Source: an archaeon (lineage in GTDB: Archaea; EX4484-52; WAPT01). From it: a DNA stretch of 64,000 bases. Under the pieces are notes generated by a model. That model was not told the origin of the DNA. It worked only from the letters and a program-made list of their open reading frames with translations, and did no database searches. The position numbers and the translations under genes were made by a program. This document shows positions 1 through 64,000 of this stretch, piece by piece (the first letter of the stretch is position 1; each line of letters starts with the position of its first letter). The stretch is from positions 67,420 to 131,419 of the forward strand of contig JAPDKB010000004.1 in NCBI GenBank assembly GCA_029258795.1, in the 5' to 3' direction.

Positions 1-40
1 GGAGTGGGTTTCTGTTATAAAAACGGAGTACTCGCGAAAG

Positions 41-92
41 AGGGTCAAGGGTATTCTCTGACCCTTCCTATTTTTTATTTTTCATTTTAGGA
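41..92 (+). terminator. Hairpin plus T-tract terminator of a gene left of the window
   Basis: A 7-bp inverted repeat (AGGGTCA at 41-47, TGACCCT at 59-65) is followed by a T-rich tract through about position 90. This fits a transcription terminator for a plus-strand gene that ends before the window. The tract runs into a GGAAATTTTTCCCAT motif (90-104), which is related to motifs after two other genes (see 18586 and 22514). Confidence 0.55.
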
Positions 93-115
93 AATTTTTC
101 CCATTTATACTCTCA

Positions 116-128
116 ATATATTTAAATA
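116..128 (+). promoter_or_regulatory. TATA box of the 1400-aa surface protein gene
   Basis: The sequence ATATTTAAATAAT is a good archaeal TATA element, about 70 nt before the ATG at 196. A start site about 25 nt downstream would leave a leader of roughly 45 nt carrying the SD-like GTGAGGG near 180. This is inferred from sequence only. Confidence 0.45.
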
Positions 129-195
129 ATGAAATACCAAAAAAGAGAGAGGAGTGTGCAACATTCATAAAGATTTTTCGTGAGGGTATATAACT

Positions 196-3100
196 ATGGT
201 GAGCAGAGAGCAACATTTCACTCTTGTTGTCTGGACCTCGCTCTTACTTGTTCTGCTCGCTACTCGATCGTTTGCGACGGGCTTTTTAATAGCGACTCCA
301 GAACCCTCAACGCCGTGTTACAACCAATCTTTTTACTCAACCGCACAAAATTTAGCTTCGGAATTTAACACAACGCTGGTGGAATTTAATTGCACAAACA
401 TGTCAACACTTAAAACTGCTTTGAGCTCGTATTTTTTGAACTATACAATGCTATATGTTGTTATGCATCCCGCCAATTTGACTCCGGATTTCCTCGATGC
501 GCTGTACCTCTCGTTAAAAAATGTTGATGATGACCCCTACTTGGACTTCGCTTACTCCATCATAACCGGCAAGGACAACACCACCGCGTACAACTTTTTC
601 AAGAGGAACGCTTATGGTTTTTCATCATCCCAACTCTACATCTCCTGTCCGGCTGAAACCTGCGTTCATGAGGCCAACTACCTCCTGTCTCTCTATCCCT
701 CGGCCATGCACCACTTCCACCCGAATGCAACCGCATCCAACCTTCAGAACAACTTCTTCGGCGAGGGTTCAAAGCACTGGCTCTTTTTGTGTTCAAACAA
801 ATCAACAAGCTCCGAGGTGTACATGGACGGCAACTCCCAACTTTATGCGAACTCAAGCTTGAGGTGGTTCGCAACCGATGGAGGAGCACTTGAGATGGCA
901 AACACCGTGGCATTCCTGCCAACCTCCTACTCGGCAAGAATTGCTGGCACATCCTCCAACCCCAGCGAGATAGGTGCAAATCCAGCGGGAAGTGGCGTTT
1001 CATCCCTCTTGATGTCATTCACGAATGAGGGTTCCCTCTACTTTGGCTTGCACTCCTCCAAACCGTCTGGCTTGAATGCAATCTTCACACCAGTGCTCAA
1101 CGAGCTGTTTTCAGGAAGGGAGAGTGCTCTTGGAGCGGTTAAGCTTCTGAAGGACTATCTCATTCTGATGGAAGAAATGGAAGGTGGTGTGAACACAACT
1201 CTAATCGACTTTCTGGCCTCCAATCCGGTTATAGCGGGAAGAGACATCAGCATTGATAACGAGAAAACTAACGCACCATACTCCTATGCCATGGACAAAG
1301 TTCAGATCAATGCAACCGTGCCCGTCTCAGCAGATATATGGTGGAACACGACCGTCAACGTGACTTTCAGCTCAGCTTCACCTTTGGTTGAATGCAGCAC
1401 TTCTGGATGCATCTTCAAACCTTCCCCATTAACTCTCTGGATGATAAACGCAAGCACTGAAAACAGCACATACAACATTACTTTCGTTGCAGCCATACCG
1501 GGCAGAATAACACCGGAAAACAGCATTATCAATATAACCGATCTGTGGATTGAAAGCACGCCAACCACTCTTAAGGCGTTCAAGCTCGTGACCAACACAA
1601 CATCATACACGCTGAGCGTCGCTGATGACGTGACCAGAAACAGAGCTATGATTGGGCATGACGAAAACTCAATAATCTTTGCCCTGCTCACCACACCCAA
1701 CCAGAGCTTGAGCACACAAACAGTAAAGTTCACAGCACGGTACTACACCCGTGGAATAACAATGGATGTTGTCAGCGAGAGATGCTCCGACAACAGAACG
1801 GAGGTGAGGATCAAGCTGTTCAACCCATTAAGCGTCTCTGTAGAGAACGTCACTTTCAATTACACTCTTCCGAGCTATGCTGTGCTGAGAGACGTTATCA
1901 ACGCTTCATACGCTCTCAACGGAAACGTTGTGAACATGCGAATACCATCTTTACCTCCGGGAGAGACGTACATCACACTTATCTATGAGTCGAGGATTTC
2001 CATGATCAACCACACATTCTCAAGACCAACTAAAACTTACAACAGGGGAGAAACGCCCGGTTTCAACATAACTTTGGATTATAACGGAAGCGCGTCCATC
2101 AACCTCACCCTGCGGGCCATAGACGCTCTGAACACCAACTTCTGGAACTACACCGACAGTGTTTCGTTCACAAACTCGATCGAGCTCAATTACACCACAA
2201 CCCAGCTCTCCGCTAACCATCCAGACGGTGTGAACACGATCATAATCGAAATCTATGACAACTCCAGCGGAAAGATCCTCAACAACTACACCATAACATT
2301 CACATCAACATCACAGCTGAAACTGGTCTCATCCAATGGAACCATCAGCCTTAGCAAGGATGCGTACACAAACGCATCCAAGAAGTATTTTTATTTTGTT
2401 GCTGATTCAGTGTCCATAACCGGCTCGGTCAGAAACTACAACAATGGAAATGTGAGCAACGCAAGTGTGACCGCTACCATTGCCGAGATCAACGTTACGA
2501 ACAGCACCCAGACAACCTCAAAGGGAGAGTACATAGTGTATTTGTCGTGGAACACATCTTATGTCGGAAGCGCCACATTGAGGGTGTGTGCAGTGGATGA
2601 TTACAACAACTCCGCCTGTTACTCCCTCAGCATCAGCATAACCAGAAAGCTCAGCAATGCCTGCCCATCCTTCAACGTAACCCCTACAGCGCATAACGAA
2701 TACGTGTTCAACGATGAGGATGAGATTTTCCTTATGGTTAGCGCTGTTGATCCTGATGGAAATCCAGTTTATGGAGCGGATGTGAAGATAGAGAATCCAC
2801 AGATAAACACGCAGGGAAGCGTAACTTCCACCACAACGGACGAGGATGGTGCTGCCATCCTCAAAATCATACCGTGGATCGATCATGGAAAAGTAACTTT
2901 AAACATAAGCGTTACAGACCCACTGAACACATCAAGAAAGATCTACCTCCAGAAGAACTTCACCATTATAGACATAAAGAGGTGGAGCTACAATGATAAC
3001 AGCAAGACCATAATCTACAAGCAGGAACCCTCTCCAGCAATAGTGGACGACTATGTTACTCTTTACGGAAACATAACTCTGAACTACGGAAACACAAGCT

Positions 3101-4398
3101 TGATAACCTCAAGATTCATTTCGTATGTGCTGATGGCGGAGGGTTCTGATGTGACAGAAGCATCGGATTGCACCATAACTGATTCACCCTCTGGCACGGA
3201 CAGCACCTTTGCCATTAAGTGCAAACCAAGAATGAAAGCTGAGCATTGCCTGAAAATGAACGTTTCTGTGAGTTATGATGGCGTCACAATCCATGAGTAC
3301 AATATCCCTTACTGTTTTGACGTTACTTCCAACCAGAGCACAACCTCCACCACAACCCAACAGAGCACTCAGCAAACAACAACCATGTTAAGGACTTGCG
3401 ATAGTAATGAGGACTGTGAGATGGGAGAATACTGCTCATCAAGCGGTTTTTGCGAGCCCTTGGAATGCGAGAGCAATGAAATAATCTACAACCATATGTG
3501 CGTGTCTCCCAACGACCTGTACAAATTAGTTATAAATGTGCCAAAACTGGTGATAAAGAAGAATTCATCGGCAGTTTACAACATCACCGTCAGGAACACT
3601 GGTGTTAAGAGGTTAACTCAGGTTAGTTTACATTTAACCTCCGCGTACGTTTCATGGAAGGGATGGTACGCATTCATCGGCTCGAACACCGCAAGCGAGA
3701 TCGAGCCCGCAAAATCCCACACATTCACAATCAAGTTTAAAGTTCCAGCGAATGTGAGTGCGGGCGCTTACCCGATAAAAATATGGGTTATGACCAAAGA
3801 GAATCTGCAGAAGGGAGTGGAAACCACTCTTTATGTTGCTCCTATAGAGGAGGATATCTTGAGCTTCAATTCCACCGTACAGGAGTTGCTTTCCAATGTT
3901 TCCTTGCTGGAGCAAACCATCCTCGAGCTCATGGAGGAGGATGAGGAGAACACCACTCTATTGAACTCGCAACTTTCGAAATTAAAACAAGCTGAGGAAT
4001 TGCTCAACCAGTCGATTGATTTTGCCAGAAAGAATGATTATCTCTCCGCGTTCATTAAACTGGAAGAAGCGCAAAAAATACTGGATGAGGTTAATTCAGC
4101 TGTCACTCAAGAGGCAGCCAAAATCGAGACAGAGAAAAATAAAAAAAGAAAATATGCGGTTTACATCACTCTGATTTTGATAATTGTGGTTGTGCTCTAC
4201 TATCTTTGGACACCTCCGAAAGAAGAAGTCAAGTTGACCTATTCTTACCACGGAAGCAAGAAGCGGCATCATGACATAATAAGCGAGATTAAAAAGCATA
4301 TCGAGAAGATAAAGAAAGCTCTATCCAAACTTAGCAAATCGGAGGAAAGGACAAGACCTCGCTACAATTACCACAGAAGAAAGAGGTGGAGCTCTTGA
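196..4398 (+). CDS. Large secreted, membrane-anchored stalk-like surface protein (1400 aa)
   Basis: A signal peptide (residues about 8-27, LVVWTSLLLVLLATRSFA) leads into a long Asn/Ser/Thr-rich ectodomain with very many N-glycosylation sequons (NxS/T) and Ig-like beta repeats. Near residue 1050 a Thr/Gln/Ser-rich linker precedes a Cys-rich module (CDSNEDCEMGEYCSSSGFC). A CARDB/NEW3-like domain follows, then an acidic coiled coil (about 1220-1310), one transmembrane helix (about 1318-1340) and a strongly basic cytoplasmic tail. The architecture fits an S-layer-associated or stalk protein facing outward. The exact role is unknown. It overlaps the next gene by 4 nt (TTGA), so the two are probably cotranslated. 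No family name can be assigned safely. Confidence 0.85.
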   Translation: MVSREQHFTLVVWTSLLLVLLATRSFATGFLIATPEPSTPCYNQSFYSTAQNLASEFNTTLVEFNCTNMSTLKTALSSYFLNYTMLYVVMHPANLTPDFLDALYLSLKNVDDDPYLDFAYSIITGKDNTTAYNFFKRNAYGFSSSQLYISCPAETCVHEANYLLSLYPSAMHHFHPNATASNLQNNFFGEGSKHWLFLCSNKSTSSEVYMDGNSQLYANSSLRWFATDGGALEMANTVAFLPTSYSARIAGTSSNPSEIGANPAGSGVSSLLMSFTNEGSLYFGLHSSKPSGLNAIFTPVLNELFSGRESALGAVKLLKDYLILMEEMEGGVNTTLIDFLASNPVIAGRDISIDNEKTNAPYSYAMDKVQINATVPVSADIWWNTTVNVTFSSASPLVECSTSGCIFKPSPLTLWMINASTENSTYNITFVAAIPGRITPENSIINITDLWIESTPTTLKAFKLVTNTTSYTLSVADDVTRNRAMIGHDENSIIFALLTTPNQSLSTQTVKFTARYYTRGITMDVVSERCSDNRTEVRIKLFNPLSVSVENVTFNYTLPSYAVLRDVINASYALNGNVVNMRIPSLPPGETYITLIYESRISMINHTFSRPTKTYNRGETPGFNITLDYNGSASINLTLRAIDALNTNFWNYTDSVSFTNSIELNYTTTQLSANHPDGVNTIIIEIYDNSSGKILNNYTITFTSTSQLKLVSSNGTISLSKDAYTNASKKYFYFVADSVSITGSVRNYNNGNVSNASVTATIAEINVTNSTQTTSKGEYIVYLSWNTSYVGSATLRVCAVDDYNNSACYSLSISITRKLSNACPSFNVTPTAHNEYVFNDEDEIFLMVSAVDPDGNPVYGADVKIENPQINTQGSVTSTTTDEDGAAILKIIPWIDHGKVTLNISVTDPLNTSRKIYLQKNFTIIDIKRWSYNDNSKTIIYKQEPSPAIVDDYVTLYGNITLNYGNTSLITSRFISYVLMAEGSDVTEASDCTITDSPSGTDSTFAIKCKPRMKAEHCLKMNVSVSYDGVTIHEYNIPYCFDVTSNQSTTSTTTQQSTQQTTTMLRTCDSNEDCEMGEYCSSSGFCEPLECESNEIIYNHMCVSPNDLYKLVINVPKLVIKKNSSAVYNITVRNTGVKRLTQVSLHLTSAYVSWKGWYAFIGSNTASEIEPAKSHTFTIKFKVPANVSAGAYPIKIWVMTKENLQKGVETTLYVAPIEEDILSFNSTVQELLSNVSLLEQTILELMEEDEENTTLLNSQLSKLKQAEELLNQSIDFARKNDYLSAFIKLEEAQKILDEVNSAVTQEAAKIETEKNKKRKYAVYITLILIIVVVLYYLWTPPKEEVKLTYSYHGSKKRHHDIISEIKKHIEKIKKALSKLSKSEERTRPRYNYHRRKRWSS

Positions 4399-5399
4399 AA
4401 AAGAACCACTTTGAAATTGTGGAAGCTTTGACTGGCTCAGCGGTGGTGTCTCTTTCATTCTATCTGGCGTGGAGCGCTGGAGTAACCGAATGGATAATAA
4501 ATCCCTTCACATCCATTCAGTTGTTGAAAGAAAATTTGCTCATATACATTGTGGCTTCGATTCTTTTTTCCATGGGCGCTGCATTAATAGGCAGGCTGTG
4601 TTTTAACGATAGCACTAAATCCTCAACATTATTGCTGTTCGTTCTGATACCTCCCTTCGCCATCCTCACATTATTTGGTGTCCAGCTAACCTCCTTCATG
4701 CTTGCAATCGGATGGGTTCTCTTTTCAATACTGTTCTGCAGGGAAATAAGAACGGAGGTTGAAGCGTACAAAAAACCAAGAATTTACAATATAGCTTCAA
4801 ACTCGTTCAAGAGAACTTTTTTACTGTTTTCTATTTTTGTTGCGCTTTCTGTATATCTTTTTTTCATTTCCTCACCCAAAACAACAGAAAAAATTGTCGC
4901 TAACTCGATTCTTCAGGCCACAGAATTCAGCGGCGATTTAATGAAAGGTGTAGAAGAAACGCAAAAGACCATGGCATTACAGCTTGTAGATTCGGTTGAG
5001 GGTGCGTTTATACTGGCGGCATCATCTTACATGAGCGAGGGATGTAGAGAGGAATTGAGGCAGATTTATCCTGTGGTGGACAACATTACAAAAAGTGTTG
5101 TGATCAATGGAATGGAGTCATCTGCGATGAGTAAGGAAGAAATGACCAATATGATTTTGAGCCAGATGAAAAATATGGAGTTCTATCAGCAATCCATTAA
5201 ACTGGTTCCAATAATGGTGGCTGCATTCGCTTTCTTCGTAGTGGAGATGATAAAAAGCATTGTTTTAGCACCACTGATTGGTATGTTCTCATTACTTTTC
5301 ACCCGAAAAAGAAGAAAATCCAATCGATCAACGAGAAATCCAACTAAATCCCGAGAACCCTCCGAGACCGAGATTTACGGAGCAGAGACTTACATTTAA
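4395..5399 (+). CDS. Polytopic membrane protein of unknown function
   Basis: I chose the TTG at 4395 because GAGGTGG (4383-4389) sits 5 nt upstream and the start forms a TTGA overlap with the stop of the surface-protein gene. A GTG at 4386 is the alternative. The protein has about five or six hydrophobic segments: three or four in the first 110 residues, one near 150 and one near 290. Between the last two lies a soluble stretch of about 120 residues, and the C-terminus is a basic, charged tail. No conserved family is recognised. Tight coupling to the 1400-aa surface protein suggests a role in its anchoring, export or signalling. That role is inference from position only. Confidence 0.75.
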   Translation: MKKNHFEIVEALTGSAVVSLSFYLAWSAGVTEWIINPFTSIQLLKENLLIYIVASILFSMGAALIGRLCFNDSTKSSTLLLFVLIPPFAILTLFGVQLTSFMLAIGWVLFSILFCREIRTEVEAYKKPRIYNIASNSFKRTFLLFSIFVALSVYLFFISSPKTTEKIVANSILQATEFSGDLMKGVEETQKTMALQLVDSVEGAFILAASSYMSEGCREELRQIYPVVDNITKSVVINGMESSAMSKEEMTNMILSQMKNMEFYQQSIKLVPIMVAAFAFFVVEMIKSIVLAPLIGMFSLLFTRKRRKSNRSTRNPTKSREPSETEIYGAETYI

Positions 5400-5400
5400 A

Positions 5401-5787
5401 ATGTTTCGTGGTCAAGCTTTCCCTATGAGACCTTTTTGCGAGATAGTGGTTGGAAGGATATTCCCCATCCTCAGAGCGCTTCTGGCGAGAGAACTTGAAA
5501 AGATGGGCCATACGCAGGTGGAGATAGCAACATATTTGATGATAACCCAGCCAGCAATCTCCCAATACAAACGGAGATTGAGAGGCAAAAACGCAAAGCT
5601 GCTGGAGGATGATGCAGCGTTCATGAAAGAGATAAGAATCTCCGCTACACGAATAGCGAAGAACAAAAACGCCTATGCTGCTGAAATGTGCAGATTGTGT
5701 AAACTCATAAGGGAAAATAAATTAATCTGTAATTTTTGTCCTGATGCCGAGTTTAGTAAAGATGTGTGTAAGGGTTGTGTACCCTAA
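5401..5787 (+). CDS. HTH transcriptional regulator with C-terminal Cys cluster (COG2522-like)
   Basis: This 128-aa protein carries a helix-turn-helix of the Xre/lambda-repressor kind (about residues 38-60, HTQVEIATYLMITQPAISQY). The C-terminus has three cysteine pairs: CRLC (97/100), CNFC (110/113) and CKGC (123/126). These could bind zinc or an Fe-S cluster and make the regulator metal- or redox-responsive. The pattern recalls archaeal COG2522 regulators. The frame stays open back to 5278, but that would overlap the previous gene by 120 nt, so the ATG right after the upstream TAA is preferred. An ATG at 5425 is possible. No clear SD is present. Confidence 0.75.
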   Translation: MFRGQAFPMRPFCEIVVGRIFPILRALLARELEKMGHTQVEIATYLMITQPAISQYKRRLRGKNAKLLEDDAAFMKEIRISATRIAKNKNAYAAEMCRLCKLIRENKLICNFCPDAEFSKDVCKGCVP

Positions 5788-5847
5788 CATACATTTTTAA
5801 AATTTAACATATTGCAAGAATTTGCAAGAATTAAAGGTGCTGTTAAT

Positions 5848-6960
5848 ATGGCGAAAAAAACCAAAAAAACAGATGTAAAAAAGACCGAATCTAAAAAAAA
5901 GACAACTGAAAAAACAACAAGACAGAAAAAAGAAGTGAAAAAGGAAGTGCAAAAGCCGAAACCAGCAAAAAAACAGGAGGTAAACCTCTGGAAGACAGCA
6001 AGCGGAATTCTGTTTGTGGCGTTGATGTTTGTAGTTGCATGGAGTTTCACCAGACAACCAGTGCAGCCACAAACTCAGGATGAGCTAATATTCATCTCAT
6101 CAAAAGCATGCAGCATCTGTGGAAACTACAACTCAACGATGCAGGAAATTGCAAGGATGCTTGATGTTCCATACAAGCAGGTGGAATTCATCAATCCAGT
6201 TAGCTTTCCAGGGTTCGTTCTCATAAAAAATAACACATTGTCGATCTCTGGCTTTGAAAACGAGGAGCAGCTCTACCAGCTGATGTGCATGATAACCAGC
6301 GACGAAGAGGTGTGCGCAGCTTACAGGAAATTGCTGGAGGAAAGCACGAACAAAACAGAAAAGCCAGTGGTGAAGTTCTTCGTGATGAGTTTCTGTCCGT
6401 TCGGACAGCAGATGGAATCTGTGATATATCCCGTCTACCAGAAGTTCAAGGAGCTTGCAAGCTTCGAGCCTCACTACGTCATCTACAGCAATTACGGGGA
6501 TTACAATACCACATGTATAGATAAGGATAAGAAATACTGCTCAATGCACGGGCTTGATGAGCTGATAGAGGATGTCAGGCAGCTCTGCATACACAAATAT
6601 TACCCAATGGATGTCTGGTGGAACTATGTGATGTATGTGGACAACAACTGCAGCCTGGACAACATCAACACATGCTGGAAGGATGCAGCAAATCATGCGG
6701 GAGTTGATACTACTAAGGTTGAGCAGTGTGTGAAGGAAGAAGCCACTCAGCTGCTTGAGAAAGAATTGCAGCTCAATGCTCAGTACGATGTTAAGGGCTC
6801 ACCTACCGTGTTCATAAATGATCAGCTTTACAGGGATGAGAGAACTCCAGACGCATTCCAGCAATCACTCTGTAGGAGCTTCATAACCCCGCCAGAAGAG
6901 TGCAACACATCAGTGGACGCTTCAGCAACAAGCGCAGCATCTGCCGGAAGCTGCGGATGA
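5848..6960 (+). CDS. Membrane-anchored thioredoxin-fold protein (DsbA/GILT-like)
   Basis: The 370-aa protein begins with a Lys-rich cytoplasmic tail (1-47), then one transmembrane helix (about 51-67). Two thioredoxin-like regions follow. The first has CSIC at 88-91. The second starts FFVMSFCPFG with CPFG at 183-186 and ends with the cis-Pro element GSPTVFIND near residue 320. Several extra cysteines lie between. The layout matches an extracytoplasmic thiol-disulfide oxidoreductase of the DsbA/GILT type, which would form or shuffle disulfides in exported proteins. The many Cys-rich surface proteins in this window are possible substrates, by inference. The ATG at 5848 is chosen over an upstream one at 5812 because the protein then starts at the Lys-rich region. 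Confidence 0.8.
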   Translation: MAKKTKKTDVKKTESKKKTTEKTTRQKKEVKKEVQKPKPAKKQEVNLWKTASGILFVALMFVVAWSFTRQPVQPQTQDELIFISSKACSICGNYNSTMQEIARMLDVPYKQVEFINPVSFPGFVLIKNNTLSISGFENEEQLYQLMCMITSDEEVCAAYRKLLEESTNKTEKPVVKFFVMSFCPFGQQMESVIYPVYQKFKELASFEPHYVIYSNYGDYNTTCIDKDKKYCSMHGLDELIEDVRQLCIHKYYPMDVWWNYVMYVDNNCSLDNINTCWKDAANHAGVDTTKVEQCVKEEATQLLEKELQLNAQYDVKGSPTVFINDQLYRDERTPDAFQQSLCRSFITPPEECNTSVDASATSAASAGSCG

Positions 6961-7010
6961 ATGATCAAGTGACGTTTTCTTTTTATCATTTTTTTACAAT
7001 TTTTCTGTAA

Positions 7011-9050
7011 ATGAAAACACGATTCAAAAACTCGAATGAGTATTATGAGCACTTCTCCAGGCTGGTGGAGATTGAAAGAAAGGAAGAAATGAAGCTACAC
7101 CTACAGGAAATGAAAAAGCTGAGCGGGGAGGAAAGAGAGAGGAAAGGAAGAGCCCTGACCGAGTTGAAAGCGAGATTTGAGGGCACCCTTCTGTTCAAGT
7201 TCGTGTATTCTTTCAGGAAAGTTGGTAAGAATAAGTTGCCAGAGAATGAAATCAAGGTAGGAGATGTTGTGCTGGTTAGCAAAACGCACCCCCTCAAAGA
7301 TGGCAAAGAAGGAGTGGTCATCGAGAAAACGAAGTACAGCATGTCTGTGGTTTTTGATGAGAGGCTTCCACCCTCATGGAGGAAAGCCAAGCTTAGAATT
7401 GACCTCTACTGCAACGACACAACATTTCAGAGAATGAAATCTGCGCTTCTCAAAGTAAAGGACGGAAATATGGAGTTCAGCATGCCTATTCTGCTGGGTA
7501 TGAAAAACGCGAGAATCAATGTTGGTGAAGAAGAGAAGATAGCGTATTTCAACAAAAAGCTCAACCCGAGCCAGAGAGAAGCTGTTGCGAGAGCTTTGAT
7601 TACCGAGCCCCTCTTTCTCATCCACGGTCCACCCGGAACGGGCAAAACCACAACATGCGTGGAGATAATAAAGCAGCTGGTTGCAAGAGGAAAAAAGGTG
7701 CTTGTTTGCGCTGACTCAAACGTGGCTGTGGACAACATAGTGGAAAAGATTGCAGATAAGGTTTATGTTGTTAGGATAGGGCATCCAGCCAGAATCTCAA
7801 AAAAGCTTCATGAAACTTGTATAGACCACATCATAGCGTGCAGTGAGGAGGGCATGCTCATAGAGGAGCTCACAAGAAGAATTGAAAAGCTGAAGGAGAA
7901 GAGGGATGTGTTGACAAAACCCACGCAATCAAAAAGGCGCGGCTTGAGTGATGCGGAAATACTCAAGCTTGCGAGAAAATCAAAGGGAAAGAGGGGACTG
8001 AGCCAGAAGGAGATAAAGGAGATGGCACTGTGGATCACTCATACCAGCTCCATCCGAGCTCTTGCAAAGAAAAGGGAAGAACTATTTGAAAAGGCAGCGA
8101 GAAAGGTGATACGGAATGCTCAGGTTGTATGCACAACCAATGCCGGCAGCTATGCCGAAATCATGCAGGACGAGAGGTTCGATGTGGTTGTTGTGGATGA
8201 GGCAACGCAGGCAACAGAACCATCATGTTTGATGCCTTTAACCAAAGCTCCAAAAGTTATAATGGCTGGGGACCACAAGCAGCTGCCTCCAACCATAATG
8301 AACGAGGAAGCGAAGGAGAAAGGATTGGGCGTGACGATGTTTGAAAGATTCATGCAACTCTACGGAAAGAAAGCTTCCATAATGCTGGAATATCAGTACA
8401 GAATGCACCCGTTGCTTGTCGAGTTTCCAAACAGGAAATTCTATGGGGGGAAGCTGAAATCGGATAAAAGCGTTCTGGACATGTCCGTGCAAGAGATCAT
8501 CAAGAAAAAAGTAAAGGTGAAGGATAAGCTTGATAAGGCATGCTTCTCCCCAATTCCGCTGGTGTGGATTGATATAAGGCATGTGCATGGCAGGGAGAGG
8601 AGAAGAGCGGAGAGCACCTCACTTGAAAACATAACGGAAGCGCTGATGGTCAAAAAGCTGGTTGAAAAGCTTCTTGGTGCTGGTGTGAAAGCCTCGCAAA
8701 CAGGTGTGATCACTCCTTACAAAGATCAGAAAGAGTTGATTTCAAGGATGGTTAGCAATGATGTTGAGGTCAACACAGTTGATGGCTTTCAGGGGAGGGA
8801 GAAGGAGGTGATAATCCTATCGCTCGTCAGAAGCAATGAGGAGAAAAGGATTGGTTTTCTGAAGGATAAAAGACGGCTCAACGTTGCAATAACAAGAGCC
8901 AGAAGAAAGCTCATAGTGGTGAGCGATTCGAAAACGGTAGCAGCTTATCCTCTTTATCGGGAATTCTTGCGGTTTGTGAAAAATAAGGCGTTGTATTTGG
9001 AAATAAAGGGAGGAGAGTTCAGCAGGATTTGTGAAGGGAAACACGTTTGA
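7011..9050 (+). CDS. Superfamily 1 helicase of the UPF1/IGHMBP2 type
   Basis: This 679-aa protein has all core SF1B motifs: Walker A GPPGTGKT (about 205-212), motif [11 protein letters not shown] (about 395), motif [12 protein letters not shown], motif IV-like QYRMHP, motif [13 protein letters not shown] and motif [13 protein letters not shown]. The N-terminus holds the beta-barrel region typical of archaeal IGHMBP2-like helicases (COG1112). It is expected to unwind DNA or RNA 5' to 3' using ATP. The exact cellular role in archaea is unsettled. Its 3' end overlaps the convergent AMMECR1 gene by 32 bp. Confidence 0.93.
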
Positions 9051-9651
9051 TTTTTCCTCTTGGCTTCTCCTCCTCGAAAGCCACCACCCTAAACTTATAA
9101 ACTCTCGCATCTTTGCTCTTCCAGCAATCCTTATCCCACAGCCCTGCTTTGAAGCAGAGGTTGGCAAGAAACTCCCCCTTGTCAGGAATCTGTTCCCACA
9201 CCTGCGGGAGGAAAAGCCCTTTGAAGGGACCAATTTCCAGTATCAGCCCGTCTTCAAACGGCACGATTTTATCCAGAAGTTCTTGGGGAGAGCCATACTC
9301 TATCCTTTCCGGGGGTGTAAGCACGGAAACTTCAAAAACAACACCGTCAAGCTCGTCCTTTCTCAGAGGAGGGAAGCGCGGGTCCTCAAATGCAGCTGAT
9401 AAAGTGGAGTTAACGACAGCCCTGCACAGTGGTTTTATTGGATATGGAATTCCTATACACCCCCTCAGCTCATGCTCAGGATAGGTGTGGAGCGTGACAA
9501 AGACACCCATCTTCTCTTTCATGAGTTCGTCAGTTTCCTTAGAGCACAGCTCTTCCTCCAGCTCAAGGGAGCGCTTTTCAAAGCTAATCTCAACAGCTCT
9601 TCTGGCAAGCTTCACCAGCTTTTCCCCAATATTATCAGATAGCTCAAGCAT
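9019..9651 (-). CDS. AMMECR1 domain protein
   Basis: This 210-aa protein is full-length for the AMMECR1 family (TIGR00296/COG2078). It has the hallmark LRGCIGIPYPIKPL segment, the FEDPRFPPL segment and FEVSVLTPPERI. In many archaea AMMECR1 (AmrA) forms the AmmeMemoRadiSam set with a Memo-like protein and a radical SAM enzyme. The radical SAM partner is encoded at 51669-52700. No Memo gene is in the window. The biochemical function is still unknown, although a modification role has been proposed from genome context. Confidence 0.92.
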   Translation of the reverse strand: MLELSDNIGEKLVKLARRAVEISFEKRSLELEEELCSKETDELMKEKMGVFVTLHTYPEHELRGCIGIPYPIKPLCRAVVNSTLSAAFEDPRFPPLRKDELDGVVFEVSVLTPPERIEYGSPQELLDKIVPFEDGLILEIGPFKGLFLPQVWEQIPDKGEFLANLCFKAGLWDKDCWKSKDARVYKFRVVAFEEEKPRGKIKRVSLHKSC

Positions 9652-9694
9652 ACCTTTTTATTTTTCTTGCAATTAAATTAAGCTTTGTGTTTCC

Positions 9695-9770
9695 GGGCCG
9701 GTGGTCTAGGGGTTATGACGCCGCGCTTACAACGCGGAGGTCGGCGGTTCGAATCCGCCCCGGCCCACCA
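9695..9770 (+). tRNA. tRNA-Val (anticodon TAC), CCA encoded
   Basis: A full cloverleaf is visible. The acceptor stem GGGCCGG/CCGGCCC is followed by A and an encoded CCA. The anticodon arm is CCGCG-CTTACAA-CGCGG with anticodon TAC, and the T arm is GGCGG-TTCGAAT-CCGCC. No intron is present. The gene lies between the divergent AMMECR1 gene and carS. Confidence 0.96.
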
Positions 9771-9794
9771 GATTAAAAGCTTGGAGGGGGAAGA

Positions 9795-10340
9795 ATGCTG
9801 AGCAGCATTGTACAGTTCATTTTGAGCGCGTTCTGGATCATCCTGCCAGCTTACTTTGCCAACTCCTCTCCAGTATACTTCACTTCAAGAATGAAGAATC
9901 TCCACCCCATCGATTTCAACGGGAAGTTTTTGGATGGCAGACCAATTCTTGGAAAAGGCAAGACGTTTGAGGGCACGATTTCAGGGATAGCGGTTGGTAC
10001 TGTTGTGGGCTGGGTGCAGGTGATGTTGCAAAAATTGGGAGGATTAGGAGTTTACTTCACCTATCAAATGAGCTTGGAACTGGCTTTCGCTCTTGCCAGC
10101 GCTGCTATCATTGGAGACATGATAGGGAGTTTTATAAAGAGGAGGATGGGTAAGAAGAGGGGTGAGGAATCATTCCTGCTTGATACTCTGGATTTCCTTG
10201 TGCCATCTTTATTAGTTGTATACTTAATGGTTGGAATGGATGTTTACACGGCGGCTTTCCTGATGGTGATCACACCTATGGTTCATCGTGCAGCCAACAT
10301 TCTCGCATACAAACTGGGGATGAAGGATGTTCCTTGGTAA
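9795..10340 (+). CDS. carS: CDP-2,3-bis-(O-geranylgeranyl)-sn-glycerol synthase (CDP-archaeol synthase)
   Basis: This 181-aa polytopic membrane enzyme transfers CMP from CTP to unsaturated archaetidic acid, giving CDP-archaeol, the activated precursor of archaeal phospholipids. The family signature around GKFLDGRPILGKGKTFEG and the later IIGDMIGSFIKRRMG and DTLDFLVPS segments are present, and the length is normal. It is a membrane-lipid gene. The product would be used by CDP-alcohol phosphatidyltransferases such as the one at 11484. The SD GGAGGGGG lies just before the ATG. It overlaps the next gene by 14 nt. Confidence 0.93.
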   Translation: MLSSIVQFILSAFWIILPAYFANSSPVYFTSRMKNLHPIDFNGKFLDGRPILGKGKTFEGTISGIAVGTVVGWVQVMLQKLGGLGVYFTYQMSLELAFALASAAIIGDMIGSFIKRRMGKKRGEESFLLDTLDFLVPSLLVVYLMVGMDVYTAAFLMVITPMVHRAANILAYKLGMKDVPW

Positions 10341-10821
10341 TCGTGCCACACTTCTAAATCTAGTGATGTGTGTAGGCATAGCGATAGCATCCCTCCTCCT
10401 CTATGCGATTGAGAAAAACACCATTTTCATACTTGCGGGGGAAGTAGTAGTTGTGGGAATACTCCTCAGAACGGATAAACTGACTGTCATGATTTCAAGG
10501 GCCAGCTTTTCGTTGATGAGCGTTGCCACCTTCATCACATCCCAAAACGTTGTTGGAAGCGTGCTTTTCCTTTTCTCAGCCGTTTTTCTGCTCCACAGTC
10601 CCATGTTCCTCATTCTCAACCCTCCATCATCAAAGGTTGTTCTCCGCAGAATCATGGGATCAGCGTTTTTGCTTGTGTTTTTGATGGCGGAAGAGAAAAT
10701 TGCTGTGTCCATACTTTTCGTTCTCTGCTGCTTGTTTCTCCTTCTTCAGGACTATCTCGCACTCAAAAAGAGAGTGAAGCGAGTTTCAAGAAGCGGGCAA
10801 AATACCAGTAAGAAAGCATGA
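10327..10821 (+). CDS. Small polytopic membrane protein
   Basis: This 164-aa protein is almost entirely hydrophobic, with about five or six predicted membrane helices and a short basic tail (KKRVKRVSRSGQ). The start overlaps the end of carS by 14 nt, so it is probably cotranslated with it. A role in membrane lipid metabolism is suggested only by that coupling. No family is recognised. The 3' end overlaps the convergent PHP gene by 59 bp. Confidence 0.7.
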   Translation: MFLGNRATLLNLVMCVGIAIASLLLYAIEKNTIFILAGEVVVVGILLRTDKLTVMISRASFSLMSVATFITSQNVVGSVLFLFSAVFLLHSPMFLILNPPSSKVVLRRIMGSAFLLVFLMAEEKIAVSILFVLCCLFLLLQDYLALKKRVKRVSRSGQNTSKKA

Positions 10822-11431
10822 GCAAGGAGCTTTTCCTCCCACCAATCCATGTTTTACCCTTTCTTATTGCATCGAGCACAGCTTCCTCACTTTTTTCCTT
10901 GCATTCAACAGTGGTGTATGCCTTACCCACCTCCCTCCAGTGGTGCGCATCACTGCCCGCTATTATTGGTAATTTCAGCTTTCTCGCATACTCAAGCGCT
11001 TTCCAGTTCCCTATGGCGCTTCTTGAATTGAATACTTCCACACCATCAACCTCAAGCTCCAGCATTTTATCCCCGCTGCACGATTTTAGGTGGAAGAGAT
11101 AGCCGAAGGGATGAGCCACAACCGCAACCCCACCATGCTTTTGCACAATCTTGATAACATCTCTGGCATTCATGCCTTTCGGGATGCTGAAATCCAGCCC
11201 GTAAACAAGCAAATCACCCTCTTTGCACCTGACCTCCTGCCCCTTTATCAGGAGAAGCGAGAATTTTTCAGCGAGCTTTTCCGCCTGTTTGAGAGCTTTG
11301 CAGGTGTTGTGGTCGGTTATTGCTAAACCATCAAGCCCCCTCCTTTTTGCCTGAAGGAGTATGAATTTAACATCGCTCAACCCGTCCTTTGAATGGTTGG
11401 TGTGGACATGCATATCCAGCTTTAACTTCAT
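10763..11431 (-). CDS. PHP-domain metal-dependent phosphoesterase
   Basis: The 222-aa protein starts with the PHP signature DMHVHTNHSKDG (motif I). It continues with GLAITDHNT, the VVAHPFG histidine and the SDAHHWREVG motif, all metal-binding. The fold belongs to the COG0613 phosphoesterases, which hydrolyse small phosphate esters or nucleic-acid ends. The substrate cannot be told. The length matches stand-alone PHP proteins of archaea. It is transcribed divergently from the phosphatidyltransferase/Pth2 gene. Confidence 0.88.
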   Translation of the reverse strand: MKLKLDMHVHTNHSKDGLSDVKFILLQAKRRGLDGLAITDHNTCKALKQAEKLAEKFSLLLIKGQEVRCKEGDLLVYGLDFSIPKGMNARDVIKIVQKHGGVAVVAHPFGYLFHLKSCSGDKMLELEVDGVEVFNSRSAIGNWKALEYARKLKLPIIAGSDAHHWREVGKAYTTVECKEKSEEAVLDAIRKGKTWIGGRKSSLLMLSYWYFARFLKLASLSF

Positions 11432-11483
11432 TAGACCAAATTCCTCTGGAAGCTATAAAAATTTTGCAATCTCCCTATCATGC

Positions 11484-12455
11484 ATGCTGAAATCCACAAA
11501 AATCGGAGATAAATTCAGTTTATTGATGGGGAAGCTATTTTGTGCGCTTCCTTTAAAACCGAACCACTATACCCTACTTTCAGTGCTCCTTGCTTTTGCA
11601 GGAATGGTTATGGTTATTGAACAACAAGTTGAAATTGCCATCCTTCTTTTCCTGTTATCCTTCTTTCTGGATGCTGTGGATGGAGCGGTTGCAAGAGCAA
11701 AGGGTATGGCGTCCAGTTTTGGCGCTTTCATGGATGGAGTTGTAGATAGAGTGGTGGAAACTCTGTTTTTGATCTCACTTGCGTTCATGAACATAGAAAC
11801 GATGCTTTTTCCATCATGGCTATGGGTAATGGTGGTGCTTGCGTCAGGCACATACATGACTTCCTTCATAAAAGCTTACTCTCACCACCGCCTCGTGCTT
11901 GAGGAAAGGGAAGCAGCCAATATGCCGGGTTTGCTTGAAAGGGCCGAGAGATGTGTGCTTTTACTTCTTGTGATGGTTCTGGCTTACTTCAATTATGGAA
12001 GGGTCGCGGGAGCGCTTTTGATGGTTGTGGCCTTGCTCGCAACCCTGACGGCTTTGCAGCGCTGCATATGTGTTTGGAGAAAAGCAGCCGGAAGCAAGCC
12101 ATCAGGATTGCGCAACCTTAAGCAGGTTGTTGTGGTGAGAACTGACATAAAAATGGGCAAGGGTAAGCTTGCAGCTCAGGTTGCGCACGCATCCCTGCAT
12201 GCGTTTTTAAACGCGGATGCGGAAAAAAGAAACGCATGGCTCAGCTCCGGGCAGAAAAAGGTTGTGCTCAAAGCAAGAAGCGAGGAGGAGCTCATGCAGC
12301 TTTACAAAAAGGCGAGAAGGAAAGGGTTGAATGCCGTTATGATAAGGGATGCTGGCCTAACTCAGCTTGAGAAGGGCACGATCACTGCCATGGCAGCCGG
12401 TCCGGAGGAGGAAGAAAAGCTCGACGAGGTGTTTGGAGAGCTAAAGCTTTTATGA
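11484..12455 (+). CDS. Fusion: CDP-alcohol phosphatidyltransferase + peptidyl-tRNA hydrolase Pth2
   Basis: This single 323-aa frame holds two whole enzymes. Residues 1-200 form a polytopic CDP-alcohol phosphatidyltransferase with the complete motif D63-x2-DG-x2-AR-x8-G-x3-D-x3-D88, which couples CDP-archaeol (or a similar donor) to a polar head group. Residues 209-323 are a complete Pth2, with QVVVVRTDIKMGKGKLAAQVAHAS and TITAMAAGP signatures. Pth2 recycles peptidyl-tRNA dropped by ribosomes. No stop or frameshift separates the domains. The start is the ATG at 11484; the frame is open further upstream, but that part overlaps the divergent PHP gene. The fusion would put Pth2 at the cytoplasmic face of the membrane. 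Confidence 0.88.
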   Translation: MLKSTKIGDKFSLLMGKLFCALPLKPNHYTLLSVLLAFAGMVMVIEQQVEIAILLFLLSFFLDAVDGAVARAKGMASSFGAFMDGVVDRVVETLFLISLAFMNIETMLFPSWLWVMVVLASGTYMTSFIKAYSHHRLVLEEREAANMPGLLERAERCVLLLLVMVLAYFNYGRVAGALLMVVALLATLTALQRCICVWRKAAGSKPSGLRNLKQVVVVRTDIKMGKGKLAAQVAHASLHAFLNADAEKRNAWLSSGQKKVVLKARSEEELMQLYKKARRKGLNAVMIRDAGLTQLEKGTITAMAAGPEEEEKLDEVFGELKLL

Positions 12456-12466
12456 GGTGGTCCGTT

Positions 12467-12784
12467 ATGTCGGAAAAGAAAGGCAAAAAGAAAAAGAAAA
12501 GGAAGAATAACTTGAGGGTGCTGGGCGTGGTTGTTGTCGTGATAGCAGTGTTGGCTTCCTTTTATCTGCTCTTCACCAAGATAACGAAGTACAGGATGCT
12601 GGAGGAGAAGTGTAAAGCGATAGAGAGCAGTCCAGACCTCCTCTTTCCATGCAAGTGCAAACCTCAGCTCAAAAGCGTGGAGAATGAGAGTGATATTGTC
12701 TACAAGAAAACAGAACCGATGTGTATATGCACATGCGACATTGGCAATGGCACCACGGTAACCATAGAGGTCAGAGCTGCTTAG
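12467..12784 (+). CDS. Single-pass membrane protein with Cys-rich ectodomain
   Basis: This 105-aa protein has a very basic N-terminus (KKGKKKKKRKNN), one transmembrane helix (VLGVVVVVIAVLASFYLLF) and a short outer domain with CKCK and CICTC cysteine clusters. The ATG at 12467 is preferred because GAGGTGG (12454-12460) lies 6 nt upstream. An ATG at 12452 overlapping the previous stop is the alternative. The cysteines could form disulfides or bind metal. Function is unknown. Confidence 0.65.
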   Translation: MSEKKGKKKKKRKNNLRVLGVVVVVIAVLASFYLLFTKITKYRMLEEKCKAIESSPDLLFPCKCKPQLKSVENESDIVYKKTEPMCICTCDIGNGTTVTIEVRAA

Positions 12785-13980
12785 CTCTCACCTTCTACCA
12801 CATAGTCCAAGAGCTCCCTCAAGAATGTGGTTGCGTAGGTTGATTTTCTCAGAGCAAAGCGAATTGTTAGCTTGTTCTTCCCCTCGAACATTTCATCTTT
12901 TTCAAATTTCACAAATTCGAAATCGTGAACTTTCCCAAACGCCTTTCTGTATCTTGTTGTGGTGGTGAGGTGTTTTTCCTTGCTAAAATAGAACATCTCC
13001 GGCTTTATTCCTTCCTCCTCAAGCATTTCATCCAGCATATCGTGCCATTTCTCTCTGAAAACCGGCTTGGAGTAATCATAGCCAACGATAGGCAGCTTGA
13101 GCTTCTCATCAAAATAGCCCGCTTTAACCACCTTCTCGAGCAATCTGTTGAACAGGTAGGACTGGTAGGAGTTTATCACGAAGCGCTGAAACTTCTTAGG
13201 AAGAGAGAGAAACGCAAGCCTGAAATCTCCCGTCTTGATCAGCGTTCTGAGCATTATCCTTTCATGCTCATACTTTCTTGGAATCGTTTCCAGAGCTTCC
13301 TCATAATTCCCCTTTTCGATCAGCTCCCTTGCCTTCCTCATCCTTTCATCGTGCTCCTTTTTTTTGAACGCTGTCAGGTAAAAAAGAACGCCCTCCTCAA
13401 ACTTTCTCAGCACGATGTACTTACCAAAAAGATGGGTTATCTCTCTCTTCGTGCCAAACCGCTGCTCTCCATAATAATTTGGAAAATAACCTCCTGTTTT
13501 TTCGAAAAAACCATCTATGATCTCTCTAACCTCCTTCTCATCCTGCTCTATGTCCCTTACCGTTATGGTGAACCTGTTTCCCCACAGCCCGCCGAGAAAA
13601 ACCTTGCCGCCATACCTTATAGGCACAACTTCAATATCCTTCAGCTCGAGATTTTCAACGGCTTCCTTCTGAACCTTATACATACCTATGAGCTGGGAAG
13701 TGTAAGCGTGTTTGTCTTTAAGCCCAGCAAACGTTATTCGATCCTCTTTTTTGATGCGAAGCTTCTTTCTCAAGATGGAAACTGCCTCAAAAGTATCGTA
13801 ACCCTTCTTTATCAAAACACAATGCAAAAACTTTCCCTCACTCGTTTCATCGAACTCATAATCTTTTCCTATCTCCAGTACCTCATGTCTATGTGGCATC
13901 TCCTCCACAATGAAATCCTCGTACTTCGCTTTTATCCTTCCCTTTATCTTTTTGCCATCGTAAAGTGTGCAAAAATGCAT
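12781..13980 (-). CDS. truD: tRNA pseudouridine(13) synthase TruD
   Basis: This 399-aa protein has the TruD-specific N-terminal KAKYEDFIVEE segment, the catalytic-motif region TFAGLKDKHAYTSQ and the GNRFTITVRD motif. The family's PNYYGEQRFG segment and RFVINSYQSYLFN also appear. TruD isomerises uridine 13 of tRNA to pseudouridine. The ATG at 13980 gives the usual archaeal N-terminus (MHFCTLYDGKKIKGRIK); an upstream extension to 14037 is not needed. It is convergent with the small membrane gene (4-bp overlap) and downstream of the NOG1 GTPase gene. Confidence 0.93.
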   Translation of the reverse strand: MHFCTLYDGKKIKGRIKAKYEDFIVEEMPHRHEVLEIGKDYEFDETSEGKFLHCVLIKKGYDTFEAVSILRKKLRIKKEDRITFAGLKDKHAYTSQLIGMYKVQKEAVENLELKDIEVVPIRYGGKVFLGGLWGNRFTITVRDIEQDEKEVREIIDGFFEKTGGYFPNYYGEQRFGTKREITHLFGKYIVLRKFEEGVLFYLTAFKKKEHDERMRKARELIEKGNYEEALETIPRKYEHERIMLRTLIKTGDFRLAFLSLPKKFQRFVINSYQSYLFNRLLEKVVKAGYFDEKLKLPIVGYDYSKPVFREKWHDMLDEMLEEEGIKPEMFYFSKEKHLTTTTRYRKAFGKVHDFEFVKFEKDEMFEGKNKLTIRFALRKSTYATTFLRELLDYVVEGES

Positions 13981-14040
13981 GTTAAACACCGAAAGATATA
14001 TATAGGTGTGAGAGACATAATAATTAGATTCTACCAAATC

Positions 14041-15093
14041 TCATGGTTTTATCTCCCTTACTGGGATGTGGCCGTGCCTCCTCCTTCGAGGGGAGGCACG
14101 GTTTTTCATCTCCACCCTCAAAAATTTAATGAGTTCTTCTATACTCTTCTCATCCTCGCTTGATGTTTCTAGCCATCTCAATCCAAGCTTCTCCAGTTCA
14201 TCTCTGAGCTTTCTCAGTTTTTCTTCATCCTGACAGAGGTCCATTTTGTTTATGCAGCAAACTATTCGGAGGTTTGGGAAAAGGGACATAAGCCTCTTCA
14301 ACAACCCGATCTGCTTCTCAATATCATAACCACAGGTTTCGCTAACATCAAAAACATAAAGCATGAGCGATGGTAAAGTTGAGATGGCGGTTATGGCTTT
14401 CCTCTCGATTCCTTTCATCTTCGAAGGATCCCTGTCCAGAATACCCGGCGTATCTATCAGCTGAAGCTCGTTATCGAGATAACCCACCATGAGCTTTTTG
14501 GTCGTGAAGGGATAATCCGCTATTTGTGGCTGCGCACCCGTAACCTTTCTAAGCAACGTGCTCTTCCCGACGTTAGGATAACCCGCTATTATAATTGTGG
14601 GCATGTCCTTGAGCGAGGGGAATTCAGCGGTGAGCTTTTTGAATTGGATTAAAGTGTGGAAAGCATCCCTCCTCTTCTTTATGAGGGAACTCACCCTGCC
14701 ATAAAAAGCCCTCCTGACGTTCTTTACTCTTTTGATTGAGTTCTCACCCTTTATCTTGTTCGCATAATCAAGTTCGAGCTCTCTCACCTTCTTCGATATC
14801 CAGTTGAGTGTTGCCAGAGCTTTCTTCACATCATCAACAGGCATGGAGATCTCAATCAACTTCCTGTAGAATTCAGGAACCTCATCCAGGTTGGGCACGC
14901 TTCGGATTATTTCTTTTATGTTGTCCCTTATAACATTCGAAACGGTGCTTATCTTCTGCATTTCGAGAAGTTTCTCCCTCATAACTTTGTCCTTCACATG
15001 AGGGTCTCGACTAACCTTACTGGCTTTTCTGAAAGCTTTGTCCACCAGCTCCTCATGCGTCGGGATATGTTTCATGTTTTTAAAGGGGTTCAT
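14041..15093 (-). CDS. NOG1-family GTPase
   Basis: The 350-aa protein has an N-terminal helical domain typical of NOG1 and then a G domain: G1 GYPNVGKST (171-179), a TT switch I region (DYPFTTKK), G3 DTPGILDRD and G4 NKMDL. NOG1 GTPases act in maturation of the large ribosomal subunit in archaea and eukaryotes. The ATG at 15093 has GAAGGAG about 10 nt upstream. The C-terminus is short and Arg-rich. It lies upstream of truD with a 60-nt gap, so both may share a translation/RNA operon. Confidence 0.92.
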   Translation of the reverse strand: MNPFKNMKHIPTHEELVDKAFRKASKVSRDPHVKDKVMREKLLEMQKISTVSNVIRDNIKEIIRSVPNLDEVPEFYRKLIEISMPVDDVKKALATLNWISKKVRELELDYANKIKGENSIKRVKNVRRAFYGRVSSLIKKRRDAFHTLIQFKKLTAEFPSLKDMPTIIIAGYPNVGKSTLLRKVTGAQPQIADYPFTTKKLMVGYLDNELQLIDTPGILDRDPSKMKGIERKAITAISTLPSLMLYVFDVSETCGYDIEKQIGLLKRLMSLFPNLRIVCCINKMDLCQDEEKLRKLRDELEKLGLRWLETSSEDEKSIEELIKFLRVEMKNRASPRRRRHGHIPVREIKP

Positions 15094-15145
15094 GCCCTTT
15101 ATTTCTCCTTCAAATTTAAAAAGTGAAGAAGCGAAAACTGAAGGT

Positions 15146-15433
15146 ATGGAAGACCAGACCAGAAAGTTGTCCAAGAGGGAGGTCGAACACACAAGGAAAG
15201 TGATCGAGGTGCTGAGAGAACATCCTTACGGGTTGTGGATAAGAGAGATAGCGAGAAGAACCGGGCTCCACATGGAACAGGTCAGAAGGGTGATAACATC
15301 TTACCCTCAGCTCTTTGAAGAGTATGCGGACTTCACATCTTACGGCATAAACCTCAAGATTGTGAGGTTGAAAAGAAAGATCTCCACAAAAAATTTGGAA
15401 AAGCTCCTGCTCATGTTCAAGGAAGAAAGCTAG
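15146..15433 (+). CDS. Small winged-HTH DNA-binding protein
   Basis: This 95-aa protein has a winged-helix core: the recognition region is GLWIREIARRTGLHMEQVRRV. It closely resembles the 72-aa protein at 28165-28383 (GLWVMEIARLTRIPKSTVHR), so the two are paralogous small regulators. It is transcribed divergently from the NOG1 GTPase gene with about 50 bp between starts, so it could control that promoter or its own. It overlaps the convergent DHH gene by 17 bp. Confidence 0.75.
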   Translation: MEDQTRKLSKREVEHTRKVIEVLREHPYGLWIREIARRTGLHMEQVRRVITSYPQLFEEYADFTSYGINLKIVRLKRKISTKNLEKLLLMFKEES

Positions 15434-16538
15434 ATTCATCCTCAAACTCCATGAGTTTCTTGTGCTCCTCCTCTATTATTTTCCTCAGCTCCTCAAGTCC
15501 TACGGATTGCTTCGGTATTCTGGCTCCTGCCGCAGGTATGTGTCCACCACCCTCTCCTGCCTTAACTCGCTTCACAACATTTTTGGCCAGAACGTTCATG
15601 CCAACCACCCTATCCTGCCTCCTGAAGCTGAGATGGTAGTGAGTTTTGTCTTCCCATATCACAACCAGCGTCTTATCAGGAAACATGTTTTTTGAGAGGG
15701 TGTTAGCTACTATCGATTTCATGTTGTACTTGGTGGGAATAATAATTATTGCTAACCCATCTTTATCATCATAGCACTCTTTCTTTACACTCTCAATCAC
15801 TTTCTCATATTCCTTCTCCATATCCTCAACCGCCTTAACAATCTCACTCTTCAAAAATTCCTGCATGCTATTACATCCATTTAACACGTGCAGAGCTCTC
15901 TCCACAACATCATATCCCTTTGCCCTGCAGAACTCTATTATTCGAGCGGCCATCTCAATGTTCTCCCTTTCCACCATCCACTTACCACACACATCCCTTA
16001 TGAAGTCGAACCAGAAATCGTCAGCGGAATCACCCACAACTCCTATGGCTGCCACCCAGTCCCACCTTTCCATATCTTTGTTCCACTCCTTCAATATGTC
16101 GTAGCTCAACTTTGAAGCAGGGTACTTGTCTCCGTTCGCAAAGCCCAAATGGCAGGAGTTTATGTAAGTTATGTTTCCTTCTTCCCTTTTGAGCAAGCCA
16201 GTGCTAACATGATGATCCACAATCAACACCCCATCACAGAGAGATGCGAGTTTTCTTACAGCTTCAACATCATTTTCAACATTCAAATCAACTATGATCA
16301 CTTTGTTGTATTTTTTACCCTTCACCATTTTCAGGGTTTCATCCGTTATGGTGACATGTGGTCCCTGGTTGAGAACATGGATTGTGTTAGGATGGCGTTT
16401 CTCAAGCGCCTTGATGAAAAGGACGGCAGAGCATACTCCATCGGGATCGGGATGATATATTATGAGAACTTTGTCGTTTTTTTTGATTCCTTTTAGAAAT
16501 GCATGTGCTGCCTTCAACACATCATCTTTGAGCTTCAT
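15417..16538 (-). CDS. DHH-family phosphoesterase (RecJ-like)
   Basis: The 373-aa protein has the DHH motifs: DPDG (31-34), the VDL metal site and VDHH (107-110). A C-terminal DHHA1-type domain ends in GEGGGHIPAAGARIP. This matches archaeal RecJ-like exonucleases or nano-RNases (COG0608-type), which need Mn2+ and cleave single-stranded nucleic acids or oligonucleotides. The C-terminal GGGH substrate motif is intact. Its start overlaps the upstream MBL gene by 17 nt, so they are probably one operon. Confidence 0.88.
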   Translation of the reverse strand: MKLKDDVLKAAHAFLKGIKKNDKVLIIYHPDPDGVCSAVLFIKALEKRHPNTIHVLNQGPHVTITDETLKMVKGKKYNKVIIVDLNVENDVEAVRKLASLCDGVLIVDHHVSTGLLKREEGNITYINSCHLGFANGDKYPASKLSYDILKEWNKDMERWDWVAAIGVVGDSADDFWFDFIRDVCGKWMVERENIEMAARIIEFCRAKGYDVVERALHVLNGCNSMQEFLKSEIVKAVEDMEKEYEKVIESVKKECYDDKDGLAIIIIPTKYNMKSIVANTLSKNMFPDKTLVVIWEDKTHYHLSFRRQDRVVGMNVLAKNVVKRVKAGEGGGHIPAAGARIPKQSVGLEELRKIIEEEHKKLMEFEDESSFLP

Positions 16539-17178
16539 AGGCTTTCACGCTTTCCATGACTTTTTCCTTCGCATTTCTTTTTATTATCCTGCCATGTCCC
16601 GGCAACAGTATTTCAAAATCAAGATTTAAAATTCTTGAGAGGGAGTTGAGCATGGCTTTATCATCCCCACCCATCAAATCAGTTCTTCCTATCGAATGGT
16701 GGAAGAGCGTATCCCCACTTATCAGAATTTTCTTGTTGGGCTCATAAAGACATATGCTGCCCGGCGTATGCCCGGGTGTGTGCAAAACCCTGAATTTGTG
16801 GTCGGATGTTTTGATCCAGTCCCCATCATGCAAAATGAAATCCACATCATCTCTCTTAAGCTCACCACCGAAAAAATGATAGTATGTAGCCTTTTTATTT
16901 TCTTTCAGAAGCTCGGCATCATTTTCGTGCATTCCCACAAGAGCTTTTTCAAAAATGAAGTTCCCACCTATATGATCGAAGTGAAGGTGAGTATTGATGA
17001 CCCTTTCTATTACCTTAACCTCCACACCCGCTTTTTCCATCAGTTTGAGGAGTTGCGTTGGCAGCAGGCCTGTGGTGGTATCCACGACCATCTCGTTATC
17101 CACCACATAAACGTTGCTTTCCAGCTTGCCCATGTACACAAGTATTACACCATCAGTAACTTCCTCGACCTTCATCAT
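16522..17178 (-). CDS. Metallo-beta-lactamase-fold hydrolase (glyoxalase II-like)
   Basis: The 218-aa protein has the MBL signature THLHFDHIGG (H64, H66, D68, H69), the later HTPGHTPGS histidine and the SGDTLFHHSIGRTD aspartate, ending with the LPGHGRI histidine. All zinc ligands are present. The family includes glyoxalase II and other thioester hydrolases. The adjacent acyl-CoA synthetase gene makes a thioester substrate possible, by inference. The ATGA overlap with the upstream synthetase gene shows the two are coupled. Confidence 0.88.
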   Translation of the reverse strand: MMKVEEVTDGVILVYMGKLESNVYVVDNEMVVDTTTGLLPTQLLKLMEKAGVEVKVIERVINTHLHFDHIGGNFIFEKALVGMHENDAELLKENKKATYYHFFGGELKRDDVDFILHDGDWIKTSDHKFRVLHTPGHTPGSICLYEPNKKILISGDTLFHHSIGRTDLMGGDDKAMLNSLSRILNLDFEILLPGHGRIIKRNAKEKVMESVKAYEAQR

Positions 17179-18542
17179 TTAGATCTCCTCGAATAATCCA
17201 CCAGCACCTTCAAAGCTTTCACAGCCCTCTCCGGAGTTGGATAGGCAGGAATGCCCTGCTTTTCAAAGCTTTTGAGAAGCAGCTTTGTGTACTCTCCACC
17301 AGATGAGCACACTATCATTGGTTTTTCTGTCTTCGCGTTTGCCTCAGCCAAAACATCCATGATTTCCGAACTTAATGGTGCTAATTGGAAAAGAGTAATT
17401 ACGATAATCGCACCAACATTTTTATCATTCGAAACAATTTCCAGTGCTTGCGCATATCTCTCAGCTGTTGCATCGCCTATAAGGTCGAGAGGGTTGTGTA
17501 CTGAAGCATAGCTGGGCAGGATCTCGCTTAGCTGTTTGGCTGTTTTTTCCTCAAACTCCGCAATCTTCAAGCCATTCTTCACGCACAGGTCTGCTGTTAT
17601 CACACCCATGCCTCCGCCGTTTGTTATTATGGCAACACTATCATTTTCAGCCCTCTTCTCAGTAGCCAGAATTCTGGCATAATCAAACATCTGTTCTATG
17701 TTCTCAGCTTCTATGGCATTGCACTGCCTCAGCACACCTCTGAAAACCTCGTAACTACCAGCCATGCTGCCCGTGTGGGATGCGGCAGCTTTTTTCCCAG
17801 CTTCACACTTACCCGCTTTGAATATCACCACCGGCTTTTTCTTTGTGGCTTTCTTTAGAGCATTCATGAATTTCCTTCCGTCTTCCACACCCTCTATATA
17901 ACCGACTATAACCTTCGTTTCTTTGTCCTTAGCAAGATATTCCAATATTTCGCTTTCCCTCACATCCACACCATTACCATAACTCACGAACTTGCTCACA
18001 CCCACACCTTCTTCAGCCATCCAGTCGAGAATCACTAACCCGAAAGCCCCGCTCTGGGAGAAGAAGCTTATCTTGCCATCGTTGGGCTTTTTCATCTTGT
18101 AAGGTGGGATGAAAAGCGTATCCACCCCGCTTGATGGGCAGTAAACTCCGATGCAGTTAGGGCCAACAACACGTGTTGTTTTCCCTTCCTCAATTATTCT
18201 TTTCAGCTCTTCCTCCCTTCTGATGCCCTCTCCTCCTATCTCCCTGAAACCTGAAGTTATGATGATAATGCCTTTAACCTTTTTCTTGACACAATCCTCC
18301 ACAACCTTATTCACGAATTCCGGCTTAACACAGATTATGGCGAGATCAACATCTTCCTTTATCTGTATGATGCGTTGATAGCATTTATGGCCCAGAATTT
18401 CATCGGCATTTGGGTTCACGGGATAGACCTTCCCCTTAAAACTGCTTATGAGATTCCTGAAAATAACATTTCCCACCTTTTCAGGATTTTTGGAAGCTCC
18501 AACAACCGCTATGCTTTTTGGTTTGAAGAAAGCTGAAAGCAT
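17175..18542 (-). CDS. ADP-forming acetate/acyl-CoA synthetase, alpha subunit
   Basis: The 455-aa protein has the CoA-binding Rossmann domain (SIAVVGASKNPEKVGN), the succinyl-CoA synthetase-like domains and the phosphohistidine region (KKKPVVIFKAGKCEAGKKAAASHTG with the SHTG histidine). Archaeal ADP-forming synthetases turn acyl-CoA, ADP and phosphate into acid, CoA and ATP, which is substrate-level ATP formation. The ATP-grasp beta subunit is encoded apart at 27507-28154. Length fits a stand-alone alpha subunit. Confidence 0.9.
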   Translation of the reverse strand: MLSAFFKPKSIAVVGASKNPEKVGNVIFRNLISSFKGKVYPVNPNADEILGHKCYQRIIQIKEDVDLAIICVKPEFVNKVVEDCVKKKVKGIIIITSGFREIGGEGIRREEELKRIIEEGKTTRVVGPNCIGVYCPSSGVDTLFIPPYKMKKPNDGKISFFSQSGAFGLVILDWMAEEGVGVSKFVSYGNGVDVRESEILEYLAKDKETKVIVGYIEGVEDGRKFMNALKKATKKKPVVIFKAGKCEAGKKAAASHTGSMAGSYEVFRGVLRQCNAIEAENIEQMFDYARILATEKRAENDSVAIITNGGGMGVITADLCVKNGLKIAEFEEKTAKQLSEILPSYASVHNPLDLIGDATAERYAQALEIVSNDKNVGAIIVITLFQLAPLSSEIMDVLAEANAKTEKPMIVCSSGGEYTKLLLKSFEKQGIPAYPTPERAVKALKVLVDYSRRSK

Positions 18543-18585
18543 GAAAAGAATTCTCGCATCACATCTTTATATGGTTTCTGTTAAA

Positions 18586-18623
18586 TGGGATAAATTTCCC
18601 AAAAATGAGAAAAAATAGAAAAA
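18586..18623 (-). terminator. T-rich 3' motif with TGGGAAATTTATCCCA palindrome
   Basis: Read on the minus strand, the stop of the small membrane gene is followed by CTATTTTTTCTCATTTTT and then TGGGAAATTTATCCCA (18601-18586). Near-identical arrangements follow position 66 (plus) and the gene ending at 22458 (plus). Its position right after a stop suggests termination. The palindrome could equally be an operator for the acyl-CoA synthetase gene starting at 18542. Confidence 0.45.
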
Positions 18624-18947
18624 TTAGGAAGAACGCAGGCTTGCTACGTAGAGAAATAGTGTCACCATCCCAGCAGCAATGGATCCTAAGGAAATGGGAT
18701 CAAACTTTGGTTCAGGTAGTGCTCTGCTCAGCAGCATCAGCGCGATCATAAGGATCAGTGCTATCACAAACGCTGCATCTCTCGAAGCGTAGAGCACGAA
18801 ACCACCTAGAATCGCGGCAATAACGATAGTGCTAACCAGCAAGTACAGCAAGAACTCTGCGGAAACTGTTGTTTCGCCACTTGCCAGTATTTGTCCCAGC
18901 CCGAGTATGGTGCTTACTACGAAGCTCACCGATATCGCGGCGAGCAA
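18624..18947 (-). CDS. Small membrane protein, possibly N-terminally interrupted
   Basis: This 107-aa frame starts at a TTG and has three or four hydrophobic helices. Directly upstream in the same frame, separated by one TGA (18950-18948), lies a 20-codon stretch starting at ATG 19010 (MNGEGRGNVWESDGEKRRAV). That stretch has a strong SD GGAGGTGA (19023-19016). The hydrophilic, basic-ended N-terminus joined to the hydrophobic helix would make a normal membrane protein, so the TGA may be a nonsense mutation. A short coupled leader ORF (TGATTG) is the other reading. No family recognised. Confidence 0.5.
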   Translation of the reverse strand: MLAAISVSFVVSTILGLGQILASGETTVSAEFLLYLLVSTIVIAAILGGFVLYASRDAAFVIALILMIALMLLSRALPEPKFDPISLGSIAAGMVTLFLYVASLRSS

Positions 18948-19043
18948 TCATACAGCTCTTCTCTTCTCACCATCACTTTCCCACACATTCCCTCTACCTT
19001 CTCCATTCATCTATTTCACCTCCTTTTCAGAAACCGAACCGCG

Positions 19044-19077
19044 GAGCCGGGAGGGACTTGCACCCTCGGACCGGCTC
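19044..19077 (-). other. tRNA-like acceptor/T-arm hairpin
   Basis: On the minus strand GAGCCGG, TCC, GAGGG, TGCAAGT, CCCTC and CCGGCTC follow in order. They form a 12-bp stem with a 3-nt bulge and a 7-nt loop, like a tRNA acceptor stem stacked on a T arm without D and anticodon arms. The loop TGCAAGT departs from TTCAAGT at position 55. It lies between the stop of the gene at 19105 and the small membrane gene. It may be a tRNA 3' remnant, a terminator-like hairpin or chance. Confidence 0.3.
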
Positions 19078-19104
19078 ATAAAGCATAGAGAAAAAATTAG
19101 TGAT

Positions 19105-19482
19105 TTAGTCCGATGCTTCTTCAATCTCTATTATGTTCTCGAACCATGAGAATATTGGAACTCTCCATCCGCACGTCTTGATGTTGTAGTGTTTACCTAC
19201 TTCTATCTCTGAGTATATGTCAGCGGAATTGAACTTTTTCACCCACCAGTTATCCACGTTTGTCAGCGTAATTCTTTCACCATTTTTTGTTTCTATCACT
19301 ATCATGAAGTTATCGTGGTCGTAGTATCTCTTCACGTATTTGTCGATCACAGTTACATCATGGTACTCATGTATGCTAATGCATTGTATTCCGTCCCATA
19401 TGAGTTTCGGTCCCACGTACAATACGATACCTATCGCAGCTAGAACCAATACGAAAGCAACTACTTCCTTATAATCTTCCAA
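19105..19482 (-). CDS. Single-pass membrane protein, DUF1523-like
   Basis: The TTG at 19482 is chosen because GGAGGTGATAGG lies directly upstream. The resulting 125-aa protein has one N-terminal transmembrane helix (VVAFVLVLAAIGIVLYVG) and a soluble domain. That domain contains a VDNWWVKKFNSADIYSE segment and GWRVPIFSWFENII. This pattern resembles DUF1523 proteins, which have no known function. Assignment is from memory of the motif pattern and moderately sure. Confidence 0.6.
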   Translation of the reverse strand: MEDYKEVVAFVLVLAAIGIVLYVGPKLIWDGIQCISIHEYHDVTVIDKYVKRYYDHDNFMIVIETKNGERITLTNVDNWWVKKFNSADIYSEIEVGKHYNIKTCGWRVPIFSWFENIIEIEEASD

Positions 19483-19559
19483 CCTATCACCTCCATTAAG
19501 AACTAAACAATCAATCCCATTCATCTCAACGTCTCGATTCATAGAAGCGAGCTTTTTTC

Positions 19560-19600
19560 AATAGTTATCACTATTTTGAGGTAAAAATTTTTAAATATAT
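19560..19600 (-). promoter_or_regulatory. TATA box and overlapping perfect inverted repeat
   Basis: An AT-rich TATA element (19587-19600, ATATATTTAAAAAT on the minus strand) lies about 110 nt before the TTG at 19482. The expected start site about 25 nt downstream falls inside a perfect inverted repeat AATAGT-TATC-ACTATT (19560-19575). An operator covering the start site of the DUF1523-like gene is a reasonable inference. Confidence 0.4.
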
Positions 19601-19653
19601 CTCGAAAGATTTCTGTCCCAACTTGTCCCAGCTTTTCAGAATGTTCTCTATTC

Positions 19654-20073
19654 TCAAAGAACGGCAACCCAGACCTCCCTTGTTCTCTTCCTCGTGTCAA
19701 AATTTATCACAACTATCTGCTGCCAAGTGCCGAGAAGAAGCTTGCCCTCCTTGAACGGTACAGTTATGCTTGACCCCACTATGCTTGCCAGAATATGTGC
19801 TGCTCCATTATCATCTCCCCACGTTTTATGATGCTCATAATCAAACTCGTACGGCACATGCTTTTTCAGAACCGCGGGCAAATCCTTCCTCAAGCCGGGC
19901 TCGAATTCTATGGTTGTTATGGCTGCGGTTGAGCCCTTGGCAAACACAACAGCCACACCCTCCTTCTTCCCGCTTTTCCTCACTATTTCAGCAACACTCT
20001 TCGTTATGTCTTCCATACCTCCATATCCATCTACTTCCACCACAATTCTTTCGATCACTGTTCCACACCCCAT
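19654..20073 (-). CDS. YjbQ/UPF0047 family protein
   Basis: The 139-aa protein has the family's core: STAAITTIEFEPGL, DNGAAHILASIVGSS and the C-terminal GTWQQIVVINFD. Family members have been reported to have weak thiamine-phosphate synthase activity, but the physiological role is not settled. Length is normal. The start overlaps the end of the PRPP synthetase gene by 19 nt, so both belong to one operon. Confidence 0.9.
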   Translation of the reverse strand: MGCGTVIERIVVEVDGYGGMEDITKSVAEIVRKSGKKEGVAVVFAKGSTAAITTIEFEPGLRKDLPAVLKKHVPYEFDYEHHKTWGDDNGAAHILASIVGSSITVPFKEGKLLLGTWQQIVVINFDTRKRTREVWVAVL

Positions 20074-20996
20074 ATCGCTTCCTCCAATACGGGTATGATG
20101 CTAACAACTTTGAGCTTGGGTCTTTTTTTCTGAGCTATGGTATCGGTGACCACTATTTTATCTGCATGCTTCGCAACCTTCTTGTAACCGTCCCCCACAA
20201 ACAGACCGTGTGTGGCTGCACACACGACAGCATCACATTTCAGCTCTTCCTTCAAAAGCTTGGCAGCTCCAGCCATCGTTCCGCCACCAGCTATCATGTC
20301 ATCCAGCACAAGAATATTTTTACCCTTTAAACTACCCTTCTCATAAACAACCTTAACTTCGTAGTCGCGCTTCCCTGCCCTACAGGAGCATTTAGTGACT
20401 TCAGCTCCACAATGTTTACACACCTTTGTTTTTTTGAAGCCCTTCAGGAATTTAACTCCGAGCATCTCAAGCCATTTGGATCCGCCAAAATCGGGAGTAA
20501 CTATTTCCAGCTTTCCGAACTCCTGTTCAACCGCACTTATGAGCTCGAAGACGGCGGTGGCATTTTTTATGGTGATACCTTTCTTGGTCATCTTTTTCGT
20601 GGTTCTCATGAAGTGTGCATCTACCGTTATTATTTCTCTCACATTGAGGATGGACAGGAGCTCAAGCACCGCCATGCTGGAGATGGTTTCACCATCCATA
20701 AACCTCTTATCCTGCCTTGAATAAGCGTAATAGGGAAGTATGCAGGTTATTTCCTTAACACCGTGGTCCTTCAGAACGTGACAGGCGAAGAGCAGTTCCA
20801 TAAGCTTCCGGTCCTGTTCTGGATAAGGCGTCTGTACAACATACATCTTGTTTCTGTTTAGGTGTTTCACGTCCACCCTGACATACGTTTCGCCATCAGG
20901 AAACTGCTTCGTCATTACCTGTACAACATCTCCGGCTTTCCACCCTTCTTCCAGATGTTTTGCACCACTCAAAAACACGAAACTCACAGCCACCAC
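20055..20996 (-). CDS. prs: Ribose-phosphate pyrophosphokinase with a Cys-rich insert
   Basis: The 313-aa protein makes PRPP from ribose 5-phosphate and ATP. Recognised segments are FPDGETYVRV, YAYSRQDKRF, the VDAHFMRT region and the PRPP-binding VLDDMIAGGGTM. Between PDFGGSKW and that motif, where usual enzymes have a short basic flexible-loop segment, there is an insert with CKHCGAEVTKCSC. Its spacing (CxxC and CxC) could bind zinc. The upstream permuted GTPase gene overlaps by 13 nt. Confidence 0.9.
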   Translation of the reverse strand: MVAVSFVFLSGAKHLEEGWKAGDVVQVMTKQFPDGETYVRVDVKHLNRNKMYVVQTPYPEQDRKLMELLFACHVLKDHGVKEITCILPYYAYSRQDKRFMDGETISSMAVLELLSILNVREIITVDAHFMRTTKKMTKKGITIKNATAVFELISAVEQEFGKLEIVTPDFGGSKWLEMLGVKFLKGFKKTKVCKHCGAEVTKCSCRAGKRDYEVKVVYEKGSLKGKNILVLDDMIAGGGTMAGAAKLLKEELKCDAVVCAATHGLFVGDGYKKVAKHADKIVVTDTIAQKKRPKLKVVSIIPVLEEAIWGVEQ

Positions 20997-21739
20997 CCCA
21001 CGAGCTTACCTCTGTTCCAATCATCTATGACTCTTTTTGCCGCTCTGTTCATATCATAAACGTTTCCCCTACCAACAAAGTTGAATTTCTTGGCTATCAT
21101 CTCGAGTGCCTTCTCCTCATCCTCCAGCTCAAATTCATACATTTCCTTAAAGTTATTTCCTTCAGCATTTTTTATTTTTTTGAGGAGAGTCAAGGCAGCG
21201 TTTTCCAGCTCTTCCCCGGGAAAAAGCACTGGCCTCCATTCCTTTTCAGCCATTTCAGGAGGGATCACACCGGGCGTGTCCGAGAGCATGATATTTTTCG
21301 TTATCCTTATCCATTGCTTCCCTCTCGTGTGTCCTGGTTTTGGAGCCACACTTGCCTTTTTTCTCCTTGCAAGCATGTTGATCAGGCTGCTCTTCCCCAC
21401 GTTGGGATAGCCAAAGACGCACAGCTTCTTTCTTTCCTCCGTGCCGAGATGTCTTTTCAGACTCCACTTCAAAATGTTGAACCCGTAGTATTTGGTTGCG
21501 GAAACGTGCACGACATCAACAGCATTGCTATCTTCCTTTATGACATTCTTTGCTCTGTCCGCAAACTCTTTCGGCACGAGGTCAACCTTGTTTATAACTA
21601 TCCAGTACGGCTTGTTCAACCTCTCCACAAACCTCTCGAGCTTTCTGCATCTGAGCTCAGAAGGACATCTGGCATCCACCACTTCTATGGCAGCATCGCT
21701 ATCCAAAATTTCTCTTTTAACCAGCTTTAAAAGCTCCAT
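20984..21739 (-). CDS. Circularly permuted GTPase (YlqF/RbgA-like)
   Basis: The order of G motifs is permuted: NKVDL (G4) comes first, then SATKYYG (G5), GYPNVGKSS (G1), a G2 threonine (GHTRG) and DTPGV (G3). The 251-aa protein is thus a YlqF/YRG-family ribosome-assembly GTPase. It likely works on the large subunit. The ATG at 21739 removes an unconserved N-terminal extension. It heads a minus-strand operon with prs and the YjbQ gene. Confidence 0.9.
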   Translation of the reverse strand: MELLKLVKREILDSDAAIEVVDARCPSELRCRKLERFVERLNKPYWIVINKVDLVPKEFADRAKNVIKEDSNAVDVVHVSATKYYGFNILKWSLKRHLGTEERKKLCVFGYPNVGKSSLINMLARRKKASVAPKPGHTRGKQWIRITKNIMLSDTPGVIPPEMAEKEWRPVLFPGEELENAALTLLKKIKNAEGNNFKEMYEFELEDEEKALEMIAKKFNFVGRGNVYDMNRAAKRVIDDWNRGKLVGWWL

Positions 21740-21821
21740 AACACAATACTCTGCACTTAAATTAAAAATAAATACTCGTATCACACATAACTCTGTTTAT
21801 AATTCACTACTTAAAAGTAAC

Positions 21822-21990
21822 AAAAACTATTAAATTTAAGAGTAAAAAAGTGTGTAAAAAGACAAAAACAGCTTCCAGTTCCTTCAAAACATCGCGCCGG
21901 GATATCGTCGCTTCGGGACCGGTTCTCGGATCTTCTTAGATGAACTCATAGAGCCGGTGTGTCCCGGCTGTCCCGGAAACTAATTCTTAA
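21822..21990 (+). ncRNA. Structured leader or small RNA with nested hairpins
   Basis: A TATA-like element (TATTAAATTTA, about 21826-21837) precedes a GC-rich stretch in an AT-rich gap. The outer stem is CCGGGA (21897-21902) with TCCCGG (21971-21976). The inner stem is GGGAC (21915-21919) with GTCCC (21961-21965), extended by CGG/CCG and CTC/GAG. An alternative hairpin AGCCGG (21952-21957)/CCGGCT (21964-21969) excludes the inner stem, so two folds compete. It lies just upstream of the small ORF at 22014. It could be a regulatory leader or a free RNA. No known family matched. Confidence 0.45.
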
Positions 21991-22013
21991 CAAAAATAAA
22001 AGGAGGGGAGAGA

Positions 22014-22121
22014 ATGAGGAAGGATGTCTTGTTGTTTGTTTCGTTATGTGAAATGTTAAGAGTATTGCTGGGAGATTTGGAAGTGGTGATAGAGCTTCCG
22101 ATAGGGGGTGAAAGTGCGTGA
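22014..22121 (+). CDS. Small protein (35 aa)
   Basis: ATG at 22014 follows a very strong SD (AGGAGGGGAG, 22000-22010). The frame gives a 35-aa acidic/hydrophobic peptide (begins MRKDVLLFVSLCEML, ends PIGGESA). Its end overlaps the GTG start of the next gene by 14 nt. No family is recognised. The strong ribosome site and overlap support a real small gene, possibly a coupled leader peptide. Confidence 0.55.
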   Translation: MRKDVLLFVSLCEMLRVLLGDLEVVIELPIGGESA

Positions 22122-22458
22122 CTACATACAAAAACCCAGAAAAATCCTTGAATCAAGGGAATTGAAAATTATGGAAGTTGACGAGATCGTTGAGGACTTC
22201 AGAAAACTTGAGGAATTCGAACTCATGACCTTTGTCGTGAGAAGACCATTGAAATTAAGCCAAGTGATGTCATTCGTCACCCAACTAGAAAAAATCTACG
22301 AAGATCTAATAATGGGGAGATACGCAGTGTTCTCAATTTTATTGACATACCAAGAATATACTTACAAGATAACTGTCGATGTACCAGGTCAGGCAATAGA
22401 GACTCGTGAGGCAACACAACAAGAACTCGAGGAACTGGTGGACATACTAAATCTCTAA
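22108..22458 (+). CDS. Uncharacterised small protein (116 aa)
   Basis: The GTG at 22108 has ATAGGGGG just upstream. The protein is charged and without membrane helices (helical start DYIQKPRKILESREL, then a mixed alpha/beta stretch ending EELEELVDILNL). It is cotranslated with the 35-aa gene. The size and pairing recall a two-gene small module, but no toxin or antitoxin signature is seen, so no function is claimed. Confidence 0.65.
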   Translation: MKVRDYIQKPRKILESRELKIMEVDEIVEDFRKLEEFELMTFVVRRPLKLSQVMSFVTQLEKIYEDLIMGRYAVFSILLTYQEYTYKITVDVPGQAIETREATQQELEELVDILNL

Positions 22459-22513
22459 AGAATTGAGTAGATACCAGAGCTCGAGAATAAAAAATATTTT
22501 TCTAGAATTTTCA

Positions 22514-22554
22514 CCTATTTTTATTTTTCTTTTATTTCTGGGAAATTTATCCCA
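22514..22554 (+). terminator. T-rich 3' motif with TGGGAAATTTATCCCA palindrome
   Basis: After the stop at 22458 come CCTATTTTTATTTTTCTTTTATTTC and then TGGGAAATTTATCCCA (22539-22554). The palindrome is the exact reverse complement of the one at 18586-18601, in the same orientation relative to the upstream gene. It is most likely a terminator or RNA 3'-end element. Confidence 0.45.
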
Positions 22555-22571
22555 TACATTGTACACGATTT

Positions 22572-22610
22572 TTAATTCCCTCTCATCCCCGAACCAACAG
22601 GAGTTCTCAC
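22572..22610. repeat. 39-bp direct repeat, left copy
   Basis: This 39-bp sequence recurs without mismatch at 23970-24008, in the same orientation and 1398 bp away. It begins TTAATTCCCTCTCATCCCCG and ends GGAGTTCTCAC. On the minus strand both copies encode the same C-terminus, RTPVGSGMRGN-stop. The left copy is joined to an unrelated short frame starting at 22652. The pair brackets the protease gene and looks like a duplicated attachment site. Confidence 0.85.
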
Positions 22611-22683
22611 ACTTTCATAACTGAGGCTCATCAACCCAAGACCTTTCAACATTTTTATACTCGTACATACAACATAAAGGTGT

Positions 22684-23874
22684 ATGAAGAAAAAAGGACT
22701 ATCTATCCAGACCATAGGTATAGTTCTTTTATTGGCAGTGGTTTCAGCTCTCATTTTCAGAGCGTACGGGTTCGTCATCAATCCGGAAGGCAAAAAGTAT
22801 ACCGATCTCATAGACCTGCCTTATAAAGGCATCGAGTCAATTGTGGATAATTCTAGTGAACCGGCATATACTCCCACACCATCTCCATCTACTGATGATC
22901 AGACAGATTCACAAGATTCAGACTCGAACTCTGGTGGGTCGGATGGAAGCGATCAAAATTCTAATGATGAAAGTGGTCAAGGCGATTCGAAAATATCCGT
23001 TCGTATCAAAGCAATTCTAGATACTTCGGTTGACGAAAATGAATATAGAAGATTTATAGAGAAGATTGAAAATTATTTGAACACTCAAGGTATAAAAATA
23101 GATTTGGAAGTTGTAGATATAACCACATACATGGATAAAGACCCTGATGATCAAGATTGTTGTAGATCTCACAACTTGGGAAGCGATGACTCTGCAGATC
23201 TTCTAATGTGTGTTGGTCCGGGTGAAGGTTGGTTCTGGGCCAAACCGGTCGTTGGAGCAAACACGAACCCTCCATTTGGATTTTCGGATGTTGGTGTTAG
23301 GGCGGAAGCACATGAAATTCTTCATTTCTTGGGATGTTCGGACGAAGTTTACCCTCCAGAAATGCCAAAAATGGGGTCGGACGTTAATAAAGAGAATATA
23401 GACGCTTCCGTTATGCACGAATATGGGAGAGATGATGCGAAAGTAAGCTATGTGTGTAGAGAAATAGCAAACTATAACCTTAAGAATCTCAGAGCTTCGG
23501 TTGAAATGAAGTATCCACGCTGTTTTGATAGTCATTTCTCTACCATAATGCCGGACGAAATACTCCTAAAGTTTTCTGACGCTAAAACTAGAAATATTTA
23601 CGAATTTTTCTTTAATTTTGAAGGAGGATTTGATTATCAATATGTAAAAGAGTGTGATGAAAAGGAATGTGATGTTCAAGTCTTCAACAAAAGAGACGGA
23701 AAATGGGTCTGGGGGTACAAAATCGAGGAACAATCCGGCAATGTTTACTGGATTCCGTACTATTTGCTTGAGGAGTGCTGGGTTGAAAGTGGATTCAAAA
23801 ACTTAGAAGAATGCACATTTTTATGTGAGGAAGCTGGAAAATGGTGTAAATTAGAGTCGTGGAAAGTTTCATAA
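22684..23874 (+). CDS. Membrane-anchored metzincin-like metalloprotease
   Basis: The 396-aa protein has an N-terminal transmembrane helix (about 9-30) and an acidic Ser/Asp/Gly-rich linker (about 57-102). A catalytic domain follows with HEILHFLGCSD (210-220), which fits the metzincin zinc motif HExxHxxGxxD. About 24 residues later SVMHEY gives a plausible Met-turn (M244). Several cysteine pairs follow. It would face outward and cut proteins or peptides. The acidic linker and codon use differ from the housekeeping genes around it. The gene sits between the two 39-bp repeats. Confidence 0.8.
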   Translation: MKKKGLSIQTIGIVLLLAVVSALIFRAYGFVINPEGKKYTDLIDLPYKGIESIVDNSSEPAYTPTPSPSTDDQTDSQDSDSNSGGSDGSDQNSNDESGQGDSKISVRIKAILDTSVDENEYRRFIEKIENYLNTQGIKIDLEVVDITTYMDKDPDDQDCCRSHNLGSDDSADLLMCVGPGEGWFWAKPVVGANTNPPFGFSDVGVRAEAHEILHFLGCSDEVYPPEMPKMGSDVNKENIDASVMHEYGRDDAKVSYVCREIANYNLKNLRASVEMKYPRCFDSHFSTIMPDEILLKFSDAKTRNIYEFFFNFEGGFDYQYVKECDEKECDVQVFNKRDGKWVWGYKIEEQSGNVYWIPYYLLEECWVESGFKNLEECTFLCEEAGKWCKLESWKVS

Positions 23875-23969
23875 AAATTCTTTCGATCGGAGTATGGAGA
23901 AGGGCGGATTTACATGCTATCCCCAAATCGTAAATTCTGAAGAAAAGGCCCAATCAACCCAACGAAATG

Positions 23970-24008
23970 TTAATTCCCTCTCATCCCCGAACCAACAGGA
24001 GTTCTCAC
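23970..24008. repeat. 39-bp direct repeat, right copy
   Basis: Identical to 22572-22610 over 39 bp; flanking sequences differ at once on both sides. This copy lies in the 3' end of a longer minus-strand frame and so is the better candidate for the original site, with the left copy produced by insertion of the 1.4-kb segment. Confidence 0.85.
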
Positions 24009-24083
24009 GCGCCACCCATCTATCTCAAAACCACCCATTCGCTTCATCACATGCTTGGCAAGAGAACGGGCACGATCCACCAT
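23970..24083 (-). pseudogene. Short frame carrying the repeat-encoded C-terminus; possible tail of the nucleotidyltransferase
   Basis: From ATG 24083 the minus strand encodes 37 aa ending in RTPVGSGMRGN. The frame is open further upstream and looks protein-like (VTHPKNMVDRARSLAKHVMKR). A one-base shift near 24100 would join it to the nucleotidyltransferase just upstream, whose frame stops at 24088. Either that gene lost its tail by a frameshift, or this is a separate small gene. It contains the right copy of the 39-bp repeat. Confidence 0.35.
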
Positions 24084-24087
24084 GTTT

Positions 24088-24750
24088 TTAGGATGGGTGA
24101 CGCGAGGCCCGCATAAACAATTCCAAAAACTCCTGATCCGGAAACTCCGGAAACAGGTATTTTTCTTTTGTCTCCTGATAAGTGAGCATCTCCACCACTT
24201 TACAATCCTTTGGGAGGGGATATTCCAAAAACTTACAGTAAATCTCAAGCCATCTTCCAATGGCTCTAAAGTAAGCAAAGCTGAGGGATGGAGATTCCTT
24301 TTCAAAAGCATCCTCTATCCCATCCAGATCATCCCATATGTTGTACTTCCAGAGCTCTATCCTCGCTTTTGAGGGACATGGAAACCTTTTCCTGACCCAT
24401 TTTTTCGCCTCCCTTTTAAGAGCAGCAACCACACCTTCAGGGTCCCATAATATCTCCCTTGTGACAAACTGGGTGGCTGTGGTGATGCATCCGGCAGCAT
24501 AATCCTCCTGAAAGTATTCCTTAATCTGACGCGGCGGATTTGCAAAATATTCTATTAGGTGGTTGTCAACAACCTTGTTGCCGCGCTCCCTCCATTTCAC
24601 ACCATCATCAAGAATGATGTGTACATCAATGTCTGAACGGGAAGAAGCACAACCCGTAACAAAGCTCCCACAGACCATGAATCCGCGCACATACTTTTTC
24701 CTTTTCCATGGCTCCAGAAACTTCCACAGGGCTTTTCTCCACGAATCCAA
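24088..24750 (-). CDS. Nucleotidyltransferase-fold protein
   Basis: The 220-aa protein carries the polymerase-beta-type nucleotidyltransferase motif GSFVTG with SDIDVHII, where the two aspartates bind metal. A helical region follows. Such proteins transfer nucleotides to small molecules, RNA or proteins (kanamycin nucleotidyltransferase, MNT and others). The substrate is unknown. The C-terminus may be shortened by a frameshift (see 23970-24083). Confidence 0.75.
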   Translation of the reverse strand: MDSWRKALWKFLEPWKRKKYVRGFMVCGSFVTGCASSRSDIDVHIILDDGVKWRERGNKVVDNHLIEYFANPPRQIKEYFQEDYAAGCITTATQFVTREILWDPEGVVAALKREAKKWVRKRFPCPSKARIELWKYNIWDDLDGIEDAFEKESPSLSFAYFRAIGRWLEIYCKFLEYPLPKDCKVVEMLTYQETKEKYLFPEFPDQEFLELFMRASRHPS

Positions 24751-24801
24751 AAGAAATTAAGATATCAAGCGTAATAAATTTTGTGCATAGAAGGACGCGG
24801 C

Positions 24802-24894
24802 TCATAAGCTACTCCTGAAATCATACACCTCATTCTGGGACGGCTTAATCATCGCCGCAGTTAGAATTTTGTGCCCAATCTTAAAAAACTTCAT
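24802..24894 (-). CDS. Possible 30-aa small protein
   Basis: An ATG at 24894 lies 6 nt past the stop of the radical SAM gene, with GAAGG directly before it. The frame gives 30 aa (starts MKFFKIGHKILTAA, ends VYDFRSSL). Coupling to the upstream gene is plausible, but there is no homology evidence, and the rest of the gap (24751-24900) shows nothing else convincing. Confidence 0.3.
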   Translation of the reverse strand: MKFFKIGHKILTAAMIKPSQNEVYDFRSSL

Positions 24895-24900
24895 CCTTCA

Positions 24901-26001
24901 TCAACCGTCCACCCCATAAAGCGGCTCCACCTGCATGATAAATCTATCTTCCGCAGGAAGCTCCCAGACAAGCTCGACCTTATATCCGAACTTGCTTGCC
25001 TTCTGCCCCAGCTTATCTGATGTCTCCACTACCCCTCTCTTTTCGTCAATTTCAAACAGCCTGGGCGATGCTCTCAAAACCTTCTGCAACTCCTCCTTCA
25101 ACTCTTTCAAGCTCTGTCCTTCTTTTGGATAAACGTAAGCTTTCAGAAGCCATCCTTCCTCACTCACCTTTTCATAGGGCTTCTTTATGCTCTCGGCTCT
25201 TAGCTTCATCCTGTTGCGCAGCTGATAATATTCCTTCACATAGCTCTCGCAGAAATGAGCGCTAAGCTTTGTGGTATATACGGCTATGTATTTCATGAGC
25301 TTTCTTCCGAGCTCATAGCTTCCAGCTATGGTGTTGAACTCATCGTAGTTCAGCTCGTAACCTCTCGCAAGAATTTCATCCACAGTCAGCTCTGAGGCCT
25401 CAAACTCGTTGAGGTTGATGAATTTAGCTCCTGCTTCCTCTATGTAGTGCACCATCTCCTTTATGTAATCTTCCTTGTCTGGAATGCAGGGAATCTCGAC
25501 GCCCACATCAAAAGCATAGCTTGCAGCTATTCCAACAAGCTCCCAGTTGCGCTTGCTTTCCATATCAAGATGGAATCTCAACTCATCAAGTCCAGCATCC
25601 TCAAGCTTTCCAAGCACATCCCTGAACTTTTCCTCATTCAGAATTCCGTAAGTATAAAGGTGGATGTGAAAGTCCTTTCCGAAAGTTTCCTTGAGCAGTT
25701 TAATGTAATGCAACGTTCTATCCAACCTCAGTAAGGGATCCCCTCCGGTAACGCCAACACCCTTGGACTGGCAAAGCTCCACCTCTCTAATCACATCTTC
25801 ATCCTTCTTAACCATGACTTCGTTTATCACCACAACATCTTTGTTCTTCTTGTAGGATGAGAGGGGACAATAGAAACAATTAACTGCACAGATACCTGTA
25901 ACAAAAAGAACGGATTTGAGCCCCTTTATACAAAGATCACAACCTTTAGGAAGCGTACCTATGTACTTTGAACCAGCAAGACTGGACTTGATCTTCCTCA
26001 T
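24901..26001 (-). CDS. Radical SAM protein (COG2108-like)
   Basis: The 366-aa protein has the radical SAM cluster motif CAVNCFYCP (CX3CX2C) and the GGDPLLR SAM-binding stretch. An extra N-terminal CDLC pair is present. The rest matches archaeal COG2108 proteins, annotated as pyruvate formate-lyase-activating-like. It would cleave SAM to start radical chemistry. The substrate is unknown. It starts next to a divergent RNA/regulator region. Confidence 0.85.
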   Translation of the reverse strand: MRKIKSSLAGSKYIGTLPKGCDLCIKGLKSVLFVTGICAVNCFYCPLSSYKKNKDVVVINEVMVKKDEDVIREVELCQSKGVGVTGGDPLLRLDRTLHYIKLLKETFGKDFHIHLYTYGILNEEKFRDVLGKLEDAGLDELRFHLDMESKRNWELVGIAASYAFDVGVEIPCIPDKEDYIKEMVHYIEEAGAKFINLNEFEASELTVDEILARGYELNYDEFNTIAGSYELGRKLMKYIAVYTTKLSAHFCESYVKEYYQLRNRMKLRAESIKKPYEKVSEEGWLLKAYVYPKEGQSLKELKEELQKVLRASPRLFEIDEKRGVVETSDKLGQKASKFGYKVELVWELPAEDRFIMQVEPLYGVDG

Positions 26002-26047
26002 GAGAAAGAGCTTTCTACATGATAATTTTTAACCTTATCTCAAAAGA

Positions 26048-26238
26048 GGAAAAAATCGGGCTCGGACGGTGGGGGACGCGAACCTTCTCAACCCTGCGGT
26101 CTAGGACCGTGACCTTTGTCCCCCACCCTCCGAATCCGGAAGGCATGGCCTTTTCGGTCAACCTCTGATGCCCTCTTTGGCACAGGGTCTCATCCCGAAT
26201 TATGCCCTGTCCAACCCTGGTGCCATCTACACACCTTT
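26048..26238 (-). ncRNA. Orphan structured RNA (about 190 nt)
   Basis: The minus strand has a TATA box (GTTTAAATA, about 26260-26252), a GC-rich 185-190 nt stretch with several stems, and a T-run (26055-26050) after it. Stems seen are: GGCAC(c)AGGG with CCCTGTGCC; GGCAT with ATGCC; and a closing hairpin TCGGA-n2-GTGGGGGAC with GTCCCCCAC-n2-TCCGA that holds GGTC/GACC inside. There is no ORF of note. I could not match it to tRNA, 5S, SRP or RNase P signatures. An H/ACA-type or other housekeeping RNA remains possible. Confidence 0.6.
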
Positions 26239-26251
26239 ATGGATTCGCTAC

Positions 26252-26262
26252 TATTTAAACTT
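26252..26262 (-). promoter_or_regulatory. TATA box of the structured RNA
   Basis: AGTTTAAATAG on the minus strand lies about 20-27 nt before the GC-rich RNA region begins, the usual archaeal distance. It falls in a short AT-rich gap shared with the divergent Lrp-type gene. Confidence 0.45.
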
Positions 26263-26395
26263 TCCTGTGTCTCAATATAGATTTTGCAGAATCAACTGAT
26301 AAAAATTAAAAGATTTTTGATAAAAAATTGATAAAAAATAACCAAAAAATTACAAAAAAATTTGCTGATTTGATGCGATTTTGGAGGGGTGGCTT

Positions 26396-26911
26396 GTGTT
26401 GCATGCCCTCTCAACCAGAGAAAAACAGGTGTTTGCAGAACTGTTGAAAGATGCAAGACAGTCCGATAGAGAGATAGCCAGAAAGCTAAAGATGTCCCAA
26501 CCGTCAGTGAGCAGAATAAGGCAGAAGCTTGAAAAGACGGGTCTCATAAAGAGGTATGCTGCTCTACCGGACATAAGCAAGTGCGGTCTCAATCTCTTTG
26601 CAATAACGTTCTTTGAGTGGAAGGATCACACCAAGAAAGAAGAGCTGAACGAGCTTGTGTCGTTTTTGAGTTCACATCCAAACGTAATTCTATTCGGGAA
26701 AGGAGAGGGGATGAGCGGAAGAACAACGATCATTCTGTCCATCCATTCTGATTACGAATCATTTTTCGAGATGATCCACCAGATAAGGGAAAGGTGGGAC
26801 ACGCTCATTACAGCCATGGACCACTTTCTCACCACATCAAAATCCGTCAGAAAGGGTGGCGATGTAGCCTCAGCTATAGTTAAGATGCTTCGTGGCTCCA
26901 GCCATCACTGA
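26396..26911 (+). CDS. Lrp/AsnC-family transcriptional regulator
   Basis: The protein has an N-terminal HTH (REIARKLKMSQPSVSRIRQKL) and a C-terminal ligand-binding-like domain (LFAITFFEWKD onward). GTG at 26396 is chosen because GGAGGGG (26383-26389) lies 6 nt upstream; the TTG at 26381 would place the SD inside the gene. The 171-aa length is normal. Lrp proteins regulate amino-acid and energy metabolism. The effector is unknown. Convergent overlap with taw3 is 7 bp. Confidence 0.82.
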   Translation: MLHALSTREKQVFAELLKDARQSDREIARKLKMSQPSVSRIRQKLEKTGLIKRYAALPDISKCGLNLFAITFFEWKDHTKKEELNELVSFLSSHPNVILFGKGEGMSGRTTIILSIHSDYESFFEMIHQIRERWDTLITAMDHFLTTSKSVRKGGDVASAIVKMLRGSSHH

Positions 26912-27510
26912 CAGAACCTCCTGTTAAACTCTTCTTCCAATTTTTTCAGTTTTTTATCATTTTCCTCCATTCTGACGTTCATCACATCCACAACAAACTT
27001 TATGTAATCTTCATCCACTTTCAGCCGGTTATCGATTCCGAGCGGTGTTGCGATGTAATCCGTGGCGATTATTTCAACAAAGGGGAACGGCTCAAGCCTG
27101 AATATTCCGCTCCTCTTGAATCCCAGCTCCACACAGAGTTTTATCAGTTCTCCGGCATCTCTAACCGATCTACACCCCACATGAAGTATGAATGACTCGC
27201 ATTTCAGCCAGAGAACAGCACCACCGTACATTCCGCTGGCTGTTGCCATCTTCACTTTCTCCATAACTTCTTCAACTTCAACCTTTCTGTGCCATTTTGC
27301 AATGAAGACGTGATCTTTCTTCTTTCCTCTCAAAGGAACACACGATAACGATATCCTCCCGCTGCAGGATGAGGTTGTGAAAAAGCTTGTTGTGGAGTTT
27401 ATGAGCTCAAGGAGGGGAATTATTCCTTCATCCACCTCTCCCCTCTCCATCGCTCTAGCTAGAGAGTCCAGACTCTTCTTTTTGTGCTCATCAAAATCCA
27501 CGCCTTTCAC
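26905..27510 (-). CDS. taw3: tRNA wybutosine-synthesising protein Taw3/TYW3
   Basis: The 201-aa protein has the TYW3 signatures SSCSGR, the WHRK segment, the LWLKCESFILHVGCR stretch and the IATDYIATPLG end region. Taw3 methylates N4 of the wyosine precursor at G37 of tRNA-Phe. It overlaps the upstream acyl-CoA synthetase beta gene by 4 nt, so both are coupled. Other wyosine genes are not in the window. Confidence 0.92.
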   Translation of the reverse strand: MKGVDFDEHKKKSLDSLARAMERGEVDEGIIPLLELINSTTSFFTTSSCSGRISLSCVPLRGKKKDHVFIAKWHRKVEVEEVMEKVKMATASGMYGGAVLWLKCESFILHVGCRSVRDAGELIKLCVELGFKRSGIFRLEPFPFVEIIATDYIATPLGIDNRLKVDEDYIKFVVDVMNVRMEENDKKLKKLEEEFNRRFCQ

Positions 27511-28154
27511 CTCTCAAGAACCATCCTAACATCAGCGGCAACAACCCTGTCCTTCCACACCATGACAGGATTGAGATCCATCTCGTGTATGTCCTCCCTC
27601 TCAACCATCTTAACAACCTTCATCACGAAGTCCGCAACTTTTCCTTTGTCCGCTTGCGGATAATTCCTGAAGCCATCAAGCAAAAAGCCGTATTTCAACT
27701 CGTTGAACATACTCATAACGTCTTTCCTAGTTAGCGGAAGGACACGCACCGCAACATCCTTTATAACCTCGGTGAACACACCACCCAGCCCAAACAAAAC
27801 CACTTTGCCAAAAACATCATCCGTCTTAACACCAATGATGATCTCAATCCCCCTTTCCATCTTCTCAACAGCCACACCCTCCAGAATCATTTTTTTCTTT
27901 TTGACAATCTTCATCAGGTTTCGAAAAGTAAGTATAACCTCCTCATCACAGTTTATGTGGGTTACCACCCCACCAACATCACTTTTGTGAAGCGCATCAG
28001 GACTGACAATTTTCATCACAACCGGATATCCTATCTTTCTCGCGGCTTTCACAGCTTCACTCTCATTATTAACAAGCTCACCCTCACTTACCTCCACACC
28101 ATTCCTTGTAAGGATTTCCCTGGCTTTCCAATAGCTCACGTTCATTAATCCCAT
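27507..28154 (-). CDS. ADP-forming acetate/acyl-CoA synthetase, beta subunit
   Basis: The protein is an ATP-grasp domain of about 215 aa (AARKIGYPVVMKIVSPDALHKSDVGGV, GLGGVFTEV, MDLNPVMV), the size of a stand-alone beta subunit. It binds ADP/ATP and pairs with the alpha subunit at 17175-18542. The ATG at 28154 has GGTGA 5 nt upstream; the TTG at 28157 and the ATG at 28145 are alternatives. It is coupled to taw3 downstream and to a small wHTH gene upstream. Confidence 0.88.
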   Translation of the reverse strand: MGLMNVSYWKAREILTRNGVEVSEGELVNNESEAVKAARKIGYPVVMKIVSPDALHKSDVGGVVTHINCDEEVILTFRNLMKIVKKKKMILEGVAVEKMERGIEIIIGVKTDDVFGKVVLFGLGGVFTEVIKDVAVRVLPLTRKDVMSMFNELKYGFLLDGFRNYPQADKGKVADFVMKVVKMVEREDIHEMDLNPVMVWKDRVVAADVRMVLER

Positions 28155-28164
28155 CAACTCACCT

Positions 28165-28383
28165 TCATCTTCTCTTCAACCTGTAGGTCTTGATAAGTCC
28201 TGAATAATTTTTTACTTCCTCAACCACATCAGCAAGATAGTTTTGAATGTAGCGGTGCACCGTGCTTTTTGGAATTCTGGTCAATCTTGCTATCTCCATC
28301 ACCCACAACCCCTCAGGATGCTGCCTGAGAACTTCCACAATTTTCTCTATTTTCCTTGGATCAGGACCCGGAGGCCTTGGCAT
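28165..28383 (-). CDS. Small winged-HTH protein
   Basis: The 72-aa protein is mostly one HTH (GLWVMEIARLTRIPKSTVHRYI). It is a paralog of the gene at 15146, sharing the HPxGLW-x3-EIAR-x-T core. It sits 10 nt ahead of the acyl-CoA synthetase beta gene and so may regulate this operon. Confidence 0.7.
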   Translation of the reverse strand: MPRPPGPDPRKIEKIVEVLRQHPEGLWVMEIARLTRIPKSTVHRYIQNYLADVVEEVKNYSGLIKTYRLKRR

Positions 28384-28425
28384 GCAACCACCTTAAACCT
28401 GCTCAAGAATTAGTGGGAAGAACAT

Positions 28426-28827
28426 CTATTTATTGATTTTCTTTCCCTTCTCCATTTCCTTCATCCTGTAAAATATTTCAAGAGCTTCCTCTGCCGTTGA
28501 AGCCTTCATATCTCCGAACACATGAGGGTGCCTCCTCTCAACCTTATCCGTAATTTCCTTGAGCACATCATGAATCGTGAATAATTCATGCTCCTTACAA
28601 ACCTGAGATATCATTACCACGAGAAAAAGCACATCCCCCAACTCTTCTTTAATGTTATCCCAATCCTTTTTTTCTATCCCCTCTTTGAGCTCTTCCACCT
28701 CACTATTCAAAAACCGCAGCCAATCCTCAAGCTTCTGCTCTCTATCCCATGGACAGCCATTCTCGCTCCTCAGCCTTTCCACCATTTCCACGAGCTTGAG
28801 AAAAAGCTCCCCAACCTTTTCTTCCAT
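28426..28827 (-). CDS. mazG: MazG-family nucleotide pyrophosphohydrolase
   Basis: The 133-aa protein has the MazG signature CPWDREQKLEDW, the metal-binding EEVEELKEGIEK with EELGDVLF, and a late RRHPHVFGD. These enzymes split (d)NTPs to NMP and PPi for house-cleaning. It is a single-domain version. It is divergent from the samp/moaD-like gene. Confidence 0.92.
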   Translation of the reverse strand: MEEKVGELFLKLVEMVERLRSENGCPWDREQKLEDWLRFLNSEVEELKEGIEKKDWDNIKEELGDVLFLVVMISQVCKEHELFTIHDVLKEITDKVERRHPHVFGDMKASTAEEALEIFYRMKEMEKGKKINK

Positions 28828-28880
28828 GCTTATCCAACTCCCTGATAAGGTTAAATATTTTGTGATGCCAGTTTGGTGTT

Positions 28881-29102
28881 ATGAAAGTGAAACTCTTGTG
28901 GGCTGCAGAAAGCTTGGAAGAGGGGGAGAAGGAGATTGAGCTGGAGGGTGACAAGTTTAAAGTGGAGGAGATACTCAGAAAAGCAGGCGTAAACCCCGTC
29001 ACGGTTCTTGTTAAGCTGGATGACAGAATCGTTCCTGTGGAGGAAGAGATTGAGGGGGAGAATGTTGTTCTGGAGTTGATTCCTGTTGTGAGCGGAGGGT
29101 AG
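28881..29102 (+). CDS. Ubiquitin-like MoaD/ThiS/SAMP protein
   Basis: The 73-aa beta-grasp protein ends in VVSGG, the diglycine tail needed for activation by an E1-like enzyme. It can donate sulfur (MoaD/ThiS) or be linked to target proteins (SAMP); which is the case cannot be told. A TATA-like AGGTTAAATATTTT lies about 27 nt upstream of the ATG, so translation is likely leaderless. Confidence 0.87.
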   Translation: MKVKLLWAAESLEEGEKEIELEGDKFKVEEILRKAGVNPVTVLVKLDDRIVPVEEEIEGENVVLELIPVVSGG

Positions 29103-29106
29103 ATGA

Positions 29107-30003
29107 ATGGCGGGCTTGTGGTTGGTCTATTCTCTTTTGGTAGCGTTTTTCTCATCAACCATAGCGATCATATCCAAAAAAGCGATGAAAGGAATGGATT
29201 CATTGACAACTTCCATCATCTTCAAGGCGGTGACTGTTGTGGCTCTCCTCCCCTTTGTCGCTTTGAACTTGCGAAACATTCCCACAAGCAGCAACTTTTT
29301 GACTGTTCTTTTTATGGCCTCGATGCTTAACGGCACATCCACCCTGCTTTATTTTCACGCGGTGAAGCATGGAGAAGTATCTTTGGCTGTACCCCTCTTA
29401 ACCCTCACGCCAGCGTTCATGCTTTTAACGTCTCCTCTCATCCTCCAAGAGTTTCCGCCTGTTGAAGGTGTGGCGGGCATAATTCTCATAGTGGTGGGAG
29501 CTTATGTTTTAGGTGTGAGCTCCACCTTTCCTAACAACGGAATGAGCTTATTCACACCATTCATCAACCTGATTAAAGATAGAAGCGCGGCATCCATGCT
29601 GGCTGTGGCTTTCATCTGGAGCATTACGGCAAATCTGGATAAGGTAGGGGCCAAGCTTTCCACAACAATCCAATGGATATTTCTTGTTAATCTGCTCTCC
29701 TTAATTATTCTTCTATCAGCCATGCTTGCGTGGAATAAAAAACACATTTCAATTCTCTCTCCAAATAGCTCAAGCTTCCTGATGCTCATCATTCTGGCTG
29801 GTGCAATTCACGCCATCATGAATGTCATTCAGATAGAAGCCATCATGATGACCTACGCATCCTATGTTATAGCCATAAAGCGCATGAGCGCGCTCTTCAC
29901 CGTTATCTTTGCACGCGCTGTTTTAAAGGAGGGCGCATTCCCCCTTAGGGCTCTGGCTTCATTTCTTATGGTTTGCGGAGCGGCAATACTTGCTTTAAGC
30001 TAA
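29107..30003 (+). CDS. EamA/DMT-family transporter
   Basis: The 298-aa protein has ten hydrophobic helices in two repeated EamA halves (first GLWLVYSLLVAFFSSTIAIISKKAM, second SAASMLAVAFIWSITANLDK). The substrate is unknown. ATG at 29107 is 4 nt past the SAMP/MoaD stop, with GGAGGG in that gene's end as SD. Confidence 0.85.
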   Translation: MAGLWLVYSLLVAFFSSTIAIISKKAMKGMDSLTTSIIFKAVTVVALLPFVALNLRNIPTSSNFLTVLFMASMLNGTSTLLYFHAVKHGEVSLAVPLLTLTPAFMLLTSPLILQEFPPVEGVAGIILIVVGAYVLGVSSTFPNNGMSLFTPFINLIKDRSAASMLAVAFIWSITANLDKVGAKLSTTIQWIFLVNLLSLIILLSAMLAWNKKHISILSPNSSSFLMLIILAGAIHAIMNVIQIEAIMMTYASYVIAIKRMSALFTVIFARAVLKEGAFPLRALASFLMVCGAAILALS

Positions 30004-30053
30004 GCCAGCTATGAAAGGCAATCATTTAAATCTTCACACCAACCCATTCTGCC

Positions 30054-30980
30054 ATGGAAAGCTATGATGTCTGCGTTGTGGGTGGCGGTCCGGCAGGAAT
30101 GACCGCAGCTCTTTATCTTGCCAGATACAACATGAAGGTAGCCTTGATTTTCTCCAAGCTCGGCGGAGCTATGGCTGATGCACATGCGATAGAAAACTAT
30201 CCCGGCTTCAAGAGAATAAGTGGAATGGAGCTGGCAGAGAGAATGCTTGAACAAGTAAGCTTGTACAGCAATGTGGAAGTGATTATGGATGAGGTGGTCG
30301 ATGCAAGGAAAGAAGAGGATGGATTCGTGCTGAAAACACATGATAAGGAGTTCAGATGCAAAGCGGTTGTGCTTGCTTTGGGTATGCAGAGAAGAAAGCT
30401 GAATGTAAAGAATGAGGAGAAGTTTCTGGGGAGGGGCGTTTCCTACTGCGCAACATGTGATGGGATGTTCTTCAAGGACAAGGTTGTGGGAGTTGTTGGC
30501 GGTGGTGACGCTGCTTTTGATGCGGTGCTCTTCCTTTCAAACATAGCCAAGAAGGTTTATCTCATCCACAGAAGGCAGGAGTTCAGAGCCGAGGAGATCA
30601 AGGTGGAAGCTGCAAGAAAGCTTGAGAACGTGGAATTCCTGCTCGATAGTGTAGTTGTCGAGCTCGATGGAAAGGATAAGCTTGAGCGAGTCAGAATAAG
30701 AAACGTTAAGAGCAATGAGGAAAGGTGGATCGAGCTTGATGGACTCTTCATAGAAATTGGCTCCATGCCTTCAGCCGTTCTCGCCCAAAAGCTCGGAGTC
30801 GAGCTCGATGATAAAGGGTTCATAAAGGTAAATGAGGATATGAGCACGAATGTGGAAGGAGTTTTTGCAGCTGGCGACATAACCAGCGCTTCTGCAAATG
30901 TGAGGCAGGTTGCCACGGCTGTTGGAGAAGGAGCTATAGCTGGGGTTAGCGCTTATCTTTACGTCAAGAAGAAGAGATGA
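30054..30980 (+). CDS. trxB: Thioredoxin reductase (TrxB-like)
   Basis: The 308-aa flavoprotein has the FAD motif GGGPAGMTAAL, the redox CATCDG (C132/C135), the NAD(P) motif GGGDAAFDA and the C-terminal GVFAAGDITS. It passes electrons from NAD(P)H to a thioredoxin. A TATA box (TCATTTAAATC, about 30022-30032) lies 26 nt before the ATG, so leaderless. Its end overlaps the NAD kinase gene by ATGA. Confidence 0.93.
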   Translation: MESYDVCVVGGGPAGMTAALYLARYNMKVALIFSKLGGAMADAHAIENYPGFKRISGMELAERMLEQVSLYSNVEVIMDEVVDARKEEDGFVLKTHDKEFRCKAVVLALGMQRRKLNVKNEEKFLGRGVSYCATCDGMFFKDKVVGVVGGGDAAFDAVLFLSNIAKKVYLIHRRQEFRAEEIKVEAARKLENVEFLLDSVVVELDGKDKLERVRIRNVKSNEERWIELDGLFIEIGSMPSAVLAQKLGVELDDKGFIKVNEDMSTNVEGVFAAGDITSASANVRQVATAVGEGAIAGVSAYLYVKKKR

Positions 30981-31699
30981 TACAGATGAAAAAATTTGCT
31001 CTCGTTTTGAGGGACGAAGATGACAGGAACGAGATTGAAAAGCTTATCCTTGAGCATGGCTTTGTGAAGGATGAAGAAAAGCCGGATTTTGTTGTGTGTG
31101 TTGGTGGAGATGGCACGATACTGGTAGCAGAAAGAACGTATCCGTCCGTTCCAAAGCTGTGCTTCAGCAAGCACACCTCTTGCAGGACATGCCAGCTAAG
31201 CGTTGAAGAGATGGAAAAAGTGCTGGATGCTCTTGCTTCGGGGAACTTCACCGTTCACGAGGAGATGAAACTTGAAGCAAGGTATGGAAGCTTGGTTAAG
31301 CTTGCTCTCAACGAGGTGCAGCTTCACAATGAGAAGCCAACTCATGCAATAAGGTTCGAGGTTGTGATAGAGGAAAAGGGTGAAACGAAAGCGTTCGAGA
31401 ACGTGGTTGGAGATGGAGTTATAGTGGCAACACCGTTTGGATCAACAGCATACTACTACTCAGCTGGAGGTGAGCCGTTCAGCAAAGGGGTAGGTATAGC
31501 TTTCAACAACTCCCACAACTTCAGAATCAAACCATTTGTGGTGGATGAGAACGCGACCATCCATGTGAAACTTTTGAGAGGGAGCGCTTTCATGATAGTG
31601 GATAACGACGAGCATTATGTGCATCTTGATGAGGGAGAGGAGTTTGTGGTGAGGAAAGCGAAGGAGAGAGCGAGGTTCATACTGATTAGAGGTGGTTAA
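30977..31699 (+). CDS. NAD kinase
   Basis: The 240-aa protein has GGDGTILVAERTY (GGDGT 43-47), the NE-type motif (LALNEVQLHNEKP) and GDGVIVATPFGSTAYYYSAGG, all diagnostic of ATP-NAD kinase. It supplies NADP. Starts at ATG 30977 (overlap) or 30986. It lies between thioredoxin reductase and malic enzyme, which both use nicotinamide cofactors. Confidence 0.9.
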   Translation: MIQMKKFALVLRDEDDRNEIEKLILEHGFVKDEEKPDFVVCVGGDGTILVAERTYPSVPKLCFSKHTSCRTCQLSVEEMEKVLDALASGNFTVHEEMKLEARYGSLVKLALNEVQLHNEKPTHAIRFEVVIEEKGETKAFENVVGDGVIVATPFGSTAYYYSAGGEPFSKGVGIAFNNSHNFRIKPFVVDENATIHVKLLRGSAFMIVDNDEHYVHLDEGEEFVVRKAKERARFILIRGG

Positions 31700-31700
31700 A

Positions 31701-32873
31701 ATGGATGAGGAGATGAAGAGGAAAGTTGAAGCGCTGCATGAAGGGGGCAAGATAGAGATTGTTTCAAGAATAGCACTGCAAAGCAGGGACGAGCTTTCTC
31801 TCGCTTACACACCGGGAGTGGCACACATATCAAAGCTGCTGGCTGAAAATAAAGAGAGAGCTTATAATTACACAAGGAAATGGAACGCCGTAGCCATTGT
31901 TTCCGACGGTTCAGCCGTGCTCGGGATGGGCAACATAGGCGCTTATGGTGCAATTCCCGTCATGGAAGGCAAGGCAGTGCTTTTCAAGGAGCTTGGGAAT
32001 GTGGATGCTTTTCCGATCTGCTTGGCAACGCAGGATGATGATGAGATTATAAAAATTGTGGAAGCGATCTCTCCCGTTTTTGGAGGGATAAATCTGGAGG
32101 ATATAGCGGCTCCACACTGTTTCAGGATAGAGAAGGAGCTTGAGAACCGGCTTGACATCCCCGTCTTCCATGATGATCAGCACGGCACAGCGATAGTTGT
32201 GCTTGCGGCTCTTATGAACGCGCTGAAACTTGTGGGCAAAGACAAGAATGTGAAGGTTGTGATAAGCGGAGCCGGAGCAGCAGGCATAGCCATAACCAAG
32301 CTTCTGCTTGATTACGGGATAAAGCACATAGTGGTGTGCGACAGCAGGGGTATAATTCATGAAGGAAGGAACGATCTGAACTTTGCAAAGGAAGAAATCG
32401 CTAAGCTCACCAATCCGGAAAAGCTTGAGGGTGATCTCGCTTTGGCGATGAAGGGCGCTGATGTCTTCATTGGCGTGTCCGCTCCAAACATAGTTAGTAA
32501 AGAGATGGTTGAGAGCATGAATGATGATGCCATAGTATTTGCCATGGCCAACCCCGTTCCGGAGATCATGCCTGATGAGGCAAAAAAAGCAGGAGCGAGA
32601 ATTGTTGGCACTGGCAGAAGCGATTTTCCCAACCAGATAAATAATGCTCTCGCCTTTCCCGGAGTTTTCAGGGGAGCGCTTGATGTCAGAGCGAGAAGGA
32701 TAACGAAGGAGATGAAGATAGCTGCAGCGAGAGCCATTGCTAACTATGCCGAAAATCTGGGCCTGAGTGAGGAGAGAATAGTGCCGAAGGTGCTTGACAG
32801 AAATGTGCATAATGAAGTGGCAAGAGCGGTGAGAGAAGCAGCGATGAAATGCGGGGTGGCAAGGAAAAAGTAG
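31701..32873 (+). CDS. Malic enzyme (malate oxidoreductase, decarboxylating)
   Basis: The 390-aa protein has the malic enzyme segments SLAYTPGVAHISK, VSDGSAVLGMGNIG, the FHDDQHGTAIV substrate site, the GAGAAGIA nucleotide site and the GRSDFPNQINN end. It turns malate to pyruvate and CO2 with NAD(P)+. No phosphotransacetylase domain is fused. ATG 31701 has GAGGTGG 5 nt upstream. Confidence 0.93.
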   Translation: MDEEMKRKVEALHEGGKIEIVSRIALQSRDELSLAYTPGVAHISKLLAENKERAYNYTRKWNAVAIVSDGSAVLGMGNIGAYGAIPVMEGKAVLFKELGNVDAFPICLATQDDDEIIKIVEAISPVFGGINLEDIAAPHCFRIEKELENRLDIPVFHDDQHGTAIVVLAALMNALKLVGKDKNVKVVISGAGAAGIAITKLLLDYGIKHIVVCDSRGIIHEGRNDLNFAKEEIAKLTNPEKLEGDLALAMKGADVFIGVSAPNIVSKEMVESMNDDAIVFAMANPVPEIMPDEAKKAGARIVGTGRSDFPNQINNALAFPGVFRGALDVRARRITKEMKIAAARAIANYAENLGLSEERIVPKVLDRNVHNEVARAVREAAMKCGVARKK

Positions 32874-32884
32874 AAAGCGTGAGG

Positions 32885-33175
32885 TTAAGCGGGCATCTCA
32901 GCCATCTCTGGCTCTTCCCTGCTCTGAATGGTTATGTGCTTTATTATCACAACATCTCCAATCGCTTTTATCATGGGGTACGGCACTATTATTCCCTTCT
33001 TTCCACCAAGCTCCTGTTCAAGATAAGAACCCTTCGCTATAGCTACTATTATCGATCTCACTCTGAACCGGGACATGTCAAGCTCGATATCCTCAATCTT
33101 GCCACAGTACATACCTCTATCGGTGAAAACATCCTTTTCCCTTATGGACTTTGTATCAAGAACGTTTGTGGACAT
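32885..33175 (-). CDS. PRC-barrel domain protein
   Basis: This 96-aa protein is one PRC-barrel (GKIEDIELDMSRFRVRSIIV, GIIVPYPMIKAIGDVVIIK), found in archaeal proteins tied to RNA processing, cell division (CdvA, CdpB-like) or photosystems. ATG 33175 is preferred since GGGTGA lies 6 nt upstream. It is convergent with malic enzyme. Confidence 0.85.
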   Translation of the reverse strand: MSTNVLDTKSIREKDVFTDRGMYCGKIEDIELDMSRFRVRSIIVAIAKGSYLEQELGGKKGIIVPYPMIKAIGDVVIIKHITIQSREEPEMAEMPA

Positions 33176-33283
33176 CAGCATTCACCCTCAACAAGTTGTG
33201 GAACTTTGTGTTGATATTGACATTTAAAAAATTTAAATAATTATGTAAAAGATGTGTTCACGTTTCCTGCATAGCTTTTTCAC

Positions 33284-33394
33284 GTCGGGGTCGCCTAGCC
33301 TGGTAGGGCGCGGGCCTGCTAAGCCCGTGGCCGTAAGGCCGCGCGGGTTCAAAAGCCAGCAAGCTTGTGGCTGGAAGTCCCGCCCCCGACGCCA
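33284..33394 (+). tRNA. tRNA-Ser (anticodon GCT) with T-loop intron, CCA encoded
   Basis: Acceptor GTCGGGG/CCCCGAC with discriminator G and CCA; anticodon arm CGGGC-CTGCTAA-GCCCG with GCT at 33318-33320; a long variable arm GGCC-GTAA-GGCC as in tRNA-Ser. The T stem GCGGG/CCCGC encloses 31 nt instead of 7, so about 24 nt must be removed to leave TTCAAGT. Confidence 0.93.
33353..33376 (+). other. Intron in the T loop of tRNA-Ser
   Basis: About 24 nt, foldable as CCAGC/GCTGG or AGCCA/TGGCT hairpin. Because AA occurs at both ends, the junction can slide by up to two bases without changing the spliced T loop (TTCAAGT). The position, around 58/59, is non-canonical. Removal would require the archaeal tRNA endonuclease acting on a bulge-helix-bulge-like fold, not proven here. 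Confidence 0.8.
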
Positions 33395-33522
33395 GCTTTC
33401 CACTTCGCATTTTGCCGTTCCCTTAAATATTCGAAGGTAATTATCATATGACGGGCAAACCTTAACAGAATTTTTAATAATTTTTAATTAGGTACCACTC
33501 ACTATAATGACAAAATTAACAA

Positions 33523-34635
33523 TCAATAAACTTCTTTAAGGACTTCTCTAACTACTGGATAACACTCGAGAAGTTCTTTACTGTTTATACTTAAACTTCC
33601 ATCTTCGTTCAAATGCGCATCTACTCTATAATAAGGTACACTTCCGGGAGCACATGCTGGATCTATAGTTATTGCAGGATTTGTTTTAGATGGAAATGCA
33701 CTGATGAAAAACACGTATCTCAATTGTTTATCAGTAAGTACTAATCTTTTATCTAGAGGTCCATAATACATTACCAAACCTTCTGTAATTATCCTTTTCC
33801 CTATATACTTGTCTTTATTTTTTGCTAGTTCTTCTAAACTAACGTGACTAATCTCAGAGAATGTCTTACTTTGTATTGAAGAATTGAAGAAATTCACAAT
33901 TGTTATTGTGAAATTATCAATACCTACAAAATGATCCACAAAGCTTAGTTTTGAATAATTCTCCCCTGAAGATAAATAAAGAACGAAGATAATTATTAGC
34001 ACAATTATTAGTAATTTATAAGGGATGTAATATTTTGTTTTGTGATAAATTAACCTAGAAACGTATATCAATATTGATAATATCAAAGCTCTTTCTAAGA
34101 TTGCAATAAAATCAAGTTTTTCTAAAAATAAATAATGCAATAGCGATAAAATAAGTAAAATTACCAAGAAATACCTCAACAAAACCGGAAGTGTGTAATA
34201 TTGAAATCGGTAAAGGTATCTCTTAAACTCACTTAATTTGCTTTGCGCGCCTCCACGATCAATACGCGTTACTCTTGTATCCCGGACTTCTAAACTTTTA
34301 TCATCCTTTTTAGGTTTGTTTAATAATGTCTCGAGTGCTTGAGTGTAATTTTTATCCTCATTAGTCAATTCTTCCCATCTTTTTTGAGTCCATTTCCAAT
34401 CTGGATGACCTCCCGTTTTTCGCCATTCTTCGTATAATTTATCTCTTAAAACAGGATCTTTAACTTTTTCAATATCGTTTTTTATAATCACCATTCTCGG
34501 TTCAAGATGTTTTTTACAAAAGTACTCACCACAATATTTGCACTTGTATAATCTTTTTTCAGAGGAATCGCCTTCTCTAGTTTTACATTCCCGGCATATC
34601 CCGTACTTACCTTTCTTTTTGCTTTTTTTAGTCAT
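33523..34635 (-). CDS. AN1-like zinc-finger membrane protein with C-terminal OB-like domain
   Basis: The 370-aa protein begins with a zinc finger (C14, C17, C32, C35, C40, H43; CKYCGEYFCKKH) of AN1 type. A charged linker follows, then three or four membrane helices (about 150-235). The C-terminal domain (LAKNKDKYIGKRIITEGLV onward) resembles an OB-fold domain found in bacterial and archaeal membrane proteins. The region is much more AT-rich than its neighbours, suggesting recent acquisition. Function unknown. Confidence 0.7.
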   Translation of the reverse strand: MTKKSKKKGKYGICRECKTREGDSSEKRLYKCKYCGEYFCKKHLEPRMVIIKNDIEKVKDPVLRDKLYEEWRKTGGHPDWKWTQKRWEELTNEDKNYTQALETLLNKPKKDDKSLEVRDTRVTRIDRGGAQSKLSEFKRYLYRFQYYTLPVLLRYFLVILLILSLLHYLFLEKLDFIAILERALILSILIYVSRLIYHKTKYYIPYKLLIIVLIIIFVLYLSSGENYSKLSFVDHFVGIDNFTITIVNFFNSSIQSKTFSEISHVSLEELAKNKDKYIGKRIITEGLVMYYGPLDKRLVLTDKQLRYVFFISAFPSKTNPAITIDPACAPGSVPYYRVDAHLNEDGSLSINSKELLECYPVVREVLKEVY

Positions 34636-34814
34636 TGCATTTTTCTTGAGTTTTGAACGTTTTAAAATTTTCTTAAAACCAGATTATTGTAAAAATCTAA
34701 CTAAGAACAACACGGGACTTAGTGATAAAATCACAAGTATCAAGAAAGCGAGGAAAGGGGATAGCCCGCTTGAAAAATTAAGACTCAATAAAACGAGGTA
34801 ATTATTATTTAACA

Positions 34815-35996
34815 TCATTTCCCCTTCTCCGAAACGTAAATGAGCTCCGGAATATGCGTGCTTGTTGCGTAGATGTAATAGAGCACCCCACCAATTATGC
34901 AGGCGAACACCCCAATTCCAAGTATTGCATGAGGACTTAGAAAGAGAAAGGAAAAGAATGCAAAACTCCTTCCTAAAGCAAGAGATATGGCACGCAAAAA
35001 TATGATTTCTGTGCCCACCCCCTTAACGATGTTGTAAAAATAGCCGAAGAATGGAGCATCTATTATGGGAGAGATAAATCCCGCTATTATCAAAGCTATG
35101 CTCGCACTTCTCACAGAAAGACTCAGAGCAAGGAATGTCAGCAGGTTGGCGTAGAGCAAAAATCCTATGGTACCAAGAGCATAGTCATGCTTCGCATCAA
35201 CCCATCTCGAAATCACGTACAGGATCAAAGCTGAAGCCACTGTGGCTAAGGATTTCAAGCTGCCAAAGCTGACCACGTCCTGCAATGTGGAATAGATTAT
35301 CACGGGCATGCTGACGATCACAGCGATGACTATACCCTCCACAAAGAAAAGAGGTGTTAGATTTGTGTGGGTCTTGCTCACTCGCACCCTCAAATCTTTA
35401 CATCTCCACTTCCTCTTCAGCAATTTCAACGAAATTATGGAGAGAAAAACGACATACGTGCACATGAAGAGAAGAAAGTTACGGTATCCCATGCTTTTTA
35501 TCATCAGTGCAAACGCGACTGGAAACACCACGCTCAAAATGGTGGTGATAACTGTCACAGTGGCATATTCCTCAGCGAGCTTTTTTCTCCTTCCGTACAT
35601 TCCTATCGCCATGTGCTGTGGTATCCAGTAAAAGACGAGGGAAAGCGAGCCAAGGACCGAGATTAAGGGTAGCAATTCCATTTTGAAATTGGCAAAGAGG
35701 AAAAGTAGGATGGCGCTCATCACCACGGAGATGAATTGCGAGACCTCCAGCCCGTAACGCTCCACCACAAATTTCACAAGGAGGAGAGATGGCGGAATCA
35801 TCACACCGTACTGAAGCATGAAGTAAAGAAAGACGGGTTTCAAACTTCCCGCGAGCTCGTAAATGTACAGGGGAGCGTAAACATTGACCGCAAGCGTCAA
35901 AGCCATCCTCAGCACGGAGAATAGCATGACATGCCTTATCTGCTCCGGCAAATCGTACCTTATGTGTATTGCCAGATGTCTGTACGGGTGAGGCAT
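34815..35996 (-). CDS. MFS-like multi-pass transporter
   Basis: The 393-aa protein has about twelve hydrophobic helices and a cytoplasmic basic loop mid-way (KLLKRKWRCKDLRVRVSKTH), as in the major facilitator superfamily. Short GRRKK after the fourth helix fits the conserved loop. The substrate is unknown. The 34636-34814 gap upstream of the zinc-finger gene has only a small GTGAT/ATCAC hairpin and no gene. Confidence 0.75.
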   Translation of the reverse strand: MPHPYRHLAIHIRYDLPEQIRHVMLFSVLRMALTLAVNVYAPLYIYELAGSLKPVFLYFMLQYGVMIPPSLLLVKFVVERYGLEVSQFISVVMSAILLFLFANFKMELLPLISVLGSLSLVFYWIPQHMAIGMYGRRKKLAEEYATVTVITTILSVVFPVAFALMIKSMGYRNFLLFMCTYVVFLSIISLKLLKRKWRCKDLRVRVSKTHTNLTPLFFVEGIVIAVIVSMPVIIYSTLQDVVSFGSLKSLATVASALILYVISRWVDAKHDYALGTIGFLLYANLLTFLALSLSVRSASIALIIAGFISPIIDAPFFGYFYNIVKGVGTEIIFLRAISLALGRSFAFFSFLFLSPHAILGIGVFACIIGGVLYYIYATSTHIPELIYVSEKGK

Positions 35997-36039
35997 TGAT
36001 GATTGATTAAAAGCAGCCCGCTATATAAATCTTTCTGGG

Positions 36040-37047
36040 CTATTCTATCCTGAATCTCAAAAAAGCAGCCACACCTCCGAGCTTTTCAAACATCTTCCCG
36101 GCATCATGGGTGGAATGCACAACCACAACCTTACCTCCACCTTCTTCAACTTTTTTCATGAGCTTTTCAATTCTTTCATTATCCATTATCTTGTCTGAAA
36201 CGAGGAGCTTTTCTATTGCCATCATTTCAGCAGCTTTCTCCACCTCCTCAATACCGTAAGCAACAAGCCCGCTCTCCTTAGCTATCTCCTCCAGCAGTTT
36301 TTCAACAAGCTTCGTTTCCTCCGAAAGCTTCATATCACCCATAACTCTGTCAAGGTAGCCGCGCTTTATCACCTCGTTTATGCCTGTAACACCCGTGACA
36401 GAGCAGCTTTCAACCATGCACTTTGCTTTAACGCTATCGGGAAGCGTGTCATAAAGCTCATCCTTTTTGAAGCCCGGCCCGGCCAGAATTATCTTGTGCA
36501 CATCTTTCTCATGTTCTTCCAACACTTTCCTCACGCTCGCAATGAACTGCCTGTTCTCCTCTTCTCCACCTCCGTAATCTTTTCCACCACCCTTCTTCCT
36601 TATGGTTGCAACCATCTTCCAATCTATCTCCGTGGCTATGGCTATGTCAGCTTCCCTTTCATCTATCACGCAGATTAAAACGCGTAGCCCTTTGTAGCGT
36701 GACGCTTCCTTGAGCTTGATTATCTCGCTCGTTTTCCATTCCTTCCATATGTCTATGACATCATTCTCCTTCAGCCGGAACGAGTGGTAGCCACGCGTCA
36801 CATCTTCAGGCGCTTCAACTATCGGGCCGAGAAGCTTGAGAGCATTACCTTCCATCTCAACCCTTTCCACCTTTATTTTGAGGTATGCCGGCTTTTTCTC
36901 TCTCGCACCTTCAGCCTGCACTGTCCTGAAATCTCTCTTTCCCACAACATCCCCTTCCTTTATCACGCTCTTCAACACCAGCAGATCCTCATAGGTGTTT
37001 ACCTTCACCCTCGTCTTGTCCTTCACATCCAGCTTGAGAATTTGCAT
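36040..37047 (-). CDS. pelA: Pelota (Dom34), ribosome rescue factor
   Basis: The 335-aa protein starts MQILKLDVKDKTRVKV and has the N-terminal Sm-like domain, then eRF1-like central (ITGVTGINEVIKRG region) and C-terminal domains (KVVVVHSTHDAGKMFEKLGG). Pelota clears stalled ribosomes. ATG 37047 gives the conserved start; a TATA box (TTTTTAAAT, 37069-37077) lies about 26 nt away and may also serve the divergent gene at 37127. Confidence 0.93.
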   Translation of the reverse strand: MQILKLDVKDKTRVKVNTYEDLLVLKSVIKEGDVVGKRDFRTVQAEGAREKKPAYLKIKVERVEMEGNALKLLGPIVEAPEDVTRGYHSFRLKENDVIDIWKEWKTSEIIKLKEASRYKGLRVLICVIDEREADIAIATEIDWKMVATIRKKGGGKDYGGGEEENRQFIASVRKVLEEHEKDVHKIILAGPGFKKDELYDTLPDSVKAKCMVESCSVTGVTGINEVIKRGYLDRVMGDMKLSEETKLVEKLLEEIAKESGLVAYGIEEVEKAAEMMAIEKLLVSDKIMDNERIEKLMKKVEEGGGKVVVVHSTHDAGKMFEKLGGVAAFLRFRIE

Positions 37048-37126
37048 GCTTTCCCATTCTTCTGGAAAATTTTTAAATACAACAAAAACCAAATCCAGAA
37101 TTGAAGTCTTTTGAGGGTGAAAGAGA

Positions 37127-38287
37127 ATGGAAAGCTTCGTCAAGGTTTTTGGTGTGGCTATAGTCATACTTCTTGTGGGCATACTTATGTCAATAAGTAT
37201 ATCTCATATCGGAACGGTGGGAGTAAAGGGAGAGAGGAACGTAACCATCTTTTCAGCTTCCATCCCCTCATTTGGAGAGGTGGGAGAGGCGTCACGCGCC
37301 ATAATGCTGGGAGATGTTGCTGTGGGAAAGATTGCTGGCATGGACCTCGTGGCTGAAGCCACGAATCTTGTCATAAAAAACGGGTTGTTCGGAGAGAAGA
37401 GCAAGAGTTTTGTGGTGGAGGGGGAGGACATAAGGAAAATCGTTATTGAGGGTGAGATTTCAGAGACGAACATGTATGGTGATCTCATAATTCTTGTTAA
37501 TGGTAAGGCAGTATATCATGCCAAAACATCTCCCAAAAAGATAGAAGTGGTGGTGGATGAGGTGGATCCTGTTCACAACGAAGTTGAGATAAAAGCTGAG
37601 AGCTCCGGCTTCAAATTCTGGGCTCCTACTACCTACATTTTTGCCTATCTGAAGGTTTACAAGGACGACTACACTTATCGCGAGTACTCCAAGGGCTTTG
37701 TACTTCACCCTTACGAGGTGGATGGTTTCAAGAAAGCTGAAATTGTCTTTTACGTGGATGAAGCCATAAAGAACAGCGATCTTTGCATTGATGTGAACAA
37801 CATCAACATCTATTGCGCTTTACCCCAGCAGAGCCCGCTTGCATATAAGGTTGACTTCGACAAAACTTCCACAAACCTCGTTGCAGGAGAGAACAGCCTG
37901 CACATCTATACCGGCAAGGATGCGGCCTACAAGCTGCGGGATGTTAGAATCAACATCTACTATTACGGAGCAACGCAGAAAAGCTACAAGAGCTATGAAT
38001 TCAGGATGGCTCAACCATTCTTGGAGTTCATGGAGGAGGAGAACAGAACGCTTGAGATTGTTGGGAAAGCGAGCAACGTGAATGTTAAGGGCAAGCTCGA
38101 GCTTATGCTTAACGGCAGGGAGGATTGCAAAGCCGCGTTTATAATAGAGCGCAACAACCAGATGTTCAGGCAAAAGCTTGACAGGAACTGCCTCAAAGCG
38201 GGAACAAACACAATTAGTGTGGCAACAACAGGAAGCTTTGATGTGGAGAGGATAAGTTTGGTGTTGGTTAAGGGGGTGAACATTTAA
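37127..38287 (+). CDS. Membrane-anchored extracellular beta-rich protein
   Basis: The 386-aa protein has an N-terminal signal anchor (VFGVAIVILLVGILMSISIS) and a long beta-rich ectodomain with two cysteine-containing repeats (NSDLCIDVNNINIYC, then NGREDCKAAF to DRNCLKAG). SD GAGGGTG is 8 nt before the ATG. Its stop overlaps the next start (TAATG). It opens a run of envelope genes up to 46987. Function unknown. Confidence 0.75.
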   Translation: MESFVKVFGVAIVILLVGILMSISISHIGTVGVKGERNVTIFSASIPSFGEVGEASRAIMLGDVAVGKIAGMDLVAEATNLVIKNGLFGEKSKSFVVEGEDIRKIVIEGEISETNMYGDLIILVNGKAVYHAKTSPKKIEVVVDEVDPVHNEVEIKAESSGFKFWAPTTYIFAYLKVYKDDYTYREYSKGFVLHPYEVDGFKKAEIVFYVDEAIKNSDLCIDVNNINIYCALPQQSPLAYKVDFDKTSTNLVAGENSLHIYTGKDAAYKLRDVRINIYYYGATQKSYKSYEFRMAQPFLEFMEEENRTLEIVGKASNVNVKGKLELMLNGREDCKAAFIIERNNQMFRQKLDRNCLKAGTNTISVATTGSFDVERISLVLVKGVNI

Positions 38288-38826
38288 TGTTCGATATTTT
38301 GAAGAGGGGTAAGAGTTACTATTGTGCAAAGTGTCTCTTTGAAAAAGGAAAGCTAGTTCAGGTTCCAAAAAAAGATTATGATAAAACAGGAGTTTGGAGA
38401 TGTGAGGAGGGACACACCCTTACTGGAGATGATGTAATAGTAATGGAATCAACAGAATGGTACTGTCCAAAATGCCTCTATGAAGGAAACATGAATAATC
38501 TTAAAGTTGTTACCAATTTAAACGGTAAAATTCTTGGATACTATTGTTTCAAGCATAAAGAACTCTTTCAGCGTGGATTTACAAAAGGAGAAGCAGAGGC
38601 ATACCTAAATTCCTTAGGAGGGGGCGCACAACCATCAAAATCATTCACAACACTCCCCGTAGTATTCGATGTCCAGAACGCTCCAATGGGGCTTTTGTGG
38701 TTCATATTGTATGTAGTGGTTGGATTGTGCCTAGAAAGGTTCGCCCCAGTCAAAATGAACTTGACTTTATTATTTTTTTGCGCTGGGATAACAGCACTGA
38801 TAATGGAAGTAATAAAAATCCCCTAG
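38287..38826 (+). CDS. Zinc-ribbon protein with two C-terminal membrane helices
   Basis: The 179-aa protein has two zinc-ribbon-like units (YYCAKC to WRCEEGH, then WYCPKC to YYCFKH) in the first 95 residues, a Gly/Ser/Thr linker and two hydrophobic helices at the C-terminus. The ribbons would lie on the cytoplasmic side. It is coupled by a one-base overlap to the envelope protein before it. Confidence 0.7.
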   Translation: MFDILKRGKSYYCAKCLFEKGKLVQVPKKDYDKTGVWRCEEGHTLTGDDVIVMESTEWYCPKCLYEGNMNNLKVVTNLNGKILGYYCFKHKELFQRGFTKGEAEAYLNSLGGGAQPSKSFTTLPVVFDVQNAPMGLLWFILYVVVGLCLERFAPVKMNLTLLFFCAGITALIMEVIKIP

Positions 38827-38889
38827 AGTACGCTAATGCAATCAAATAGGAATGGGTAAAACCGCAAACATAATGAAGGTGGATGCTGT

Positions 38890-41841
38890 ATGTTCATATA
38901 TGCGATGATTGCAATCGGACTTTCATTTTTAATCTTTTTACTGTCCGGCGGAAATCTCATAACATGGTTTATAGATATCATTGTAGTTACTATAATTCTC
39001 TTTATAGGGGCAAGCCAAATTACAGTGGGCAAAGGCGTCAATCCTTGGCGGCCACGCATAGCGGTTATTATTTTTATCATTCTTTTCTTAGGGTGGACCA
39101 TTCAAACCCGTTCTTTCGTTTCATTTATAGGTGTGACTGTGATGATACTGCTCGCATCTTCCCTCGCAGAACTTGCCGCTCGCAACAGAAAAACAGCTGC
39201 GCTCTATATCGGAGTGATTGTAATTACGGGTGCGTTTTTGATACCGATATTCACTGCTTGGCAATCAGTAGTTCAATCTAAAGCTGCTGAGTTGGGAGTT
39301 CCCGCGAGTTCAATGGATATTGGTACGAGGGCAAGTGCGGGATGGAACGCATCAATAACCTATTTTAAGGACATGTGGCTGGCCATAGCAGAGCCAGAAA
39401 AATGGTATGAGGAACATTTCGTAGAGAGGGGAAAGCGTGAACAAGGAGCAACGAACCTCGCAATAGAAATAGAAAAAGTTGAATTATCGCCTTCCGAAAG
39501 TTATACTTCAATCATAAAACAACCGGCTGGTAAATCAGTTGATGAAGAGGTCAGCATCATTTACTCTATCAGGAACAAGGGCGATAAGACCTCTTCTTGG
39601 GTGAGATTTGGAGCTATATTGGATGACATTGCATATAGTAAAGGTGCGGCACTTGCAGATTATGATGCTACGGGAAAAAGAGTGGTATACGGTAAAAGAT
39701 ATGTTAAACCATTAGGCACTACTCTTTACCCCAACCAACCAGCACGACAGTATATGACTTTACTGACGCCCTATTGTAAGGGCACGTACGAACTCAAAAC
39801 ATTCATTGAATATGAGTACAACGTCACCGGCTGGAACAACATAGAATTCATCGACTATAATTATTATCTGGATATGCTCAAAAGAGGAAAAATCACACCT
39901 GAAGATAAATTATCAACATCTTCTGCAGGTCCCTTTAAAGTCACTCTTAAAACCGACAAGTATCAACCCATTCCTGTAAAGGATGGTGTTGCCAACTTCA
40001 GACTGTTTGTTACTGTGTTGAATGAAAGGGATGGTCACGCTTTCATAAAAGCGATCTTCCTGCATCTACCCAAAGGCGAGTTTGAACTCGGAGAGAGTTG
40101 TGACTGGAAGTTTTATAAAACGGATCCGTTGGACAAGTACGACATATACGTCATAAAGGCGCCGGTTGACCTTACAACGAAGGAAGGTCAGCAAATAGCG
40201 AAGGAAGAAAGCACGGACAGGTGCATAAACCCCAATGATAAAAAAGAATTTTCCTGTGAGGTTTTATTCAAAGGTAATGTGCTTGGCCCTATAGAAAAAC
40301 CGATCAAAGTAGAAATAGTTTATATATTCAGGTATGAAAAATCGTTGAGTTTCACCGTTTCTCCCACACTGGAGAGTATGAGCTGTGACGAAGTAACCGA
40401 AGACATCATACCTAAAGAGAGAAGAAATGCAACCCTCGAGAAAGTGCTCAACAAGAGCTGTGTCTTTTACAAGGCGCTCAACAAGAAGAATAAACACTAT
40501 CTGTGCTCAGTTGAGGCAGACGCGGATAGAATAGCGGATGTTCTTTATCAAGTTGCAGAATACTGCCTCTCACAGAATTACGGTGGGGAGGACACAGTAT
40601 GTGCAACTATAAAGCTTGATCCTATCGGCACCAACTGCAAACAGAAAATAGAGATCAAGTCCGAGAACTTGAATGCAATTGAAGAGGGAAATAAGGATGG
40701 GGGAGAAAAAAAGGATGAGTTCTATCTTACAAGCATATACCTAGACGGTGGAAAACTCGAGCTTGACTCGGCACACATGTATGACATCCAATTCGAATAC
40801 AAGAAGGGGGTATGCAGTATAGGCGGTGATGTAAAAATAAGCAAAATAAAAGAGGAGGAGGAACACTATGAGTGTAATCTGGACAATGGAATGCCGTGCA
40901 ATGACAGCTCTCAATGTAGTGAGGGTATCTGCAACTCTGCATTCAAGTACATGCTCTCAAGACCAAAAGTTGAAGGATTCAGTTTCAGTTATACCACTTT
41001 CCTAAAAAATACAGAGAATTTTATTTACAATATATTACATGAACATGAAATTGAGGGTGAAGACCTTAATGTTGTAATTAAATCACTCAAAGGAGCAGAG
41101 GAAGATTATCCTAGATATTATTTGTGGTCTAATTTAGAGAAGAGTAAAGACATACCGGAAGATGTTCGAACTTTGATTCAGAATTTAAAACCATTTTTCA
41201 AATATCTAAACGACTATCCTGGTGCAGATTCTAATATTGGGGGCAAAGTATTCCCATCAGAAAAAGTATGTCAACCCTCTCACTGCACGTATGACAATGA
41301 TCCTGAGAATCCTAAGCCGTTTAATAAAGAAGCTGGATGCCAATGTGCAGCACCGTATTTCAAGTATGACTTTAAAAATGTAGAAGAGGATAGTAGAGAT
41401 GGCAGGGCATTGAAACATTTTTATAACAATGAAAAAGGATACTACTGTCTCCCATTCTGCGAACCGAACAAACCCGCCGAGCGTCCGTGTTTCTGCGTAT
41501 CCAGAGAAATTTATGATGAAAAAAATGCTGAGAATTATGAAAATATATATGATGCAATGAAAGATAGCCGGGAGATAATCCCTGACCCTGCCAAAATGAC
41601 AGATAATTGTGAATCTGAAGAAGACTATGAAAAGGTGCGTTACATATGCTGTATAGATAATAATGGTAACGGTATTGTGGTTGTTCAGACTTGTGATAAG
41701 AAACCCAAAAAGTATGAGAACGGTACTATAATGAAGGATGAAAACGGTAATACGATTTACGAATACTACTGGAGAAGCGACTACGGTGATTTTGGAGACA
41801 ACTTCGAAGCTCTGTGTAATGCGGCTATCAGTTCAGAATAA
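38890..41841 (+). CDS. Large membrane protein with Cys-rich ectodomain (983 aa)
   Basis: Four membrane helices occupy about residues 1-130. A very large outer part follows with Ig-like domains (EVSIIYSIRNKGDKTSSWVRF and others) and many cysteines. Short EGF- or Dickkopf-like clusters occur, such as CNLDNGMPCNDSSQCSEGIC near residue 665 and CQPSHC to CQCA near 800. The AAGGTGG SD precedes the ATG. A link to the lipoproteins downstream is suggested by shared domain style. No known family recognised; the codon use is AT-richer than housekeeping genes here. Confidence 0.75.
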   Translation: MFIYAMIAIGLSFLIFLLSGGNLITWFIDIIVVTIILFIGASQITVGKGVNPWRPRIAVIIFIILFLGWTIQTRSFVSFIGVTVMILLASSLAELAARNRKTAALYIGVIVITGAFLIPIFTAWQSVVQSKAAELGVPASSMDIGTRASAGWNASITYFKDMWLAIAEPEKWYEEHFVERGKREQGATNLAIEIEKVELSPSESYTSIIKQPAGKSVDEEVSIIYSIRNKGDKTSSWVRFGAILDDIAYSKGAALADYDATGKRVVYGKRYVKPLGTTLYPNQPARQYMTLLTPYCKGTYELKTFIEYEYNVTGWNNIEFIDYNYYLDMLKRGKITPEDKLSTSSAGPFKVTLKTDKYQPIPVKDGVANFRLFVTVLNERDGHAFIKAIFLHLPKGEFELGESCDWKFYKTDPLDKYDIYVIKAPVDLTTKEGQQIAKEESTDRCINPNDKKEFSCEVLFKGNVLGPIEKPIKVEIVYIFRYEKSLSFTVSPTLESMSCDEVTEDIIPKERRNATLEKVLNKSCVFYKALNKKNKHYLCSVEADADRIADVLYQVAEYCLSQNYGGEDTVCATIKLDPIGTNCKQKIEIKSENLNAIEEGNKDGGEKKDEFYLTSIYLDGGKLELDSAHMYDIQFEYKKGVCSIGGDVKISKIKEEEEHYECNLDNGMPCNDSSQCSEGICNSAFKYMLSRPKVEGFSFSYTTFLKNTENFIYNILHEHEIEGEDLNVVIKSLKGAEEDYPRYYLWSNLEKSKDIPEDVRTLIQNLKPFFKYLNDYPGADSNIGGKVFPSEKVCQPSHCTYDNDPENPKPFNKEAGCQCAAPYFKYDFKNVEEDSRDGRALKHFYNNEKGYYCLPFCEPNKPAERPCFCVSREIYDEKNAENYENIYDAMKDSREIIPDPAKMTDNCESEEDYEKVRYICCIDNNGNGIVVVQTCDKKPKKYENGTIMKDENGNTIYEYYWRSDYGDFGDNFEALCNAAISSE

Positions 41842-41856
41842 TAAATTTATTGAGCT

Positions 41857-42696
41857 CTAACCTTTCCCAAATACACCCACTGCAAGCGTGTTTCTCGTTC
41901 CGATCCCCACACCCAGAATAATTATCAGAAGCTTTACAAATCGCGCTTCAGTCTCGTTTTCAGCGTATTTATCTATCAGCCATAACGCAACCGGCACAAC
42001 CAGCAACTTCATCAGGATCATGGCCCACGCCGCAGAGCCATTTATTAACAACACTCTCTTGGATTCAAGCAACTCAATTAGATACCTTCCAAGTACGTGT
42101 TTTTCCCAGAATCCATAAAATGTTATTCCAACAAAACTTCCGCATGCGTCCAGTAGTTGCGATTGAATTGCAAAGAAATTCCATTTATCACTCAGAAATC
42201 TGAGTTTAAAAGATGTTATGAACAGTATTATGCCGAATGCGGTCCATAAACCCAGAACGAAAAGCAAACCTTTAATGTTTTTAATTTCCAAAAAACTCAA
42301 ACAAAGAAACACGAGTGCCCACCCACTAAACAACAAAGCTCTGTTATCATCTTTTATTAATTTCTTCTCTCTTGCTTCTCTAAAAAGGCATATTGCGATC
42401 AAAACCACAAAAAAAAGGAAAATGTAGATGAAGGGCGTCACAAAAATCAGGGAATTAAGCACCCCTGCATCTTTCATCACCCTTAGCACGCCTCCAAGCA
42501 CCATCCATCCGGAGAGAGAAAGCGCAAATTGGTCGGTGAGCTTTATCCTCTCTTTACTAAAAAGTTCTCTGTAGATGATGTATACCGCCAATAAGAATAT
42601 AACCGCATACAAAAAAGTGTTGACCAAATTGTACCCAGTATCCTTATAAAGCGGTTGCACGACATAATAGTTAAAGATATATTTGATATCGACCAT
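41857..42696 (-). CDS. DUF63 family membrane protein
   Basis: The 279-aa protein has seven or eight membrane helices and starts MVDIKYIFNYYVVQPLYKDTGYN, like archaeal DUF63 (COG4089) proteins. Segments such as DACGSFVGITFYGFWEKHVLG and GIGTRNTLAVGV at the end are family-like. Function unknown. It is divergent from the lipoprotein at 42707 with only 10 bp between starts. Confidence 0.8.
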   Translation of the reverse strand: MVDIKYIFNYYVVQPLYKDTGYNLVNTFLYAVIFLLAVYIIYRELFSKERIKLTDQFALSLSGWMVLGGVLRVMKDAGVLNSLIFVTPFIYIFLFFVVLIAICLFREAREKKLIKDDNRALLFSGWALVFLCLSFLEIKNIKGLLFVLGLWTAFGIILFITSFKLRFLSDKWNFFAIQSQLLDACGSFVGITFYGFWEKHVLGRYLIELLESKRVLLINGSAAWAMILMKLLVVPVALWLIDKYAENETEARFVKLLIIILGVGIGTRNTLAVGVFGKG

Positions 42697-42706
42697 AACA
42701 AGCCTT

Positions 42707-43723
42707 ATGCGTAAAAACATTTTTATTTGTCTTGCGGTTTTGATGGTAGTTCTTAATCTGCAATGCACGGGCATCATAACTCCAGGAGGTGGTTCTGAGA
42801 GAACAAGTGTCAAGGAGACGGAATTACTTAGAATAAATTATCTGGAGATTGCACCCTCGGAGGTAGTTCACCCGGGAGAAAAGATTTTTGTTAGAATGGA
42901 GGTGGAGAACATCGGTCAGAAAGATGTGGATGTCTTTATAAACACCTCCAGCTGTGATCAGACTCCTGAAGGCGGCAAACTCCTGCTTTATAGTATATGT
43001 GAGCCGCTTTATGTTGTTGATGAGTTCCGTATACTATCAACTGGAGGTGAGGAAACCACAGTAAGTGCGGACCTAAACTATGATGGAACTCCCGAAAAGA
43101 TTTGTGCACTCAAGCTAAAGCCGGACGAAACAGCAATCTTTTTCTGGAAAATTTCCGCTCCCACAAAAGAAGAATTGTTTGGAATGACCCATGAATGCAA
43201 TTTTAAGTTCAGAGTGATGTACAAATCTCAAGCACAAACCACCGCTTACATTTATTTCGCGTCATATGATGAAATAGTACAGAGAATGTACACTCAAGAG
43301 GACCTCAAAGAGGCAGGGAATAATATAGCTACCTCTGGACCGGTCGTTGTCATGGTCACTGCTGAAGACCAACCTTATCCTGCAGATGGTACTTTTACAC
43401 TGCCCGTCCACATCGAAAATAGAGGAAATGGTATCGTGGACGTTCTAGATCTAAGCATAAACTACCCACAAAACTTTGAACTCATTCCAAATCGATGTGA
43501 ACTTTTTGAACCTTCTGGCGGTTCCACAATAAGTTTGAGCTCTGCTCGTGTTGCAAGAGAAATGCTCCAGATATATGGAGGGAAGTCCTCTCAATTTCAT
43601 TGTGAGTTCAAGGCACCTCCAGTGAGCATGCTCACACCGTTCAGATTTGATGTAACCGCCACATACCTATACTCAATTTTTGAAGAAAAGAAGGTGAGAG
43701 TGGTACCATACGAGAGAGATTGA
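42707..43723 (+). CDS. Lipoprotein with CARDB-like domains (copy 1)
   Basis: A short signal sequence ends in LNLQC (lipobox-like) at about residue 23. Two Ig-like/CARDB-type domains follow (KIFVRMEVENIGQKDVDVF; FTLPVHIENRGNGIVDVLDL). It is the first of four tandem related lipoproteins. A TATA-like stretch (AAAGATATATTTG, 42673-42685) inside the start of the divergent DUF63 gene is about 27 nt upstream, so translation may be leaderless. Confidence 0.75.
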   Translation: MRKNIFICLAVLMVVLNLQCTGIITPGGGSERTSVKETELLRINYLEIAPSEVVHPGEKIFVRMEVENIGQKDVDVFINTSSCDQTPEGGKLLLYSICEPLYVVDEFRILSTGGEETTVSADLNYDGTPEKICALKLKPDETAIFFWKISAPTKEELFGMTHECNFKFRVMYKSQAQTTAYIYFASYDEIVQRMYTQEDLKEAGNNIATSGPVVVMVTAEDQPYPADGTFTLPVHIENRGNGIVDVLDLSINYPQNFELIPNRCELFEPSGGSTISLSSARVAREMLQIYGGKSSQFHCEFKAPPVSMLTPFRFDVTATYLYSIFEEKKVRVVPYERD

Positions 43724-43827
43724 AGCCAAATGTTGGTTTCAACAACTAAATAAAAATTACACCTATACGTAACATTTAAATACAGTGACACACCAAATTA
43801 ACTTTGAATAAACCTGAGGTGAGGGAA

Positions 43828-44781
43828 ATGAAAACAACACCCATTTATATATTACTTGCGTTATCCCTTGTTGTTTTTACTTCCGGATGTGTCGGTGGCG
43901 GTGAAAATCAAGTTTATTCAATGACCGATGGTGCTGTCATAAGGGATTTCTCTTTTGATGTAAACCAAATCTATGATGATGAGCCCGTCACCCTTTCACT
44001 GACCATCGAGAACGTTGGTGCAAAAAAAATTCCAGGTAATACTGTGGTATATATATATCATCAACCATTAACCGATTCGGAAGATAAGAGAGGTAAACAA
44101 TGGTATGTGTCCAATTCGGGAGGATTCAAAGTTAACGACGAGGAGGATTACATGACATTATCTCTTAAAAACGACGAATTTTTACCCCCAAGTTCTGAGA
44201 TGAACATCCCTGGCACATCCAGAGTGTTTTATATAGATTTGGAACCACCAAACATACCTGATGGTATGTCTAATTCTTATCCTTTTATCGCGAGGCTCTG
44301 CTACCCATATTATACTACCGCACTTGCTAAAATTATAGTTGTGTCTGAAAACGAGCTTAGGTATGAAGGACCACCCAAAACCGATGCTGTCACCAGAAAT
44401 TCTGCGGGACCCATCCATATCTCTATGGTGGGGTCGCCAACCCTTAGACCCTCAGCGAATCAACTACCTCTCGTCTTCAAGGTCAAAAACGTGGGTGGAG
44501 GATTTCCAACATTACAGAGTTATCCGTGCACGGTGGATCCAGAACTGCGTCAGAGAGATAAAGTGATGGTTAACGTGACGGTGGACGGAAGCCCCGCTGA
44601 TTGTGGTGACGGAATAGTAAGGTTGAGAAATGGTGAAGGAGAGATTCGATGTATATATAGATTCCCAGCAGGTGCGCCATCCACGGAACATGACGTCACT
44701 GCAACAGTGACATATAATTATTATGTTACCGCTATGACTGAAATAGAAGTGATGGATTCAATCTCAGACTCTGATTACTAA
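43828..44781 (+). CDS. Lipoprotein with CARDB-like domains (copy 2)
   Basis: The 317-aa protein starts MKTTPIYILLALSLVVFTSG with Cys21 as lipid site (TSGC). Domain 1 has PVTLSLTIENVGAKKIPG and domain 2 LPLVFKVKNVGGGFPTLQ, the same layout as its neighbours. SD GAGGTGAGG lies just before ATG 43828. A TATA box (ACATTTAAATAC, about 43770-43781) lies upstream. Confidence 0.8.
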   Translation: MKTTPIYILLALSLVVFTSGCVGGGENQVYSMTDGAVIRDFSFDVNQIYDDEPVTLSLTIENVGAKKIPGNTVVYIYHQPLTDSEDKRGKQWYVSNSGGFKVNDEEDYMTLSLKNDEFLPPSSEMNIPGTSRVFYIDLEPPNIPDGMSNSYPFIARLCYPYYTTALAKIIVVSENELRYEGPPKTDAVTRNSAGPIHISMVGSPTLRPSANQLPLVFKVKNVGGGFPTLQSYPCTVDPELRQRDKVMVNVTVDGSPADCGDGIVRLRNGEGEIRCIYRFPAGAPSTEHDVTATVTYNYYVTAMTEIEVMDSISDSDY

Positions 44782-44817
44782 GCTAATACAATGCCTTAGC
44801 TCTCAAGGTGATGCATC

Positions 44818-45705
44818 TTGAAGAAAAAAATGTTATTTCTTGTTTTATTTTTGATAGTCGTCGTTTCGGAATGTACGGGTGGTGGTAACAACTCTTGGGG
44901 AGGAGGAATTGTAGGAAGTAAAAGTTATAATGGTGGTGTGGTCGTAAACTCCTTTAGAATACTTCCAGATAAGGTTTTCAAAAACGAAAAGTTTGATATA
45001 ATGCTAGAACTTGAGAATGTTGGCGCTTCCAATGCTAATGGGAAGGTGTACATCTTTGGTCCTTTATGGCTGGAAACGATTGAGGAGGAATTTACTCTTC
45101 AAGGTGCAGACCCATTGAACGGAATCCCTGGTGGGAGGAAAACGATTGTTAAGACAGGAATAACCGCAGATGCCAACATACCTCCAAGAACAGCACAGGA
45201 CTATTATGTAAGAGCTAGGATCTGCTACACCTACGAAACCACATACCTTGCTACAATCACCTCAACTTCCAAAAACGAATTCATAATAACCAATAAAGGA
45301 GTGGAGCAAACGTCATCACAACAACTTGGCGGTCCGATCTCAATAAAAATTGAAGCATTGCCCACATACGCAAATGATAAACTAACTGTCGTGTTCAAAC
45401 TGGCGAATGTGGGGGGCGGGTTCCCGGCTAAAGGTGGGTGCACTTTATCTCCATCATTCAATGATATGTATGTAGTATCTGAATTCAAGGTAACTTCGGA
45501 TGCAGGAACAGTTAAATGTGAGGGTAATGGAAACACTGTTCATGACATATCCCTTTCCCATTCCAATACCGAAGGGTATGTGCGATGTGAGATAAGCGAC
45601 ATTCCGACGAATGTGCCAAACGTGCAAATAACACTTCAGGCGGTAGCACGCTATACCTACTACTCAACTAGAATCACAACCTTGACCGTTATCGGTGGTT
45701 CATGA
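44818..45705 (+). CDS. Lipoprotein with CARDB-like domains (copy 3)
   Basis: TTG start at 44818 with AAGGTGA 8 nt upstream; the signal ends in VVSEC (Cys19). Domain 1 (FDIMLELENVGASNANGKVY) and domain 2 (LTVVFKLANVGGGFPAKGG) align well with copy 2, notably the shared NVGGGFP. The 3' end overlaps copy 4 by ATGA. Confidence 0.8.
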   Translation: MKKKMLFLVLFLIVVVSECTGGGNNSWGGGIVGSKSYNGGVVVNSFRILPDKVFKNEKFDIMLELENVGASNANGKVYIFGPLWLETIEEEFTLQGADPLNGIPGGRKTIVKTGITADANIPPRTAQDYYVRARICYTYETTYLATITSTSKNEFIITNKGVEQTSSQQLGGPISIKIEALPTYANDKLTVVFKLANVGGGFPAKGGCTLSPSFNDMYVVSEFKVTSDAGTVKCEGNGNTVHDISLSHSNTEGYVRCEISDIPTNVPNVQITLQAVARYTYYSTRITTLTVIGGS

Positions 45706-46586
45706 TGCGCGTTCTATATTTTATCGTTGCTTTTATCATCCTTCTTTCTGGATGTGTTGGACCCGAAGGTACACCACCAATAAGCACTCAAATGAGTAGT
45801 GGCACGGCGGGGGTTGTAGTGGAGAAGTTCATGGCGGTCCCGAATGAAATCTATGATGATCAGAAAGCTGTGCTCCTGATAAAGTTGAAAAATAGCGGCG
45901 AGTCTGATGCAACTAACGGCTATATCAAAATATATGGGTATGATCCTAACGAGATGGAAGTGCAGCCATCGGAAGAATATTTTACTCTTGAGGGTGCAGA
46001 TAGAGCGCTAGGGTTGGGAGGTAAGGAAATCTCCAAATCGTTTAGCTTAACAGTTAAAAAACCCCTTCCATACAAGCAAACTTTCTCCTATCCTATATTT
46101 GCAAGAATATGTTATACTTATACAACACACGCATTCGGTAAAGTGGAGATTATTAGTGAGGATGAATATCTCAGAAGAGCCATGAATAATGAAATAAGTC
46201 AGCACCCAATTCAGGTAGAAAATACCAATGCTCCAGTAATGGTGTATGTTGAACAAACGCATCCAATTGTAGCGTCTTCCAAAGAATTGGTGTTCAAGCT
46301 TCGAATAGAGAACATCGGGCCGGGATATGTTGGTCCATGTTCGGCTGCTTTCGAAGAACGTAACAGAATTACTGAAGTGACTGTTAGCCTCGGAGGTGTG
46401 ACCTGCACTAGCCAGAAGGGGGTTTATCTTGAGAGGGGCAAATCCGAAGAAATCGTGGTTTCCTGCGGTATTCCCAGTTCATCGGTTCCAGTGGGGACAA
46501 GTGATCTTAGAATAGACCTTACATACCCCTATTATCAGGATGTGGAAACTGTGTTGACGGTGGAGGGAAGAGGAGAAGGTGGTTGA
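45702..46586 (+). CDS. Lipoprotein with CARDB-like domains (copy 4), possibly truncated
   Basis: The 294-aa frame has lipobox LLSGC (about Cys19) and two domains (AVLLIKLKNSGESDATNGYI; LVFKLRIENIGPGYVG). It ends at TGA 46584-46586 after GRGEGG. The same frame continues beyond with clear coding character (see 46587-46987), so the original protein was probably longer by about 130 residues. Confidence 0.75.
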   Translation: MMRVLYFIVAFIILLSGCVGPEGTPPISTQMSSGTAGVVVEKFMAVPNEIYDDQKAVLLIKLKNSGESDATNGYIKIYGYDPNEMEVQPSEEYFTLEGADRALGLGGKEISKSFSLTVKKPLPYKQTFSYPIFARICYTYTTHAFGKVEIISEDEYLRRAMNNEISQHPIQVENTNAPVMVYVEQTHPIVASSKELVFKLRIENIGPGYVGPCSAAFEERNRITEVTVSLGGVTCTSQKGVYLERGKSEEIVVSCGIPSSSVPVGTSDLRIDLTYPYYQDVETVLTVEGRGEGG

Positions 46587-46987
46587 GGAACGTCAACAGG
46601 TGTTCCGGTAACTCCACCATCGGAACCCTCTAGTAAAACAAATAAGATTTCTACCTCGGTTTCCGATATCTCGTGTTCACGAAGGGAAACATCGTATGAT
46701 GGAGTGGTTTGTGATTGCAGCTTTAAAGTATCCGTTAATTTTAAACCAAACACAGAAATAGACATCAACTATCAATCCAAAGAAAGTGGGGGAGTACCGT
46801 GGAAGAACTGTGTGAAACTGACTCAAGCGGCAAATGCTATAAAGTGGTAACACAACATCTCTATCCTGGAAACACCTACATATTCACTTCAGCCGTTTGG
46901 GATGGAGTACACTATTACGGAGATTGTTACGAGGTTTATGATACAGGCACAACTTGTTCAATTAAATACTATGGAACATGCCACTAG
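46587..46987 (+). pseudogene. Remnant of an extra C-terminal domain of lipoprotein copy 4
   Basis: Directly after the TGA the same frame reads through a Thr/Pro/Ser linker (GTSTGVPVTPPSEPSS) into a Cys-containing domain (CDCSFKVSVNFKPNTEIDI) up to about 46800. Coding character then moves to another frame (CETDSSGKCYKVVTQHLYP) ending at TAG 46985-46987 with CSIKYYGTCH. One nonsense and one frameshift change therefore separate this domain from its gene. Confidence 0.65.
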
Positions 46988-47028
46988 GATAGTATAATTT
47001 TTTAATATCATGCAAGATATTCTCTAAC

Positions 47029-48312
47029 ATGCGCATCTTTGCCGACCTCCACCTCCATTCAAAGTACAGCAGGGGCACGAGCAAAGACATGAATATAGAG
47101 AACTTGGAGAAGTATGCTCGTGTCAAAGGACTGAACTTGCTCGGCACGGCAGATTTCACCCATCCCATCTGGTTCAAGGAATTGAAGGAGAAGCTTGAGG
47201 AGGATGGCACGGGCATTCTAAGAACAAAATCCGGCTTTCCCTTTGTTCTGCAGACAGAAGTTAACAACGTTTTTGAAAAGGATGGGAAAAGGAGAGCAAT
47301 TCACAACCTCATATTTGCGCCTGACTTTGAGACGGTTGAGCAGATAAATGATGTCCTTTCCAAACACGGTGACTTGGTTCAAGATGGAAGACCCACGCTT
47401 AACCTGAGCTGTGCAGAAATGGTGGAACTCTTGAAAAGCATAAACCACAACATCCATGTTGTTCCAGCCCACGCCTGGACTCCGTGGTTTGGTGTGTTCG
47501 GCTCGAAATCCGGCTTTAACAGCTTGGAGGATGCGTTTGAGGATAAAGCCAAAGAGATATTCGCGATAGAAACTGGGCTGAGCAGCGATCCAGCCATGAA
47601 CTGGCGCGTTTCAAAGCTTGACCGCATAACTCTAATCTCAAACAGCGACAGCCACTCCTTCTGGCCGTGGAGAATAGGGAGGGAGTGTAATGTTTTTGAG
47701 CTTGTTCAGCTAACCTACGATAACCTCTTCAAAGCCATAAAAACAAGAGAGGGATTTCTCTTCACCATCGAGTTTCATCCGGAGGAGGGCAAGTATCATT
47801 ACGACGGCCACAGAAAATGCGGGGTGGTGATGCATCCAAAGCAGGCCATTGCGAGAAATAATCTCTGTCCTGTTTGCCGTAAAACTCTGACAGTAGGGGT
47901 TCTTCACAGAGTTGAGGAGCTGGCTGATAGGGAGGAAGGTTACAAGCCAGACAATGCCGTTGATTTTGTTAAACTTGTGCCACTGGCAGAGCTGATAGCT
48001 CTCCATTACAACACAACGGTGAACACAAGAAAAGTCCTGTCAAAATATTTTGAGATGGTGAAAGCTTTTGGAAACGAGTTCAACATCCTGCTTTATGTTT
48101 CAAAAGAGGAGCTCGAGAAAGTGGTTAACGATGCAAAGCTGGTTGAGCTGATCTTGAGGAACAGAGAACAGAGTATACGTGTCCTGCCGGGATACGATGG
48201 CGTCTATGGTAAGGTTGTGCTGGAAGAATTTAGCGACGAATCTGAGGAAAATAATAGAAAGGAGAAAGCAAAAGAAATCAAAAAAGGACAGAGTTCGCTG
48301 TTTGACTTTTAG
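47029..48312 (+). CDS. Endonuclease Q (PHP-type DNA repair nuclease) with PIP box
   Basis: The 427-aa protein starts with the PHP motif FADLHLHSKYSRG and has HAWTPWFGVFGSKSGFNS and SNSDSHS, as in archaeal EndoQ. A zinc-binding CPVCRK lies with the upstream HRKCG. The enzyme cuts 5' of deaminated bases (uracil, hypoxanthine). The C-terminal QSSLFDF fits the PCNA-interacting consensus QxxLxxF. A TATA-like TTTTTTAATATC (about 46997-47008) suggests a leaderless start. Confidence 0.92.
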   Translation: MRIFADLHLHSKYSRGTSKDMNIENLEKYARVKGLNLLGTADFTHPIWFKELKEKLEEDGTGILRTKSGFPFVLQTEVNNVFEKDGKRRAIHNLIFAPDFETVEQINDVLSKHGDLVQDGRPTLNLSCAEMVELLKSINHNIHVVPAHAWTPWFGVFGSKSGFNSLEDAFEDKAKEIFAIETGLSSDPAMNWRVSKLDRITLISNSDSHSFWPWRIGRECNVFELVQLTYDNLFKAIKTREGFLFTIEFHPEEGKYHYDGHRKCGVVMHPKQAIARNNLCPVCRKTLTVGVLHRVEELADREEGYKPDNAVDFVKLVPLAELIALHYNTTVNTRKVLSKYFEMVKAFGNEFNILLYVSKEELEKVVNDAKLVELILRNREQSIRVLPGYDGVYGKVVLEEFSDESEENNRKEKAKEIKKGQSSLFDF

Positions 48313-50231
48313 ATGCTCTCCAGAATCTTTCTCACTTCCTCGATGTCCTTGTCAACACTCTTCTCCTTCTTTTCCTCTTTTTTCTCCTTCACTTCTTCCT
48401 TCTTTTTCTTGCTCTTGCCTTTACTCGCTTTCTTTTTTCTCTTTGCAAATCTGTTCTTGAGCTCAGGCAGACCAAAAGCAATGCCAACTATGGCAACTGC
48501 TGCCACAAGCGCGATAACCACACGTTTCAGGCCAGTTGCAACGGGCTTGCTTACTTTTTTCTTTTCTTTTTCCTTCTCAGCAGGCAATGCTGGCTTTGCT
48601 GCCATTCCCGTGATGAGCTGAACAAGCTCATTGCTCACATTTCCAACAACGAGATAAATCACAACATCCTTCTTCATTCCCTTGTTGTTGGTTATGCTCA
48701 CCTGAATTGGGTAAACGCTGTCAGTAATGTTGTATGGAGGTGCAACGTGCAAATAGATGTAACTTTCCTCTCCTGCCTTCAGCTCCAGCGCGGATGGAGT
48801 CGCATCAACCCAAGATGGAAGCTTAGCATAAATGGTGTAGTTCTGTCCTTTCAGCCCTGTGTTCCTGACAAGCACCTTCAACATTTTTGCGCCGCCCTTC
48901 TCAACCCACACTGTCGAGTTTTCAACATCCACAAGCTCAGTTTCAAATCCATAGCATTCCTCCATACTTTTTACGCTGAGCTTGACGCTTGCCTCATCAA
49001 CCCTGCTGTTCTCCGCAACAACCTTTACCTCGTTATCACCAACCTCAAGTTCCTCACCGTCAACTCTCAGGGTAACTGTCTTCGTTTCTCCGCTTTTGAC
49101 TTCCATCTCGTTAACATCCAGCTCTCCCGCGCTGGATGTAAGCTTAACTTCTTCTTCCTTCACACCTAGATTCTTCACAACCACAAGAAAATCAGCAGTT
49201 TCATCAGCACATATCTCCCTTTCCTTTGGAAGCACGACAAGCGCTATACCTTCACAATCCTTAACCTCGAGCTCAATCTCCTTGCTGGTTATTCCAGCCT
49301 TGCTTATAACCTTCACAATCTTCTCCACGTTTCCCGGTGTGGTTTCAGTAATCCTCCAAACAACCTCCTTGCTTTCAGCTGGCTTGAGCAGGAAGTTTGA
49401 TGGCTCCACCTCTCCATCAGCCACAACCTGGAAAACATCTTGCTTGCTTCCCGTGTTGGTGACTCTGAGCTTGATTTCAGCTTCCCTGTTAGCGCACACC
49501 ATCTTAGGAACCTCAACCACCTCAAGCTGCTGAGAATAGCAATCCTTACCATAAACCTCCAGCTGAACTTCCGCCTTCGCATACGAGTTCATTGAGTTGA
49601 ATGTTATGGTGGCAACATCCACACCTTCCTTTATTGGTATGCCGACTATCACTTCCCTTTCCTCACTTGGAGCAAGGGTCAGTTTATCCTCATTTGCATA
49701 CCCATTTTTAACTTCCACCGCTACATCCTCGTTTTCCATACCCTCGTTTTTCAGAACAACGGGTACTGTTACAACATCACCATAGCAGCCCTCAACCCTC
49801 ATAACCTCTGTGGTGGCTTTGAGAACGTGGCATGGAAGCACATCAACGCTCAGCGTTTTCTTGATTTCAAAGGAATCTCCGCTCTCATCCTTACCATAAA
49901 TCTCAATCTCGACCTCCCTCACGCCCGGCTCAGCCTCGCATGATGGAGTTATGTATATGTAGATGTTTTCCAGACTCATTCCTTCAAGTTCCACAACATC
50001 AGGAGCAACCATGACCCAAGAAGAATGGGATTTCACCTCAGCGCTCACATGCAAGTTTTCGTTGTTGATCAGCTTTGCCACCACCACGTTTGTCTGGCAG
50101 GGACATGTTTTAAGGGATGCTGTGCTCAAAGAGAGCTCAACATCGGGAGATGAGGCAGCAACGACATTTCCAAAAAGCATGATGACCACAACCACTATTA
50201 TTGTTATCCACACATTTTTCAGCCCCTTCAT
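48309..50231 (-). CDS. Large surface protein of NEW3/CARDB-like repeats with C-terminal anchor
   Basis: The 640-aa protein has a signal peptide (VWITIIVVVVIMLFGNVVAAS) and about five Cys-containing beta-sandwich repeats (VPVVLKNEGMENEDVAVEV; IKLRVTNTGSKQDVFQVVA; FLVVVKNLGVKEEEVKL; LKVLVRNTGLKGQNYTIY). A C-terminal membrane helix (VVIALVAAVAIVGIAFGLP) leads into a Lys/Glu-rich cytoplasmic tail. ATG 50231 has GGTGGTGAG upstream. It likely forms part of the cell envelope. Confidence 0.85.
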   Translation of the reverse strand: MKGLKNVWITIIVVVVIMLFGNVVAASSPDVELSLSTASLKTCPCQTNVVVAKLINNENLHVSAEVKSHSSWVMVAPDVVELEGMSLENIYIYITPSCEAEPGVREVEIEIYGKDESGDSFEIKKTLSVDVLPCHVLKATTEVMRVEGCYGDVVTVPVVLKNEGMENEDVAVEVKNGYANEDKLTLAPSEEREVIVGIPIKEGVDVATITFNSMNSYAKAEVQLEVYGKDCYSQQLEVVEVPKMVCANREAEIKLRVTNTGSKQDVFQVVADGEVEPSNFLLKPAESKEVVWRITETTPGNVEKIVKVISKAGITSKEIELEVKDCEGIALVVLPKEREICADETADFLVVVKNLGVKEEEVKLTSSAGELDVNEMEVKSGETKTVTLRVDGEELEVGDNEVKVVAENSRVDEASVKLSVKSMEECYGFETELVDVENSTVWVEKGGAKMLKVLVRNTGLKGQNYTIYAKLPSWVDATPSALELKAGEESYIYLHVAPPYNITDSVYPIQVSITNNKGMKKDVVIYLVVGNVSNELVQLITGMAAKPALPAEKEKEKKKVSKPVATGLKRVVIALVAAVAIVGIAFGLPELKNRFAKRKKKASKGKSKKKKEEVKEKKEEKKEKSVDKDIEEVRKILESI

Positions 50232-50291
50232 CTTTCTCACCACCACTCAGTTCTAAATTTATGTAATGACTAAATAATTTGAACATAACAT

Positions 50292-51548
50292 TTAATAAAT
50301 TATCTGCTCCCTTCTTGCAGGATAAATCTCCAGCTTTGCAGCTTTCTTGACCTCCTCCAGTTTCAGAGGTTTACCTTTTGTTCCCTTTTTCATTAAGCTC
50401 GCGATTTTTCTCAGCTCCTTGCTCACGGGCTCCCTCGCAACCATTTCTCGCTTTCTGGGCAGAATTGCCATAATCATCACAAACACGAAAATCGCGAAAA
50501 TGATTGCAGCCCCCTTCAAACTTGGTATGAATGGCAGTTCAACCTCCCTGTAAAGGCTTTTACCCACCACGTTAACCTCAACGTTGCTCTTCCACACCTC
50601 TTCGCCGTTCTTCAACACCACAATCTCAATCATACCCTCTCCAACCACCTTGCCATTCACAAACACTCCCACTGTTTTCTCCTCCCCCGCTTCCATGAAA
50701 AAGGGGGCTGGAGCTCTCACGTCAATATCGCCCTCAACAACCCTTGCCCTGACTTCAAACACTCCTCGCTGATCGTTATTCTTGATGTTGATCTTCAGCA
50801 TGTTTCCCTCCCCCTGAATCAGCTGAAGATAACCGGTGGTTGGCACAACACCAACCGGCATTTCAAGATTTCCAGCTGATTCCCCTCCATCATTCTCATC
50901 TTCAACAGCTTCAACATACACTCTCTTTGAGACCTTGTTTTTGCCGTACTTCACGCTTATTTCATGCACTTCTGGCTCATCAAAAACAATGGTTGTGCTG
51001 AACTTTCCTTCCACCACCTTCTCCATCTTAACGCTTCTCCCGTCCAGATAAATGCTAACATAATCATTATCCACAGGTTCACTTCCAACAAACACGCTCC
51101 CTTCAACGCTGATGACTTCTCCCTCTTTCACGCTTGATAGCATTTCAATCTGAATGCTGACTGGAGAAAAAGTAAGGTAGAATGCTTTGGAACTCAAAAC
51201 ATCCCCATCCTTGTCCTCCACCTTCACAACCGCAAGATACGTTCCAGCTTTTTCCGGAGCTTCAAAAATCACCCTTGCATTATGGATTTGAGATGGATTA
51301 AGAGAAAAATAGGATGATGTGCCCTTCTTTCCACCAACCTCAAGCACAACCATAACATTGTTTAAGGTTGATAGTCCATCATTCCTCACCAGTACATCAA
51401 GCGTATTGAGGGTTCCAGCACCCATAGCTGCTGATGCACGAAGCTCAACAATTTCCACCTTATCATTAACTGCCAGAGCACAGCTGAAACTTGACAAAAA
51501 AACCAAAACCAGCATGAACATCATCTTCATGACTTTCCCGAATATCAT
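50292..51548 (-). CDS. Surface protein with CARDB-like domains and C-terminal anchor
   Basis: The 418-aa protein has a signal peptide (FMLVLVFLSSFSCALA), a CARDB-like domain (LNTLDVLVRNDGLSTLNNV), two more beta domains and a C-terminal helix (GAAIIFAIFVFVMIMAILP) with a cytoplasmic basic tail. It precedes the 640-aa surface protein on the same strand (61-nt gap), so the two are likely made together. ATG 51548 chosen; 51530 possible. Confidence 0.8.
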   Translation of the reverse strand: MIFGKVMKMMFMLVLVFLSSFSCALAVNDKVEIVELRASAAMGAGTLNTLDVLVRNDGLSTLNNVMVVLEVGGKKGTSSYFSLNPSQIHNARVIFEAPEKAGTYLAVVKVEDKDGDVLSSKAFYLTFSPVSIQIEMLSSVKEGEVISVEGSVFVGSEPVDNDYVSIYLDGRSVKMEKVVEGKFSTTIVFDEPEVHEISVKYGKNKVSKRVYVEAVEDENDGGESAGNLEMPVGVVPTTGYLQLIQGEGNMLKINIKNNDQRGVFEVRARVVEGDIDVRAPAPFFMEAGEEKTVGVFVNGKVVGEGMIEIVVLKNGEEVWKSNVEVNVVGKSLYREVELPFIPSLKGAAIIFAIFVFVMIMAILPRKREMVAREPVSKELRKIASLMKKGTKGKPLKLEEVKKAAKLEIYPARREQIIY

Positions 51549-51668
51549 CCCTATCACCAACGTTACCACTTACTTGTAGTTAATTTTTATCAAAAAGATT
51601 TAAAAAGTTTCTCTCAAGCAGAGCCCCAGAACCAATCATTTTTAAAGCTCCAGACAGAAAGTTTCTCC

Positions 51669-52700
51669 ATGCGCGAGGCCTTATTCTGGAAAAAAGAAGG
51701 GAAAAATGTAAAATGTGAGCTTTGCCCGTTTAATTGTGTTATTCCGGAGGGAAAGGTTGGAAATTGTGGAGTCCGGAAAAATGTAGGAGGAAAGCTTTAC
51801 TCTCTGGTTTATGGGAAAGTTGCGGCTTATCATGTTGATCCCATAGAAAAAAAGCCCCTCTACCATTTTGCTCCAGCCACTCAAACCTTCTCCATAGCCA
51901 CGGTTGGATGCAATTTTCACTGTGTCCACTGCCAGAACTGGGAGCTCTCACAGAGCAAGAGGATAATGGGAATTGAAATGAGCCCCGAGGAGATTGTGGA
52001 GAGGTGCAAAAGAGCTGGTGCGCAGGGCATCTCTTATACTTACACAGAGCCCACAGTTTTCTTCGAGTTCGCTCTTGACACAATGAAGCTCGCAAGAAAG
52101 GAGGATTTGTACAATGTCTTCGTGACGAACGGCTTCATAAATGAAGCTCCTCTAAAACTTGCAGCAAAGTATCTTGATGCTGCCAACGTGGATGTTAAGG
52201 CGTTCAGGGATGAATTTTACAGAGAGATATGCAAAGCACCAAGCCTTGAGCCAGTAAAGAGGACAGTTGAGCTGCTGAACAGGTTGGGAGTGCATGTTGA
52301 GGTCACATACCTCATAATCCCGAACAGGAATGACAGCATGGAGGAAATTGGTGAAATGTGTGAGTGGCTTGTGAGTGTGGATGACGAAATACCTCTCCAC
52401 TTTTCAAGATACCACCCTGATTACATGTTGAACGAGCCCCTCACACCGTTGGATACCCTTTTGAAAGCAAGAGAAACCGCACTTAAAAAAGGTCTGAAGT
52501 ACGTTTATCTGGGCAACGTGATGGTCAGGGAAGCGCTCAACACCTACTGTCCTAGCTGCCACCATCTGCTCATCGAGAGGGATTACATGCAGACGTTGAG
52601 AGTGGATGTGGGTGATAGTGTTGACCAGCCAACATGCCCTGCTTGCGGGTCAAACGTAAGAATCTCTGGCCTGAAATACACCAGGATGGTGATGGAATGA
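51669..52700 (+). CDS. amrS: AmmeMemoRadiSam system radical SAM enzyme
   Basis: The 343-aa protein has N-terminal CELCPFNCVIPEGKVGNCG and the radical SAM motif CNFHCVHCQN (CX3CX2C). The C-terminal zinc ribbon is CPSCHHLLIER to CPACGS. This layout defines the AmmeMemoRadiSam radical SAM enzyme (TIGR04337). Its AMMECR1 partner is at 9019-9651. A TATA (TTTTTAAAG, about 51638-51646) lies about 27 nt from the ATG, hence leaderless. It overlaps the next gene by ATGA. Confidence 0.9.
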   Translation: MREALFWKKEGKNVKCELCPFNCVIPEGKVGNCGVRKNVGGKLYSLVYGKVAAYHVDPIEKKPLYHFAPATQTFSIATVGCNFHCVHCQNWELSQSKRIMGIEMSPEEIVERCKRAGAQGISYTYTEPTVFFEFALDTMKLARKEDLYNVFVTNGFINEAPLKLAAKYLDAANVDVKAFRDEFYREICKAPSLEPVKRTVELLNRLGVHVEVTYLIIPNRNDSMEEIGEMCEWLVSVDDEIPLHFSRYHPDYMLNEPLTPLDTLLKARETALKKGLKYVYLGNVMVREALNTYCPSCHHLLIERDYMQTLRVDVGDSVDQPTCPACGSNVRISGLKYTRMVME

Positions 52701-53578
52701 GGAGAAAATTTGCTTCATTCATTCTACCAATTATCCTGTTTTTCATGATTGGAAATATGGCAATGGGAGAAAGCTTCACCTATATCGACATTCTTGTCAA
52801 TCCCGATAACTCCATCACCGCTGTGATTAACGCGAGGAGCGATTACGATTTTATCTCCTTGATGCTTCCCTACGATGCAGAGGTTGTTGATTTCAGCGTT
52901 GATGGCACACCCTCTTTATCTGCATGCAAAGAAGAAAGAAAGGTTGATGGCACGCTCATAAATTGCAGCGTGGAGAATGGGTCATTCATCACGCTGAAAT
53001 TCACCAGCTCGGATGCGGTTATGATGAGCGGGGATGAGCTCCTTTTTTTAATGCGCCTCATTTTTTACCAGAATTATGATGTGTGTAAAATCAAATTAAC
53101 CCTTCCAGAAAATTACATCATCGCATCTAATGAGCACGCTGAGCCATTGATAATCCCATCTCCATATCAGCTATACACTGCAGGTAACAATCAGATAGTG
53201 CTCTGGAATGTAAAGTGTGGAGAAAATGCTTTGGTGGAGCTTTTCGTTGCAGGGAAGCGCGCTTCAAAGTTTTCCGTGCCATTATATGTTGCTATTCCTA
53301 TAGCAGCAATAGCACTCATTGTTATCTCTTTCTTTTTCTTAAGGAAAAGGAAACACCCCGACATTTTTGACAAATTTTTGGTCAGGGATGAAAAAATGAT
53401 AATTGATCTCCTAAAAAACAAAAAAGAGATGAAGCAAAAAGAGATAGTTAGAGCGACTGGCTTTTCCAAAGCAAAGGTTTCCAGGTTGCTCAGAAATCTG
53501 GAAATGAGGGGAGTGGTGGTCAGAGAAAAGGTAGGGAACGCATGTATTGTGAAGCTTAAGGAAGAGGAAGAAGAATAA
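52697..53578 (+). CDS. Membrane-tethered winged-HTH regulator (sensor-type), copy 1
   Basis: The 293-aa protein has a signal peptide (SFILPIILFFMIGNMAMG), an outer beta domain of about 170 aa and a membrane helix (LYVAIPIAAIALIVISFFFL). A cytoplasmic MarR/IclR-like winged HTH (KQKEIVRATGFSKAKVSRLLRNLEMRG) follows, like archaeal COG2512 proteins. It could sense the envelope and bind DNA at the membrane. It shares its HTH with the protein at 55762. Starts at ATG 52697 within the radical SAM gene end (4-nt overlap). Confidence 0.85.
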   Translation: MRRKFASFILPIILFFMIGNMAMGESFTYIDILVNPDNSITAVINARSDYDFISLMLPYDAEVVDFSVDGTPSLSACKEERKVDGTLINCSVENGSFITLKFTSSDAVMMSGDELLFLMRLIFYQNYDVCKIKLTLPENYIIASNEHAEPLIIPSPYQLYTAGNNQIVLWNVKCGENALVELFVAGKRASKFSVPLYVAIPIAAIALIVISFFFLRKRKHPDIFDKFLVRDEKMIIDLLKNKKEMKQKEIVRATGFSKAKVSRLLRNLEMRGVVVREKVGNACIVKLKEEEEE

Positions 53579-53582
53579 CAAC

Positions 53583-53632
53583 TTGTTTCAGATTGTTTCA
53601 CTTGTTTCACGAAGTTCTTAAATGCTGTTTCA
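53583..53632 (+). promoter_or_regulatory. TTGTTTCA repeat array and promoter of the DUF5667 gene
   Basis: TTGTTTCA occurs at 53583-53590, 53593-53600 and 53602-53609, about one helical turn apart, and CTGTTTCA at 53625-53632. A TATA-like TTCTTAAATG lies between (53615-53624). The SD of the target gene (GAGGTGA) is about 6 nt before ATG 53677. The array looks like an operator for a dimeric or tandem-binding regulator. Confidence 0.6.
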
Positions 53633-53676
53633 TTCAGAATAATGTTTAGAAAGAAAAACTTTAGAGGTGACGTGTC

Positions 53677-55164
53677 ATGAAAATCGCAAGCTTAATCGTG
53701 GTGCTCGCGCTAACCGTATTTGGGCTTGCGCTCGCACCAGCAGCGATGGCGCAGGATGCAGCGGATGCTTCAGCGCAGCAGGACGTTGTAAGTGTAATGA
53801 AGGAAACAGAAAACCCGGGTATTCTGCCAGATAGTCCGTTTTATGGGTTAAAGACAGGCTTTGAGAAGATAAGATTGATGTTGGTGAGGGACAGAATTAA
53901 GCGTGCAGAGATGGCACTGGAACTAGCGCAGAAAAGATTGAAGGAAGCTAAAATACTGGCAGCGATGGGCAAGCCAGAAGCAATGGAGAAAGCCATGAGG
54001 AATTACGATGCCATAATGGAAAGATTGGAAGCTGAGCTGGAGAAGGCACAGGCAGCAAATGACACCGAGAGGGTTGCGATGATAGAGGGCTTGATGGCTC
54101 AGCTCGAGATGCACATGGAAGAGATTGAGGATGCGGAAACAGTTGCGGGCGTGGCTATTCAGGACAACAGGACAAGAGAGGCAGTGCTGCAGAAGCTGGA
54201 TGAGATCAGGAAGAGAATAGAGGAAAGGAAGATGAAGGTTAATGCCAAGAGGGAAATGGTCAAGGAGATGATCAAGAAGCGCTACAACCTGACGGATGAG
54301 CAGGCAGAAGCGATGCTTGAAAAAGCAAGGAAAGAGATGGCAGAGAAAAACATAAAGGCGAGAGCAGAACTCGAGTTGAAAAAGGCAAACCGCACCATAG
54401 TGAGAGTGGAAGCGCTCATATCCAAAATGGAGGAAAGAAATGCTAGCAGCGAGAGGATGGAGCATGCCAATGAGATGTTAGCCACAGCCAAAGAGCTTTA
54501 CCAGGAGGCGATGGACAACTATACTGGTGGAGATTACTTCACTGCATGGGAGCTGGCTAAAGAAAGCCAGAGGATGGCACACCTGGCTGTTGCAAGACCA
54601 TCAGAACAGGCACTATACCGCTTCCTTGAAAGGAAGAAAATGAGGGAGCGCTATGCCTGCGGTCCACAGGATGCAGAAAGGATTGCATCCAAACTTGTGC
54701 CAGGTGCGGACTGCAAGGTAACAGGAGAAATGAAAGGACTCTATGCTGTGAGGTGCAGAGCTGGAGATAAAATTGAGAGATTTGCTGTGAGAGCAAGAGA
54801 TTGCGAGACAAGGAATGTAAAAGACCTTACACAGATGCGAGCAGAAGTTGCGAGAGCAATAAGGGAGAGAAGAGCAATGGGTGCAGGACTTGGAGTTATG
54901 GAACAGGAAAGAGCTATGATAGCTGAAGAGCTGAGGGAAAGGCTCAGAGAACTCAAGGAAGAAAAGGGAAACGTGACTCCAGAGGATGTCAAAAACGTGT
55001 TGAATGAAATCATTCGAGAGAGGGTAGGGCAGTACCAGAACATTATAGAGGAAGGTGCTCAAGAAACCAATGAAACTCCAGCCACAGAAACACCAGCTAA
55101 CAATGAATCTGGACTGAAGGGTGGAAGTGAAGAAGCTCCACCGATGCCAGTTCCGTCAGTTTAA
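53677..55164 (+). CDS. Secreted coiled-coil protein with DUF5667 domain
   Basis: The 495-aa protein has a signal peptide (LIVVLALTVFGLALAPAAMA) and the DUF5667 hallmark NPGILPDSPFYGLKTGFE. Long charged helices follow (AEMALELAQKRLKEA onward) up to a Cys-containing small domain (CGPQDAERIASKLVPGADC) near residue 330. A Glu/Pro/Thr-rich tail ends the protein. It is probably an envelope stress or scaffold protein. Its promoter carries the TTGTTTCA array and it lies between two membrane-tethered regulators. Confidence 0.85.
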   Translation: MKIASLIVVLALTVFGLALAPAAMAQDAADASAQQDVVSVMKETENPGILPDSPFYGLKTGFEKIRLMLVRDRIKRAEMALELAQKRLKEAKILAAMGKPEAMEKAMRNYDAIMERLEAELEKAQAANDTERVAMIEGLMAQLEMHMEEIEDAETVAGVAIQDNRTREAVLQKLDEIRKRIEERKMKVNAKREMVKEMIKKRYNLTDEQAEAMLEKARKEMAEKNIKARAELELKKANRTIVRVEALISKMEERNASSERMEHANEMLATAKELYQEAMDNYTGGDYFTAWELAKESQRMAHLAVARPSEQALYRFLERKKMRERYACGPQDAERIASKLVPGADCKVTGEMKGLYAVRCRAGDKIERFAVRARDCETRNVKDLTQMRAEVARAIRERRAMGAGLGVMEQERAMIAEELRERLRELKEEKGNVTPEDVKNVLNEIIRERVGQYQNIIEEGAQETNETPATETPANNESGLKGGSEEAPPMPVPSV

Positions 55165-55254
55165 TGCTGACGGGTCTTCCCTTTCTTTATTTTTAATTTT
55201 TGAAACCAACGCATGACTTTTCCTGCACGAAGCTTGCTTATCCAAAAACAAACT

Positions 55255-55306
55255 TATTTAAATTCTAATTGTTTCATTAAAATGCAGTGGTTCTTAAAAC
55301 GTTTCA
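55255..55306 (+). promoter_or_regulatory. TTGTTTCA-containing promoter of the second regulator operon
   Basis: A TATA box (TTATTTAAATTC, about 55254-55265) is followed by TTGTTTCA (55269-55276), then TTCTTAAAAC (55291-55300) and CGTTTCA (55300-55306). The order TTGTTTCA, TTCTTAAA, GTTTCA repeats that of the DUF5667 promoter. The SD GAGGTGA precedes GTG 55319. Confidence 0.5.
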
Positions 55307-55318
55307 AGAGGTGATTAT

Positions 55319-55765
55319 GTGGAAAAAATCACGAAAGAAGATGAAAAAAAGCTTCTTGATGATGGATGGATAAAGATGTGGATTCTTTTTGATGTTCAGA
55401 GTAATGATAGAGGGCATGCTGAAAAAGCACTCCACGACCATGTTGAAAAGATGAAGAAGGAGAAATGGTTAAAGGTGTCCAAAGAAAATTATGTTGAGAC
55501 CGAGGAGGTGGATGCTCCACCGGCTTTAAGGGCGAGAGGCATCCAGAAAATGTATTCCAAACTTTATGAGGCCGTGGTGTTTGTAAAGGGTGTTGAAGCA
55601 GCCATGAACTTTGTGGTCAATTATGCTCCCTCAGCTCTTGAAATAATAGCTCCTGATGAAATGAAGGTCAAGACCTCAGAGCTGCAGAATGCTCTGGTGA
55701 CTGTAGCAGATATATTGCACAAGTTCGCGCAGATGGGGCTGGGCGGAGTGGTGATCTCCAGATGA
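55319..55765 (+). CDS. Conserved-looking soluble protein (148 aa)
   Basis: The GTG at 55319 follows GAGGTGA. The protein has a charged alpha/beta N-terminal part (GWIKMWILFDVQSNDRGHAE) and a helical C-terminal part (ALVTVADILHKFAQMGLGGVVISR). It shows no signal peptide. The ATGA overlap couples it to the regulator copy 2, so it may act as its partner. No family recognised with confidence. Confidence 0.7.
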   Translation: MEKITKEDEKKLLDDGWIKMWILFDVQSNDRGHAEKALHDHVEKMKKEKWLKVSKENYVETEEVDAPPALRARGIQKMYSKLYEAVVFVKGVEAAMNFVVNYAPSALEIIAPDEMKVKTSELQNALVTVADILHKFAQMGLGGVVISR

Positions 55766-56664
55766 AATCAGCATATTTGATTTTGGGAGTTTTGGTTGCG
55801 TTTTTTGTAGTGAGCACTATAACCTTCGCTTCCATCATAGATGAGCATCAGATCAACATTTTTCTCAGCAAGGAGGGGTCAGCTATCATAAAAGCCAGAG
55901 TCAAATATGCGGAGCTAACAACCGAAGATGTACCGTACTTCATGATGGTGGATGTTAGGAGGGTTAATGCCTATGCCGACGGAACTCAGTTAAATTGCAC
56001 AGTTTCTCAAAGACCTTACGGAACCTATATTTCATGCATGAGGCCCGACACCACCACACCACTATACAATTACACGGTGGAGTTCGAAATCTACACATCA
56101 AAGCTAACAACCTATAATGGCGGAGTTTATCGTTTCCTCTACAACTACGGTGTCAGGGAGCCCACAAAGAAAATCAGTGTTGTGCTTTACCTTCCAGAGG
56201 GATACGCGTTGGTTAAAGAATCGAGATTCAGGGAGAAGCCATATTATCCGCAAAACGGCATTACAGGTAGCGATGGCAGACGCCTCACCATAACTTGGGG
56301 AATATCTAACCCGAAACTGGGTGAGACCCTCAGCTTCAGCGCTTTGTATGAGTATGTTGGCACCACAAGCACAAACATGACTCCTTATTATCTTAGCTTA
56401 CCTGTGATGCTCGCGCTTTTTTACATCGTGTTGAGGCGTAGAAAAACTGATGTGATGGAAGTGCTCACCGATGATGAACGCGCCATAATAGATGTGCTGA
56501 AAGAAGCCGGAAACAGGATGATAAAGCAGAAGGATATTGTTAAGGCAACGAACTTTTCAAAGGCAAAGGTTTCCAGATTGCTTGCGGAGCTGGAGGAAAG
56601 AGGGCTGGTAAAGAGGGAAAGGGTAGGGAGAACAAACCGCGTGAAGCTCGTGAAAAAAGTTTAG
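55762..56664 (+). CDS. Membrane-tethered winged-HTH regulator (sensor-type), copy 2
   Basis: The 300-aa protein mirrors copy 1: signal helix (LILGVLVAFFVVSTITFA), outer beta domain, membrane helix (LSLPVMLALFYIVLRRRK) and winged HTH (KQKDIVKATNFSKAKVSRLLAELEERG). The FSKAKVSRLL recognition stretch is identical in both copies, so they may bind the same DNA boxes. Convergent overlap of 4 bp with the next gene. Confidence 0.85.
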   Translation: MKSAYLILGVLVAFFVVSTITFASIIDEHQINIFLSKEGSAIIKARVKYAELTTEDVPYFMMVDVRRVNAYADGTQLNCTVSQRPYGTYISCMRPDTTTPLYNYTVEFEIYTSKLTTYNGGVYRFLYNYGVREPTKKISVVLYLPEGYALVKESRFREKPYYPQNGITGSDGRRLTITWGISNPKLGETLSFSALYEYVGTTSTNMTPYYLSLPVMLALFYIVLRRRKTDVMEVLTDDERAIIDVLKEAGNRMIKQKDIVKATNFSKAKVSRLLAELEERGLVKRERVGRTNRVKLVKKV

Positions 56665-57077
56665 CCCTCCTGCTTTTTCTCTGCCCTTGCTATTCTTGGC
56701 ACGGGAAGTATGGGTGGTAGCTGTAGTTCGTTTGCTATGAAGAAAGCTTTTGGAGTCACACTCCTGAAGATGAAGTTCATGACCTCAGTGTTGATGTTTT
56801 CAGGAAGTTTTTTGTTTTTCTGCCATTCCTTGTACGCTTTATCCGCATCTCCCATGTAAACCAAGTTTCCATCAATCTTCAGTTTTCCCACGTCTGGATT
56901 GAAGCTCACATCGAAAGAGAACTTCACTATCAGCACGTCTCTCGGCTTTTCCGCCACGCCTTCAAGCTTCGATTTTTCCACATCCGCAATTGAAGGGGTG
57001 AGCTTAACCTCGACTCTTGGGGCGGCACCCTTTCTTTCCGCCTCTATTTTATCTATGGTCAACCCTATCACTGCCAT
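56661..57077 (-). CDS. Conserved archaeal protein, SecB-like pattern
   Basis: The 138-aa protein starts MAVIGLTIDKIEAER, has a beta-rich centre (VLIVKFSFDVSFNPDVGKLKI) and ends with a helix plus LQLPPILPVPRI. The pattern is seen in small archaeal proteins thought to have a SecB-like fold, so a chaperone role is possible. That is recall of pattern, not proof. Confidence 0.65.
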   Translation of the reverse strand: MAVIGLTIDKIEAERKGAAPRVEVKLTPSIADVEKSKLEGVAEKPRDVLIVKFSFDVSFNPDVGKLKIDGNLVYMGDADKAYKEWQKNKKLPENINTEVMNFIFRSVTPKAFFIANELQLPPILPVPRIARAEKKQEG

Positions 57078-57173
57078 TTTTCATCACCTCTTTCAAAACA
57101 TTATTGGCTGAAGTTTTTAAATGGAATGGAGGCGTAAGTTTTATTAGGTAGTTCAGGTTAAATTAAGTTTAAC

Positions 57174-57902
57174 ATGCCAGGAGATAGAGCCGGCAGTGGA
57201 ATTCCAGGACTGGATAAATATCTGAGCGGGGGGTTTCCCCAAGGGAGTGTGATGCTGCTTTCCGGTGCTCCAGGTACAGGAAAGACCATATTTGGCTTGC
57301 AGTACGCCTATTATGGAGCGAGAAATAAGGAGCCAGCTCTCTACGTTTCTTTCGAACAGACGGTGGAGAGCCTGAAAGACACCGCCAAGAAGCTGGGTAT
57401 GGATGTTGATAAGATGGAGAAGGAAAAGAAGATGAGGATCGTGAGAATTTCTGACCCTTCCGACATAGGTGAGGTGCTTGAAGCCATAAGGAATGAGATA
57501 AGAAAGCTGAAGGCAAAGCGCCTCGTTATAGATTCCATCTCTGTAATTGAGATTTTTCTTACCTCATATCGGTCCGTGATAAAGGATCTGCCACCTGAAG
57601 CCCTCGGAAACCCGGAGCTTGTTATGATATACCCGAAAGGGCTGATAAGAAGGATGATATACAGAATAATGGACTTCTTACATGAGCTCGGAACAACAAC
57701 CCTGCTCATAGCTCAGGAAGATGAAAGCGGTGAGCATGCCGTAGCAAAGTACGCAGCTGACGGCGTCATCAAGCTGGAGATGGAAGTGCTCGGTAGAATG
57801 CTGCAGAGAACTCTTTCGATAATAAAGATGCGCGACACTCCAATAGATGGTGGAAGATACGAGATGGAGATAACGAACAGGGGAATAAAGCTGATTGACT
57901 AG
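57174..57902 (+). CDS. KaiC-like RecA-superfamily ATPase
   Basis: The 242-aa protein is a single KaiC domain: GIPGLDKYLSGGFPQGSVML, Walker A GAPGTGKT, YVSFEQTVESL and Walker B RLVIDSISV. Such archaeal stand-alone KaiC-like proteins have regulatory or signalling roles, mostly unknown. A TATA-like AGTTTTATTAGG about 30 nt upstream suggests a leaderless start. Confidence 0.9.
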   Translation: MPGDRAGSGIPGLDKYLSGGFPQGSVMLLSGAPGTGKTIFGLQYAYYGARNKEPALYVSFEQTVESLKDTAKKLGMDVDKMEKEKKMRIVRISDPSDIGEVLEAIRNEIRKLKAKRLVIDSISVIEIFLTSYRSVIKDLPPEALGNPELVMIYPKGLIRRMIYRIMDFLHELGTTTLLIAQEDESGEHAVAKYAADGVIKLEMEVLGRMLQRTLSIIKMRDTPIDGGRYEMEITNRGIKLID

Positions 57903-59071
57903 TCACATATTTCTTTGAGAAGCTCCATCACACCCACAAAACGAACTTTCGTTCCTCCAACTCTGATTTCTTTTTTCTCTCCTTTGTAATACACCAAAAA
58001 CGCTTCCTTCGGCTTGTACGTCTTTATGAAGGATAGCATGCTCCTGCTTAGTTTTGGAGTTGTCATGCTGACCTTCACCTCCACTGGAATTATCTCGTTT
58101 TTCTTTTCCAGAACGAAATCAACTTCCGCCTTGCTTTTCGTCCTCCAGTACTTAACCTCCAGCCCTTTTTTCAGAAGCTCCGTGAAAACGTAATTCTCAA
58201 AGGTGCGTCCATCCACTTCAGCTGGATAGTTTTTGAGCAGCATGTTCCTGATCCCAGTGTCCACAAAGTATATCTTCGGTGTTTTGTACAGTTCCTTTGT
58301 TTTGTTTGTGTAATAGGGGAGCACACGTTTTATTATGTAGCTTTTTTCCAGCGCGTCTAGATATTTTTTCAGAGTTAGGAAGGAAATGTTCAGAGTGGAG
58401 CAAATGGTATCGTAGGAGATGAGCTGTCCAGTTGTTGTTGCAAGATACCTAACAAGCTTTTCAAGAGTGTCGAGGTCTTCCACCGAGAACGTTTTTGAAA
58501 TGTCCTTCAGCAGGGTAGTTTCAAACAAATCCCTGAGTATTCTCTCCTTGAGTTCAACATCTTCCGTAAGAACCACCTTAGGATAGCCCCCATACATCAT
58601 GTGCTCCCACACAATCCTCGTCATTATTTTTTCAGTTACTTCTTCGATGCCTTTCGCTCTCATGAATTCCTCGAGGGAGAAGGGATAAAGCCTAATGATA
58701 GACACGCGTCCTACAAGATAAGACAGCACATCCTTTCCAAGAATGATCTCAGATGATGATGTGGTCCAGAGCCTGTACCCCTTATCAGCAAGATACTTCA
58801 GCTTGATGCCCGCATCCCTCCCATACTGTATCTCGTCTATGCCAACTATTCTATCCGGCTTTAGATACTGCTTTTCAAACTTCTTTATGTCAGCATCAAA
58901 AAGCTCCTTCACGTCTGGATCGTCCATCGAGAGATAGATGCCGTTGTTTTCCTCCAGCATTTTTTTAAGGAGTGTGGTTTTGCCGGCTTGCCTTGCCCCG
59001 ACTATTGCCAGAATGTTGTAAACACCTTTTAGCTTTTCGAATACCTTTTCAACCTCTCGATGCACGTACAT
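57899..59071 (-). CDS. AAA ATPase with DUF4143 domain
   Basis: The 390-aa protein has Walker A GARQAGKTT, Walker B IVGIDEIQYG, then an HTH-like middle and the C-terminal DUF4143 domain with the PD-(D/E)XK-like core (YWRTKSKAEVDFVLEKKNEIIPVEVK). This family is common in archaea and is of unknown function, often variable between strains. Ends in a 4-bp convergent overlap with the KaiC-like gene. Confidence 0.9.
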   Translation of the reverse strand: MYVHREVEKVFEKLKGVYNILAIVGARQAGKTTLLKKMLEENNGIYLSMDDPDVKELFDADIKKFEKQYLKPDRIVGIDEIQYGRDAGIKLKYLADKGYRLWTTSSSEIILGKDVLSYLVGRVSIIRLYPFSLEEFMRAKGIEEVTEKIMTRIVWEHMMYGGYPKVVLTEDVELKERILRDLFETTLLKDISKTFSVEDLDTLEKLVRYLATTTGQLISYDTICSTLNISFLTLKKYLDALEKSYIIKRVLPYYTNKTKELYKTPKIYFVDTGIRNMLLKNYPAEVDGRTFENYVFTELLKKGLEVKYWRTKSKAEVDFVLEKKNEIIPVEVKVSMTTPKLSRSMLSFIKTYKPKEAFLVYYKGEKKEIRVGGTKVRFVGVMELLKEICD

Positions 59072-59160
59072 GTATCCTTACTTAAATTTAATCGTATTTA
59101 AATTTTTCTCCGACTAAAATTTAACCATGATTAAATTTTGGTAGGGTTATAGCAAGGTTT

Positions 59161-59826
59161 TCATTCACCCTCCAAATACAAAGCGAGATGTCCTGATGAT
59201 GTGTCCTTATCCACAAGCTCCAGCTTAATGTCCCTTCCCTCAAATCCGGAAAGCACACCAGAAACCATGCCTCTAAACATCGTGAAGTCAATTTCATCAT
59301 GCCATTGAAGCCACGGGAAATAATCAACATAGATCTGGTAGTGATCCCTCCTTCTCACAGCCAGCATGTCCCCAAAACCCAAAGCTGGGAAGAAATCCAT
59401 GACAAACTTACATGGCTCGTGTAGCTTGCCTGATATGCTCGCTATGTGCTTTCCGAAATCAAAGCTGACATCCCAGAGAACCTTTAACCCGTCCTTGACT
59501 TTCTTCAGCTCTCTCTCCAGTATGTACATGAAGCTTGCCTCGCAAAGAAAGAAGCGTTCATCTTTATAGTTTACCTGTCCGTGCTTGTATTTGAAGAAGC
59601 CGGCATCTATCAGCGTTTTGAGCGAGTTCTTGGCCCATTTAGCCGGCCTTACGGCGTTGAAATTTATGTAGGTCTGCGTTATTTTTCCTTCCTCCAGTTC
59701 CCTACATACATGAGGTTTGTATCCCATCTCAACGAGCACGTCATAAGGCGCGGCAATAACCTCACATTCGTCATCTCCCCTCCCCTGGCATTTTGGCTGC
59801 ACCGCTTCCACACTCTTATCTTCCAT
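59161..59826 (-). CDS. V4R-domain protein, C-terminal part of an interrupted gene
   Basis: The 221-aa frame opens inside a V4R domain: its first residues run VEAVQPKCQGRGDDEC, the cysteine-containing end of V4R. A second V4R-like domain follows (RDHYQIYVDYFPWLQW, RGMVSGVLSGFEGRDIKLELV). The missing first part of domain 1 lies directly upstream in the same frame, before a single TAG (59838-59836). V4R domains bind small hydrophobic or metal ligands and often regulate transcription. Translation of this piece from ATG 59826 would give an incomplete domain. Confidence 0.65.
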   Translation of the reverse strand: MEDKSVEAVQPKCQGRGDDECEVIAAPYDVLVEMGYKPHVCRELEEGKITQTYINFNAVRPAKWAKNSLKTLIDAGFFKYKHGQVNYKDERFFLCEASFMYILERELKKVKDGLKVLWDVSFDFGKHIASISGKLHEPCKFVMDFFPALGFGDMLAVRRRDHYQIYVDYFPWLQWHDEIDFTMFRGMVSGVLSGFEGRDIKLELVDKDTSSGHLALYLEGE

Positions 59827-59835
59827 GACATAAGA

Positions 59836-60288
59836 CTAAATTCCTGCAATACCACCCGTAGTAAAAATGTATCCAAAACCATTTTTACGACAGATTATGT
59901 AATTGTCCATCTTGGATTGAAAAATGCACTTTTTGAAATCAATTTTGTAACTTATTTTATTGGCATAAACTGCTTCTACAGTTTTAATCAGAAAATTAGA
60001 ATATATTTTAAATGCTTTCGTAGATAATTGTGTTCTTGTCTTGATATTTAACATGCTGCTATAACTATAACCAAAGTTTTTACCTATTTTATAAAGTTTA
60101 GTAGCGTGGTTATCATTTTCATTCAAAAGTTGTGTTTCCAGATTAGAGATGAGTGTCTCTCCTAAGCATATAAGTCGAGCGAATTCATTAGAATCAAACA
60201 TTTTCGCTAGTACATAACCCGAAATATCTATAACTCTCGTTCTAGAGATTAAATTTTTTATAAACCAATTGTATATTTTTTTAGGCAT
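59836..60288 (-). CDS. V4R-domain protein, N-terminal part before an in-frame TAG
   Basis: The 150-aa frame has the V4R start (ATKLYKIGKNFGYSYSSML) and the core YIICRKNGFGYIFTTGGIAG. It stops at TAG just where the domain would continue into SYVMEDKSVEAVQPKC of the next frame. Its base composition is much more AT-rich than the C-terminal part and resembles the UbiA gene behind it. Together they look like one two-V4R protein broken by a nonsense codon. Confidence 0.6.
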   Translation of the reverse strand: MPKKIYNWFIKNLISRTRVIDISGYVLAKMFDSNEFARLICLGETLISNLETQLLNENDNHATKLYKIGKNFGYSYSSMLNIKTRTQLSTKAFKIYSNFLIKTVEAVYANKISYKIDFKKCIFQSKMDNYIICRKNGFGYIFTTGGIAGI

Positions 60289-60293
60289 TCTAA

Positions 60294-61160
60294 TTAAAGA
60301 TTAGTTATTGCAAATATTAATAGATTTATGAATAGGATTGTTGGTGTTGCTAAAAGAAATGCGAAATAAGACGATTTATAATCTCTTTTATAAAGCTTTT
60401 TCTGGATTATGAAAAAATAAAATATTATCGGAAAAAGAGATATAAAATACAGTTTTTTAAACATCAAATACGAATATATTAATAAAAACGAATATATTAT
60501 CTCGCATACTAAAAGGAATTTCCTAACTCCGGAATGATCTAGAACCATCGGGAGGGTTATATATCCAGCTTTTTTATCTACATCTATGTCAAAAAAATCT
60601 TTAAGAAATATATGCGTAGAGTAATATATTCCATTTAGTAACAAAAAGTATACAAAATCATTTGTTATGGACGAAGATACACAAAGATATCCACTCAAAA
60701 ACGAAAGTACGCCAGAAGTTATGAAAAATACTATTCCAGTAAGTATGTAATTTCTCCGAGAGAAGTTATATATTGTTCCTACTATAGCGACCGAAAGGAT
60801 ACATGCTAAAAAATATTTACTTATCCTACTTGCAGTAACTAACGAAACAAAGAAAGTAAAAATTATCAAGAATTTAACTACCGACCGATTAGCATTTCCA
60901 GATGCTAATGGCCTATTTTTTTTGTATTTATTTTTTTTATCAATTTTTTCGTCAATTAAAGCATTCGAAGCATAAACAAAATAAATTACAGAAAATGAAG
61001 CTAAAAATCCAATTAAAAATGTAAATAGATCTGTATTCGTTACTTTAAAGTTCGCACCTATTAAATAACCAATAACAAACTTAGATAGTTGCACAATTAT
61101 CATTTCTAAGCGTGGAATTTCTATCAAATATATTCTTAGAATATTAAAAAATCCCGTCAT
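60294..61160 (-). CDS. UbiA-family prenyltransferase
   Basis: The 288-aa membrane protein has eight or nine helices and both Asp-rich motifs: NALIDEKIDKKNKYKKNRPL and KDFFDIDVDKKAGYITLP. UbiA enzymes attach prenyl chains to aromatic or lipid acceptors; in archaea this includes geranylgeranylglyceryl phosphate synthesis. The acceptor is unknown here. The gene is very AT-rich (with the V4R N-part), suggesting transfer. Confidence 0.8.
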   Translation of the reverse strand: MTGFFNILRIYLIEIPRLEMIIVQLSKFVIGYLIGANFKVTNTDLFTFLIGFLASFSVIYFVYASNALIDEKIDKKNKYKKNRPLASGNANRSVVKFLIIFTFFVSLVTASRISKYFLACILSVAIVGTIYNFSRRNYILTGIVFFITSGVLSFLSGYLCVSSSITNDFVYFLLLNGIYYSTHIFLKDFFDIDVDKKAGYITLPMVLDHSGVRKFLLVCEIIYSFLLIYSYLMFKKLYFISLFPIIFYFFIIQKKLYKRDYKSSYFAFLLATPTILFINLLIFAITNL

Positions 61161-61257
61161 TTGACCTAACCCAAATGATGTTTTTCATTTTGACAATATG
61201 ATAATTTAACTGTTGTTTATATAATTTTCATACCTCACTTACCCCAACGACCCCATC

Positions 61258-61929
61258 TTAAACTATCAAATTCTCAATGGCTTTTTTAGGATCTTGCGCC
61301 TTTGCAACAGCTGAAGCCAGAAGCACACCATCCGCTCCAAGCACCAAGCTCTTCTTAACATCAACGCTGTTCTTTATCCCCGCCCCCACCAGAATCTTGA
61401 CGTACTTGTTCACATCCCTGACCTCTTTGACAGTATTCTTAATCACTTCTGGCTTTGCAGTGCTCACCGAAACCTTCCCGCCTATCAGTTCGGGAGGTTC
61501 AACAGCCACCATGTCTATGTCGAAGCACGAAACAGCTTTAGCCTCAAGCGGTGTGTTAGCACATACCAGAGTTTTCAAGCCATGCTTGACGGCAAGCTTC
61601 ACGCACTCATCGATCTGATCAAGCCTCAACCTTCTTTCCGAGTGGTTGAGCATGACTCCATCTGCTCCAGCATCCTTCAAAGCCAGAGGGGTTATGTGAC
61701 CTGTATAAGCTCCATCCTCCACCGGATCCATGTGCTGACCAAAGACCTTGATGGATGATACGCTTGATTTAACCATCCTCAAATCGGTGGGCATCACGCA
61801 AACGAAGATCTCACATCCGTAAGTTTTGCTCACGTCTTCAGCGGCTTTGGTTATCTTCACAGCATTCATGCCTATGGCCTGGGAATAAGCTTTCAGGTTT
61901 ATCCCTATGATCGGCTTACCACTCTCCAT
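61258..61929 (-). CDS. tpiA: Triosephosphate isomerase
   Basis: The 223-aa length is typical of the short archaeal form. Catalytic sites are visible: INLKAY (Asn/Lys), LNHSERR (His), AVEPPELIGG (Glu) and the phosphate-gripping VGAGIKNS and GADGVLLASA. It interconverts dihydroxyacetone phosphate and glyceraldehyde 3-phosphate in sugar metabolism. Confidence 0.95.
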   Translation of the reverse strand: MESGKPIIGINLKAYSQAIGMNAVKITKAAEDVSKTYGCEIFVCVMPTDLRMVKSSVSSIKVFGQHMDPVEDGAYTGHITPLALKDAGADGVMLNHSERRLRLDQIDECVKLAVKHGLKTLVCANTPLEAKAVSCFDIDMVAVEPPELIGGKVSVSTAKPEVIKNTVKEVRDVNKYVKILVGAGIKNSVDVKKSLVLGADGVLLASAVAKAQDPKKAIENLIV

Positions 61930-61997
61930 AACTCATCACCATGAGAACTTAAGGATTGAGAAACATATATATTTTAGCTTGAAGAAATTTACCAAAC

Positions 61998-62525
61998 ATG
62001 AAGTGGGATTTATTGCCGGGAGAGGTTTTGATTCACGAAGCCAAGGCATCTCATATTTATTTCCTGAAGTATTTCGCGATTGCTGTGCTTTCTTTTATTG
62101 GCTTCCTTTTTCTCATGATTTTTGGCGGTAAGCTTGCGGGAATTGTGCCCTTCTTCGGGATGATAAGGATGCAGCTCGCCTCCTTGTTGCTCATCATTTC
62201 CTTCATCATGTTCGGGTACGTTGAGTTCAAGAGGAACAAGGAGAAGATAGCCCTGACCAACGAGAGAATTCTGATAATGAAGAGGGATCCCAAAACAAGA
62301 AGAATAAGGATAGAGACCATACCGCTGGACAAGCTGATAAGGGTTTCTGTCTACCAGACCGTGTGGCAGAGATTGCTCGGCACAGGAGAGATAGTCTTCC
62401 AGATTCCGGGGGAGACGCACACCTTTGAGCACATAAGAAATCCGAAAGAGCTGGAGAGAGCCGTTTATAGAATTTTGGAGAAGAGTAAATCGTCAAGACA
62501 AGAAATTATTTACAGATCTGCATGA
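61998..62525 (+). CDS. PH-domain membrane protein (bPH_2 type)
   Basis: The 175-aa protein starts LLPGEVLIHEAKAS, has two membrane helices (about 24-70) and a bacterial/archaeal PH domain (ALTNERILIMKRDP, ETIPLDKLIRVSVYQ, FEHIRNPKELERAVYRIL). Function unknown. A TATA-like ACATATATATTTTAG lies about 27-40 nt upstream of the ATG. Confidence 0.85.
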   Translation: MKWDLLPGEVLIHEAKASHIYFLKYFAIAVLSFIGFLFLMIFGGKLAGIVPFFGMIRMQLASLLLIISFIMFGYVEFKRNKEKIALTNERILIMKRDPKTRRIRIETIPLDKLIRVSVYQTVWQRLLGTGEIVFQIPGETHTFEHIRNPKELERAVYRILEKSKSSRQEIIYRSA

Positions 62526-62643
62526 TATTATGTTACTCTTTTTCTTTACAATTAACTTGTTTGTGATATATTTTCCAAAATCGAAAATAATATATAATGC
62601 CTCACCACGGACTCAAAATTTGACTAAAGATTGTAAGGTGAAA

Positions 62644-62742
62644 ATGATAATGATAGGTTTAGAAATTGAGTTTATGTTACTTGTTTCAATCGCTTTGGTA
62701 TTTATAAGTGTCGGGTTTATTAATTTTAATAGAAAAAATTAG
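62644..62742 (+). CDS. Very small membrane protein (32 aa)
   Basis: ATG 62644 (or 62650) follows AAGGTGA; the peptide is one membrane helix (EFMLLVSIALVFISVGFINF) with a short basic end (NRKN). A TATA box (TATATAAT, about 62590-62597) lies about 50 nt upstream. It leads a short cluster of membrane and coiled-coil genes. Function unknown. Confidence 0.5.
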   Translation: MIMIGLEIEFMLLVSIALVFISVGFINFNRKN

Positions 62743-62747
62743 AAGAA

Positions 62748-63692
62748 TTGAACAAAAAAGTTAATGAAACAAAAGAAGAATGGTTAAAAACAAAAGAGGA
62801 AATGGAAAAATCAATAGAGTCAGTAAGACAGGATTGGAATAGATTATTTGAGGCAAATATTAATGCCGTTGCAACAACATATGAAGCTGCAAAAAAACTA
62901 GAAAAAGATAAAGAAAGAATAGCATCACTTGACAAGGAGTTAATGGAAGGAATATATAAAGATATACTAGAGATTCTGCCTGAAATGGAGAATAAACTGG
63001 CCGAAACTCTACAAAAATATGTAGAGAAATATTTTGGTGAAGTCCTCGAAGTTGCAAAGAAATATCGAGCTGACTTAGACAAAGTAGCTAATGATTTTAA
63101 GAAACTTGCAACCGATCTAATTCAAGGTACCAATTATTTTGGGAATTACGTGGAAGCAATCAAAAAAGCGGCAGAGGAAATAATAAGAGGTATAGAAGAA
63201 GAACATAACAAATTCAAAAATGAAATGTATAAAGGACTAGAAGCCAAGAAAAAATTTATAGAATATTTCACAAATGCGCCATCTCTGGAAGAGTTGGATC
63301 AACGCATTAAAAAACTTTATGCTTTTGTTAAAGAAAAGAAGGAACATGACAAATTATACAAGGAAGTAAGAGAGTTGGAAACCGAAATAGAAAATTATAA
63401 GAAAGCACTTGAGGAAGGAGGAAAAAACTATTGCGAAGCCATGAATAAATTAACAAAACGCTATTCACTTTCATCCCAAATTCCTGATGATAATGTGAAT
63501 CCAGAGCGTGCAAAGGACTTGATTAATACTGACGAACAGTATTTAAGTCAGTTAAAGCAGGATATGGGAAGGAAATTAGAAAACATGTACAAAATAGCTG
63601 AAGAGATGGGATTAGGAGAAGATCTTGTTAAATATGTATTGAAATCAAATGAAACACACAATTCTAAAAAGTACTCTAATAACACACAATAG
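62748..63692 (+). CDS. Long coiled-coil protein (314 aa)
   Basis: The frame opens at TTG 62748, 5 nt after the small membrane gene. The protein is almost wholly charged coiled coil (KEEMEKSIESVRQDW to KNEMYKGLEAKKKFI), without signal or membrane helix, and with one cysteine (NYCEAM). Lys/Glu/Asn-rich and AT-rich. It may bind the membrane through the 32-aa neighbour, which is inference. Confidence 0.65.
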   Translation: MNKKVNETKEEWLKTKEEMEKSIESVRQDWNRLFEANINAVATTYEAAKKLEKDKERIASLDKELMEGIYKDILEILPEMENKLAETLQKYVEKYFGEVLEVAKKYRADLDKVANDFKKLATDLIQGTNYFGNYVEAIKKAAEEIIRGIEEEHNKFKNEMYKGLEAKKKFIEYFTNAPSLEELDQRIKKLYAFVKEKKEHDKLYKEVRELETEIENYKKALEEGGKNYCEAMNKLTKRYSLSSQIPDDNVNPERAKDLINTDEQYLSQLKQDMGRKLENMYKIAEEMGLGEDLVKYVLKSNETHNSKKYSNNTQ

Positions 63693-63743
63693 CAAGGAGT
63701 TATTGAGATTAATTTTTTATACACAGATAACCTTTGAATATTC

Positions 63744-64000
63744 ATGCTCACTATTCCATTTATTATCTTTTTGATTTGCACACTTTTAGCTGTTGGATTG
63801 GGAGTTATTGAAAGTAATTATGATAATGAAAAAAAAGAAGAATATGTAAGAAGGATAACAAGAGAGATCAGTAACTTCATTCTCAAAAAATATGTTGAAA
63901 AAACTAAAACTCCGTATCTTCAAAATCAGACCTATTCCGGGCCAACAGTGGCGTATAAGTTACAGCAGGAAACCTCAAAACATGAAGAAAACAATCAAAC
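63744..64000 (+). CDS. Partial membrane-anchored protein running off the window
   Basis: From ATG 63744 the frame encodes an N-terminal helix (IPFIIFLICTLLAVGLGVI) and a charged soluble region (NEKKEEYVRRITREI) that continues open to the end of the window. It appears to belong to the same AT-rich cluster. The C-terminus is not visible. Confidence 0.5.
   Translation, partial: MLTIPFIIFLICTLLAVGLGVIESNYDNEKKEEYVRRITREISNFILKKYVEKTKTPYLQNQTYSGPTVAYKLQQETSKHEENNQ

Follow-up and report, generated by a model that had tools for sequence, protein, structure and literature searches.

The window, a stretch of 64,000 nucleotides from the 1.17-Mb genome (96% complete) of a small-genome DPANN archaeon, contains a compact module whose organisation suggests a one-component circuit anchored in the membrane. 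We consider it probable that one tethered regulator, REGA, activates the gene for a DUF5667 protein through an array of short boxes, and that a second, REGB, represses or tunes the HYP148-REGB operon. Several observations stand behind this model: the anatomy of the genes, the conserved and helically phased boxes, the presence or absence of these boxes together with the regulators, and a box sequence that changes with the recognition helix. The module runs in the order radical SAM gene, REGA, array, DUF5667, box pair, HYP148 and REGB, all on the forward strand, followed by the convergent gene HYP138.

Each regulator is encoded in a single reading frame and begins with a hydrophobic signal, which is followed by an outer domain, one additional transmembrane (TM) segment and, at the C terminus, a winged helix-turn-helix (wHTH). 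In REGA (52697-53578; 293 aa) the TM segment spans residues 196-214, and in REGB (55762-56664; 300 aa) a beta ectodomain (25-198) is followed by a TM segment at 206-224 or about 206-227 and the wHTH at 231-296. The wHTH matches the DUF7343 profile (PF24034; Pfam cut-off 27.6) with 49.5 bits (E 3.9e-13) in REGA and 62.6 bits (E 3.1e-17) in REGB, as it does in all 19 of the 19 REG proteins aligned, and REGA and REGB have the same recognition stretch, FSKAKVSRLL. The profile matches, TM calls and sequence thus confirm this part of the original prediction, which had described two membrane-tethered HTH proteins sharing that stretch. REGA overlaps the preceding AmmeMemoRadiSam-type radical SAM gene (51669-52700; TIGR04337, E 2.4e-98, above cut-off), with which it is likely to share a transcript; that gene adjoins the module in families f1, f3 and f6.

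The AlphaFold2 (AF2) model of REGB (pLDDT 87) places its ectodomain closest to Ost1/ribophorin I, whose membrane-proximal domain it matches with Z 17.3 over 171 residues (rmsd 2.6 Å), at 8% identity and without a sequence-profile match in Pfam; N-domains of M1 aminopeptidases fit more poorly, with Z about 13. The REG proteins differ from Ost1/ribophorin I in ending in a wHTH. A pair of ectodomain cysteines (C79/C92 in REGB, C77/C90 in REGA) is invariant in 19/19 aligned regulators and may form a disulfide. In a phylogenetic tree the window's REGA, the REGAs of f3 and one protein from another phylum (L051) form one group (support 94/82), and REGB belongs to a separate clade (88/95), a grouping that is tentative given the long branches in the REGA clade.

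The gene between the regulators (53677-55164) had been named as a DUF5667 surface protein, and its identity is borne out by the Pfam profile (PF18915; 70.3 bits against a cut-off of 27, E 1.9e-19) and a signal peptide. Hydropathy gives no other TM segment, consistent with a secreted, helical protein. Upstream of it lies an array (53583-53609) of three TTGTTTCA boxes, which were found where the original prediction had seen three boxes at 9-10 bp, at 53583, 53593 and 53602, with spacings of 10 and 9 bp. The array sits just upstream of a putative BRE/TATA, CGAAG-TTCTTAAA (53610-53622), assigned by analogy with f3 relatives, because in these the TATA TTTATATA begins 13 bp past the last box core. 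A fourth, degenerate box, CTGTTTCA (53625-53632), lies downstream of the putative TATA. This box, and the putative nature of the TATA at the DUF5667 promoter in the window, count against the model.

Lone copies of TTGTTTCA are frequent (8 in the window against 5.8 expected), and therefore one copy means little. With 68 sites genome-wide and no enrichment in the window, TTGTTTCA by itself proved too frequent to delimit a regulon and was dropped for that purpose; all regulon searches were of sequence patterns. The tandem array, however, is not a chance arrangement: the pattern GTTYCAN{3,5}GTTYCA has no other occurrence across the 1.17-Mb genome. The boxes being one helical turn apart suggests that they are bound cooperatively on one face of the DNA, a mode that would suit proteins whose TM segments confine them to a plane. 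The two promoters had also been said to share three elements in the same order. Indeed, TTGTTTCA, TTCTTAAA (53615 and 55291) and GTTTCA (53627 and 55301) are present at both, but relatives do not conserve TTCTTAAA; it is probably the TATA element of the first promoter and a coincidence in the second.

The second promoter carries boxes, as predicted, yet it drives HYP148-REGB, since a 148-aa gene absent from the original prediction intervenes. HYP148 (55319-55765) encodes a conserved cytoplasmic protein, overlaps REGB and is paired with it across the order. Its putative TATA, TTATTTAAATT (55254-55264), is followed by box 1, TTGTTTCA (55269-55276), which is conserved upstream of HYP148 in several families, and exactly 30 bp further on by box 2, ACGTTTCA (55299-55306). 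A second box at this distance was seen in f1 and part of f6 (30 bp in G001, G002, G007, G021, G029, G031 and G032; 30-31 bp in G025), and at HYP148 the boxes lie mostly downstream of the TATA. No box was found at the promoter of the REGA operon, upstream of the overlapping radical SAM gene. Of the proposed control of both regulators by themselves, only that of REGB, through the boxes at HYP148, is supported. The AF2 model of HYP148 (pLDDT 84) has a predicted ferredoxin-like fold, judged by the order in which strands and helices follow one another. In sequence and fold, nothing in Pfam or the PDB matched above the cut-off, and we place no interpretation on the middling matches. A role for HYP148 in sensing a ligand and co-regulating REGB is guesswork. 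HYP138 (56661-57077, reverse strand) follows REGB in synteny across the order and has no Pfam match.

HYP148-REGB, usually with HYP138, is present in most families of the order, and named relatives with HYP148 include Candidatus Aenigmatarchaeota, Nanohal(o)archaeota-labelled and other DPANN metagenome-assembled genomes. REGA beside DUF5667 occurs in the window's species and in f3 (G004, G019 and G026; the contig of G022 ends in REGA). Retention of the box in relatives that keep the regulators was a point on which the prediction hinged, and the box is kept there, both upstream of DUF5667 and upstream of HYP148-REGB. A search of 34 genomes of the order for a strict tandem pair (TTGTTYCAN{1,3}YTGTTYCA) gave five places, four of which are REGA-DUF5667 intergenic regions in two families; the fifth is coding sequence inside rpoK and was rejected as a promoter. 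The f3 arrays consist of three TTGTTYCA boxes at 10-bp spacing, with spacers that vary. Two species of the same genus as the window's, G001 and G002, have the radical SAM gene, DUF5667, HYP148 and REGB in place and lack REGA, with no recognisable remnant in the gap. In both, DUF5667 is kept and the box array is absent, so that the array is gone where REGA is gone, in support of a link between box and regulator.

At the HYP148 promoters, TTGTTYCA is found on the coding strand of 13/28 upstream regions versus 4/205 of other genes (Fisher 1e-10), although kinship among the sequences means that such p-values overstate the evidence, and the occurrence in several families and in another phylum weighs more. 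An unbiased de novo word count of these regions returned TTGTTTCA as the top same-strand 8-mer. Exact boxes were not found at the HYP148-REGB promoters of f2 and several f6 genomes, and of 28 sites matching the 30-bp pair pattern 9 are HYP148 promoters; the reversed control pattern yields sites as well.

The association extends to another DPANN phylum, which lay outside the definition of the motif. Among DUF5667 genes from 156 of its genomes, we scored upstream regions for at least two GTTBC cores 9-11 bp apart and the fetched stretch for a REG-type wHTH. An array was present in 7/15 cases with a REG protein versus 0/47 without (p 1.3e-5), and in the pooled data in 11/19 versus 1/61; the single array without REG (L139) falls in the upstream reading frame and was discounted. 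Controls for the pooled test gave a mean of 0.05 for dinucleotide shuffles, 1/205 for other genes and 0-1 for permuted words, and core spacing peaked at 10 and 20 bp. The gene pairs are arranged as REG-DUF5667, DUF5667-REG or divergently, and the link is therefore not one frozen gene order; in f29 and f35 the gene that follows the array encodes a secreted protein that is DUF5667-like but diverged. Several REG-DUF5667 pairs of this phylum (e.g. L190, L202, L213 and L225) have no array, and DUF5667 persists in many genomes without REGA or array, so this control is not obligatory. A relaxed triple GTTBC pattern gave 57 sites in whole genomes of the second phylum, about equal to its reversed control, and therefore only sites beside REG are informative.

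The boxes also vary with the recognition helix. Families with a helix of the form F-S/T-K/R-x-K-x-S/T-R (f1, f3, f11, f29, f30, f35 and f43) have boxes mostly with T before GTT (TTGTTTCA, CTGTTTCA, TTGTTGCA), and those with W/F-S-K-x-K-x-S-K and a PYxKTN-type wing (f15, f37 and f22) have GGTTKC boxes (ACGGTTGC, ATGGTTTC). This pattern, spotted after the fact and in ten families, is what direct recognition of the boxes by the REG proteins would predict.

These results are consistent with a mechanism in which REGA holds its ectodomain outside the cell and its DUF7343 winged helix inside. The wHTH would bind the three direct repeats (core TTGTTYCA) on one DNA face, just upstream of the BRE/TATA, and bound REGA would activate the adjacent gene for the secreted protein, probably by helping to recruit TFB/TBP. 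REGB, which we infer to be the regulator acting at HYP148, would bind its own boxes downstream of the TATA, one before the predicted start and the other 30 bp further, and would thereby repress or tune HYP148-REGB. The signals would be read by the beta-sandwich ectodomain with its conserved cysteine pair. Archaeal activators typically bind upstream of the BRE, and the sites of repressors overlap the core promoter or follow it (PMC5512572). Since the array lies upstream of the BRE/TATA and the HYP148 boxes mostly after the TATA, activation of DUF5667 with self-limitation by REGB appears the likeliest sign of regulation.

The opposite signs, with REGA repressing DUF5667 by blocking access of TFB to the BRE and REGB activating its own operon, seem unlikely to us. 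The array does abut the BRE, making steric blocking possible, and the putative TATA is followed by the fourth box; however, multiple sites directly upstream of the BRE are the layout of the activators EarA and Ptr2 (PMC5512572), and boxes downstream of the TATA fit repression. We also think it improbable that a soluble protein coded elsewhere (a TrmB/MarR/Lrs14-like regulator) occupies the boxes, with the membrane proteins as neighbours in another role. The genome does encode other wHTH proteins, including two further, weaker DUF7343 matches (C2 and C7), but arrays follow an adjacent REG gene (11/19 vs 1/61), REGA and array are absent together from G001/G002, and box and helix covary. A third reading is that no protein binds the arrays, which would instead be left over from repeat DNA or act in the RNA as leader or terminator elements. 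Slippage can produce short direct repeats, and the boxes keep one orientation relative to the gene. This reading is nevertheless hardly credible, because boxes and 10-bp period are kept across families and a second phylum while spacers differ, and the f3 array lies upstream of the TATA.

Our preferred model, activation by REGA and self-limitation by REGB, could be extended to an ancient DPANN system of envelope homeostasis. The secreted DUF5667 protein would then be ligand as well as output, docking on the Ost1-like ectodomain of the membrane-bound protein that regulates it and so closing a feedback loop outside the cytoplasm, and the small, ferredoxin-like HYP148 would serve as intracellular co-regulator of REGB. 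We regard this extension as doubtful.

Membrane-bound transcription regulators as a kind are already known. Transmembrane transcription regulators (TTRs) combine a DNA-binding domain and a TM segment in one polypeptide, most commonly single-pass, and were recorded in 367/404 archaeal species; the accessible part of that survey contains neither binding sites nor a DUF5667 circuit from DPANN (PMC10269533). REGA and REGB have this composition, each joining a predicted DNA-binding domain to at least one TM segment. Among archaeal one-component examples, ArnR and ArnR1 of Sulfolobus acidocaldarius are likewise a membrane-bound paralogous pair, acting on promoters of surface structures via two boxes upstream of the BRE/TATA (PMC6396743). 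In ArnR, however, the HTH is at the N terminus and accompanied by a HAMP domain, and the boxes proposed for it are inverted repeats, TCGAC-N5-GTCGA (PMC6396743). The REG proteins have a C-terminal DUF7343 wHTH and no HAMP match in Pfam, their candidate boxes are direct repeats (TTGTTYCA, 10-bp period), and the gene apparently controlled encodes a secreted DUF5667 protein. EarA of methanogens and Thermococcales, a surface-structure activator thought to recruit TFB, resembles the array in using several 6-bp sites directly upstream of the BRE. Its site is TACATA, its target the archaellum operon, and the accessible parts of these sources describe no membrane anchor (PMC5512572, PMC6396743), whereas the site here is TTGTTTCA and the regulators carry TM segments.

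The original prediction knew of no description of the circuit, and this still holds: in the literature searched, including that on DPANN and mostly without subscription journals, we found no paper on DUF7343 or DUF5667, nor any mention of their pairing, the phased array or HYP148. To our knowledge, regulation of transcription has hardly been studied in DPANN archaea, because few of them can be grown in culture. Here, one small module in two phyla brings together a regulator, a candidate box, a target, a natural co-absence and a covarying box and helix. It opens membrane-tethered archaeal regulation to in vitro tests that need two short proteins and two promoters, and offers a first way into the functions of DUF7343, DUF5667 and HYP148.

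The gene between the second box-bearing promoter and REGB, HYP148 (55319-55765), encodes a conserved 148-aa cytoplasmic protein that was assignable to no known family, and for which modelling predicts a ferredoxin-like fold. Residues E84, P104, E108, P112, Q123, H134, G142 and G143 are invariant in A1. Within the order, REGB adjoins HYP148 almost without exception; more distant relatives carry HYP148 without a regulator of this type (L095, L097 and L098). At two HYP148 promoters of family f3 (L046 and L049), the boxes form an inverted pair, TGGAACG...CGTTTCA, that flanks the TATA element, rather than a direct pair, which suggests that the geometry of the putative regulator sites is variable.

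In families f29 and f35, regulators of the same type are adjoined by a diverged secreted DUF5667-like family (L299 3877-5182; L303 1282-2125; L304 1773-2658; L305 6371-8597). GTTTCA arrays with a period of ~11 bp accompany these loci, with an inverted GAAACGGAC shortly downstream.

The neighbourhood of the module with the AmmeMemoRadiSam-type radical SAM gene (51669-52700) is stable across families. Several families of the order also keep two large secreted/TM beta-domain proteins, S48309 and S50292 (48309-51569, minus strand), next to the module. Their profile matches are weak (CARDB/DUF499-type), and no box was seen in the shared promoter region beside them (51569-51669).

Finally, in fold comparison the predicted model of the REGB ectodomain (aa 21-204 of 55762-56664) matched the membrane-proximal domain of Ost1/ribophorin I (Z 17.3). 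This archaeal ectodomain may be a prokaryotic equivalent of a domain found in an oligosaccharyltransferase subunit.
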